Source: Bacillota bacterium (GTDB lineage: Bacteria > Bacillota > Sulfobacillia > Sulfobacillales > JAIMBI01). From it: a stretch of DNA of 44,005 nt. Positions within the stretch are counted from its first letter, which is position 1. The number at the start of each line of letters is the position of its first letter. The translations under genes and the position numbers were made by a program. Under the pieces are notes generated by a model. That model was not told where the DNA came from, did not search any database, and saw only the letters and a program-made list of their open reading frames with translations. Shown in pieces: positions 1 to 44,005 of this stretch. The stretch lies in assembly GCA_021846505.1 (NCBI GenBank), contig JAJZWV010000030.1, forward strand, positions 1-44,005, written 5' to 3'.

Positions 1-588
1 CGGGGTGTGCCACAAGAGGGCGCGCGCCATAATGACCCGCTGCCGCATGCCGTTCGACAGCTCGCCCGAAAGCTTTCTCGCATCTGCGGTGAGGTCCATG
101 GCCGCGAGCGCTTCCTGGGCTCGCACCCGCGCCAGCCGCGAGGGCATGCCAGACAGCTCGGCATAAAACCGAAGGTTTTCCTCGGCCGTGAGAGCCCACT
201 CCAGCCCCATCCACCCGGTGGTGGAAACGTAGGCCACGTGGCGGCGCAGGCCGGCGGGCTGAGACAGCGGCCAGCCCGCGACGGACCCTGACCCCGCCGT
301 CGGCTGAATGAGGCCGGCCATAATCTTGATGAGCGTCGTCTTGCCCGATCCGTTGGGGCCAAGGACGCCCAGCACTTCCTCCCGGCCAACGGTGACGCTC
401 ACGTCATGCAGCGCGCGCTCGGGGGGCACCACCTCCCCCGTAAGCCCCGCCGCCTTCAGCGCGTTGCGGACCCACAGCACCGGGCCGGTGGCTTCCAGCT
501 TCGTGCCGCGCAGGGACAGCTCGACCCCGGGGTATGTCTTTCCCACCGCCCGAAGGTCAATGGCCGTGGTGTCGGTCACAGTCCCCAT
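1..588 (-). CDS. ABC transporter ATP-binding protein (partial, 3' end outside window)
   Basis: This is the ATPase subunit of an ABC transporter, powering transport or export across the membrane. The frame is open from an ATG at 588 to the window edge (196 codons). A Walker A motif GPNGSGKTT lies about 75 residues in, followed by a Q-loop-like region and the signature LSNGMRQR near residue 180; Walker B and the H-loop would lie beyond the edge. The signature resembles the drug- or ABC-2-type exporter ATPases (DrrA/NodI/CcmA-like). The start overlaps the end of the upstream phosphotransferase-like gene by 13 bp, so the two are probably translationally coupled. The permease is presumably next, outside the window. 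The substrate is unknown. No frameshift is visible. Confidence 0.9.
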   Translation of the reverse strand, partial: MGTVTDTTAIDLRAVGKTYPGVELSLRGTKLEATGPVLWVRNALKAAGLTGEVVPPERALHDVSVTVGREEVLGVLGPNGSGKTTLIKIMAGLIQPTAGSGSVAGWPLSQPAGLRRHVAYVSTTGWMGLEWALTAEENLRFYAELSGMPSRLARVRAQEALAAMDLTADARKLSGELSNGMRQRVIMARALLWHTP

Positions 589-1508
589 GTGCGCGCGGTC
601 GCCAGCAAGTCCTGCCGGGCCGCCTCCCGATGAGCCTCGCTGCGGTACATGGCCAGCAAGTCGGCCAAAATCCCCGCCACGGGCAGGAAGGCGAAGAAGC
701 CGGGACCGGGATCGCCCACCTCCCGATACCCCCGCAGCACGGCGGCCCGGTCCTGGGGCACGGGCCAGCGCCCAAGGTCGTGGGCCGGGTGCCCGATGTA
801 CGCGTCGCCAAAGTCGATGAGGCCCACAAAGCGGCCGGTGGCCGGGTCGACGAATGTGTGCGTCGGGCCGGGGTTGGTGTGCAGGGCCACGGCCGGCGGG
901 TCCGATGGCACCAGATCCTGCGCGCGCTCGATGAGGGCCGCCGGGGTGAACGGGAGCGGCCACCCCAAGTTCTTCGCCGCCAACAGCTCGGCCCACTCGC
1001 CAATATCCTCGGCCACCCCGGCCCGCAAATCGTCCGCGGTATATTCTTCCGGGAACAGGCCCGACGCGCCGAGCGGCTCTTGCTGAATGGCGTGGACGCG
1101 CCGGATGACTCGGCCCAGCTCCTCCAGCATCACCGGGCGCGCCTCGGCGGAAATCGGGGTCCGCACGGCGGCCTCGCCCCCAATCCGCGTCATGAGCGTG
1201 TACTCGACGGCGCCCTCGCGGCCATGGCCAGCGACGCGCGGCACCGGCAGGCTCGGGTCGTCGATGGCAATCTGCTCGAGAAACCGCACCTCTTTTTCCA
1301 GGCTCGTCCACGAGCGAAGCTGCTGGGGGCGCTGGACCTTAAACACCCAGCCGCCGTCCAGGCAGTACACCCGCGCCTCGCCCCCGGTCTCGTCGATGGC
1401 CGTCACCGCCTGGATCGACGGCTCGTGGCGCCGAGCCAGGGCCAGCACCAACTCATCAGGCAGAATCGGGTCAGGGGCCTCGCGCTGGTAGTACTCACGA
1501 ACAATCAC
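576..1508 (-). CDS. Aminoglycoside-phosphotransferase-like (APH/choline kinase fold) protein
   Basis: A 310-residue protein of the APH superfamily, whose members phosphorylate small molecules with ATP. The N-lobe lysine region (VFKVQRP) and the C-lobe metal-binding motif (IDFGDAYIGHPAHDL, D near 237) are clear. The catalytic loop, normally HxDxxxxN, reads HTNPGPTHTF, so the general-base Asp position holds Asn. From memory this variant loop occurs in one APH-like subfamily, so it may be a family trait and not decay. The GTG start at 1508 follows GAGGAGG by about 7 nt. It overlaps the ABC ATPase gene downstream by 13 bp. Substrate unknown; calling it an antibiotic-resistance gene would be unjustified. 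Confidence 0.85.
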   Translation of the reverse strand: MIVREYYQREAPDPILPDELVLALARRHEPSIQAVTAIDETGGEARVYCLDGGWVFKVQRPQQLRSWTSLEKEVRFLEQIAIDDPSLPVPRVAGHGREGAVEYTLMTRIGGEAAVRTPISAEARPVMLEELGRVIRRVHAIQQEPLGASGLFPEEYTADDLRAGVAEDIGEWAELLAAKNLGWPLPFTPAALIERAQDLVPSDPPAVALHTNPGPTHTFVDPATGRFVGLIDFGDAYIGHPAHDLGRWPVPQDRAAVLRGYREVGDPGPGFFAFLPVAGILADLLAMYRSEAHREAARQDLLATARTWGL

Positions 1509-1772
1509 GCATCGTCCTCCTCATGGACTGTCCGACTTGTCATGCGCCGCGCCATGGGCGCATCGTGGTGTGCCCGAGGGGCGCTGAACCAGGGTTCGCC
1601 ATGGCACCGTCGGCCGCCATCAGCCAACAGCCCCCAGCGCCAGCAAGACTATCAGCCACGCCAGCTGCAGAAACGGGGCAGGGGAGAAAAGCTATCCCCG
1701 CCACAATAGCACAGCGAGCGGCGCCGACGCGCCCGCGCGCCTGTGCGTCGGAATAGATTGGCCCCCTCCCCT
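1509..1772. other. Intergenic region, no supported gene
   Basis: A 264-bp gap between two minus-strand genes. It contains the GAGGAGG ribosome binding site of the phosphotransferase-like gene (just above 1508) and a short hydrophobic reading on the minus strand near 1620-1690 that has no start codon or ribosome binding site. I see no convincing promoter, terminator or RNA gene. Confidence 0.4.
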
Positions 1773-2477
1773 TTAGCGCGGGATGGCCCGCACCCGTATT
1801 TGAATATTGAGCCACTGCGCGCGCGGGATGTATCGGCAGCGAATGGTCGCCTGGCTGGCCAGGCGCTCCGTCATGTTGGTGCGGCCCTGGGCGTTCCAGA
1901 TGACGAAGTCGCCGCGGTCGAGGTCAAAGTTCCACTGGTGCAGTCCGCGATACCGCTCGTTTTCACCTTCGTTGCGCCGGTGCTCCAGCACCACGTAGTG
2001 GCCGGGCAGGGCCAGCGCCACCATCTGCTCAATGATTGCCACCGGATCGTAGCTGTGGTCCAGCGCGTTTTGGGAGTACACCAAGTGGAAGCTCTCCGGC
2101 TGAAAGCGCTCCCGCAGCAGCTCGCCCTGGCACCAGGTGGTGTGCACGGGCGGCTCGATGCCGGCTTCGCGCAGCAGCTCATCGTAAAGGTCCGCCAGCG
2201 GGTCCACGGCAGTGATGCGGAGCGGGCGCCGCCGATACCGCTTGCCCAAAGCCGTCAGCGGCCCCGCGCCCACATCCAGCGCACGAATCTCCGGCGCCTC
2301 GACGCCGTGGAGCACCCGATGCAGGTGCCGCGCGACGGGCAAGGTGGGATTCATGCGGTTGGCAAAGTCCTCGGCAAACTCACCACCGCGGCCGCTCAGC
2401 CACGTGCGCCAAAACTCCACCTCGTGACCAATCCCGGCTCGCCAGATGGCTTTGGTGTTGGCATCCTCCATGGGCAT
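1773..2477 (-). CDS. Class I SAM-dependent methyltransferase
   Basis: A Rossmann-fold methyltransferase of about 234 residues. Motif I is ALDVGAGPLTALG, followed by an acidic residue at the end of strand 2 (ITAVDPLAD) and a motif-IV-like segment FHLVYSQNALDHSYDP. I chose the ATG at 2477 because AGGGA lies 5-6 nt upstream; an open frame extends to 2558 but has no ribosome binding site there. A second ATG two codons in is also possible. The substrate cannot be deduced. The gene is 150 bp downstream of the MFS gene in the same direction, so co-transcription with the sulfur operon is possible but not shown. Confidence 0.8.
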   Translation of the reverse strand: MPMEDANTKAIWRAGIGHEVEFWRTWLSGRGGEFAEDFANRMNPTLPVARHLHRVLHGVEAPEIRALDVGAGPLTALGKRYRRRPLRITAVDPLADLYDELLREAGIEPPVHTTWCQGELLRERFQPESFHLVYSQNALDHSYDPVAIIEQMVALALPGHYVVLEHRRNEGENERYRGLHQWNFDLDRGDFVIWNAQGRTNMTERLASQATIRCRYIPRAQWLNIQIRVRAIPR

Positions 2478-2629
2478 TGGCGTCCCTCGCTTTGCTGGCG
2501 CTCGCTGAGGGTGGTGGCTGGCACCCCCTCGGTGGCTAGCATGTGCCGCCGCCGCCAAGGCTGCCTCAGCTCCTCCAGGCTACTATACCAATCCGCCGGC
2601 GGAAGCCCGCGGACGTCGCGGCGGCGCCC

Positions 2630-3853
2630 CTATGGGGGCGTCCGGCCCGGATGCGTTTCTGGGAGCCGCCACGCAATGAACAGCGCGGCGGCGATGACCA
2701 AGCCACTCACGAGGACGAGGCTCGCGTGCATGCCGATGGCAGCCAGCAGGAGCCCGAGGCCCAATCCGCCGACGGCGTAGCCGCCGTCGCGCCAGAGCCG
2801 GTAGACGCCCAGCACGGCCCCCCGCTCGTGCGGGGCGGCCACGTCGGCCACGGCCGCATTCAGCACGGGGTACGCCATGGCCATGCCGAATCCCATGGCG
2901 GCGGCCGCCCCCGCCCAGCTGGCGGTGCCGGTCGCGGCTACCATGACCGCCAGCCCCGCCCCGAGGAGCAGCAGGCCCGCCACAATTAAGGGCTTGCGGC
3001 CGGTGCGATCGGACCAGAGCCCGGTGCCAAACTGGCCCAATCCCCATACGCCGGCATAAATGGCGGCCAAAAGGCTAATGGTGGCGACCGACGCATGCGC
3101 CCGCGCAAAGTACAGCGGCAAAAGCCCCCACGCGGCCGTATCGGCCACCTTGTTGATAAAGCCTCCCAGCGTGATCGACGACAGAGCCGGGTGGTCCCAG
3201 GTGGCCTCCCGGAAGATCAGGCCAAAGGGCCGTGCACCCTGGCTCGGCGCCGCAGCCACGTGGCCCCGCGTCTCGCGAATGACGGCCGCACTCTCAAGGC
3301 AGCCCACCAGGGCAATCGCCCCAGCGAGATAGAAAGGCCGCGTTGCCAGGTGGCCGTGTGCGGCCAACAGCCCCGCGGCGGCAGTGGCCAGCGCCACCCC
3401 CAGATATCCCATCGCTTCGTTAACTCCCATCGACAGTCCCCGCTCCTGGGGGATGACCAGGTCCAGCTGGGCGGTGACGGTCATGGTCCACGCCAGGCCC
3501 TGGTTGGCCCCCAGCAAGACGTTGGCCGCGATGACGGCCCACCAGGCGTGGGCCAGCAGCAGCAGGAGCACCACGGGAATGGCCAGCAGCCACCCGGCCA
3601 CCAGCAGGGGCCGGCGGCCAAGCGAGTCGGACCACCGGCCGGCCCCCATGTTCACGAGCGCTTTGGTGAGGCCGAACGAGGCAATAAACGAAAGGGCCAG
3701 GGCGGCGGCCACATGATACACGTCGCGCCCCAGCAGCGGCACGATGGTGCGCTCGGTGCCCAGCATTCCCCCGACCAGCAGCACGTTCACGGCGAGCCAG
3801 GAAAACTGCGCGCGGTTTTTGGCCAAGCCCGGCTGAGGGGACAGCGCGGTCAT
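2630..3853 (-). CDS. MFS transporter in the ArsR-rhodanese/MBL operon
   Basis: A 407-residue, 12-helix-type major facilitator. Both halves carry the loop 2-3/8-9 signature: GRWSDSLGRRPLL near residue 75 and GLWSDRTGRKPLI near residue 280. Its ATG overlaps the TGA stop of the preceding MBL gene as ATGA, with AGGAGG immediately upstream, so translation is probably coupled to termination of the MBL gene. This overlap only makes sense if the MBL frame is read through its internal TGA codons. The substrate is unknown; operon context suggests a sulfur compound or a product of persulfide/thiosulfate chemistry, or drug-like export. No lesion seen. Confidence 0.9.
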   Translation of the reverse strand: MTALSPQPGLAKNRAQFSWLAVNVLLVGGMLGTERTIVPLLGRDVYHVAAALALSFIASFGLTKALVNMGAGRWSDSLGRRPLLVAGWLLAIPVVLLLLLAHAWWAVIAANVLLGANQGLAWTMTVTAQLDLVIPQERGLSMGVNEAMGYLGVALATAAAGLLAAHGHLATRPFYLAGAIALVGCLESAAVIRETRGHVAAAPSQGARPFGLIFREATWDHPALSSITLGGFINKVADTAAWGLLPLYFARAHASVATISLLAAIYAGVWGLGQFGTGLWSDRTGRKPLIVAGLLLLGAGLAVMVAATGTASWAGAAAAMGFGMAMAYPVLNAAVADVAAPHERGAVLGVYRLWRDGGYAVGGLGLGLLLAAIGMHASLVLVSGLVIAAALFIAWRLPETHPGRTPP

Positions 3854-4578
3854 GCCTCCTGCTCGCTGTTAGCGGCCACGATGGCTTGGAAGTTGGCGGC
3901 CTTCTCCGGCAGCGTCGACACGATGAACTCCACAAACTGGCTCGGGGAGCGAGGAGCCAGCGCGGGATTGAACCGGCGCTCGAATCCAATCGTGGAAACG
4001 ACCTTTCCACTGAGGTCCCGCCCTCAGGTGGATCCGCTGAAGGCGCCCGGATACACCTCGACAGAGTCCGGCAGAGCCATGAGCTTGGCGAGGCTTTCCT
4101 GCAAGGCCGCCGCGCCCACCGTGGGAGCCAGGTCGGGCCGGCCGGCATCGCCAATCATCAGGGCGTGCCCGGTGAGCACAAACCAGGGGTCCGGCCCGCC
4201 GCGCCGATCGGTGACGACCAGGCTGATGTGGTCCGGGGTGTGGCCGGGGGTGTGCCAGACGACGGCGCTCACGTTGCCCAACTCGAGGCGATCGCCATCG
4301 CGCACGCGCCGCACCGGGTCTTTGACGGGTGCGGCGGCGCCGCGCACGTCGGTGGCGCCAGTGGCCGCCGCCAGCGCGCGCGCCCCCGACAGGTGGTCGG
4401 CATGCGTGTGGGTATCCACGACAAACGTGAGAGACAGGTCGAGCCGGGACAAGTCGTCCAGGTACGGGTCCAAATGAGGGAGTGGATCCACCACTGCCGC
4501 GAGGCCCTGGCCGCCTCACCCCAAAAGATACGAAGCGGCCACCACGGGGTCGGTGTGCAGATGCTGGCGAAAAATCAT
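3850..4578 (-). CDS. Putative selenoprotein: persulfide-dioxygenase-like MBL-fold protein with two in-frame TGA (Sec) codons
   Basis: From ATG 4578 (AGGGAGG 6 nt upstream) the frame runs 242 codons to TGA at 3850, interrupted only by TGA at codon 21 (4516-4518) and codon 185 (4024-4026). The protein shows the MBL metal motif DTHTHADH (H57, H59, D61, H62), TPGHTPDH (H113) and GDAGRPDL, and continues after the second TGA with LSGKVVSTIGFERRFNPAL, which is typical of this ETHE1/persulfide-dioxygenase branch. Both TGAs fall where I recall family members having cysteine: SYLLG-x-GG and SGST-x-GR. A hairpin follows each TGA at bacterial SECIS distance. The end overlaps the MFS start by 4 bp. TGA is a normal stop in neighbouring genes. 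Likely role: oxidation or handling of persulfide/sulfide-derived sulfur together with the adjacent rhodanese. The position of the usual TGD motif reads TGH. Alternative: a pseudogene with two nonsense mutations. Confidence 0.85.
3992..4010 (-). promoter_or_regulatory. Candidate bacterial SECIS hairpin for TGA codon 185
   Basis: On the minus strand, 13 nt after the second in-frame TGA, GTGGAAA and TTTCCAC form a perfect 7-bp stem around the 5-nt loop GGTCG. The loop starts about 20 nt after the TGA. A short stem with a G (and U) in the apical loop at this distance is what SelB needs in bacterial mRNAs. The loop closely matches the GGUCU loop of E. coli fdhF as I remember it. Confidence 0.7.
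4481..4495 (-). promoter_or_regulatory. Candidate bacterial SECIS hairpin for TGA codon 21
   Basis: On the minus strand, 20 nt after the first in-frame TGA, AGTGG and CCACT form a 5-bp stem around the loop TGGAT, which has G at its second position. The loop begins about 25 nt after the TGA, inside the usual range. It is weaker than the second element. A competing hairpin (GAGGC/GCCTC) starts at the TGA itself. Confidence 0.5.
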
Positions 4579-4635
4579 GGGAGCCCTCCCTGCTTCTCGG
4601 CGGATCGGCGCGTGGGGAGACGGACACCAGATGCG

Positions 4636-5298
4636 TCAGCCGGTGGCAGATTCCTCCCAGGGCCAGTCCCGCACACTGGCTTCCGTGCGCCGGGCGCGGA
4701 TGCCCTGCTGGTGCAGGAAGCGCACCGCGTCCCGCGCGTACAGGCAGTACCGGCCCCGGCAGTAGGCCACCACCGGCATGGGGCTGGACCACCCGCGAAA
4801 ATGCTCCGCCAGCATCGGCAGCGGCACCGAGACGGCCCCCGGCAGATGGCGCGCGGCATATTCAGCCGCCGGCCGCACGTCAATCAGGTAGACGGCCTGG
4901 CAGGCCACCAGGGCGTGGAGCTGGTCCAGCGGCAGCGGATCCGCATCGGTGGGGTCGCCAAACCCACGCTGGCGCAGCGCCACCAGCTCCAGCAGCAGCG
5001 CCTCGCTGGCGTCCTCGACCGACGCGGTGAGCGCGGCCACGGCTGGGCTGGCCAGCTCGTAAATGACGTAGGTGCCTCGCTTGTGGGACCGCACCAGCCG
5101 CGCCGTGGACAGCTGGCGCAGATGCTGCGACGTGTTGGCCACACTGGCGCCCAGCTCGCGCGCCAGCTCCTCGACACTCTTGGGCTCCTGGCCGAGCAAA
5201 TCTAAAATCTCCAGCCGCCGGGGGCTGGCCAGGGCTTTGCCCACGCGCGCGACCTGTCCGTACACCTCGTCTTTCCACCCCCGGTGGCTGTCGCTCAT
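4636..5298 (-). CDS. ArsR-family transcriptional regulator fused to a rhodanese domain
   Basis: A 220-residue fusion. Residues about 15-95 are an ArsR/SmtB winged helix (SPRRLEILDLL, VEELARELG, NTSQHLRQL, RGTYVIYEL). Residues about 120-215 are a rhodanese domain with LIDVRPAAEYAARHLPGA and the active loop YCRGRYC (Cys180 catalytic, Cys185 nearby). Proteins of this type are thought to sense reactive sulfur or thiol state and control sulfide-oxidation genes; the two cysteines fit persulfide or disulfide sensing. I chose ATG 5298 because GAGGAG lies 7 nt upstream; a TTG at 5313 is less likely. It is the first gene of the operon, 57 bp ahead of the MBL gene, and its promoter carries repeats suited to autoregulation. 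Confidence 0.92.
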   Translation of the reverse strand: MSDSHRGWKDEVYGQVARVGKALASPRRLEILDLLGQEPKSVEELARELGASVANTSQHLRQLSTARLVRSHKRGTYVIYELASPAVAALTASVEDASEALLLELVALRQRGFGDPTDADPLPLDQLHALVACQAVYLIDVRPAAEYAARHLPGAVSVPLPMLAEHFRGWSSPMPVVAYCRGRYCLYARDAVRFLHQQGIRARRTEASVRDWPWEESATG

Positions 5299-5309
5299 AG
5301 GATCGCTCC

Positions 5310-5323
5310 TCAAGTATTCAAGT
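5310..5323 (-). promoter_or_regulatory. Possible ArsR operator
   Basis: Two copies of TCAAGT (plus-strand reading, 5310-5315 and 5318-5323) lie between the -10 box and the ribosome binding site, within an imperfect inverted repeat bounded by CTCA and TGAG. The position, over the expected transcription start, suits repression by the ArsR-type protein encoded just downstream. Inferred from position only. Confidence 0.4.
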
Positions 5324-5330
5324 GAGTGCT

Positions 5331-5359
5331 ATAATATTGCGCGCACGGAGATTCGTCAA
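5331..5359 (-). promoter_or_regulatory. Sigma-A-type promoter of the ArsR-rhodanese operon
   Basis: On the minus strand, TTGACG (5354-5359) and TATTAT (5331-5336) are separated by exactly 17 nt. Transcription would start near 5322-5325, about 25 nt ahead of the ATG. This is the strongest promoter match I found in the window. Confidence 0.75.
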
Positions 5360-5424
5360 CCCCCTGAGCCTCTTCTGTGACGCTTCCGGTGCGGCCGCGC
5401 CGCGAGCCCAGGAGCTCCGGCCCC

Positions 5425-6149
5425 CTACGGGTCCAGCGGCCAGCGCGGCGCCTGGCCCAAGGGTTCCAGCCCAGGGCCGGGGCCCGCGAGGGCCGCCCAC
5501 GCCGCCTGGCAGCGGGCGACGATGTCGGCGGGCTCGTGCGCCCGAAGGCAAGCGGCGATCCAGGCGTGGGCGTCGGGATCGTGATCGGCCACCGCGCGGA
5601 GCTGTCGGCGCAGCATGGGCGCCCACAGGCCGCGCTGCCGCAGCCGGTACGCGATCAGGTCCGCGACAAACTGCCCGCGGAGCAGCACTAAGGTGTCGGG
5701 GCCGCGGGAGGCGACCCACTCCAGGATGCGCAGGGTCTGCGTCAGCTCGAAGCGGCCGTAAGCCAACTCGGTGGCCCACGTGGGCGGATGCGCCAGCCGC
5801 TCGGCGATCGAGGCCAGCCATTCGCCGGCAAGGCCGTCGGGATCGTAGAGGGGACGGGCGCCGGCCATGGTGGCGCGCGTGACCGGCCAGCGGGACAGCT
5901 GGCTCGCCGCCAGGTACAGCACCTCCACCCGATGGCTGTCGAACCAGCGACCTGCAGGGCGCGGCCCGGCCCATCCCCCAGCACGACGACATCGACGTCG
6001 CTGGACGCATCGGCCTGCTGCCGGGCCCAGGAGCCGGTGAGCACTGCGGCCCGGATCCCAGCGCTGGCCGCCAGCCGCGCCGCCGCCAAGCTGGCTTCGC
6101 CCAGCCGGGGCGGGGCTTTCGGGCGCTGGTCGAATTCGCCGGCGCGCAT
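5425..6149 (-). pseudogene. Nucleotidyltransferase-domain protein, frameshifted
   Basis: The N-terminal part, starting at ATG 6149 (GGAGAGGGG upstream), carries the polymerase-beta-type nucleotidyltransferase motif TGSWARQQADASSDVDVVVLG. The frame is lost near 5946-5950. The -1 related frame then continues as a helical C-terminal region (WFDSHRVEVLYLAASQL through ILEWVASRGPDTLVLL) to a stop at 5425. Joined, the protein would be about 241 residues, a normal length for a GSx-SDxD nucleotidyltransferase with a helical tail. It could be a true pseudogene or a single-base sequence error. It is convergent with nothing and divergent from msrA. Confidence 0.7.
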
Positions 6150-6191
6150 AGGACACCCCTCTCCGTGGACGGCCGCCGTCGCGGCGGCCTG

Positions 6192-6219
6192 TTGGCGGAC
6201 CCATGCAAACACGTACAAT
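6192..6219 (+). promoter_or_regulatory. Promoter of msrA
   Basis: TTGGCG (6192-6197) and TACAAT (6214-6219) are 16 nt apart, about 50 nt ahead of the msrA start. A perfect 7-bp inverted repeat GGCCGCC/GGCGGCC (6171-6189) lies directly upstream of the -35 box and could be an operator or a terminator-like hairpin between the divergent genes. Confidence 0.6.
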
Positions 6220-6271
6220 GAGTGGAGCCGGGGCGCGAACGCGATGAGCGCAGCAAAGGAGGGGGCAGGCG

Positions 6272-6820
6272 ATGGGTGAGGCCGGGGCCGAGCGCGAGGA
6301 GTCCTGGGCGGTGGCCACGTTGGCAGGGGGATGCTTCTGGTGCATGGTGCATCCCTTCGACCAGTGGCCGGGCGTGAAGCAGGTGGTGTCGGGGTACACG
6401 GGCGGCACGACCGTGAACCCGACCTACGCCGAGGTGTGCAGTGAGACCACGGGCCACCGCGAAGCCGTGCAAATCACGTTTGACCCGCGCGAGATCAGCT
6501 ATGCGCGGCTGTTGGAGCTGTATTGGCAGCAGATTGACCCCACCGACAGTGGGGGGCAGTTCGTGGATCGCGGGTCGTCGTACCGCCCCGCGATCTTTTG
6601 CCACACGGAGGAGCAGCGGCAGCAGGCCGAGGCATCCAAGGTGGCGCTGGAGCAAAGCCGCCGGTTCAGCGGCCCCATCGTGACGGATATCCTGCCGGCC
6701 GGCCCGTTCTACCCGGCCGAGGAGTACCACCAGGACTACTACCGCAAGAATCCGGGCCACTACGGGCGGTACCGCCAGGGATCGGGGCGGGCGCTGTTTT
6801 TGGAGCGCCACTGGTCCTGA
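6272..6820 (+). CDS. msrA: Peptide-methionine (S)-S-oxide reductase MsrA
   Basis: A 182-residue MsrA, a cytoplasmic enzyme that reduces methionine-S-sulfoxide in proteins. The catalytic motif is GGCFWC (Cys21 catalytic, Cys24), followed by the family segments [38 protein letters not shown], and [13 protein letters not shown] near the C-terminus. The length is right for a single-domain MsrA; no MsrB is fused. AAAGGAGGGGG lies 6 nt upstream of the ATG. A GNAT-like gene follows 17 bp later in the same direction. Confidence 0.96.
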
Positions 6821-6837
6821 GCCCAGGGAGGCGCGGC

Positions 6838-7614
6838 ATGGATCAGCCCCTGTCGCCCGCCCACCTGGCGGTGCGCGCCGCGGCGCCGGCGGACGCCCCG
6901 GCGTTGGCGGACCTCGCTGACGCGCGGCGGCGGGCCTATGAAGCGTTTTCTCCGGTGTTTTGGCGCCCCGCGCCGAGGGCGCGGGCCAAGCACCTGCCCT
7001 ACTTGGCGGCCTGCCTGGCCGGCACGGCCCACACGGCGCTGATCGCCGAGTGGCGCCACCAGGTGGCCGGCGCGGCGATGGCCGGCCATCGCGCCGGCAT
7101 GCCGCCGTTTGTGCACGATCCGGCGCGATCCTGGCTGCTCGACGACTTTTATGTGGCCGCGCCGGACCTGTGGGTCACCGTGGGGCGCGCCCTCGTGGAG
7201 GCCGTGGCCGATTTGGCGCGGGCCGCGGGCCAGGACCGCCTGATTGTGGTGTCGGCGGCCCAAGACGCCGCCAAAACCGCGATGCTGGCCCAGGCCGGCT
7301 TTGGCCACAAAGCCAGCTGGTGGGTGCGTCCGGCAAAGCCGGCGCGCCCTGCCCTGGCAGCGAGCTCCCCCGCGATGCGTGTGGGTCCGGCGCCGCCGGT
7401 CTATGACCCCGGCGGCCCCGTGGCGCTGGCCTGGGGTCCGCATGTGCCACGCCGCCCCGACACGTTTTGCCAAGAAGCAGCGGCGGCCGGCGCCGTGCTG
7501 GCCGTGGTGCCTGTGCGCACGGCCGATCAGGAGGGCACCCGCGCGCTGGTGCGCGCTGGCTATACGGAGGCATCGCAGTGGCATGCGCGCCCCCTGGGCA
7601 CTGCGCGCCCCTGA
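6838..7614 (+). CDS. GNAT-like N-acetyltransferase
   Basis: A 258-residue protein. The first half resembles a GCN5-related acetyltransferase: N-terminal VRAAAPADAPALADLA, central WLLDDFYVAAPDLWVTVGRALVEAVADLA in place of the acetyl-CoA loop region, then a KTAMLAQAGFGHK segment typical of the domain end. The second half is Pro/Ala rich and ends in another GNAT-end-like segment (GTRALVRAGYTEASQWHARP), so the protein may be a two-domain version with a degenerate acetyl-CoA site. ATG 6838 follows AGGGAGG by 6 nt, 17 bp after msrA, so it is probably in the msrA operon. Substrate unknown. Confidence 0.65.
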   Translation: MDQPLSPAHLAVRAAAPADAPALADLADARRRAYEAFSPVFWRPAPRARAKHLPYLAACLAGTAHTALIAEWRHQVAGAAMAGHRAGMPPFVHDPARSWLLDDFYVAAPDLWVTVGRALVEAVADLARAAGQDRLIVVSAAQDAAKTAMLAQAGFGHKASWWVRPAKPARPALAASSPAMRVGPAPPVYDPGGPVALAWGPHVPRRPDTFCQEAAAAGAVLAVVPVRTADQEGTRALVRAGYTEASQWHARPLGTARP

Positions 7615-7883
7615 CCCGGCCCGAGCCCCCCATTTCCTCGCGCACGCGCACGTGGCACTCCCATCAGCCCCCAAGAGGTCGGGGACCCGGTGCGGAGCGA
7701 TGCGCGGGCTCGCGGCGCACAGCGTCAGCCGACATAGGCTGGCAGGGCCGCAGCGTTCCCGAGAATCTGTCGGGCGATTGGCGAGCCAGCCGCCACAGCC
7801 CGTCAGGTTTCCGCGTGGGCGGCTGGTACCGTGGCCGTGGCGGCCGTCGGGGTGAAGGCCTGCCGCCTCCGGGAGGGATCGCC
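7615..7883. other. Upstream region of spoIIE
   Basis: A 269-bp stretch without a supported gene. A short hairpin CCCGA/TCGGG lies near 7760-7776. The SpoIIE frame stays open upstream of 7884, but the protein there is Arg/Pro rich and lacks hydrophobic character, so I treat it as non-coding. No clear sigma-A promoter was found; a sporulation-type promoter cannot be excluded by eye. Confidence 0.35.
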
Positions 7884-10007
7884 GTGGCGGTCAACGTGCC
7901 GAAGCCCGTGATGAGCATCCGCTGGACCTGGCCCCGCTGGCCCCTGGCGCTGGGCATGGCGCTCCTGGCGTTCATTTTGGGACAAGCCACCTTGTACGCC
8001 CATGCCGCGCCGTTTGCGTGGGCGCTGTTGGTGGTGGTGTGCCAAACGGACCGGAGCGCCCTGGCGCCAGCCCTGCTGGGGGCCGCGGGGGGCACCGCCT
8101 GGGCCGTGGGCTGGCATCCGGCGCTCCTCATCCTCCTGATGGGCCTCGCCCTGGGGCTGCTGCCGCGTGCCCGCTGGCCCGGGTGGGCGGGGCCGGCCCT
8201 AGGCGGCGGGGGAGCCGTGCCGCTAGTGGTGCTGGGGTGGGCCCTGGCACCGGCCGACGCGCCCATGGCAGGGCTGGCGGCGGCCATGGGGGTGTCGGCG
8301 GTCCTCAGCTTGTCGGCGGCGGTGTCCTGGGTGGCGGCGGGCGCGCACCGCGGCCGGGGGTCCGTGCCCCTGGCCGTGGTGCTGTACTGCGCCGCTGCGA
8401 TGGTTTCGGGCCTGGAAGGGTTCCACTGGGGATGGTTCCTGCCGGGATTTGCCGTGGGCACGGGGGCCGTGCTGCTGGCGGCCAGTGTCGGGGGGCCAGC
8501 CGGGGGGGCGCTGGCGGGCGCCACGCTGGGCGTGGTGTCCGTGCTTCGGTCCACCGGCGTCCTGGGCAGCGTAGGCATGCTGGCGGTGGCGGGATTTGCG
8601 GCGGGGCTGGCCCGCGCGCGATGGGAACGGGCCGCCGGCGTGCTGCTGGTAGGAGCGACGGTGGCGTACGCCGTGTTTTTGTCCTCGCCGCGGCTGTTTT
8701 TCCCCGAGCTGATGTCGATGGCGGTGGGCGCGGCCGCGTTTACCGCTCTGCCGTCGGCGGCTGTCGGCTGGCTGAAGGCGCGCGCGAATCAGCTGGCGCC
8801 CCGCGACACCCCGGGGGTCCAGGAGCGCATCGGGGATTTAGCGCGCGTCCTGGGTGAAATGGCGCGGCTGTTTCAAACGGCCGAGGCCATGACGGAAGAC
8901 AGCCCGCCCGACGCGGTCCCGGCGGTCGTCAGCGCGGTGTGCCGCCGGTGCTCGCTGTATGGCCACTGCTGGGAGATGCGGCGCGATGCCAGCGCGGCCG
9001 GCATGGCGCGGCTGTTGGAGCGCGCCCGGCGGCAGTCGGTGGGGCCGGCCCTGGTGGCGGCCGAGTTGGACGGGCGATGCATCAAGCCGGAGCGGGTGGC
9101 GGAGGCGGTGAATCGCGTGGCGGTGGAGCAAGGCCGGCTGGCCCGCCGCGACCGCCTGCTGATGGACACGCGGCAGCTGGTGCGGCGGCAGCTGAATGCC
9201 ATGGCCGAGCTGGTGTCGGACATGGCCCACGAGGCGGCCCAGCTGAAGCGGCCCCTGCCTGGGCAGCGCCGCCTCGCCTTCTCCGTGGGGGTGGCCAAGC
9301 GGGCCCGCGGCGGCGCCGTGGTGAGCGGCGACACGCACTTGGTGCAGGAGGTGATGCCGGGACGCGTGGCCATCGGCTTGTCGGACGGGATGGGTGTGGG
9401 CCAAGACGCCGCGTGGGAGTCCGCCGCGGCCCTGGCTCTGCTGGAGGAGATGCTGAAGGCCGGCTTCTCGGAAACCCTGGCCGTGCGCGCGGTCAACACC
9501 GCGCTGTTGGTGCGCGATCCCGCGGAGCGCTTCGCCACCCTGGATGTGATGGTGGTGGATTTGGACCAGCATGAGGCGCAGCTGCTGAAAGTGGCGGCGG
9601 CGCCCACGTTTTTGGTGCGCGGCGGCCAGGTCGAAATTATTCGGGCGGAAAGCCTCCCCGTTGGCATCTTGGACTCCGTGCAGGTGACGCCGCTCTGTCG
9701 TAAATTAGAAGCCGGCGACTTGGTGGTGATGGTGTCGGATGGCGCGCTGGCGGTGCCCGACGGCAGCGGCGAAGTTAAGCTGGCGGGGTATTTGGATACG
9801 GTCGCGCTGGAGCGGCCCGACGTGATGGCGGAGATGCTGTTGGCCCTGATGCTGGACCTGGAGGAGGGGCGCGCGGCGCGCGATGACGCGCTGGTGATGG
9901 CGATTCGGGTCAGCGGGGCGCCGGTGGCGGTGCCGGAGCGGGTAGGCGGCCAAATCATGGGAGAGTGGCGGCGCATCACCTCCCGGCGCGGGGCACGGGT
10001 GCGGTAG
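7884..10007 (+). CDS. spoIIE: Stage II sporulation protein E (PP2C-type phosphatase)
   Basis: SpoIIE is the membrane phosphatase that dephosphorylates SpoIIAA and activates sigma-F in the forespore. The 707-residue product has a strongly hydrophobic N-terminal third with multiple membrane segments. Next comes a central regulatory region with the CxxC...C pattern VCRRCSLYGHC, then a C-terminal PP2C domain (FSVGVAKRARGG, SGDTHL, IGLSDGMGVGQDA, FATLDVMVVDL, GDLVVMVSDG). B. subtilis SpoIIE is about 827 residues, so the membrane part is somewhat shorter. The GTG at 7884 is chosen because GGGAGG precedes it by 7 nt. Neighbouring tilS and ftsH match the usual Firmicute gene order. Presence implies endospore formation. 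Confidence 0.95.
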   Translation: MAVNVPKPVMSIRWTWPRWPLALGMALLAFILGQATLYAHAAPFAWALLVVVCQTDRSALAPALLGAAGGTAWAVGWHPALLILLMGLALGLLPRARWPGWAGPALGGGGAVPLVVLGWALAPADAPMAGLAAAMGVSAVLSLSAAVSWVAAGAHRGRGSVPLAVVLYCAAAMVSGLEGFHWGWFLPGFAVGTGAVLLAASVGGPAGGALAGATLGVVSVLRSTGVLGSVGMLAVAGFAAGLARARWERAAGVLLVGATVAYAVFLSSPRLFFPELMSMAVGAAAFTALPSAAVGWLKARANQLAPRDTPGVQERIGDLARVLGEMARLFQTAEAMTEDSPPDAVPAVVSAVCRRCSLYGHCWEMRRDASAAGMARLLERARRQSVGPALVAAELDGRCIKPERVAEAVNRVAVEQGRLARRDRLLMDTRQLVRRQLNAMAELVSDMAHEAAQLKRPLPGQRRLAFSVGVAKRARGGAVVSGDTHLVQEVMPGRVAIGLSDGMGVGQDAAWESAAALALLEEMLKAGFSETLAVRAVNTALLVRDPAERFATLDVMVVDLDQHEAQLLKVAAAPTFLVRGGQVEIIRAESLPVGILDSVQVTPLCRKLEAGDLVVMVSDGALAVPDGSGEVKLAGYLDTVALERPDVMAEMLLALMLDLEEGRAARDDALVMAIRVSGAPVAVPERVGGQIMGEWRRITSRRGARVR

Positions 10008-10026
10008 CGCCGGCATCGGAGCGGAG

Positions 10027-11376
10027 GTGGGTGGCGCGGGCGTGTGGGAGGAGTTTCATGCCACCCTGGAGCAGGCCGGGTGGCTGCCTCGCCGCGCTCG
10101 GCTGGTGGCGGGGGTGTCTGGCGGGTCGGACTCCATGGCGCTCTTGGGCCTGCTAGCCCGGTCCGCGCCGCTGTTTGACTGGGATGTGGCGGTGGTGCAC
10201 GTCCATCACGGGCACCGCGGCGCTGAGGCCGACGCGGACGCGCGGCTGGTGCAGGAGTGGAGCGCCGCCTTGGGACTGCCGTGCGCGGTCCGGCGCGTCG
10301 CCGTCGCCAGCGGCGGCGGCCGGTCGTGGGAAATGGCAGCGCGCGATGAGCGGCGGGCCGCGCTGCGGCAGGCGGCGGGCCCGGACGGCTGGGTGGTGCT
10401 GGCGCACCACCGCGACGACCAAGCGGAAACGGTGCTGTATCGCATTCTGCGCGGCACCGGGGTCGACGGGGCGGCGGGCATGAGGCCAGTGGCCGGGAGG
10501 GTGGTGCGCCCCCTGCTGGACTTTTCGCGGGGGGCGCTGGCCGCATGGCGGGAGGAGCAAGCGATACCGGCTCGGGAAGACACCACCAACCAGCGGCGGG
10601 ACGCGGTGCGGAACCGGATCCGCCTGGACTTGCTCCCTCAGCTGGCCGACGAATACAACCCCCGCGTGGCCGAGGCGCTGGTCCGGCTGGCCCAGTCCGC
10701 CGGGGACCTGTCGGCGTGGGCCAGCCAGCAGGCGGCTCGGTGGCTGGCCACCCATGCGGACCCTGGCCCCGGGCCGGACCGCCAGCGGCTTCGGGACTTC
10801 GGGAGCCTCGATCCCGCGCTGATGGACCGCGTGCTGCGCCAAGTGGCGGCATCGCTGGGCTTTGGGCTGACGGAGGAGCAGGTGCGCGCGACGCGCCGCG
10901 GCGCCGCCGGATGGCCGCGGCGCTATCAGGCAGCGTGGGATGGGAGCGATTTGTGGATTGCCGCTCCCACTGCCGGCGCGGGCCACTTCGAGGAAACGCC
11001 GATTGACGGGCCCGGGGCGACGCCACTGCCGGATGGCTGGCTGTGGGTCGGAGACGCCTCCCAGGATCCGCCCCCGTGCCGCCACCACGGCGTTACGCGG
11101 GTGCGAGCGGCGGGGGGATGGTCGGTGCGCGGCTGGCAGCCCGGCGACCGCATTCAGCTGGCCGCGGGCACCAAGAAGCTGCAGGATTTGTTTCAGGACC
11201 TCGGCGTCCCGCGCCCACTGAGGGGCTGGTGGCCGGTCGTCGTGGACGGCGACGGTGTGGCGGCGGTGCCGGGGCTGGCGGCGGCGGCACGCTGCCAGGC
11301 GGAGCCGGCGGAGGCTGCCTGGGCGATGGCTTGGGTCCGCGATGCGGCGTGGCCCGGGACGTGTCAAGACGCCTGA
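10027..11376 (+). CDS. tilS: tRNA(Ile)-lysidine synthase
   Basis: TilS converts the wobble C34 of the AUA-reading tRNA-Ile to lysidine and is essential in most bacteria. The 449-residue protein has the PP-loop SGGSDS (residues 31-36), the HVHHGHR segment, AHHRDDQAETVLYRILRGTG, and the family segment EDTTNQRRDAVRNRIR. The C-terminal TilS domain follows, with RGWQPGDRIQL, KKLQDLFQDLGVPRPLR and WWPVVVDGDGVAAVPGL. The start is uncertain: GTG 10027 lies almost on top of a GGAG sequence, and GTG 10042 is an alternative. It begins 19 bp after spoIIE. Confidence 0.96.
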   Translation: MGGAGVWEEFHATLEQAGWLPRRARLVAGVSGGSDSMALLGLLARSAPLFDWDVAVVHVHHGHRGAEADADARLVQEWSAALGLPCAVRRVAVASGGGRSWEMAARDERRAALRQAAGPDGWVVLAHHRDDQAETVLYRILRGTGVDGAAGMRPVAGRVVRPLLDFSRGALAAWREEQAIPAREDTTNQRRDAVRNRIRLDLLPQLADEYNPRVAEALVRLAQSAGDLSAWASQQAARWLATHADPGPGPDRQRLRDFGSLDPALMDRVLRQVAASLGFGLTEEQVRATRRGAAGWPRRYQAAWDGSDLWIAAPTAGAGHFEETPIDGPGATPLPDGWLWVGDASQDPPPCRHHGVTRVRAAGGWSVRGWQPGDRIQLAAGTKKLQDLFQDLGVPRPLRGWWPVVVDGDGVAAVPGLAAAARCQAEPAEAAWAMAWVRDAAWPGTCQDA

Positions 11377-11562
11377 GCGCGCACGCCCGGCCCATGCGGC
11401 CATGGCGCTGCGGGCGGCATGGGCGCGGCGCGATGAAAGTTTGACGAAGCCGCCAGCGGGTCTGCTTTCCAGCCCGAGCCCACGGCGAGATTCCGAGGCG
11501 CACGAGCCCTGCGCAGGCGTTGTGCGCGCGGCGGGGCGTTCTTTCGGTCAGCATAGGTATGC

Positions 11563-11568
11563 TATAAT
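11563..11568 (+). promoter_or_regulatory. Extended -10 promoter of ftsH
   Basis: A perfect TATAAT preceded by TG one base away (TGCTATAAT) forms an extended -10 element. No good -35 box is visible. It lies about 75 nt ahead of the ftsH ATG in the 264-bp gap after tilS, so ftsH probably has its own promoter. Confidence 0.55.
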
Positions 11569-11640
11569 CCCGGTGCCGACGACTCGTCGGCCAGTTTTCT
11601 TGTGCGCGGGCGCGTGGCGGTTCTTGAACGGAGGTGCGGC

Positions 11641-13458
11641 ATGGCAGGCGGCCGTTGGCTGCGGGGCATCGTGACCATTGTCCTGGTGGTGCTGTTTGTG
11701 GCGACCCTGATGGAGCTGTTTAGCTCCCAGACGCCCACCATTCCCACCCGGCCCATCAGCCAAATGATGACGATGGCAAAGGCGGGAGAGATTCACGCGG
11801 TGCAGATGAATCCGTCCAGCAGCACCATCAAGGTCACGGAGCAAAACGGCTCCAAATACCAGTCCGTATACGACGCCGGCGGCACCACGGCCATCTCGGA
11901 GACGCTGATGGCCGAGGGCATTACCGTGACGATTATGCGGCCGGCCACCACGTCGTTCTGGCTGTCCCTGGCCAGCAACTTCCTGCCGCTGCTGTTTGTG
12001 GCGGGCATCCTGTACCTGCTGTTCAGCCAGACCCAGGGCGGCGGCAACCGCGTCATGCAGTTTGGCAAAAGTCGGGCCCGCATGCATACCGAAGAGCGCC
12101 GGCGCGTCACCTTTGACGACGTGGCCGGCGTCGAAGAGGAGAAGCAGGAGCTGGCCGAGATTGTCGACTTCCTGCGCTATCCGAAAAAATATCTCGAGCT
12201 GGGTGCGCGCATCCCCAAGGGCGTCTTGCTGTTTGGGGAGCCTGGCACCGGCAAGACCCTCTTGGCGCGCGCGGTCGCGGGCGAGGCGGGCGTGCCATTT
12301 TTCTCGGACAGCGGCTCCGACTTCGTGGAGATGTTTGTGGGGGTGGGCGCGTCGCGGGTGCGCGACCTGTTTGATCAAGCGAAGAAAAACTCCCCCTGCA
12401 TCGTGTTCATCGACGAGATTGACGCGGTCGGGCGGATGCGCGGCGCCGGGTACGGCGGCGGCCACGACGAGCGCGAGCAAACCCTGAATCAGCTGCTGGT
12501 GGAGATGGACGGGTTCGGCATCAACGAAGGCATTATCGTGATTGCCGCCACCAACCGCCCCGACGTCTTGGACCCTGCGCTGCTGCGGCCGGGCCGGTTT
12601 GACCGCCAGGTCGTGGTGCACCGCCCCGACGTGAAGGGGCGGGTAGCCATCCTGGAAGTGCACACCCGCGGCAAGCCCTTGGACCAGGACGTGAGCTTGG
12701 AGACCATTGCCAAGCGCACGCCCGGCTTCACCGGCGCCGACCTGGCCAACTTGGCCAACGAGGCGGCGCTGCTCGCGGCCCGCAAGCGCTCCAAGCGGAT
12801 TCACATGGAGCACTTCGAAGAGGCGGCCGAGCGCGTGATGGGCGGCCCCGAAAAGAAGTCCCGGGTGATCAGCGAGAAGGAAAAGCGCGCGGTGGCCTTC
12901 CACGAATCGGGCCACACGCTGGTGGGGATGCTGGTCACGCACGGCGACCCCATTCACAAGGTGAGCATCATCCCGCGCGGGATGGCCATGGGGTACACGC
13001 TGCCGCTCCCGGAGGAAGACCGCTACCTCCTGACGCGGGATCAGATTTTGGACCAGATGGCGATGGCGCTGGGCGGCCGGGCGGCCGAGGAGCTGGTGTT
13101 TGGCGAGATTTCCACCGGCGCGTCGGACGACTTGGAGAAGGTGTCGAAACTGGTGCGCCGCATGATCACCGAATACGGCATGTCGGACGAGCTGGGCCCG
13201 ATGACCTACGGCACCCGGCATGACCAGGTGTTTTTGGGCCGCGACCTGATGCGGGACCGCGACTACGGCGAGGAAGTGGCGGCGGCCATTGACCGGGAGG
13301 CGCGCCGGATCGTGATGCAGCAGTTTGAGCGGGCGAAGCGCATCCTGGAGAAGCATCGCGAAGTGCTGAACCGGATTGCGCAGCAGCTCATTGAGAAGGA
13401 GACCCTCGAGGCCGAGGAGCTTCTGGACTTGGTGGGCCCGATCGAACGCGCGAGTTGA
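11641..13458 (+). CDS. ftsH: ATP-dependent zinc metalloprotease FtsH
   Basis: FtsH is the membrane-anchored AAA+ protease that degrades misfolded membrane proteins and short-lived regulators. The 605-residue protein has two membrane segments (about 9-25 and 106-128), Walker A GEPGTGKT (199-206; Glu replaces the usual second-position Pro), Walker [10 protein letters not shown], the second region of homology ([21 protein letters not shown]), and the zinc site HESGH (421-425). The ATG at 11641 follows GGAGG by 6 nt; the open frame extends to 11602 without a ribosome binding site. The hpt gene usual between tilS and ftsH is absent. Confidence 0.97.
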
Positions 13459-14801
13459 TACGCAAGGAAGTGCGCGGACTGGGACAGGCGAAGCCGAATC
13501 AGGACCCCAATGCATTTGTGGGACGGACCGAGGATGGCATCGGGGTGTACACCCATGCGACGGAGCGGTTCAAAACCATTTCGCTGCATGCGGTGTGGAT
13601 AGCGCCGCTGACGGAAGCCACCGCCAGCGTCACCGCCCTGGTCCCCTCGGTGCTGCGGCGGGGCTCCCGCCGGTGGCCGGATTGGCGATCTATGGAAATG
13701 CGCCTCGATGAGCTGTACGGGGCAGCGTTTCGGGCCGGCGTGGAGAAGGTGGGCGACCAGCAGATGCTGTCCGGGCACCTGGACATTCCCGATGGCCGCT
13801 TTTTGCCCGGCCATCCCGACACGCTGTCGGCAGGCATCGAGTTTTTGAACCATGTGATGGCCGACCCTCACTTGGTTGGCGGCACGTTTTCGGCCGACGC
13901 CGTCGCGCAGGAGAAGGAAACCCTCACGCGGCGCATTCAGGGCGTCATCAACGACAAGGCCCAGTTTGCGACCTTGCGCCTGATGCAGGTGATGGCCGAG
14001 GGGCGGCCGTTTGGCTTAAGCCGCCTAGGCACGGTGGAAGAGGTGGCGGCCATTACGCCCGAGGCGGTGACGGAGCGGTACCGCGAAGTGTCGCGCAAGG
14101 CGCCGCTCCTGTTTTTTGGCGTGGGAGCGCTGGACGAGGCGGCGCTGGATAAGGCCGTGCGGCAAACCTGGCAGCCGCGCCCGGCCGACGCGCGGATCCC
14201 GGTGATTGAGGCGGTGCAGGGCTTGCATCAGCGCAAACTGGTGACGGAGGAGCAAGAGGTCAACCAGGGCAAGCTGAATCTGGGCTACACGGTGGGGCCG
14301 CGGCTGGCGGACCGCGACTACCCGGCCTTGATGATGTACGCGGGCGTGCTGGGCGGCTTCAGCCACAGCAAGCTGTTTGTCAACGTGCGCGAGCGGGCCA
14401 GCCTGGCGTACTACGCCTATGCGCGGGTGGACGGGGTGCTGGGGCTGATGCACGTTGGCGCGGGCATTGAGTTCAAAGACTTTGAGGCGGCCATGCGCAT
14501 CATCGAAGAGCAAGGGGCCGACATGGCGGCCGGGCACATTACCGAGCAGGAGATGGACTACACCCGGCGCGGCTATGTAAACAGCCTCAAAACCACGGAG
14601 GATGCCCCCGGCTCCTTGATGAGCATCCAGCTGCAGCGCCTGCTGATGGAGGGCGGCCTCCTGCCGGCCGACTTGATCGCCGCGCTGGAGCGCGTGACGG
14701 TGGCCGACATTGTGCGGGTGGCCCAGACGGTGTCGCTGGACACCGTGTACTTTTTGACCGCGAAAGGGGAGGGTCATGATGTCCGTCTCCCGCTATCATG
14801 A
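13455..14801 (+). CDS. M16-family peptidase-like protein without zinc motif (YfmF/YmfF-type)
   Basis: A protein of up to 448 residues with the two-domain M16 fold (for example [29 protein letters not shown] and [18 protein letters not shown], the R/Y motif of the C-terminal domain). There is no HxxEH, so it should be catalytically inert and act as the partner of the active M16 protein encoded next, as in the YmfF/YmfH pair of Bacillus, which product names link to EF-P modification. The listed TTG start overlaps the ftsH stop; a GTG a few codons later is possible because no good ribosome binding site marks either. It overlaps the next gene by 26 bp. Confidence 0.85.
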
Positions 14802-16068
14802 CCCGCTAGTCGACGAGACGGTGGTGCGGAGCACTCTACCGTCGGGCCTGAAGGTGGTGGTCATTCCCCGCCCCGGCCAGCGGCGCACCTACGCCACGTT
14901 TGCCACGTACTACGGGTCCATTGACAGCCACTTTCGGGTGCCCACGACCGGCGAGCCCCTTGAGGTGCCCGATGGCATCGCACACTTCCTGGAGCACAAA
15001 ATGTTTGCCAAGCCGGAAGGCGACGTCATGGATCAGTTTGCCGCGCTGGGCGCGTCCACCAATGCCTACACCGAGTACCTGACCACCAGCTACCTGTTTT
15101 CCACCACCGACCAGGTGGCGGAGTGCCTCGCGATTTTGATGGATCTGGTGCAGCGGCCGCACTTCACCGAGGAGAACGTCCAAAAGGAGCAGGGCATCAT
15201 TGAGCAGGAGCTGCGCATGTACCTCGACATGCCGGGAGACCGCGTGCACTCCAACTTGATGCGGGCGCTGTATCAAAAGCATCCCGTGCGGCTGGACATC
15301 GGCGGCAGCGTGGACTCCATCCGCACGATTACGCCCGATGTCCTGTATCGCTGCTACGAGACGTTCTATCATCCCAGCAACATGCAGCTCCTGGTGGTGG
15401 GGGATTTGGACGCCAACCAGGTCATGGCGCAAATTGCCGACGCCCAGCGGGAGAAAGGCCTCACGGCGAGCCAAGGGGAAATCGTGCGATATTTGCCGGA
15501 CGAGCCGGCCGCCGTGGCCCAAGACTGGGTCGAGCAGGTGATGCCGGTGTCGCTGCCGCTCGTGGCGATTGGCTACAAAGACCCGATTCAGCGCCTGGAA
15601 GGCATGGACCTGCTGAGGCGGGAAGTGGTCAGCGACATCATGTGGGGCCTGCTGCTGGGTAAGGCCTCGCATCTGTGGAGCCGGCTCTACGCGGAGGGGC
15701 TCATCAACGATCGCTTTGGCGCGCACTACAGTGCTGCCCCTACCTACGCGTACTCGTCGATGGGCGGGGAGACGCCGGATCCCGAGCGCTTGGCGGAGGT
15801 GCTGGCCGACGAGCTGCCGCGCCTGGAAATCACCGCGGACGACGTGGAGCGCCAAAAGAAAAGTGAGTGGGGCGGCTTTGCCACCCTGTTCAACAGCCCG
15901 GGCGACTTGGCTTATCAGTACAACGCCTGGCACTTTCGCGGGGTGGACCTGTTCGACTACCCCCAGGCGCTGGAGGCCGTGTCACTGAAAGACGTGCAGG
16001 CGCGGCGGGACGAGCATGTCCAGTCGGCCCACCGGTCTGTCTCGGTGATCCGCCCTGAGGCCCCATGA
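14776..16068 (+). CDS. M16-family zinc peptidase (YfmH/YmfH-type)
   Basis: A 430-residue active-type M16 peptidase. The inverted zinc motif HFLEH is at residues 70-74, with the downstream glutamate ligand in the EQGIIEQELRMY segment. The second half has LLLGKASHLWSRLYAEGLI. Two adjacent ATG codons follow GGGGAGG. The 26-bp overlap with the inactive partner upstream and the ATGA overlap with hutH downstream indicate one transcript. Together the two M16 products probably form a heterodimer. The physiological substrate is not evident from sequence. Confidence 0.92.
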   Translation: MMSVSRYHDPLVDETVVRSTLPSGLKVVVIPRPGQRRTYATFATYYGSIDSHFRVPTTGEPLEVPDGIAHFLEHKMFAKPEGDVMDQFAALGASTNAYTEYLTTSYLFSTTDQVAECLAILMDLVQRPHFTEENVQKEQGIIEQELRMYLDMPGDRVHSNLMRALYQKHPVRLDIGGSVDSIRTITPDVLYRCYETFYHPSNMQLLVVGDLDANQVMAQIADAQREKGLTASQGEIVRYLPDEPAAVAQDWVEQVMPVSLPLVAIGYKDPIQRLEGMDLLRREVVSDIMWGLLLGKASHLWSRLYAEGLINDRFGAHYSAAPTYAYSSMGGETPDPERLAEVLADELPRLEITADDVERQKKSEWGGFATLFNSPGDLAYQYNAWHFRGVDLFDYPQALEAVSLKDVQARRDEHVQSAHRSVSVIRPEAP

Positions 16069-17582
16069 GCATTCCCACCCCGGAGCTGTCGGCGCTGGAC
16101 GGGTCGCATCTCACGATCGCGGACGTGGCCCGCGTGGCCCGCGAGCCGGGCTTGGCTCCCACGCTGCACCCGTCCGCCCGCGCGCGCATGGCGGCGGGCC
16201 GCGCGGTCGTGGAGCAGGCCGTGGCCAGCGGCCGCGTGGTTTACGGCCTGACCACGGGCTTTGGACGCTTCAGCGATGTGGCGATTCCGGAGGCGGACCG
16301 CGGCCGGCTGCAAGTCAACTTGATTCAGAGCCACAGTGCCGGCGTGGGAGATCCGGTGCCACCCCCAGTGGCGCGCGCCATGGTGCTGCTGCGCGCCAAC
16401 GCGCTGGCCAAAGGCTTTTCGGGTGCGCGCCCGGTGCTGGTGGAGCGCCTCTTGGACCTTTTGGCACACGACATCGTGCCGGAGATCCCGCGCTTTGGGT
16501 CGGTGGGCGCCAGCGGCGACTTAGCGCCCCTCGCCCACTTGGCGCTGGTGCTGACCGGCCGCGGCTTTGCCACCTGGCGCGGCGAGCGGCTGCCGGGCGG
16601 CGAGGCGCTCCGGCGCGCCGGGCTGGCGCCGGTCGAGCTTGAGGCCAAAGAGGGCCTGGCACTCATCAACGGGACGCAGATGATGACTGGGTATGCCGCC
16701 CTGATGGTGGACCAGGCCCAGCAGCTGGCCGACTGGGCGGATTTGGCCGCGGCTCTGACCGTGGACGTGCTGCGGGGCATCCCCGACCCATTCGACGAGC
16801 GCATTGCGGCCGTCCGTCCCCATCCCGGCCATGCCATCACGGCCCGGCATCTCCGAGAGGCGCTGGAGGGCAGCCGGCTCACGACGCATCCGGGGGAGCT
16901 CCGGGTGCAGGACGCCTATTCACTCCGGTGCACCCCGCAAATTCACGGGGCCTCGCGGGATGCCTTGGCCCACATCGCCGAAGTGGTGGAGCGCGAAATC
17001 AACGCGGCCACCGACAACCCGCTGATTTTTGCGGACGACGACTGGGTGGTGTCGGCGGGCAATTTTCATGGGCAGCCGGTCGCCTTGGCGCTGGATTATC
17101 TGGCGGTGGCGCTGGCCGAGCTGGCGGATGTCAGCGAGCGGCGGATCGAGCGAATGGTCAACCCCGCCCTGTCGGGCTTGCCGCCGTTTTTGGTGCGCGA
17201 GGGCGGACTCAATTCCGGCCTGATGCTGGCTCAGTATACGGCCGCAGCCCTCGTGTCGCAGAACAAGGTGCTGGCCCACCCGGCGAGCGTGGATTCCATC
17301 CCCACCTCCGCCAACCAGGAGGACCACGTGTCGATGGGCTCGGTGTCGGCCGTCAAAGCGCACGACGTGCTGCGCAATCTCGCCTGGGTCATTGGCGCCG
17401 AGCTCATCTGCGGGGCGCAGGCAGCCGAGCTGGTGGGGCCTGACCGCCTGGGCCAGGGCACCCGCGCCGCCTATGAGTGGGTGCGCCAGCGCGTGGCGCC
17501 TTGGGATCAGGATCGGGTGCTGTCCCCGGACTTGGAGCGCGTCGGCGCCGATTTGCTGGCGTCCGCCGAGGGCCCGCGCTAG
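16065..17582 (+). CDS. hutH: Histidine ammonia-lyase
   Basis: HutH deaminates L-histidine to urocanate, the first step of histidine degradation. The 505-residue length is normal. The A-S-G triad that cyclises to the MIO cofactor is at 149-151 within GSVGASGDLAPL. Other family segments are YGLTTGFGRF, NLIQSHSAGVG, EGLALINGTQ, QDAYSLRCTPQIHGA, ATDNPL, and SIPTSANQEDHVSMG. The start overlaps the stop of the M16 gene (ATGA). No hutU, hutI or hutG is present nearby, so the rest of the pathway would have to be elsewhere, or the enzyme may serve another purpose. Related tyrosine/phenylalanine ammonia-lyases are an alternative, but the motifs favour histidine. Confidence 0.93.
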   Translation: MSIPTPELSALDGSHLTIADVARVAREPGLAPTLHPSARARMAAGRAVVEQAVASGRVVYGLTTGFGRFSDVAIPEADRGRLQVNLIQSHSAGVGDPVPPPVARAMVLLRANALAKGFSGARPVLVERLLDLLAHDIVPEIPRFGSVGASGDLAPLAHLALVLTGRGFATWRGERLPGGEALRRAGLAPVELEAKEGLALINGTQMMTGYAALMVDQAQQLADWADLAAALTVDVLRGIPDPFDERIAAVRPHPGHAITARHLREALEGSRLTTHPGELRVQDAYSLRCTPQIHGASRDALAHIAEVVEREINAATDNPLIFADDDWVVSAGNFHGQPVALALDYLAVALAELADVSERRIERMVNPALSGLPPFLVREGGLNSGLMLAQYTAAALVSQNKVLAHPASVDSIPTSANQEDHVSMGSVSAVKAHDVLRNLAWVIGAELICGAQAAELVGPDRLGQGTRAAYEWVRQRVAPWDQDRVLSPDLERVGADLLASAEGPR

Positions 17583-18007
17583 CCGGCGAGGGAGTCGGAC
17601 TTGGTTTCCGACTGCTGTCACGATGTTTCGAAATACCCCATGCGAAAGCGCTTTACCGCAAATCGCGGTCTTTTTAGACGGGAAGCGTGGGGGCTTGAGC
17701 CGCGAGTCCTCTCGTCAAGCCGTGGGGCAGCCGAGCCGGAGGGGGGTGGCGCCATGCGTGTGGTTGTGGAGATGTTCTTCAATGTGCTTCATCCCTGTCT
17801 CATGGACCTGGGCCATCCGGTGGAAGAAGCGAAAGCAGCCCCCCTGCAAGAGCGGGCCGCCAACGAATCTTGGCTCGGCAGGGATCCCTTCCAGACTCAA
17901 CGGAAGGCTGCCCACACCCGGTGCCCTCCAGGGCGGCGGGCTTCTTGCATGTTATAGCCAGCCGGGCGGGCATCGTCTGCCGGCATGCCGCAGGCACCCA
18001 CGCTCCG
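17583..18007. other. 425-bp intergenic region between convergent genes, with hairpins
   Basis: Between hutH and the minus-strand HAD gene. It holds a 7-bp hairpin (AGTCGGA/TCCGACT, 17593-17613), a terminator candidate (17655-17675) and a longer hairpin (GGCTTGA/TCAAGCC with an inner CGAG/CTCG, 17692-17721). A 67-codon plus-strand frame (ATG 17754, preceded by a G-rich run) has no recognisable similarity, and I do not call it a gene. Confidence 0.4.
17655..17675 (+). terminator. Candidate intrinsic terminator downstream of hutH
   Basis: ACCGC and GCGGT form a 5-bp stem around AAATC, followed directly by C and five T residues. The stem is short, but the T run is one of the few in this G+C-rich DNA. 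A second hairpin without a T run lies just upstream at 17593-17613. Confidence 0.5.
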
Positions 18008-18859
18008 CTAGCCCACGGGCTCGGGCATCTCCCAAGGGGGCTCCAGCCCAAATCGTGCCCACGCCCAGCGAATCGCGTCCAAGACGGGGTCGGCCATGTC
18101 GGGCTTGGTGACATAGTCGGCGACGCGCTTGGCGGAGTCGAGCCCCGTGCCCATCGCGGCAGCCATGCCCGCCCACCGCATCAGGGACACATCGTTCAAG
18201 CCATCCCCAATCGCGAGCACCTCATCGGCTTGAATGCCGAGCCGCTGGCATGCGGCGCGCACGCCGTCCACCTTGTCGACACCCGGCGCACACACGTTGA
18301 TTTCACGCACCCCGCGATCTGGGTGGGGAAACACCAGCGTTTCATAGCCGTAGCCCTTGGGGCCGAAGCGCTTCAGAAAGGCATCCACGTCGTCGGTGCC
18401 AAACAGAAATAGCTCGAGAGGGTTTTTCTCCAGCTTTCGGGCGAGGTGGTCCACGACCCGGTCCTCGGGGCGTCGGAAGTGCTGGCGGTGCTCGGCCGTG
18501 AACAGGTTGAACAGCACCGGCTCGCCCACTCCCAGGTAGCAGCGCATCATGATATCGCGCGTGGTGGCCCACGCGAGCATGCGGCGAGCCTCACCCACCG
18601 GGACCCGGTTGGAATACCACTGGTTGCGGCCACGGGTGTCGTACACGTAGGCGCCGTTGTGAGCGATGAAAGGTCCCCGCACCCCTAGCTCGCGCTGAAC
18701 CCGCAGCGCGGTGCGCCAGCTCCGCCCCGTGGCAATCGCCACCAGCACGCCGCGGCGAGACATCGCGGACAGACAGGCGCCGGTTTCGGCCGTCATGGTT
18801 CCATCGGGTTTTAGCAGTGTGCCGTCAAGATCGGTTACCACCATGCGAATCCGCCGCAT
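18008..18859 (-). CDS. Cof-type HAD-superfamily phosphatase
   Basis: A 283-residue HAD hydrolase with a type-IIB cap. Motif I is DLDGT (the first Asp is the nucleophile, near residue 10), motif II the threonine in VAIATGRSW, motif III the lysine in the VDKVDGVRAAC region, and motif IV IGDGLNDVSLM. These enzymes dephosphorylate sugar phosphates, FMN or similar small molecules in the cytoplasm; the exact substrate cannot be read. ATG 18859 is preceded by a G-rich ribosome binding site. It is convergent with hutH and appears intact. Confidence 0.92.
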   Translation of the reverse strand: MRRIRMVVTDLDGTLLKPDGTMTAETGACLSAMSRRGVLVAIATGRSWRTALRVQRELGVRGPFIAHNGAYVYDTRGRNQWYSNRVPVGEARRMLAWATTRDIMMRCYLGVGEPVLFNLFTAEHRQHFRRPEDRVVDHLARKLEKNPLELFLFGTDDVDAFLKRFGPKGYGYETLVFPHPDRGVREINVCAPGVDKVDGVRAACQRLGIQADEVLAIGDGLNDVSLMRWAGMAAAMGTGLDSAKRVADYVTKPDMADPVLDAIRWAWARFGLEPPWEMPEPVG

Positions 18860-18877
18860 CGGCTGCCCCCTTGCTGT

Positions 18878-19559
18878 TCATCCACACGGACTGGTCATTG
18901 CGCGTGGCCAGAGCCATCGCCCTCGGTTTCCCTGGATCCCCCCTATCCATGATACATGCCCCCGGACCAGCGCGGCGGCTGCGGGCGGGGTTGGAATGTC
19001 ACGGTATGCGGCCGGGGTGAAGGCGTGCGGGGACATGCGCCGACTCGGATGTGGCTGGCCGTACGGGTCGGGAGCCCCCAGGGGTCCGTGCTCCACCCAC
19101 CTCGCCAGCCGACCCGGCTCGATCACCCATACCCCGTCGATGATTTGGCCGGTGGGAAAGCCATGGCCCCAAGTTGCAAGACTATGGCATTTGGCGCGGA
19201 TGGCAGAGGCCCGATGCACGGCATCCGCACCGCGCAGCCCGTATTCACGCGACAGGATGGGCGCCGACGAGCAAGCGGGAGGTCCACGTCCACCCACTTG
19301 ATAAATGGGCTGCCGATAAAGTCCGCGGCCAGTGAATCGGTCTTGGCAGCCTCTGCGGCCGCGCGGACAGCACCATGGCCGCAGACTTCCGCCGGCGTGC
19401 TGGCATGAGTCTTATGCAAACCGGCCTCGGCGCCCTCGAGGAGGCGACGCGAAATATCGATCCGGCCCGGCTCGCCCTCGATGACGGCCAGATAGATGCT
19501 GCAATCCAGGTAGACAAGCCCCTCGGGTCACTCATGCCGGGTCCATCGGAGGTGCTCAT
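18878..19559 (-). pseudogene. PIN-domain (VapC-like) toxin remnant, frameshifted
   Basis: Joined frames give a PIN ribonuclease-type protein: LVYLDCSIYLAVIEGEPGR at the N-terminus (first acidic residue), EVCGHGAVRAAAEAAKT in the middle, and, after a frameshift near 19261-19275, LSREYGLRGADAVHRASAI, the hallmark C-terminal PIN segment. Recognisable sequence ends at VIEP (about 19115); the frame then continues to 18878 without family similarity. A second shift seems to separate the probable start (ATG 19559) from the LVYLD strand. Toxin activity is therefore probably lost unless these are sequence errors. It lies directly downstream of the partner gene. Confidence 0.65.
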
Positions 19560-19578
19560 CCGTCGAGCGCTCGCCGGT

Positions 19579-20244
19579 TTACCAAGGCGCCACCCCGCGA
19601 GATCCGCGGCGGGCGGCATCGCCTACGCGCTCGAGCTCCTCAGCGGCCACCCGAAAAACTTGGCCGCGCCCATTGCGTGTGACGGGGCCAATCGCTCGCC
19701 CGCGGCGCCCTAACACGCTGCGGACTTCTTCCTGGCTCTCGGCCGGAATCCGGCCCTGGACCGCGCGGCGCGACTCTTTGTCGAACAAACTGACGCGGTG
19801 CCCGTGGCGGATGTTGACAATATCCAGCAAGCCTACGGCACAACCCAGGGCCTGCTCCACCGCCTGGGCACAGGCGCGGGCGTGAGCAATCGCCTCGGAT
19901 GCAGTGGCCTTCGACAGAGTCGGGGCGCCCGGAGACAGGACGCAGCAGCTGATGCCGCTCACGCCCACGTGGCCGATATACCCTCCCATCCGGGTCACCT
20001 CGGTGGCCAGCTTGGGGGAGAAGCACTGCGGCAGCTTTTCCGCCTCGCGCAGCTGGCGCCGTCCACCCACCAGCCGCTCCGGGGCCCGGGACTTTCCGCA
20101 CCGTCCTGCCTGAGTGCGGCCTCCACGCTTCCGATGCGAAGGTCTTCCAGGAGCCAGACACCGGTCCTCCCGCCGCCTATGCGATCCACCCGATCCAATT
20201 CTGGCAGCAAGCCTGCGCGGACATCGCTCTCGCGGCGCCTTCAA
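19579..20244 (-). pseudogene. Partner gene of the PIN toxin (antitoxin-like, unusual long type), frameshifted
   Basis: The N-terminal segment (LPELDRVDRIGGGRTGVWLLEDLRIGS) and the main body (SPKLATEVTRMGGYIGHVGVSG, HRVSLFDKESRRAVQGRIP, SQEEVRSVLGRRGRAIGPV) lie in two different frames, with a shift near 20050-20095. Joined, the protein is about 220 residues, much longer than a classical VapB antitoxin. I recall similar proteins directly upstream of PIN-domain genes in high-G+C bacteria, without an accepted name. I infer an immunity or autoregulatory role from position only. The gene ends about 20 bp before, or overlaps, the PIN start depending on frame. Confidence 0.5.
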
Positions 20245-20334
20245 GTCGAACGGCTAAATTCCTAGCTGCTCCACAGTCGCGGCCGAGAAACCGACGGTGG
20301 CGGCGCCGGCTCGGTCAGTCGCGCGCCGCCCGGC

Positions 20335-20748
20335 CTAGGGCGGCGCGCTGGCTGCTTGGACCGCGCGCCACACGGCGCCGCTCCCTTGCTGAGTCGGACC
20401 GCCCCGCGGGCCGAACGGCAGCACGAGGCATCCGTGGCGCCCGATCATCCAGCCGCGGAGATTGTGTGAGCCTCGCTTAAACTGCACGAAATCCCATGCC
20501 TGGCCCCGCGGGCTACTGCATCCCGAGACGTACGCGGGCAGCGCGTCCAGCTCGCGGTAGAGGGCACGCACCGCGCGCCCGTTCGCCACCACGACGGGGT
20601 GGACCGCCTGGTGAGGGCGCTGGCGCCACAGCACCATCGACGTGGGGCCGTACCAGGCCATCGCGGCCAAAGGCCAAATTACCCACACTCCAGAAGCCAG
20701 CGCCACGGCCGCCGCGATTCCCCACCGCCATCGGCGCAACTTAGCCAT
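20335..20748 (-). CDS. Small membrane-anchored or secreted hypothetical protein
   Basis: A 137-residue protein with a basic N-terminus (MAKLRRWRW) followed by a hydrophobic stretch of about 23 residues (IAAAVALASGVWVIWPLAAMAW), a signal anchor or uncleaved signal peptide. The remainder would be outside the cell. It contains two cysteines (in GCSSPRG and RHGCLVL) that could form a disulfide. GAGAGGAG precedes the ATG. It lies 71 bp downstream of the PIG-V-like gene in the same direction, so it may assist that pathway. I do not recognise a family. Confidence 0.6.
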   Translation of the reverse strand: MAKLRRWRWGIAAAVALASGVWVIWPLAAMAWYGPTSMVLWRQRPHQAVHPVVVANGRAVRALYRELDALPAYVSGCSSPRGQAWDFVQFKRGSHNLRGWMIGRHGCLVLPFGPRGGPTQQGSGAVWRAVQAASAPP

Positions 20749-20819
20749 GCAGGCTCCTCTCTGTCAGCGGAATGGGAAGAAACCTCACAGTGCCGATAGA
20801 CCCTCCCAGCGGGCGATGC

Positions 20820-21947
20820 CTAGCCCCAAAACCATCCGTGGGCAAAAAGGACCGCACCCGTGACTGACCACGCGGCATACGCGGTGACGGTCATCACTCC
20901 CAGGCGCCGTGACAGCCGACCCGCCGCCGCCACAGTGAGAGGCAGGTCCACGGACACAAAGAGGGCCGTCATGGCCAGCGGCAGGCGGTTCGAGTAAAAC
21001 GCCAGCGGGATCAGCAGCAGCACCACTCCGATGGCCGCCGCCGCCGCATGCCACTCTGACCGGCGGGCGGCGGCCACCACACCGACCGCGCCTAACAGCG
21101 ACACCGGTAGCATGGTCAGCGCGGCCCCTCCGGTGAGCGAGAGGTGTCCCGCCAGCGCTTGCACCACCTGCACGCCGGGAATGAGCCAGCGCCCGTGCCA
21201 GGCGTGCTGCTGCCCAATGAAGGCCAAGGGGTGTCCCACGCTGACCGCCAGCGTGCCGGCCACGACGGCCAGCCCGGCGACGCTGCCCATTCCCCACGTG
21301 ATGCCGGCCCAGAAGCGCGGCCAGTCGCGGCGCGCCAGCGCCAGCACCGCCCACGTGCCGGCGCCCACGCCCATCGCCAGGCCCAGCGGGTCCATGGCGC
21401 CCGCCAGCACCGCCCATCCTGCGGCTCGCCAGGGATGGCCCTGGCGCATGGCCAGGAGCATGCCGGCCAGGCCGATGGCAAGCCAGGTTTCGGGATAGGT
21501 TGAGCTGTAGTAGGCGGCGGCCGGCGTGAGCGCCACCAGCGCCTGCGACAGCACCGCTTGCTGCGGCCGCAAGCCCCACGCCGCCGCCAGCCGGCCCACC
21601 TGCATCAGCAGCACCAAGACAGCCAGCTGCATCCCCATGAGCGCCGCCAGAGGCCAATGCGTCACCCACAGGTAGGCGGGCATGCCGGGCAGGAAAGCCC
21701 GCGAGGCGGGCGGGCTGGCTGCGTAGCCCACCCGAGCGAGCTGGTCGTACAGCGCAGCGTCCCAGCGCAGCCAAGGTAAGCCGTCCAGCGCAGTGGCGGG
21801 GCCCGGCGGGAGCGTCACCCACGCGGCCGCGCCCACCACCAACTCGTGGGCGGCCCACAGCGAAAGCGCGGCCGGGCCGAAGCCCCAGGCCGCGAGGCGG
21901 CCCGGCCACGTCCGCGCCGGCGGCGCCGCGGCGCTGGCAGCTTGCAT
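20820..21947 (-). CDS. PIG-V-like integral membrane mannosyltransferase (GT-C fold)
   Basis: A 375-residue polytopic membrane protein with about 9-10 hydrophobic segments. Near the N-terminus, after the first membrane segment, is the acidic motif WLRWDAALYDQLARVGY, matching the WDxxWY...A..GY pattern of the PIG-V (GPI mannosyltransferase 2-like) family. FLPGMPAYLW and YYSSTYPETW correspond to the later FFPLYP and Y-SE motifs. It probably transfers a sugar from a polyprenol-phosphate donor on the outer face of the membrane. AGGA precedes the ATG. It is clearly paralogous to the gene at 37730-38881: both share PLAFYSNR-PL and the C-terminal HGWFWG. Confidence 0.75.
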   Translation of the reverse strand: MQAASAAAPPARTWPGRLAAWGFGPAALSLWAAHELVVGAAAWVTLPPGPATALDGLPWLRWDAALYDQLARVGYAASPPASRAFLPGMPAYLWVTHWPLAALMGMQLAVLVLLMQVGRLAAAWGLRPQQAVLSQALVALTPAAAYYSSTYPETWLAIGLAGMLLAMRQGHPWRAAGWAVLAGAMDPLGLAMGVGAGTWAVLALARRDWPRFWAGITWGMGSVAGLAVVAGTLAVSVGHPLAFIGQQHAWHGRWLIPGVQVVQALAGHLSLTGGAALTMLPVSLLGAVGVVAAARRSEWHAAAAAIGVVLLLIPLAFYSNRLPLAMTALFVSVDLPLTVAAAGRLSRRLGVMTVTAYAAWSVTGAVLFAHGWFWG

Positions 21948-22075
21948 CTCTATCCTGGTCGCCTCCGTCCGCCTCGATCCAATCCTCTCTCCCTACCTCG
22001 GATTCACTGTCGCCTCATGGATGGACCATGGCGCACGAGGTTGGCGGTGTCAATGGCGAGCCCCTGATTTCGGGG

Positions 22076-22400
22076 TCACGCCAGCAGGCGCATGACCAGC
22101 TCGGCGGTGTGCTCCCACGCGGGTGAGCCGCGGACAAGGGGCTGGAAGTGCTCCACGCCCGAGAGCTCCACCAAGTGTGCCGAGCCGCCCGCTGCCTGGG
22201 CTGCTGCCACGTCGTCTCGACAGCCGGGCGCCAGGCCGTCCTGGTCGCCCACCACGATCCCGCTGGGCACCCCCAGTGGCAGATTGTCTCGGGGGACGCC
22301 GCCGCATAGTGTTCGGGCACCTCACGCGGCAGGCCGGCCTGGCCCTCCATGTCGGCGCGCAGGTGCAGCAGGTGGAGTACCCCGGTGGGCAGTTTCGCGC
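22076..22400 (-). pseudogene. Alpha/beta-hydrolase C-terminal fragment
   Basis: The C-terminal third of an esterase-like alpha/beta hydrolase. One frame gives LHLRADMEGQAGLPREVPEHYAAASP. After a shift near 22290, another gives VPSGIVVGDQDGLAP and then GVEHFQPLVRGSPAW, with the family's late Asp and the catalytic His region (GVEHFQ). The nucleophile elbow and the N-terminal half are missing. The 5' end stops abruptly close to where the merA remnant begins on the other strand. Confidence 0.6.
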
Positions 22401-22428
22401 GGAGGTGCTGGCTGGGGCCAGCGAGGAG

Positions 22429-22995
22429 TGTTCAGCGCGGAGCGGCTGCAGGTGGCCGCGCGGGACCCTTTGGGCGCCATGGCCGTCGACGCCCACCGCC
22501 AGACGTCGGTGCCCAGCATCTATGCAGCGGGCGACGTCACGGGGGAAGCGATGTTTGTCTATGTCGCGGCCGCGGCCAACGCCTTGGGACTAGGGGACGA
22601 GATACTGGACGTCAGCGCGCTCCGCAAAGTCACCGTCACCGATCCGGCGGCGGCGAGCGTGGGGCTGACCGACCCCCAAGCCGAAGCCGCCGGGGTGGAC
22701 TGCACCTGCTCCACCTTGCCTCTGGCTCCTGTGCCGCGCACGTGTCAGCCGCCATGTGCGTGGCTTTATCAAGCTGGTGGTGGAGCGAGGGACGGAGCGC
22801 GTGGTCGGGGTGCATGTGCTGGCGCCAGACGCGGGGGAAACCATCCAAGTGGGCACCGCGGCGGTCAAATATGGCATGAGCCTCAGCGATCTCACCAGCC
22901 TGTACTTTCCTTACCTCACCAGGGCGGAAGGGATCAAGCTGGCCGCGGTCGCCGTGCCCAAAGATGTCAGCAAGCTTTCGTGCTGCGCGGGGTAA
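22429..22995 (+). pseudogene. Mercuric reductase (MerA) C-terminal fragment, frameshifted
   Basis: The FAD-binding segment SIYAAGDVTGEAMFVYVAAA and the dimerisation domain (VTDPAAASVGLTDPQAEAAG, then LVVERGTERVVGVHVLAPDAGE and SLYFPYLTRAEGIKLAAV) are followed by the C-terminal LSCCAG, whose cysteine pair binds Hg(II) in MerA. The reading frame shifts near 22738. The N-terminal half, including the active-site disulfide and NADPH domain, is missing. This is a truncated, non-functional relic indicating past mercury resistance. Confidence 0.8.
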
Positions 22996-23176
22996 AGGGG
23001 GTCAGGGCCGTGTCGTGGCGAGGGCCGTGGGCCCGCGCGTGTCGAACCTCCCCATGGCGGCGAAAAAGCTGCCAGCCAGAGGTTTCGGCCATTCGCCAGC
23101 TCAGCCGACTGACATAGGTGGGCGGCCAAAAGGTGGCTGACATCACGGGGGATGGGATTCAGGATCCGGGCGGAAT

Positions 23177-24958
23177 ATGCCTCCGCCAGCGCCGGGGCGC
23201 ACGCGACATTGGACAGCGAGGGTCAAGGAGGTGGCGATCACGGACGCGGCCAATGCTTCGGAGATCCAGGACGCAGTCGAGCGAGCCGTCGAGGAACTGG
23301 GGGTGGTTGGCGCTGCCGCCGCCGTGGTCCACCGCGGCGAGGAGGTGTTTATCGGGGGCTTCGGCGTGCGAGAGCAAGCGGGGCTAGCCGTGGACGCGGA
23401 TACGCTGTTCGCCATTGGATCGGACCACCAAAAGCTTCACCACCCTGGCGATTGCCCAGCTGGCCGAGAAAGGTGTGCTGGATTGGGACACCCCTATCCA
23501 GCACTATCTGCCCGACTTCGCGCTCCATGACCCGTTTGCCAGCGCCCAAGCCACGCCTCGGGACTTGGCCACGCATCGGGTGGGCCTGCCGCGGCATGAG
23601 TTTTCGTGGTACAAGGCCGATCTGTCCAGGCCGGAGCAGGTCAGACGGCTGCGCTACCTGGAGCCCAGCCGGCCCTTTCGCACCACCTTTCAGTACCAGA
23701 ACGCTATGTACATGACGCGGGGACACCTGGTGGAGTGGATGCCGCATCAGACATGGGAAGAGTACGTGCGCGGCCAGATTCTGGTGCCGCTGGGCATGGT
23801 CCGCACGAATTTCTCGGTAGGGGGGTCTCAGGCGGATGCCAACCACGCCAAGCCTTACGCCGTGAAGGACGGCGCCCCCCAGCCAGTGCCGTTTGCCAAC
23901 ATCGATGCCCTGGCGCCGGCGGGCGCCATCAACTCGTCGGCGCGGGAATTGGCGCGCTGGCTCCAGCTCCATCTCGGGCGTGCCGAGGGAGAGGGCGCCG
24001 CGATCGCCAGCCGATCCGCGGTGGCGGCGCTGCATGCGCCCCACATCGTGATTCCCGACGCAGGCGCCGGCCCGCTGGTGGTGGCGCCTGCCTACGGCCT
24101 GGGCTGGTTCACGGAGGTGTTCCGGGGGCACGTGGTCGTGCACCACGGCGGCAACATCGATGGGTTCACGGCGCTGGTCCTTTTGGTGCCAGACCAAGAG
24201 CTGGGCATTGTCGTGCTGTACAATCAAGAACTCAGCGTGCTGCCGGCTGCCGCCGCCTATGCCATTGTGGACCGGGTGCTGGGCGTGTCGGACCGCGACT
24301 GGACCAGCCACCTCCACCAGAAGCGGCGCCAGCTTTTAGGGATACTGCATCAGGGTGGCGACTACAGGGCGGAGCGGGGCGAGGGCACCACGCCCAGCCG
24401 GCCGCTGGCCGCATTTGCTGGCCGCTACGAGCATCCTGCGTATGGCTTGGCCCGCATCCTCGAGGCGGCCGGCGCGCTGCAGCTGGCCTACCACCCTTGG
24501 CCGGATCCGCTGGCCCTGGAGCATTTCCACTACGACGTGTTCACGGCCCATGGGGACATCGGCGGCACGCCCACCAGCTGGCGCATTCCGTTTGCCGGGC
24601 TGGATGGGGCCATCGAGTCGCTGGAAGCGCAGTTTGAAGCACTCACCGCCCCGATTGTGTTCCGGCGGCAGCCCGACCCCGCGGAAATAGCCCAGAGCGA
24701 CTTGGACGGCTATGTGGGCCGCTACCTGGTGGCCGGCGCGCAGCACGTGTCCATCGACCGGCACGGGGAGGGGCTGGTGGCAACGGTGGAGGGCCAGCCC
24801 CCGATGGCGCTGGAGCCTTCCGCCCCGCGGCGATTTACGCTGAAAGGCTTCCCCGGGTTCAGCGTGCAGTTTGAGCCCCCCAGGACGGCCGATGCCCCAG
24901 CGGGCTTTTCATGCAGCCCAACGGCGCATTTCCGTTTGCCCGCGCGGCGGACGACTGA
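23177..24958 (+). pseudogene. Serine beta-lactamase-family (S12) hydrolase, two frameshifts
   Basis: Joined frames give a roughly 590-residue class C/S12-type serine hydrolase. The N-terminal part ends at FAIGS. An extra G at 23422-23423 falls inside the SxxK catalytic motif (should read STTK), after which the frame continues as SFTTLAIAQLAEKGVLDW, with YQN (QYQNAMY) and HHGGNIDG as the other active-site motifs. A lipocalin-like C-terminal domain with the FAGRYEHPAYG repeat-type segment follows. A second shift near 24895 is needed to reach the natural end MQPNGAFPFARAADD at TGA 24958. No strong ribosome binding site decides the start; GTG 23231 is an alternative. Substrate unknown; family members include esterases and peptidases. 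Confidence 0.75.
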
Positions 24959-25172
24959 AGCGAGCGAGCGCTGGTGGGCCTTTCCTGCGCCGGCCGCGCC
25001 CTCTTCACCGGGAGAGCCGCCGCCTGACGGCTTGAGGGCCACTCCGCCCACCTGGCAGGGAGCAAGCCCGACTGCGGCGAATCTTCTCACCAGCCGAGCC
25101 ACCTGGCTACTCCCGTCACGGAGCGATCAGGCGTGCCGGTGGAGTTGAGCGTGGACTTGAATGGAGGCCAAC
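24959..25172 (+). other. Intergenic region ahead of the AddB-like gene
   Basis: A 214-bp gap after the natural end of the beta-lactamase-family frame. The frameshifted hydrolase frame stays open through most of it but reads as Pro/Ser-rich non-family sequence. TGGAGG at 25162-25167 is the ribosome binding site of the next gene. No promoter was recognised. Confidence 0.4.
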
Positions 25173-27617
25173 ATGGCTAACCCCAGAGTGCAGCTGACGG
25201 TTCATGTTGCAGCACCGCGCGAGCGGCCGGCTGCCTGGCGGTCGTGGCTTGAGGAATCCGCGGGCGAGGCCACCGTCGTGGAGACGCCGCTGGCTGCGGC
25301 CCAGCTGTCGCGGTGGCTTGGCCGGTGGGGCCGTGCTACCCCGGCGGTGGTGGCTTGGGAGACGCGAGCGGCCGATATCCCCCTGTGGTGCGCGGTCTTG
25401 GCGCCCGCCTTGGCCGCCGCGCTTCCGGCCACCTCACCCTACCAGGCGGCGCCGGGGGCGGGGGCCGCCGTGCTGTCGGCCGTGCGCATCGCCCACGACC
25501 GGGGGGTGCCGCTGGCGCGCCTCGAGGATCTGGACCCCGCATTGTCCGAGGCCATGGCGGCGGGGTGGAGACTTTGGGACCGAGTTGGCTGGGGCGGTGC
25601 CGCCGCGCTGGCGGCCGGCGTGCCGCCCGAGGGCCCGCTGGCGGTGTATGGCGCCGTGGATGCGGCGCGCGACTGGGTGCTGGGCCAGGCACGCCGGCGG
25701 CCGGTGAAGGTGTTTCTGGCCTCGCGAGGCGCCCGCTATGCGCCGACCCCTCCACTGGAGTGGTGGGCGCGCCAGGGAGCGCGGGTGGAAGACGCGCGGC
25801 CCGAGCGGGCCGCAGCCGATCGCGAGCCCCTGTGGGTGGGGGTGCGCCACCCCGATGACAGCCGCTGGGCGGTGGACAGCGCTCTGCGGTCGGATCCTGG
25901 GGGCGATGTCCTGGTGGTGGCGCCTCCTGGCCAGGCAGAGGCTTTGGCGCGGGACTTGCGCGGCTTGGGGTGGCGGGCGGCCGCTCACCCCGCCTCGCCG
26001 GCGCCCCTAGCGGAGTGGGCGGCGTGGGAAGCCTCCGTCGAGCAGCCGCCCGCGCCCGCGCTCATGGAGTGGGTGCGCCGGCTCCCCCAAGCGTCGGCGG
26101 TGGCCGACGCCGAGCAGGTGTTCAAGCACCTGGGCTACCCGGACAAGTGGCCAGCGGCCGTGCGGGCGGCGCACCGCAGCATGGCGGCCGCGCGCACGGC
26201 CATGCTGGCGGCGCCCACTTGGGCGGCGGCGAGCCGCCACCAAGCTCGCTGGCGCCAGGCGGCTGGGGTGGGGGCCGGGCGCGAGCGGCCAGCGCTGGCC
26301 ATTTGGGATGCCGCAGAAGTGCTGCCGGCGCCCGACAGTGTGGAAGCTTGGATGGCGGCTGAGCTGGCGGCTCGGGAAGATGGGATTCTGCCAGGCGCCG
26401 TGGACGTCTGGGTGGTGGAATCCGATGCAGCCGCGGCGGGATTTACGCCGTCCACCCTCATAGTGCTGGAGGGGGCGGGCTCTGAAGACGCCCTGGGGAC
26501 GGCCGAGGTGCCGGCGATATTGACCGAGCGGGTGCGCGCCCGGCTGGGGCTGCCCACCGCCGGCGCGCGCCGCGAGGACTTGCACCAGCGCCGGATTCAG
26601 CTGGCGGCGTCGGCCGCACAGGTGGTGGCGGTGGTCGCTGGCCCGGAGGCCAAGGCGCCCGGCGGCGTGCGCTGGGTAGATCCCCCCACCGCGCGTGGTG
26701 CGGGCCTCGGATCCGCACTGGGCCGAGAGCTCCCCAGCTTCGGCCCCTTTGATGGGCAGTTTCTGCCGGCCGCAGTGCCCGGCCCCCGCAGTGCGAGCGG
26801 ATTCGAGCGCTTTGGCCGCTGCCCTCTGCAGTATGCCTGGCGGGCACTGGGCATCGAGCCGGCGATTACCCCCAGTGCGGACGCGGACCCGCGCTCGGTG
26901 GGGCTTTGGATGCACCGGGTGCTGGCCCAGACGGCCGGCCAAGTTCCTCCGCCGCCCATCAGCCAGCTGGAGGCGCTGTTGCAGGAAGCCATGCGGGAGG
27001 AACCCCCGGCGGCCAGCGTGCTGCCCGGCCTGCTGGCAGGACGGCTCGAGGGGCTGGCCGCCGACTTAGCTGAAGTGCTGGCTGCCAACCCACCCCGGCC
27101 GGAGGATCACCTCCACACCGAATGGAGCTGGGAGCTGTCGTGGCAGAGCCAGCCGCTCACGGGCCGGATGGATCGCGTAGAGCAGCGTGCGGACGGCACG
27201 GTGCTGGTCGTGGACTACAAGTCCGGCACCGTGGATGCGGGCAAAGTGAACCCCACCCACATCCAGCTGGCCCTGTACGCCCGTGCCGCCAGCGAGGCGC
27301 TGCACGTGCCTTTGGACAGCGTGTCGGCGGCCTACTGGGGCATTCGCCGGGAAAGCGGATTCGCCCAAAAGATGCTGGAGCCGCCCACCAGCGCGCGCTG
27401 GGAAGAGGCTGAAGCCATCATGGCGGGTGTAGTGGAGCGGACGGCCGCGGGTGCTCTCTACATGTTCCCATCGGCCGGAGCCTGCCGCGCCTGCGACTGG
27501 CGCGCGGCCTGCCCCAGCAGCGCCGAGGCGCTGGGGCGGCAGAAAGTGGCCGGCGCAAGTGGTTTTGCGGCGCTGTGGCCCGGCCGCGGAGAGGAAGATG
27601 GCGATGCACCCGATTGA
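25173..27617 (+). CDS. AddB-like PD-(D/E)XK nuclease with candidate Fe-S cysteines
   Basis: An 814-residue protein whose C-terminal third is a RecB/AddB-type nuclease: FERFGRCPLQYAW (first Cys), then GRMDRVEQRADGTVLVVDYKSG (the D...DxK catalytic core), then CRACDWRAAC near the end. The single upstream Cys plus three clustered Cys matches the Fe-S cluster of AddB/Cas4-type nucleases. The N-terminal two-thirds lacks a Walker A motif and is probably a degenerate helicase-like scaffold; AddB of Bacillus is longer (about 1150 residues). The start at 25173 has GGAGG 5 nt upstream; an ATG 12 nt earlier is part of that site. Its end overlaps the helicase gene by 20 bp, so the two products probably form one helicase-nuclease for double-strand-break repair. 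Confidence 0.85.
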   Translation: MANPRVQLTVHVAAPRERPAAWRSWLEESAGEATVVETPLAAAQLSRWLGRWGRATPAVVAWETRAADIPLWCAVLAPALAAALPATSPYQAAPGAGAAVLSAVRIAHDRGVPLARLEDLDPALSEAMAAGWRLWDRVGWGGAAALAAGVPPEGPLAVYGAVDAARDWVLGQARRRPVKVFLASRGARYAPTPPLEWWARQGARVEDARPERAAADREPLWVGVRHPDDSRWAVDSALRSDPGGDVLVVAPPGQAEALARDLRGLGWRAAAHPASPAPLAEWAAWEASVEQPPAPALMEWVRRLPQASAVADAEQVFKHLGYPDKWPAAVRAAHRSMAAARTAMLAAPTWAAASRHQARWRQAAGVGAGRERPALAIWDAAEVLPAPDSVEAWMAAELAAREDGILPGAVDVWVVESDAAAAGFTPSTLIVLEGAGSEDALGTAEVPAILTERVRARLGLPTAGARREDLHQRRIQLAASAAQVVAVVAGPEAKAPGGVRWVDPPTARGAGLGSALGRELPSFGPFDGQFLPAAVPGPRSASGFERFGRCPLQYAWRALGIEPAITPSADADPRSVGLWMHRVLAQTAGQVPPPPISQLEALLQEAMREEPPAASVLPGLLAGRLEGLAADLAEVLAANPPRPEDHLHTEWSWELSWQSQPLTGRMDRVEQRADGTVLVVDYKSGTVDAGKVNPTHIQLALYARAASEALHVPLDSVSAAYWGIRRESGFAQKMLEPPTSARWEEAEAIMAGVVERTAAGALYMFPSAGACRACDWRAACPSSAEALGRQKVAGASGFAALWPGRGEEDGDAPD

Positions 27618-30030
27618 CGAGGCGGTGCGCGAGCGCGTCCGCCAGGGGCTGGATGAAAACCTGGCGGTAGTGGCCAGCGCGGGTACAGGCAAAACCACCC
27701 TCTTGGTGGACCGAGTGGTGGCGGGGGTGGCCCGCGGTGTGTACCGCCCCTCGGGGGTGGTGCTGGTGACGTTTCTCAAAAACGCCTGCGATGAGCTGGA
27801 GCGCCGGCTGGCAGAGCGGCTGCAGGCTGCCGCGGCGTCGGCGGGCGGCGCGGAGCGGGAGCGGCTCGCGGCGGCGCTGGCCGCGCGCTCGCAGTTTCGC
27901 ATCACGACGCTCCATGCGCTGGGCCATCGCCTGCTGACGCGCTATGCCCTCGAGGCGCAGCTGGCCCCCGATGCCGAGGTGTGGGACGCCGTGGAGACGG
28001 AGCGGCAGCGCCAGCGTTGCCTGGCCGAGTGGCTGGCGCACGTGCCGCCGGAGCATGAGCCGCGCCTGCGGGAGCTGGCCCGCCATGGGTTTACCTTCAG
28101 CCAGATCCAAAAGCTCATGCCGGCGCTCCGCTATGTGCACCCAGCTGCACTGGGTGCTTCCACCCCGATTTCCGCCCAGGCGCTGTTGGACAACTTCTGG
28201 GAGCGGCTGGTGCCGCTCACCGAGCGGGCCCGGCAGGCGGCCGGCGCAGGCGACCCCGCTCGCCAGGTGGTGGAGGCGATCCAGGCGGACGTCGAGCGGC
28301 GCCGCCTATACGGCGCGGCGCGGTCGGCAGGGCTGGTGCTGTCTTGGAAGTTTCCCAAGACCAACGTGGGCCAGCAGGCAAACTGGCGTCCGCACGAAGC
28401 TTGGCTGAAGGAGCAGAAAGATGAGCTAAAGCGCATGGCCGAGGAGCTCCACACCTGGCAGCAGGACACGCTGGCCCAGCTGATGGGCAGCGTCTGCGAG
28501 TTGGCCGCCAGCTTTGAGCAGGCGTTCTTGGCGTGGCGGCGCGAGCGCCGCGGCATTACGTTCGAGGACCAACAGAATTTGGCGCTGTCGCTGCTGCGCG
28601 ACCATCCCGCCGTGAGGCGGGAAGTGGCCGGCAGCATCACCACGCTGTTGGTGGATGAATTTCAGGACACCGCACCTGCGCAGGTTGAGCTGGTGCAGTG
28701 GCTGGCAGCCAACCCGGCTGAGGACCGCCCGGATCCGGACCGGCCGCCGGCCGGCCGCCTGGTGCTGATGGGAGACCCAAAGCAGTCGATTTACCGGTTT
28801 CAAGGGGCCAACCTCAAGAACGCCATGAGCTGGATTGACCGATTGGTGGCTTCGGGCGCGGCCCAGCCGGTTGCCCTCACCGCAAATTTTCGGAGCCATC
28901 CCGGCGTGCTGGCCCCGGTCAATGAGCTGTTTGGCCCGCTGTGGGCGGACAGCGAGCCCGGCGGCGAAGATCCGCCCTACGATGAGCTGGTGCCGCACCG
29001 CAAAGATCCGGCCGCGGCGCGGGTGTTTTACGAGCACCTGCCGCGAGATACGGCCCAGGCACGGCGACAGGCGGAGGCGGATCGCGTCCTCGAGATTCTG
29101 CGCAGTGCGCGCGGCCGCCCCTGGATTGACCGCAGCGGCTCGCCACGAGCCCTAGAGTTTGAGGACATGGCGGTGCTGCTGCCCAATCGGTCGGGATTTT
29201 CGCAGCTCGCGCTGCGGCTGCAGGCTGCGCACATTCCATTTCACATGGCGTCGCGCGATTTCTATCGGCGCGACGACGTGCGCGGCCTGGCGGCCGTGCT
29301 GCGGGCTGCGGTGATGCCAGAGGACCCAGTGGCCGTGCTGGCCGCGCTGCGGTCTGTGTGGCTCCGGGTCCCGGATGCGGAGCTGGCGCGGCACCATCAG
29401 GGTGGAGGCCAGTGGCATCCCGAATCCGACGGGCCAAGCCCGTCCCCGGCCGTCGCGGAGGCGTTTGGCTCGCTGCGCGACTTCGGCCGCCTGGTGCGCA
29501 CCGACGGCGTGGCCACGCTGCTGGAGCGTGTGGCGCGCCAGCGCGAAGCGGATCTGACGCAATCCGAGGCTCTGAACGTGCGACAGCTGGTGCGCTCGGC
29601 CCACGAGTACGAGCGGCGCTGGGGCTATTGGGAGTACGCCGACTGGCTGTGGCAGCACGTGGTGAACCCTTCGGACGCCGATGAAGCCGCGGCGGCCGAA
29701 GGGGTGGTCGTCACCACCGTGCACCAAGCCAAGGGCCGCGAGTGGCCGCTGGTGGTGCTGACCGGCTTCTCGGCCAAGGGACGCCGCGACGACCCGGTGC
29801 TGGTGGACACCGCGGGCACGGCGGCGGTGTCACGCTCCAAAGTGCACACCCCGCACTGGGACGCGCTCAAGGCGGCGGCCGACGAAGCCGAAGCCGCCGA
29901 GGCGCGCCGGCTCTGGTACGTCGCGCTGACCCGGGCACGGGACTACACGGTGGTGGTGGACGCCGGCCCGGGCTACCCACTGGCCGAGGGGCTGCCGCGG
30001 CAGGCCTGGCCGGACGCGCCGGCTCTCTAA
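27598..30030 (+). CDS. UvrD/AddA-like DNA helicase without nuclease domain
   Basis: A superfamily-1A helicase of 810 residues. Motif I is ASAGTGKTT (26-34), Ia VTFLKNACDEL, II LLVDEFQDTAPAQ, III LMGDPKQSIYRFQGAN, IV LTANFRSHPG, V VVTTVHQAKGREWPLVVL, and VI LWYVALTRARDY. The protein ends shortly after motif VI, so the C-terminal PD-(D/E)XK nuclease of canonical AddA (about 1230 residues) is absent. The only nuclease of the complex would be in the preceding AddB-like subunit. GGAGAGGA precedes two candidate ATGs (27598 and 27604). The 20-bp overlap with the upstream gene implies coupled translation. Confidence 0.9.
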   Translation: MAMHPIDEAVRERVRQGLDENLAVVASAGTGKTTLLVDRVVAGVARGVYRPSGVVLVTFLKNACDELERRLAERLQAAAASAGGAERERLAAALAARSQFRITTLHALGHRLLTRYALEAQLAPDAEVWDAVETERQRQRCLAEWLAHVPPEHEPRLRELARHGFTFSQIQKLMPALRYVHPAALGASTPISAQALLDNFWERLVPLTERARQAAGAGDPARQVVEAIQADVERRRLYGAARSAGLVLSWKFPKTNVGQQANWRPHEAWLKEQKDELKRMAEELHTWQQDTLAQLMGSVCELAASFEQAFLAWRRERRGITFEDQQNLALSLLRDHPAVRREVAGSITTLLVDEFQDTAPAQVELVQWLAANPAEDRPDPDRPPAGRLVLMGDPKQSIYRFQGANLKNAMSWIDRLVASGAAQPVALTANFRSHPGVLAPVNELFGPLWADSEPGGEDPPYDELVPHRKDPAAARVFYEHLPRDTAQARRQAEADRVLEILRSARGRPWIDRSGSPRALEFEDMAVLLPNRSGFSQLALRLQAAHIPFHMASRDFYRRDDVRGLAAVLRAAVMPEDPVAVLAALRSVWLRVPDAELARHHQGGGQWHPESDGPSPSPAVAEAFGSLRDFGRLVRTDGVATLLERVARQREADLTQSEALNVRQLVRSAHEYERRWGYWEYADWLWQHVVNPSDADEAAAAEGVVVTTVHQAKGREWPLVVLTGFSAKGRRDDPVLVDTAGTAAVSRSKVHTPHWDALKAAADEAEAAEARRLWYVALTRARDYTVVVDAGPGYPLAEGLPRQAWPDAPAL

Positions 30031-30103
30031 CGTCCAGCTCCGACTCCGCTATCCCTCATCGGCCCGCGTCTGTGGGTTCGGACCCGGCCATATACCTCTC
30101 TGC

Positions 30104-31183
30104 ATGAGAGGCGGACGGGGGCCGGCCGGGGGGCAGGCCGTGGGTGCGCGCCGCTGGGGGCTGGTCCTGGCACTGGTGGCGGCCGGAGGCATCGCCGTGG
30201 CCTGGCTGCTAGCGCGCCCCCAGGTCGAGTGGCGCGAAAGTCGGGTCTTGGTGGCCAGCCTCCCTTACGGCGCCGGCGTGCGCGGCGCAGGGCGCTGGGT
30301 GGGGGTGGACGGGCGCACCCACGGCCCACTCTCGTTTGCGGTGGGCGGCGGTTTGGTGGCGGTTGCGGATACGTATCACCAGCGGGTGCTGTGGCATCCC
30401 CTCGGGTCCACCGACATGCCCTGGACAGCCCGGAGCCTGCCGGAGGCGATGGTGTCCAGCATTGTGTGGGATGGGGCGCGGGGCGGCTGGCTGGTGGCCG
30501 ACAGCCGCACGCATGTGATTTGGGTGGTTCGCGGCACGGGCGCGGCTCCTGCAATGCATTTGGCCACTGCCCCAGGCACCACCGTGGTGTGGGAGCAGCT
30601 GATGGCAGCGCCGCACGCCGTGTATGTGGCCTGGACGGCGGTGGGGGCCGGGCAGTTTGTCACGGCGCTGTCGCGGTATCGGCGCAGCGGCCGCGCTCAG
30701 CTGGTGGCCGCCTGGGGCCAAACCCAGCAGGGAGAGTGGGAGCCGCCCGTCCGGCCCCTCATCCGTGGGACCGCCACCAGCTACACTGTGGGCGCGGGGG
30801 GGCGCATCTATCTGCTGTCGCCCACGTCTCGGCCAGCCAAAGTGTCGCTGGCGGAGTTTACCGCGGCGGGCCAGCCTCTGTCGCACTGGATCGTCCACGT
30901 GCCGGGCGCGGTGCAGGTGAGTCGGCTGGTGGGAGAAGCACTCGGCCAGGTGTACATGGGCGTCAACTTGGGCGTCCCGAATGTGGCGGCCCGCATTTAC
31001 GCCACGGCACCCGGCGAGCCGCCGCGGCTGGAGCTTACGCTGCCACCGGCCCGCGATTTGCTGCACACCTACGTGCGGGTGGGTGCGAATGGTACGCTGT
31101 ACTGGGTGGTGTCCACACCGCAGCGCTACGAGATTTGGGCGCAGAGCCGGAGTCTCGTCGCCACCAAAGGACTCCACCTGTAG
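30104..31183 (+). CDS. Membrane-anchored hypothetical protein, possible beta-propeller
   Basis: A 359-residue protein with one N-terminal membrane anchor (WGLVLALVAAGGIAVAWLLA, about residues 18-37) and a large external domain rich in beta strands. Repeated units of the type GGGLVAVADTYHQRVLWHP, GGWLVADSRTHVIWVV, GRIYLLSPTSRPAKVSL and GTLYWVVSTPQRYEIWAQ resemble blades of a propeller or NHL/SMP-30-like domain. That is judged from pattern, not from a recognised family. It starts 73 bp after the helicase gene without a clear ribosome binding site at the ATG. Role unknown. Confidence 0.65.
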   Translation: MRGGRGPAGGQAVGARRWGLVLALVAAGGIAVAWLLARPQVEWRESRVLVASLPYGAGVRGAGRWVGVDGRTHGPLSFAVGGGLVAVADTYHQRVLWHPLGSTDMPWTARSLPEAMVSSIVWDGARGGWLVADSRTHVIWVVRGTGAAPAMHLATAPGTTVVWEQLMAAPHAVYVAWTAVGAGQFVTALSRYRRSGRAQLVAAWGQTQQGEWEPPVRPLIRGTATSYTVGAGGRIYLLSPTSRPAKVSLAEFTAAGQPLSHWIVHVPGAVQVSRLVGEALGQVYMGVNLGVPNVAARIYATAPGEPPRLELTLPPARDLLHTYVRVGANGTLYWVVSTPQRYEIWAQSRSLVATKGLHL

Positions 31184-31215
31184 GCGTTAAGCTGCAGACG
31201 GCCACCCGATCCTTT

Positions 31216-31275
31216 GAGTGGGCACGCTTGGCTGAGATCCCCGCCAACCCGATGAACAATTTGGCTAAGAGAGGT
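31216..31275 (+). promoter_or_regulatory. TPP-riboswitch-like sequence upstream of the nucleoside phosphorylase
   Basis: In the 99-bp leader, the order GGCTGAGA, then ACCC, then TGAAC, then TTTGGCTAA follows the conserved strings of thiamine-pyrophosphate (THI-box) riboswitches, and the element sits just ahead of the ribosome binding site GAGAGGTG. However, the CCAGCG/AGGGA part and the P4/P5 pairing are missing. A competing hairpin TTGGC/GCCAA would enclose the CTGAGA string. It may be a degenerate or HMP-PP-like variant, or chance. Confidence 0.25.
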
Positions 31276-31282
31276 GTCGGCC

Positions 31283-32020
31283 ATGGAGCAGCCGCACATT
31301 ACGCCTGAAGGCTTTGTCCGGCACTTGGAGCGCCGCTTCAACCAGCCTCGCGAAAACTTCTTGGTGGGGCGCCGTGTGATGCTGAGCTACGTGGCGGGCT
31401 TGCCCGCCCTGATTGAGCACTTGTCGCTCGAAGAAGTCCCCACCCGGCTGTTTGCCAGCCCGTTTTACAGCCGGCCGGAAGCCCCGCCGGCGGACATCAC
31501 CGTGATGCGCGGGCCGATTGGCGCGCCCGCGGCGGTGGCCGCGGTGGAGGAACTCGTGGCGCTGGGCGCCCAGGAAATTTGGGTGCTGGGCTACGCGGGC
31601 AGCCTCGATCCCCGGCTCAGCTACGGGTCTCTCCTGATTCCCGATGCGGCGCATGTGGACGAAGGCACCTCGGCGCACTATGGGCGGATCGGGCTGGCCA
31701 CACCAGACCCAGGACTGCTGCACCGCGTCACCGCCGCCGCCCCAGATGCGCTGGTGGGAGCCGTTTGGACGACCGATGCCATCTATCGCGAGACACCGAG
31801 CCAAATACGGCACTATCAGGAGCAGGGGGCGATGGGGGTGGATATGGAAACGTCGGCGCTGTTTCACCTGGGCGCTCACTTGGGCGTGCCCGTCGGGGCC
31901 CTGATGGTGGTGAGTGATGAGCTTTATCACCCGTGGAACCCGGGATGGGGCACCGAGGCGGTCCAGGACGGCTGCCGCCGCGCCAGCGAAATCATGGCGG
32001 ATATGCTGACGCGACCCTAA
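31283..32020 (+). CDS. Nucleoside phosphorylase (PNP/UDP family)
   Basis: A 245-residue cytoplasmic enzyme of the PNP/uridine-phosphorylase family, which splits nucleosides with phosphate into base and pentose-1-phosphate. Visible segments are RVMLSYVAGLPALIEHL, ITVMRGPIGAPAAVAAVEELVALG (phosphate-site region), GYAGSLDPRLSYGSLLIPD, and the substrate-ribose motif GVDMETSALFHLGA followed by VSDELYHP. The ATG at 31283 is chosen because GAGAGGTG precedes it; a GTG three codons upstream also exists. Whether it prefers purine or uridine substrates is not clear from the motifs I can see. Confidence 0.88.
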   Translation: MEQPHITPEGFVRHLERRFNQPRENFLVGRRVMLSYVAGLPALIEHLSLEEVPTRLFASPFYSRPEAPPADITVMRGPIGAPAAVAAVEELVALGAQEIWVLGYAGSLDPRLSYGSLLIPDAAHVDEGTSAHYGRIGLATPDPGLLHRVTAAAPDALVGAVWTTDAIYRETPSQIRHYQEQGAMGVDMETSALFHLGAHLGVPVGALMVVSDELYHPWNPGWGTEAVQDGCRRASEIMADMLTRP

Positions 32021-32099
32021 AGCGAATGGGCAGGAACCAGCGCGGCCCTTGGCGAATTGCGGCAGCTATGTGGTCTAGATTGCGGCGAGCCCGCCCACC

Positions 32100-34004
32100 A
32101 TGGAGAAGGGTGTGACGCCTGCGCCGTTAAGTCGGCTAGCGCAGGGACGGCCCAAAGTGTTTGTCGTGCAGCCCGCGAGCGTGCTGTTGGCTGCGGTGGT
32201 GCTGTATGGCGCGTTCCAGGTGGTCGTCTCAGTCCACCGCTACTTAGCCATGCATGCGTTTGGGCTTGACCTGGGGTACTTCGAGCAGGTGATGTGGAAA
32301 ATTTCCCACGGCGACTGGTGGGCATATTCCTCGGTGCTGCAAACCCCGGCCGTGGCCGCGGACGGCTCGCTGGCGCTGTATCCGGTGGCGTATCTCTTTC
32401 GATTCGCCGGCGGCCCCTATGTGCTGTTTGTGCTGCAGGCGCTGGGCACCGCCATCGCGGCCTGGGGCGTGTATCGCGCCGCCTTGGCCCTCAGGCTGGG
32501 CGGGTGGGCCGCCTGCCTGGGCGGCTGCCTCTTGCTCCTGGCACCAGGGATTATAGGTGCGAGCCAATTCGACTACCACCCGGACTTTATTGCGCTGCCG
32601 CTTTTGGTGTGGGCGTACGTGGCCTACTTAGAGGGGCGGCGCCTGGCCTATTTTCTGCTGGGCTTGGCCGCAGTGCTGAGCAAGAACATTGCGCTGGTCG
32701 GATTTATCGGGCTGGGCGTGGGCCTTTTGGTGTACAAGCGGGACTGGCGCAGCGGCTTGACTACACTTTTGGGGAGCTTCGCCTTGGTGGCGCTGGAGTG
32801 GGGGTGGCTTTTCCCCCAGGTGTTTCATGCCCAATCCGCCAAGATTGACCTGTCGCTGTACGGGTATCTAGGCCATGGCCTGTTGGGCATAGCGCGAGGC
32901 CTAGTCGTGCACTTTCCCATCGTGGTTGCGCATGTCCTCGCCGATCCCAGCTACCTGCTGTGGGCGGTGGGGCCGCTGGCGGGACTGTGCCTGCTGGGCG
33001 GGCCTGCCCTGCCAGCCGGACTGGCGCTGGTGGTCATGAATGCGGTATCGACTTTCGCCAGCCAGCAGACGTTTACCAATCAGTATCAAGTGATGCTGAC
33101 GGGCTGGCTGGTGCTGGCGGCGATGGAGGGTGCGGCGCGCCTCAGAGTGGGCCGCCGTGCCTGGCTGGCGGTGGCGGCGGCCTTGACAGGGCTGGCGCAG
33201 TTGGCGGCCATCACGGCACGGGTGGTTCCCCTCTTTCATCTGCCGGAAGCTCCGGCAACTGCGCTCGCGTCGCAGGTTTCCCAGGTGAGGATGGCCCCGG
33301 CGACAGTCGTGTGGACGCAGAGCCGACTGGGAGCGCGCCTATACAAGTACCGAGTGCTGGGCTACGACTTGGAGATAGTGCCCGGCACGATGGTGGACGG
33401 CTTGCCGGCGCTGTGGCGCGAGGCGCCGGCCGGATGGCCCACCGCGCTGGTGGGATCCGTGCCGGTGTCCCCATACTTCGCCACGGTGCTGTCCCAGGCG
33501 ATGCATGCCGGGTACCGGGTGACGTTCCACCGAGGACGCGTATTTGTTGTCCGTGGGTCCCGGCACTTTTCACCGGTATCGGCATCGCCGGGCGGCCTTG
33601 GCTATGAGCCTTCCTCGCGCCAGTGGATTATTCCCGCGTGGACCCAGGCCAGCAAGGTGGGGGAGATTGACTGGACCGATCTGCAGCTGATTGCTCCTGC
33701 CAGGCGCCCGGGCCTGGTGTTGGCGCCGATGCTGCTGCAGCTGGCGCCCGGAGAGTATGAGGTGAGCGCGGCCGTGCGAGACGGGCCGAACGCTGACGGT
33801 GCGCTGGGAGTGGTGCGCCTAGCGGCGACCAGCGGGAGTCCTCGTGTTTCGGCCACGATTCACGCTGGGTCTCGCTTTGCCATCCTGATGCTGCACGTGA
33901 CCCACCCAAGTGCCATCGCGCTGTCGGTCGGGTCCTACGGGCATGCCGCGTGGGCGTTGGGAACCGTAACCATCACCCGGCTGGTGGCCTCCCACCATGC
34001 TTAG
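32100..34004 (+). CDS. DUF2079 polytopic membrane protein (paralogue A)
   Basis: A 634-residue membrane protein. The first about 380 residues hold some ten hydrophobic helices, with the conserved DUF2079 segments DLGYFEQVMWKISHGDWW (acidic residues in the first external loop, as in GT-C enzymes), GASQFDYHPDFIALPLL and LSKNIALVGFIGLGVGL. The C-terminal about 250 residues form an extracytoplasmic domain containing HRGRVFVVRG. The fold suggests a polyprenol-dependent sugar transferase, but no enzymatic activity is established for this domain as far as I know. It is paralogous over its whole length to the gene at 41718-43607. The start is uncertain; ATG 32100 has no strong ribosome binding site. 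Confidence 0.85.
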   Translation: MEKGVTPAPLSRLAQGRPKVFVVQPASVLLAAVVLYGAFQVVVSVHRYLAMHAFGLDLGYFEQVMWKISHGDWWAYSSVLQTPAVAADGSLALYPVAYLFRFAGGPYVLFVLQALGTAIAAWGVYRAALALRLGGWAACLGGCLLLLAPGIIGASQFDYHPDFIALPLLVWAYVAYLEGRRLAYFLLGLAAVLSKNIALVGFIGLGVGLLVYKRDWRSGLTTLLGSFALVALEWGWLFPQVFHAQSAKIDLSLYGYLGHGLLGIARGLVVHFPIVVAHVLADPSYLLWAVGPLAGLCLLGGPALPAGLALVVMNAVSTFASQQTFTNQYQVMLTGWLVLAAMEGAARLRVGRRAWLAVAAALTGLAQLAAITARVVPLFHLPEAPATALASQVSQVRMAPATVVWTQSRLGARLYKYRVLGYDLEIVPGTMVDGLPALWREAPAGWPTALVGSVPVSPYFATVLSQAMHAGYRVTFHRGRVFVVRGSRHFSPVSASPGGLGYEPSSRQWIIPAWTQASKVGEIDWTDLQLIAPARRPGLVLAPMLLQLAPGEYEVSAAVRDGPNADGALGVVRLAATSGSPRVSATIHAGSRFAILMLHVTHPSAIALSVGSYGHAAWALGTVTITRLVASHHA

Positions 34005-34074
34005 CCAGCCATTCGTTATGTGCCACGCCGAAAATCCTGTAGGGTCTCAAGCCGTGCATGAGCAGGACGGTGCG

Positions 34075-34088
34075 ACTGTGGCCACAGT
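34075..34088. repeat. 14-bp perfect palindrome in an intergenic gap
   Basis: ACTGTGGCCACAGT lies between the DUF2079 gene and the GT87-like gene, about 78 bp before the latter's start, and is flanked by two copies of GTGCATG. It could be an operator for the glycosyltransferase genes; no promoter was recognised around it. Confidence 0.4.
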
Positions 34089-34165
34089 GCATGGATGCAA
34101 AGTCGCGGGCGTCTGACATTGGAGCATCCGGTTAAGGTAGGAAATCCGCAAGGGGGCTAGGGTAC

Positions 34166-35311
34166 ATGGATCGCACCGTGGATACGGCTCCCGTGGGAAC
34201 TTTGCGCCGACTCAGGAAGCGGTTTGGGCATGTTTCGATCGCAGTCCTCTTGGTGTTAGCGTTTTTCCGAGGAAGCCGGTCCCAGGATGTTCATGAATAC
34301 GCGCGGTACGCTCTGGCATTCGCCGCACACCCTTTCGCGCGATGGCCTGTGGAATACCCCCCGGCCGCGGTGGCCGTGATGGTCCCAGCCGCTCTTTCTC
34401 CGCTTGCGTTTGCGTTCGCTATGCTTGCGATGGCGGCTATCGTCTGGCGGGCCTTGGCCCTGGATTGCCGGCCGGCCGCGCAGCGCTGGCTGACCTGGAT
34501 GGCTGCGGGAGCCACCCTGACGGCCCTAGGACGCTATGACTTGGTCCCCACGGCGTGCGCCCTCTGCGCGCTGCTCTGCGCGGAGCGGCGGCGCTGGACA
34601 GGGGCGTGGGGCTTGAGTCTGGCAGGCGCGTGCCTCAAGTGGTTTCCGGCGATGCTCTGGCCTCTGCTGCTGATCGCGGAGTGGCATGAGACCGGCCGGT
34701 GGCGGTGGGACCGTGCGACCCTGTCGGGTGCCCTCTTCGCGGCCAGCTACGGCCTGGCGTGGCTGGGCGCCGGCGGGCACGCCTGGAGTAGCATTGGGTG
34801 GTTCTTGCATCGTCCGATTGAAGTGGAGTCCCTGGCGGCGTCAGTCCTGGTGCTGGTTGGCCACTCTTTGCAGGTCGTGCACTCGTTTAGATCCGAAAAC
34901 TTGGTGGGACGCGGCACGGTGCTGATCCAGCATATTATGCTGGCGGCCCAGGTGGTCGGCCAAGTGGTCGTATGGGGCCTCTTCGTACGGCGGAGGGTAA
35001 CCTTGCGCGAGGCCGCGACCCTAGCAATGACCTGGCTAGTTGCGGTCGGCAGCGTGTTGTCCGCACAGTATCTGATGTGGGTGCTGCCCTTCTGGGCCCT
35101 CACGTGGCCTTCCTTGCGTTTGGGGAGGTGGCCGCTGGTGGTGTCGCTGGCCACCACCGTGGTTTACCCGGTCTTCTATTTCATCGACCGCTCGGGAGCC
35201 ATGTGGCCCGCGATGGCCCGGAATCTTCTGTTGCTGTTATTGGTGGCGGTAGGCGTGCAGACAGTTTGGCGGCGGAGTCAGGACGACTATATCCCTACAG
35301 ATCCGTCATAA
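34166..35311 (+). CDS. GT87-like (polyprenol-phosphate-mannose-dependent) membrane glycosyltransferase
   Basis: A 381-residue polytopic protein. After the first membrane segment it has SQDVHEYARYALAFAAHPFARWPVEYPP, matching the D..Y..Y......P...EYPP pattern of GT87/DUF2029 mannosyltransferases. Further family-like segments are LTALGRYDLVPTACALCALL and GLSLAGACLKWFPAMLWPLLL. Such enzymes add mannose or another hexose to lipid-linked glycans on the outer face of the membrane. An AGGGGG run lies about 10 nt before the ATG. It stands between the DUF2079 gene and the broken GT-C gene in one direction. Confidence 0.75.
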   Translation: MDRTVDTAPVGTLRRLRKRFGHVSIAVLLVLAFFRGSRSQDVHEYARYALAFAAHPFARWPVEYPPAAVAVMVPAALSPLAFAFAMLAMAAIVWRALALDCRPAAQRWLTWMAAGATLTALGRYDLVPTACALCALLCAERRRWTGAWGLSLAGACLKWFPAMLWPLLLIAEWHETGRWRWDRATLSGALFAASYGLAWLGAGGHAWSSIGWFLHRPIEVESLAASVLVLVGHSLQVVHSFRSENLVGRGTVLIQHIMLAAQVVGQVVVWGLFVRRRVTLREAATLAMTWLVAVGSVLSAQYLMWVLPFWALTWPSLRLGRWPLVVSLATTVVYPVFYFIDRSGAMWPAMARNLLLLLLVAVGVQTVWRRSQDDYIPTDPS

Positions 35312-35519
35312 GAGTGGTCACACGAGATGGTAGCACTTGTCGGGGAGGTGGAGGGATCACGGTGAACCAGAGAATTCGACACAGATGTACCGATACGTCA
35401 TCGCCTTGGTTGGCAGGAACTATTAGCCGACTTGGCGAATATCACTGATATGTCGAACAGGTTATTACATCGCGAGCCGTACGTAGTTGCGTTAACTGTG
35501 ACCCGAGAGGTGTTTCCCC

Positions 35520-37632
35520 GTGCATAGCACGGCGACCGGGTCCAGTCCTTATCGGGGACTCTCAACGAGAGTGGAGACATGGGTGCGAGGCCATCACGTT
35601 GCCGCGCTGGGGTCTTCGTTTGCACTCTATGTGGCCGTGGCATTCGTATATTGGGGTCAGCCACTGTGGGGTCACTGGACTACGCGACTTGTGGGGTCCA
35701 GCAATGACCCCAAGGACATTTGTGTCTGGGCCATGGCCTGGTGGCCCTATGCTTTAACGCACGTACGCTGGTGCCGGGCTTGAGCCTGCTTTTCGCTCCG
35801 CTGACTTTGGCGGCCGGACTAGTGGCATCGTATATATGCTGCTGGCACCGGCTTTGACTGCGGCCGTCATGTGTCCCTTGATGTATGAGCTGACCAAACG
35901 TTCGTGGATAAGCCTGTGGGTGGGTTGGTTAGTCGGATTGTCCAGTCATGAAGTGTCGCAGATGTTGGGCCACTTGCACCTGACGTTTGCGTGCCTGGTT
36001 CCCTTGGCGCTGTGGATAGGCGTACGCCTATATTCTCGGTCGGTGAAGGGGACGGTCTGGAGGCCGGTGGCGGGCTTGGCAGCGCTCCTGGTGGGCCAAT
36101 TTCTCATTTCGACGGACATCCTGGCGACCGTGACGCTGTTTGGGTGTCTGGGTGGGGTAATGGCATGGCTGCTGCTGCCTCGGGAGCGCTCACCGCTGCA
36201 GATCTTGGCCGTGGGCGTAGCGGCGGCCGATGGGCGGGCGGGAATCGCGCTCTCGCCGTGGCTCTGGGCCATGGTGGATCCAACGCCGCTTCGGCACGTT
36301 GGTAGTGCGTATGGAGTGTTTTCCCTAAGCGCCGTGAATATGGTGTTGCCTACGGTGGCTAGGCTGGGCGGAAGCGTGTTTCAAGGCGTGACCCGCAGGT
36401 TTTCCGGGGGCGGTGTGGAGGAGGCATCGGGATACATGGGGCTTCCCCTGTTGATTGTGACAACGTTGGCAGTGGTGCGATCGCGTTACCCGGCAGTTTG
36501 TGTACTCCGCCTCCTGCTAGTGGCCATCACATTGCTGGCGCTGGGGCCGGTACTAAGGGTGGCCAGTTGGATCGGGCCCGCACTGCCTTGGCAGCTGTTC
36601 CTGCGTGCGCCCCTGCTGAATGCGGTCGTGACGGCGCGGTTCATGCTGTACGTGTTTATCTTGGCTGCTGGCCTCGTCGGATTGTATGTGGCCCAATTGG
36701 AAGCGCGCGCCCGTAAGTGGTGTACTGCCGGGATGATAGTGGCCCTGACTGCACTAGCACCTAACCTTTCTTACCAAGGACTGTGGTCCCGTGCGGCCGC
36801 TCCGCCGCTGGTGACGACGCCGTCGCTATTGGGACGCTACGTCAAACCCAACGCGAGTGTACTTGTGTTGCCGTATGTCGGCGAGGAGCCATCGACTTTT
36901 TGGCAGGCTGAGTCGGGATTTCGCTTCAGGTTGGCCGACGGGTATTTGTACGGTAGCATTAACGGCACATGGGCGCTGATCAAGTTGGCCAATGTGCTTA
37001 TCACCCAGCCGGCCCCTACCAGCCGCTACGCGGTGCTCGAGTTTCAAACGTTGCTGCGGATGGGCGACGTGACGGTCGTCATGGTTGCGCTACCCCAAAC
37101 GGTTCGAGAACGAACGCTCCTGCGTCGTGCTGGTCTCCAGCCCAAGGGAGTGGCAGGGGGCGTGGCGCTTTGGAGGGTGCCGGCCATGGTCAGTGCTGGA
37201 CCTGCGTTGGGTCCGGCCGCGCGGTTTGAGCTAGCGCTGTCTACGCGTGTTCACGTGTTGCGCATGGACGCTGCAACCGTGGTGGCAGCCATACAGCACT
37301 ATGCACGGTCCGGCGAGTCACGGCCGGTGACGCTGGCGCGGTTGGAGCGAGCGCACTTGCTGTCGTCCAGGCAGGGCCACTACTTGGCACCCGTCTCCGG
37401 ATGGCAAGAGACGCAGTGGGGGGTATGGCTTCAGCCGGGGAGAAAAGGGGCGCTTTCGCTGGTGGTCCGTGGAGTCCCACGGGACGCCTTCAGCGCGTTG
37501 GTTGCCCAGTTTCGGCCTCAGCTGGCCAGCGCTAGGTTCATTGCGATGACTCGATGGTCCAATGCTCAGCCGGACCATTTGACACTGGGGACGGCCTTGC
37601 TGATGTTTAAGCCGCTTGTTCACGGGCACTGA
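35520..37632 (+). pseudogene. Large GT-C-like membrane protein, broken paralogue
   Basis: Compared with the intact paralogue at 39040-41247, this copy keeps the N-terminus (GHWTTRLVGSSNDPKDICVWAMAWWPYALTH) and everything from APALTAAVM onward. The region between is damaged: about 22 codons equivalent to the NPLLLKNVFVPLVTNAGW part are deleted after ALTH, with a frame change near 35765. A second frame change follows near 35835 after PLTLAAGLVASY. The long downstream frame (35836-37632) still has the C-terminal external domain, with ADGYLYGS and LARLERAHLL. The lesions remove part of the first external loop, where GT-C enzymes usually have catalytic residues, so it is probably inactive. Its base composition is less G+C-rich than the first 30 kb. 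Confidence 0.8.
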
Positions 37633-37729
37633 CGGTTGGACCCCGGTTGCCATTTGCCTCTCCTGCCTTGACACTTTCGAGTTCATTACGCACGGTTGTT
37701 GTATCTCGTAGCGCATAGGCGGCGCGCCC

Positions 37730-38881
37730 TTGAAAGCAGATGCAGAGAAAGCGCCGACACGGCATAGACCTTGGTCGGAATGGGATGGGTGGCCAAGGGT
37801 CCTAGCGCGGTGGGGGGTTACCCCTACGGTCGCAGCCCTGTGGGGTATGCACGAGGGGATAGTAGCGCTGGCTCCGTCGGTCCCGGTTGCTATGGGGCCT
37901 AACCAGCAATTTTTCGACGTGCCGTGGTACCACTTTGATGTGGGATGGTACTACTGGATCGCGCGGGCAGGATACCTGCCCGCGCACGCTCAGATGGCGG
38001 CGTACTTCCCAGGCGTGCCGGCCTATCTGTGGCTTACCCACTCCGTGGTGATCTCCTTGGCCGGGCTGCAGTTGCTACTCCTAGCGTTGGTAGTCCAAGT
38101 GGGGCGCCTAGCCAGCTCCTGGGGACTGTCCGCGAAACGTGCGGTCATGGCACAGGCGTTGGTGATTTTTTCGCCTGCGCTTATTTTTTACAGTACAGCC
38201 TATCCGGAGACGTGGGTGGCGATGGGCTTCTGTGGCGCGCTGCTGGCCATGCATGGCCGGAAGCCTTGGCTCGCAGCCCTCTGGTCGGTGGTGGCAGGTC
38301 TGGCGGATCCCCTGGGATTGCTACTCGGGGTGGGCGCGGCTGCGTGGGTGCTGGGAGGTGCCTTTCGTCACTCTTGGTCTGACTTTCGGGCGGGCACGGC
38401 TTGGGGACTGGGCAGCGTTGCCGCGCTGGCCGCCGTTATGGTGGTTCTGGCGGTGAACCTGGGCCAGCCGCTGGAATTTATCGGGGCGCAGCAGGCCTGG
38501 AGCGCCCGATGGGTGTGGCCGGGCGCCCAAGCGGTGCAAGCTTTGACGGCTGCCAGAGTCGTGCCGGCCGCGCTGGCCGCGCTGGCGATGTTGCCGGTGG
38601 TGACGCTGGGGAGCTGGGAGGTTCTGAAGCGGGTCCGTGAATCCTTGTGGCATCTGGCAATGGCTGGTCTGGCGGTGACACTGTTGCTAGTGCCGCTGGC
38701 GTTTTACTCGAATCGGACTCCGCTCTCATCCACCGCACTGTTTTTGTCCTTGGACGTGCCAGCTGCTGTGGGCATAGCTTCACTGGCGTCGCGGCGCCTA
38801 GGCTGGGTGTCGCTTGTTTGGTATGGCGGCTGGGGCGCAGCCGGTGCGGTGCTTTTCACGCACGGATGGTTCTGGGGCTAG
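37730..38881 (+). CDS. PIG-V-like membrane mannosyltransferase (second paralogue)
   Basis: A polytopic protein of about 383 residues, paralogous to the minus-strand gene at 20820-21947. It has WYHFDVGWYYWIARAGY (the acidic D..WY motif of the PIG-V family), YFPGVPAYLWLTHS, FYSTAYPETWVAMG, PLAFYSNRTPLSSTALFLSLD and the same C-terminal HGWFWG. Roughly ten hydrophobic segments are visible. The start is uncertain: TTG 37730 is the only upstream candidate in frame and has a poor ribosome binding site; the first in-frame ATG would remove the N-terminal helix. It lies between the broken and intact copies of the large GT-C-like gene. Confidence 0.75.
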   Translation: MKADAEKAPTRHRPWSEWDGWPRVLARWGVTPTVAALWGMHEGIVALAPSVPVAMGPNQQFFDVPWYHFDVGWYYWIARAGYLPAHAQMAAYFPGVPAYLWLTHSVVISLAGLQLLLLALVVQVGRLASSWGLSAKRAVMAQALVIFSPALIFYSTAYPETWVAMGFCGALLAMHGRKPWLAALWSVVAGLADPLGLLLGVGAAAWVLGGAFRHSWSDFRAGTAWGLGSVAALAAVMVVLAVNLGQPLEFIGAQQAWSARWVWPGAQAVQALTAARVVPAALAALAMLPVVTLGSWEVLKRVRESLWHLAMAGLAVTLLLVPLAFYSNRTPLSSTALFLSLDVPAAVGIASLASRRLGWVSLVWYGGWGAAGAVLFTHGWFWG

Positions 38882-39039
38882 CGGGTAGTGGCCCCGGACC
38901 AACAGCGGCGTCGAATTGCGAGGGGCCTGGCAGGACATTGCTTTGCACTGGCGAATTGCGGTTCCGAATTCCCACGCTGCTGCGATGGCCAAGGAAATTG
39001 GTCCGGCCCTTGGCGTGGGTCCAAGGTGGACGCTAGAGA

Positions 39040-41247
39040 GTGAGGGCGTGTCGATTGGGGAAGGACTCACGAGGGGCGGCCCTTGACGGAGCGACGTCTC
39101 GGCGGCTGCGCCGGGTAACCCTCGCGGTGACCGCCTGGCTGAGGCAGCGGCCGTCGGGGTCTTGGCTTCTGGTGTGTGGCCTGTACGCTCTCATGTCCAT
39201 GGTCTATTGGGGTCTTCCGATCCTCGGCCACTGGACCACGCGTACGGTCGGGTCCGGCACGGACCCGCTGAACATCTTTGTTTGGTCGATGGCGTGGTGG
39301 CCCTATGCCCTCACCCATGGCGTGAATCCCCTGCTGCTGAAAAACGTGTTTGTGCCGCTGGTGACCAACGCCGGGTGGCGGACCGTCATCCCCCTGCTGA
39401 GTGTGGCGCTGGCCCCCGTGACGCTGACGGCCGGCCCGGTCGCGGCGTACAACGTGGCCATGTTGGCCGCCCCGGCCCTCACCGCCACCACCACGTACTT
39501 GCTGATGACCGAATGGGTGTCTCAGCGCTGGGTGGCGCTGTGGGCCGGGTACATGGTGGGCTTCTCCAGCTACGAAGTGTCGCAGACGCTGGCTCATTTG
39601 AACTTGACTTTCACCGCCCTGGTGCCGTTGGCAGTCTGGCTAGGCGTGCGCCTCTACCGCTTAAGCGACGGCGCTGCGCCGTGGCGGTATATCGCCGCAT
39701 TGGCAGCTGTGCTGGCGGGGCAATTCCTCATTTCGACGGAGATTTTGCTGACGCTGACGCTGTTTGGGTTCGGGGGCTTGTTTTTGGCGTGGCTGGTCCT
39801 GCCGCTTCAGCGCGGGCGGTTGGGCCGGGTTATGGGTTGGGTGTTGGCGGCGTACGGGGTGTTTGCCGCGGCTTTGTCCCCGTGGCTTTGGATGATGGCG
39901 CAGCACATCCCCTTTCAGCGCGTTGGAAGTGCTTATGCGGTCAACTCCACCAACCTCCTGAACCTGGTGGTCCCAACACCCGTGACTATTGGCGGCCAAT
40001 GGTTCGGAACCGTGTCGGGATACTTCGCGGGGGGCTCGCGAGTCGAAGCGTCCGGCTATATGGGAATCCCGCTCGTGGCGTTGATGGCGTGGGCCTCGTC
40101 GCGATGGCGCCGTGCTGCCAGCGTTCGGGTGGTGGGTTATCTGGGGCTTGTCGCATTTGGGCTCAGTCTCGGCCCGACCCTGCATGTAGGCGGATGGACC
40201 GGCCCGGCACTGCCGTGGCGGGTGGTGTCACGTCTTCCGGTGTTTGACGTGATCAGCACCAGCCGATTCATGCTGTATGTGTCACTGGCGGGTGCCGGAT
40301 TAGTGGGGTGGGCGGTGTCCCAAATGGATCGCTCGCGGCGGCGGCCGGGGGTGGTCATGGTGCTCGCGGCGGTAGCGCTGATACCTAATCTGTCGCGACC
40401 CGGATGGTGGGGTTCCGCCTCGGTCCCCCGGCTCATTACATCGCCCACGCTGCTCCGTCGATACGTCGCACCCGGCGAGGCTGTGATGGTTCTGCCGTAT
40501 TTGTTCGCCGGACCCTCCACCTATTGGCAGGCGGCATCGGGGTTTCGGTTAACACTGGCGGACGGCTACCTGTATAGCGGCACGTCGATGCCTTTCAATC
40601 TGATGCAGCTGCCGTATCTGCTGGCGAGCCGTTCTATCCCCCCGGGCCAGACGGCCTCGCGTCAGTTCGATACCCTGTTGCAGATGAGTCACGTCGGTGT
40701 GGTGTTGGTACAGCAGCCGGCGGGACGTTCCGAGAGCCGCATGCTCCGCCATGCGGGGCTTCAGGCCGAAGGCATTGTCGGTGGGGTGGGCATCTGGCGT
40801 GTGCCCAGTCGCGTGAGAGGGCACCTGCCGTCGCCCACGGGAGTGTTTCGCCTGGCCGTGTCCGCCATCGAAGCGGCCCAGGTGCGGGACGTTTCGCGGA
40901 TCGTGACCGCCATGGATCGGTCAGTCGCCGCGGGCCATCCGGTAGCGAGGCTCACCCTCGCTCGGCTGGAGCACCAAGGGTTCTTGCCGACCGGTGAAGG
41001 GCATGGGGCGTACGGCCCGTGGCAGCAAACCGTATGGGCGACCCTAATGAGAGCGGAGGCTCGGCACTTTGTAATTGTCGTGCACTCGTTCACGCCGGCG
41101 GCGTTCGGCCACCTCGTGCGGCACGTAGGGCCTGGGCTCATCGCGTACCAGTTTATGCCCTCCCCCCGGCTAGCCCCGTCGCAGCCGACCGGCATGACTT
41201 TGGCCAGTGGCGTCCTCACCTTCAACGCCGGCCTACCGCCGCCCTAG
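39040..41247 (+). CDS. Large GT-C-like polytopic membrane protein (intact copy)
   Basis: A 735-residue protein with some ten or more membrane helices in the first about 450 residues and an external C-terminal domain of about 280 residues. The first external loop, HWTTRTVGSGTDPLNIFVWSMAWWPYALTHG, resembles the G-G-DP...W.L.WWPYA..HG pattern I know from large GT39-like hypothetical membrane proteins of several phyla. Asp in TDP is the likely catalytic-loop residue, as in other GT-C enzymes. Other segments: GFSSYEVSQTLAHLNLTF, GQFLISTEILLTLTLFG, QAASGFRLTLADGYLY. The GTG start at 39040 is not well supported; later starts are possible. Substrate unknown. Confidence 0.75.
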   Translation: MRACRLGKDSRGAALDGATSRRLRRVTLAVTAWLRQRPSGSWLLVCGLYALMSMVYWGLPILGHWTTRTVGSGTDPLNIFVWSMAWWPYALTHGVNPLLLKNVFVPLVTNAGWRTVIPLLSVALAPVTLTAGPVAAYNVAMLAAPALTATTTYLLMTEWVSQRWVALWAGYMVGFSSYEVSQTLAHLNLTFTALVPLAVWLGVRLYRLSDGAAPWRYIAALAAVLAGQFLISTEILLTLTLFGFGGLFLAWLVLPLQRGRLGRVMGWVLAAYGVFAAALSPWLWMMAQHIPFQRVGSAYAVNSTNLLNLVVPTPVTIGGQWFGTVSGYFAGGSRVEASGYMGIPLVALMAWASSRWRRAASVRVVGYLGLVAFGLSLGPTLHVGGWTGPALPWRVVSRLPVFDVISTSRFMLYVSLAGAGLVGWAVSQMDRSRRRPGVVMVLAAVALIPNLSRPGWWGSASVPRLITSPTLLRRYVAPGEAVMVLPYLFAGPSTYWQAASGFRLTLADGYLYSGTSMPFNLMQLPYLLASRSIPPGQTASRQFDTLLQMSHVGVVLVQQPAGRSESRMLRHAGLQAEGIVGGVGIWRVPSRVRGHLPSPTGVFRLAVSAIEAAQVRDVSRIVTAMDRSVAAGHPVARLTLARLEHQGFLPTGEGHGAYGPWQQTVWATLMRAEARHFVIVVHSFTPAAFGHLVRHVGPGLIAYQFMPSPRLAPSQPTGMTLASGVLTFNAGLPPP

Positions 41248-41296
41248 GCGTCGGCGCTCTATGGAGGACTCGAGGCTTGATGTGGCTCGGCGGCCA

Positions 41297-41634
41297 CTAG
41301 AGATGGAACACCACCACCGCCAGCAAGACCACCCAGGTCACCACGGTCGCGAGGATAATGGCTGTAAACACGCGGACGCTGTGTGCCTCATGGCGCAGTA
41401 CCTGGCGCGCGTGCTCGGCTTGCCAGGGCGGCGGCAAGTGCCCGCGCTGATGAGCTGGTCTGCGATGCACGCGACACCCCCTCGATAGAGCCTTAGGCAG
41501 CTGGCCATCAGCGGATCCCTGGCCCCATAGTATCCGGACGCCGCCCAGCGGTCCAAGGGCCTCACAGACAAGGGCGGCGCGCACATAGCGCGCGACCCGA
41601 GAAATGAGGACCGTGACGCCGCCAGCAGGCGCAA
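41297..41634 (-). pseudogene. Small membrane protein with C-terminal anchor, probably frameshifted
   Basis: One minus-strand frame ends in a clear membrane helix (VFTAIILATVVTWVVLLAVVVFHL, stop at 41297) preceded by HLPPPWQAEHARQVLRHEAHS. A second frame carries a plausible N-terminal part (ASGYYGARDPLMASCLRLYRGG, CIADQLISAG). The two join naturally if the frame shifts near 41440-41450. It is on the opposite strand from the surrounding glycosyltransferase genes. No family recognised; it could also be a single-frame small protein starting from a GTG at 41584. This accounts for most of the 41248-41717 gap. Confidence 0.4.
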
Positions 41635-41717
41635 GATTCAGCAGGAACTTCCTAACTTCGCGGCGAACTGGCCGGGGGTTCGCTCTGGGATATCAACACT
41701 AAGGTGGAGTGCAAACG

Positions 41718-43607
41718 GTGGACTCCGCAGGCGCCCAGGCCCGATCTCTGGGGGAGCCGATACCGGCGTCACGCGCCCGCCCGCCATGGGGGACGGTGCC
41801 AGAGCGTTGCCTGTTGGCGTGTATGGTGCTGTTTGGTGCGTTTCAGATGTTCGTGTCGCTTCACAAGCTGGCAGGCGTCGAAGTGGCCGCCATGGATTTG
41901 GGATACCTGGAGCAGGTGCTGTGGAAAATTTCCCACGGCAATTGGTGGGCGTTCTCCTCCGTGTTTCAAACGCCCGGCATTGCGGGGGACGGATCCGTGG
42001 CCCTGTATCCTTTGGCGTATGGGTTCCGCTACCTGGGTGGCTCGACGTTCTTATTTGCCTTGCAAGCCATCGGGACCGGGATCGCCACGTGGGGAGTTTA
42101 CCGCGCCGGCCTGTTGTCTGGCCTCAAGGCGTCGATGGCGGTTGTGCTGGCGCTGGTGTTCATGCTGGCCCCTGGCATCCTGGCGGGGAGCCAGTTCGAC
42201 TTCCACCCGGACTTCATCGCGCTGCCGTTTATCGTATGGGCCTACGTAGCCTATCGGCGCGGGCGGATGGGGCCGTACTACCTGTTGGCGCTTGCAGCCG
42301 TGCTCAGCAAAAACATGGCGCTGTTTGGGTATCTGGGCTGGGGTGTGGGCCTCATCGTCTGGCAGCGGCGGTACCGGGACGGACTCATGGCGCTGGCCGG
42401 CACGCTGGCTCTCATGGGGCTGGAGTTTGGCTGGCTTATCCCCCACGTGTGGCATGCGGCCACCCAAGCGGCCAATGCGCGGGTGTATGGGTATCTCGGC
42501 CACGGGTTCATCGGCATTATCACCGGCTTGCCGACGCATCTGGAGCCGCTCGCGGCGCACATCTTCCACAGCCCCGGGTATTGGGTCGCCATGTTTGGTG
42601 CCACAGCCGGGGTCTGCCTTTTGGGCGCGGCCAGTGTTCCCGCTGCCCTGGCCCTGTTTCTGCTCAACGCGGCCTCCACGCTACATCAGCAACATGACTT
42701 AACCTCTCAGTATCAAGTGCTGCTGACGGCGTGGCTGGGGCTTGCCACCGTGGAGGCGGTCGCCCGCTGGCCCAGGTGGCGGGGGCGGCTAGCATTTGCA
42801 GCGGTGGTGTCGACGGCGGCGGTCCAGGCGTCGGTCCTGTCCGCTGGCATTATCCCGCTGCTTGCCAGCCCACAGCCAGGCAGTGCTGCAGCGATTCGCC
42901 AAGCGGTCAGCACCATTCCCCTTAACACCGTGGCCTGGGCCCCAGATCATGTGGGGGCGTATCTCTATCGGTTCCCGGTGTTTGGGCAGGACCACCAGGC
43001 GGTCCCGGGACTGTTCCTCGATGGACTGCCCACACTGTGGCGCGAGGCGCGCACGCTGCGGACAGCGCTGGTGGGGCTGGAGCCCGTGTCGCCTTATTTT
43101 GCCCAGGTGGTGGGGGAGGCGATCCGTGCCGGATATCGAATTAATTACCACCGGGGCCGGGTGTTTGTGGTGAGTGGCCACAGGGCTTTTGCGCCGGGTC
43201 AGCCGCAGTCGTACACGCAGGTCAACGAGCCGCAGGCCGATACGTGGGTGTTTCCCAGCTGGACGCTGGCCACGAAGGTTGGCGTGGTGCGGTGGCATGC
43301 GGGCGTGGTAGCGGCGCCATCGGGCCGCCGGGGCTACCTGGTGGAGCCCTTCCGTGTCTGGCTCAACGCGGGCCGGTATCTGGTGAGTGCGCAGCTGGCG
43401 GAAAGTCCAGCACCAGCAATCGAGGTGGGGGTCCTGGAGTGGAAGGGCGCGGCCTCCCATCGGTTTCCGATACGGACCGGATCCACGGCCCTCGTGGAGT
43501 CCGTGGCGGTGCCCAAGAGCGGGTGGGTGTACGTAGGGGTCTGGGCCAGTGGCCGAGGTGCGTTCGCGGTTGGGAATCTCACCATCCACCGGGTTGTCCG
43601 CGGCTAA
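41718..43607 (+). CDS. DUF2079 polytopic membrane protein (paralogue B)
   Basis: About 629 residues, with the same architecture as the gene at 32100-34004: DLGYLEQVLWKISHGNWW in the first external loop, GSQFDFHPDFIALPFIVW, LSKNMALFGYLGWGVGL, the YGYLGHGFIG segment, and an external C-terminal domain with YHRGRVFVVSG. The conserved acidic residues and membrane topology match paralogue A, and all are intact. I prefer GTG 41718, which has AAGGTGGA about 9 nt upstream; GTG 41709 lies against that site. It is followed after 56 bp by a family-2 glycosyltransferase, consistent with a lipid-linked sugar pathway. Confidence 0.85.
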   Translation: MDSAGAQARSLGEPIPASRARPPWGTVPERCLLACMVLFGAFQMFVSLHKLAGVEVAAMDLGYLEQVLWKISHGNWWAFSSVFQTPGIAGDGSVALYPLAYGFRYLGGSTFLFALQAIGTGIATWGVYRAGLLSGLKASMAVVLALVFMLAPGILAGSQFDFHPDFIALPFIVWAYVAYRRGRMGPYYLLALAAVLSKNMALFGYLGWGVGLIVWQRRYRDGLMALAGTLALMGLEFGWLIPHVWHAATQAANARVYGYLGHGFIGIITGLPTHLEPLAAHIFHSPGYWVAMFGATAGVCLLGAASVPAALALFLLNAASTLHQQHDLTSQYQVLLTAWLGLATVEAVARWPRWRGRLAFAAVVSTAAVQASVLSAGIIPLLASPQPGSAAAIRQAVSTIPLNTVAWAPDHVGAYLYRFPVFGQDHQAVPGLFLDGLPTLWREARTLRTALVGLEPVSPYFAQVVGEAIRAGYRINYHRGRVFVVSGHRAFAPGQPQSYTQVNEPQADTWVFPSWTLATKVGVVRWHAGVVAAPSGRRGYLVEPFRVWLNAGRYLVSAQLAESPAPAIEVGVLEWKGAASHRFPIRTGSTALVESVAVPKSGWVYVGVWASGRGAFAVGNLTIHRVVRG

Positions 43608-43663
43608 GCGACAAGAAGTCCGCCGCCGTCACCCGCCAGTGGGGCAGGAAAGCAGGAGGGAAC

Positions 43664-44005
43664 ATGCTAGACGGAAAGCGCATCGCCGTGGTTTTGCCGG
43701 CCTATGAGGCAGCCCGCACTCTGACGGTCGTGGCCAATGAGCTTGGGAGGGTGTCCGTGGTGGATGACGTCGTGCTGGTGGACGATGCCAGTCCCGACGG
43801 GACGGCCGAGCTGGCCGAGTCCCTGGGCCTGTTCACGGTGCGGCACGAGCAGAACGGCGGCTACGGCGCCAACCAGAAAACCTGCTACCGGGTGGCGCTG
43901 GAGCGCGGCGCCGACGTGGTGGTGATGCTGCACCCCGACCACCAATATTCCACCAGGCTGGTGACGTCCATGGCGGCCATGGTGGCGTCCGAAGAGTACG
44001 ACTTG
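43664..44005 (+). CDS. Family-2 glycosyltransferase (partial, 3' end outside window)
   Basis: The first 114 codons of a GT-A-fold glycosyltransferase, starting at ATG 43664 with GGAGG 4 nt upstream. Visible are IAVVLPAYEAARTL, VVLVDDASPDGTAEL (nucleotide-sugar binding), NGGYGANQKTCYRVALERGADVVVMLHPDHQYS, where the final DHQ takes the place of the DxD metal motif. The pattern is that of polyprenyl-phosphate or dolichol-phosphate sugar transferases, which make the lipid-linked donor that GT-C enzymes use. This fits the membrane glycosyltransferases upstream. Confidence 0.92.
   Translation, partial: MLDGKRIAVVLPAYEAARTLTVVANELGRVSVVDDVVLVDDASPDGTAELAESLGLFTVRHEQNGGYGANQKTCYRVALERGADVVVMLHPDHQYSTRLVTSMAAMVASEEYDL

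Follow-up and report, generated by a model that had tools for sequence, protein, structure and literature searches.

The closest described relatives of the protein analyzed here are persulfide dioxygenases of the metallo-beta-lactamase (MBL) superfamily, and in particular the persulfide dioxygenase domain of the CstB type, represented by the structures 3r2u from Staphylococcus aureus, which we take to be CstB itself, and 3tp9 from Alicyclobacillus acidocaldarius. The type I persulfide dioxygenases ETHE1 and AcPDO have the MBL fold, the HxHxDH motif and the His of the TPGHT motif in common with our protein, and structure alignments place enzymes of the ETHE1 type at about 28-34% identity to it. 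AcPDO depends on two essential redox-active cysteines, which have been proposed to form a disulfide (PMC6060420). At the level of gene organization, the BigR/Blh sulfide-detoxification operon pairs a repressor with an enzyme in which a sulfur transferase and a sulfur dioxygenase are united (PMC5823870). Selenocysteine (Sec) is also no stranger to sulfur metabolism, as the catalogued selenoproteins include rhodanese-like forms 1-5 (TsoB among them), CoA-disulfide reductase, type III sulfide quinone reductase and YeeE/YedE (PMC13188914). These proteins likewise have Sec in place of Cys in sulfur transfer or sulfide handling, but none of them has the MBL fold or resembles a persulfide dioxygenase.

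The window, by which we mean the whole stretch of 44,005 nucleotides that was analyzed from a Sulfobacillales genome, contains on its minus strand a gene (3850..4578) for an MBL-fold, persulfide-dioxygenase-like protein that we predict with high confidence to be a selenoprotein with two Sec residues, Sec21 and Sec185. The frame runs from an ATG at 4578-4576 to a TGA stop at 3852-3850 and would give a product of 242 amino acids and about 26 kDa, both Sec included. Its translation meets internal stops only at codon 21 (4516..4518, minus strand; SYLLG-U-GG) and codon 185 (4024..4026, minus strand; SGST-U-GR), both TGA. The preliminary description had drawn this same single frame, and re-translation of 4578..3850 reproduced it exactly. 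That description had further held that family sequence continues in one frame on both sides of each TGA, and homologues do align in this way, past codon 185 and on to about residue 237; Pfam Lactamase_B (PF00753) covers residues 11-176. Upstream on the same strand lies a gene whose product joins an ArsR/SmtB repressor domain to one of the rhodanese type (4636..5313, start codon uncertain), and downstream an MFS transporter gene (2630..3853, minus strand), which overlaps the Sec gene by the 4-bp ATGA that had been reported earlier and that we see at 3853-3850. An Rfam scan of the window matched no family, and PADLOC gave no match.

An AF2 model of the MBL protein (mean pLDDT 95) found its best structure matches in 3tp9 (TM 0.95) and 3r2u (TM 0.92, both values on the query), followed by ETHE1-type enzymes and glyoxalases II, and profile matches to 3tp9 and 3r2u had E values of 1e-61 to 1e-64. 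Placement near the persulfide dioxygenases, as first suggested, was right for both fold and sequence, and sequence and modeled structure agree in assigning the protein to the persulfide-dioxygenase group within the MBL superfamily. The columns of the two Sec residues align with the Cys of YLxGC (YLIGC in 3r2u and YLVGC in 3tp9) and of AGSxCGK in these structures, the second being the invariant Cys of a GSxCG motif. Among the relatives recovered by the genome scan, column 185 was Cys or Sec in 80 of 80, and column 21 was usually Cys and sometimes Asp or Ser. The cysteines of AcPDO, C87 and C224, sit elsewhere in the sequence than Sec21 and Sec185.

Although the fold is that of the CstB-type domain, sequence and structure alignment with that type brought out several differences. 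The MBL protein is a stand-alone domain, with the rhodanese carried by a second protein, the ArsR fusion. Sec takes the place of both Cys, His that of the iron-ligand Asp, and Ala that of the His in the PGH/PAH motif. Compared with the BigR/Blh operon, the present locus has the rhodanese on the repressor and not on the enzyme, an MFS transporter in the operon, and Sec residues; the NCBIfam model bifunc_ST_SDO (Blh) matched the MBL protein below its cut-off. The window's genome also holds a paralogue of the MBL protein (L052, G000:C107:6132-6815; 47% identity) with Asp21, Cys185 and no internal stop, and viral contigs contained just three distant relatives.

Since translation table 11 formally gives the gene two premature stops, one could suspect that sequencing error, or decay into a pseudogene, had produced two nonsense codons, but the distribution of these codons among relatives speaks against it. 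In a class-wide genome search for MBL homologues, in which internal stops were recorded and codons were read copy by copy, TGA at column 21 or 185 was found in 16 Sulfobacillales genomes. Both TGAs are present in 14 intact copies from 13 Sulfobacillales genomes, one of which has two paralogues; among the sources are three further species of the window's genus, at about 80% identity, and Sulfobacillus harzensis (L110), whose culturable strain DSM 109850 has two copies with both TGAs. Copies of this kind other than the window's own are 59-80% identical to it at the protein level. Three copies from two genomes combine TGC21 with TGA185 (L102 and L091 in G398; L104 in G400), and one Sulfobacillales copy is cut off by a contig end after TGA21. 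TGT/TGC occupy the two columns in intact copies from two genomes and in a truncated copy from one, and the nearest relative outside the class also has TGT/TGC at columns 21/185. TAA or TAG occurred at these columns in no copy found by the genome searches.

The in-frame UGAs therefore stand at columns where homologues have Cys, as the preliminary description had expected, and they are conserved in relatives that use Sec, which is the pattern of a selenoprotein gene. Its argument that two chance nonsense mutations were unlikely to strike exactly these codons has been strengthened: TGA recurs at these columns in the 16 Sulfobacillales genomes, and a single TGA, at column 21 in all 29 copies checked, occurs in about 45 genomes of two further phyla (see below), which lies far outside what chance would give. 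The frame is kept on both sides of each TGA, the conservation of synonymous sites falls mainly in the hairpins described below, and the operon is conserved. A pseudogene or sequencing error is thus vanishingly improbable, and we consider it ruled out by the conservation of TGA across many independent genomes.

The genome from which the window derives (G000; 3.58 Mb, 96% complete) has the means to read UGA as Sec. The preliminary description had named selA, selB, selD and tRNA-Sec as genes to look for, and all four were found: selA (508 bits), selB (320 bits), selD (354 bits; L041, G000:C27) and a tRNA-Sec (67.8 bits) with the anticodon TCA (UCA). The selD gene has an in-frame TGA itself and reads U-GCK, in which the U is the known Sec position of SelD, and the gene for the formate dehydrogenase alpha subunit (FdhA; L225, G000:C33) has an in-frame TGA within a UHAP motif. 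Given this machinery and these two TGA-containing genes, the genome very probably uses Sec elsewhere than in the MBL gene. A weak match to the SelB profile at G000:C80:95983-96354 (L006), an elongation-factor-like stretch with one in-frame TGA, is possibly a pseudogene or a chance frame.

Another way to obtain a full-length protein would be that UGA is read genome-wide as some other amino acid, or that read-through is an ordinary leak. TGA is also an ordinary stop in this genome, however, terminating both the MBL gene and its upstream neighbor, and the residue aligned with the internal TGAs is Cys rather than Trp or Gly; on these two counts an alternative code is rejected. Moreover, the hairpin tied to each TGA vanishes where the codon is one for Cys, and the genome has both the Sec machinery and other TGA-containing selenoprotein genes. 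Taken as a whole, reassignment or leakage is extremely improbable as an explanation for the two codons.

The presence of selA generally follows that of the Sec form of the gene. It was above the cut-off in all Sulfobacillales genomes with a Sec copy except G388, whose copy (L098) has both TGAs and both hairpins, yet no selA was found in this 96% complete assembly; either a contig is missing or the Sec trait has been lost. Of the Cys-only relatives, four (L111, L112, L113 and L120) have no real selA, and two (L118 and L121) use Cys although selA is present.

Comparison of the homologous copies strongly supports a SECIS hairpin of its own for each UGA, predicted in both cases to lie inside the coding sequence. 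SECIS-1 (4479..4497, minus strand) follows UGA21 by 25 nt and has up to 7 bp and the loop UGGAU; the core of the window copy consists of five uninterrupted pairs (4481-4495). SECIS-2 (3992..4010, minus strand) follows UGA185 by 20 nt and has a 7-bp stem, GUGGAAA/UUUCCAC, with the loop GGUCG. The SECIS-1 stem and its UGGAU loop are common to 17 sequences from three phyla, in which 91.6% of cells are paired and two pairs have changed on both sides in a compensatory manner; the covariation score was reached by none of 500 shuffles, and in seven sequences with Cys at column 21 pairing drops to 45%. For SECIS-2, the 7-bp stem is found in all 17 TGA185 copies, nearly all with the same stem sequence as the window copy and with a five-base loop that is mostly GGUCG. 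Pairing of SECIS-2 is 100% of cells in 16 distinct TGA sequences versus 32% in the Cys copies, although covariation could not be demonstrated because the stem is too invariant. Considering only degenerate codons of an invariant amino acid, the mean majority-codon fraction was higher inside the hairpins than outside, at 0.85 versus 0.54 for SECIS-1 (p = 0.0003) and 0.83 versus 0.52 for SECIS-2 (p = 0.001; Mann-Whitney tests).

Published rules for bacterial SECIS elements cover the loop and the spacing, and set an energy of -7.5 kcal/mol (PMC13188914). The spacings of 20 and 25 nt, the five-base loops and a G within the first two loop positions all match these rules, and the energies of the window-copy hairpins are modest, with -5.1 kcal/mol for the core of SECIS-1 and -7.2 kcal/mol for SECIS-2 being borderline against the energy rule. 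A competing alternative fold appears once the region beside the UGA or more flanking sequence is included, and SECIS-2 is the minimum-energy fold when the first 11 nt are removed, which mimics a ribosome positioned on the UGA. Single-sequence folding of the window copy was not informative (z of -0.05 to -1.35), and the case for the SECIS hairpins therefore rests on the comparative evidence.

It might be asked whether just one UGA is decoded as Sec while the other acts as a stop, or is read through at a low level, to give a shorter product. Two UGAs in one message reduce the yield of full-length protein, which would favor such an arrangement. The genomes G398 and G400 (the former with two such copies) indicate that a single Sec can suffice, as Sec21 has reverted to Cys (TGC) and SECIS-1 has decayed there with Sec185 and SECIS-2 intact. 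The same copies, however, demonstrate that the two hairpins vary independently, one lost and the other kept, and elsewhere each UGA has its own constrained hairpin. Furthermore, a stop at codon 21 would mean no protein at all, and a stop at codon 185 would remove the conserved C-terminal part. Decoding of one UGA only is thus very unlikely, and we favor Sec at both positions.

A scan of named genomes turned up two relatives whose sole TGA lies at column 21, from an Armatimonadetes MAG (L116) and from a Rokubacteria MAG (L117); selA is present in both genomes. Searches of the two phyla centered on these copies yielded single-TGA copies in about 14 genomes of the L116 phylum and about 32 of the L117 phylum, or about 45 overall, counts that include fragments. 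In all 29 copies examined from the two phyla (L193-L208 from Rokubacteria; L209-L221 from Armatimonadetes), column 21 is TGA and column 185 is Cys, and most single-Sec copies adjoin a homologue of the same MFS gene. Sec at column 21, as predicted from these codons, is not limited to the Sulfobacillales lineage, and the single-Sec copies fit no catalogued selenoprotein family. The Rokubacteria-phylum copies have the loop UGGAU (UGGAC in one copy) on a compensated stem, CUGUGG/CCACAG. Most copies from the L116 phylum (L211-L221) have an unrelated conserved sequence about 34 nt after the UGA, CCUC-AGUUC-GAGG, which can fold at -4.4 kcal/mol. We propose this as a weak candidate SECIS, and it might represent a different solution at the same codon.

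In a quick maximum-likelihood tree of 99 proteins, the Sec185 copies formed one clade with full SH-aLRT support, and the changes that the tree required numbered four for column 21 and one each for column 185 and the metal ligand. Within the Sulfobacillales, Sec185 would accordingly have been gained once and Sec21 would have reverted to Cys once.

At the metal site, the protein departs from its described relatives. AcPDO holds its iron with two His and one Asp (H57, H113 and D130); the equivalents of H57 and H113 are kept in the MBL protein, but that of D130 is His138 (codon 138, 4165-4167), and the His of the PGH motif is Ala179 (codon 179, 4042-4044). The two replacements are fully coupled, occurring in 25 of 25 members of one clade and in 0 of 74 proteins outside it, all 74 of which have His179. 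The clade extends to Cys forms from Bradyrhizobium, Devosia and Chryseomicrobium. Of the features that mark a persulfide dioxygenase, then, an MBL fold closest to these enzymes is present, whereas the two-His-one-Asp iron site is absent from the clade, as is the PGH-motif His. This pattern suggests a three-His metal site with altered chemistry in the His138/Ala179 clade, and the reaction that these proteins catalyze may differ from that of persulfide dioxygenases. AcPDO variants at D130, D130H among them, have 0.5-2% of activity left (PMC6060420). With Asp changed to His and His to Ala, true persulfide dioxygenase activity of the Sulfobacillales clade is uncertain, and because a defining feature of these enzymes fails, persulfide-dioxygenase-like is the correct label.

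Of the loci tested, nearly all have a homologue of the MFS gene close to the MBL gene. This holds in three phyla and for Cys forms as well (34-83% identity), and many MBL loci are flanked by ArsR-rhodanese homologues. A role for the MBL protein with persulfide or sulfane sulfur, in the detoxification of sulfane sulfur or sulfide, seems somewhat probable. On a strongly supported reading of the sequence, SelB and Sec-tRNA decode each UGA by way of its own SECIS hairpin within the coding sequence. In the proposed pathway, the ArsR-rhodanese repressor may sense sulfur species, such that sulfide or sulfane sulfur would elicit a response of the operon. The Sec enzyme would take up sulfane sulfur, its presumed substrate, with Se-S or Se-Se chemistry that resists over-oxidation, and the sulfane sulfur would then be processed at the putative metal site. 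The MFS protein could export the product, which plausibly would be sulfite or thiosulfate.

An alternative is that the protein is a selenoprotein but no dioxygenase, and that within the same operon the three-His site serves sulfur or selenium transfer, thiol-redox reactions, hydrolysis, or reactions with compounds of selenium or arsenic. Metalloid resistance is another setting in which ArsR repressors and MFS exporters are found, which would suit this possibility. So would the strict coupling of D138H with H179A and the near loss of activity in AcPDO D130H (PMC6060420). On the other hand, the fold, the rest of the metal motif, the rhodanese neighbor and the two columns of Cys or Sec match persulfide dioxygenases, and in the single-Sec relatives the canonical Asp and His are retained, with the same MFS neighbor. 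A function other than dioxygenation is a possibility to be taken seriously, while the persulfide or sulfane-sulfur role remains our preferred reading. We give roughly even chances to a broader proposal, namely that the locus represents an undescribed selenoprotein family of at least three bacterial phyla, forming a selenium-dependent persulfide-dioxygenase-like branch with an ArsR-rhodanese/MBL/MFS operon, and that its Sulfobacillales branch, with two Sec and a three-His site, may perform a new metal-plus-diselenide or selenenyl-sulfide chemistry.

An MBL-fold or persulfide-dioxygenase family is absent among the 119 prokaryotic selenoprotein families in the May 2026 inventory (PMC13188914), and no selenoprotein of either kind is mentioned in the main text of the 2025 deep-Sep paper or in that of a 2022 review. 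NCBIfam 20.0 has no model naming such a family. Openly accessible journal articles on selenoproteins with an MBL fold, metallo-beta-lactamase or persulfide dioxygenase describe no such family. Selenoproteins and persulfide dioxygenases are both known; a Sec-containing relative of the latter, here doubly Sec-containing, is new. To judge from its sequence, the product of the gene is very probably a selenium-containing enzyme of a sulfide-detoxification kind that has not been catalogued.

This selenoprotein family, widespread and so far uncatalogued, appears to tie the use of selenium to the detoxification of sulfide or persulfide, and in dozens of genomes the gene would be cut short or overlooked if annotated with the standard code. 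The Sulfobacillales form combines an altered metal site with two Sec, each served by a SECIS of its own, and thereby offers a good test of the worth of selenium against its cost. The forms Cys/Cys, Sec/Cys, Cys/Sec and Sec/Sec constitute a natural series, in which a single order includes Cys-only, double-Sec and reverted forms, and the effect of each replacement is therefore directly measurable.
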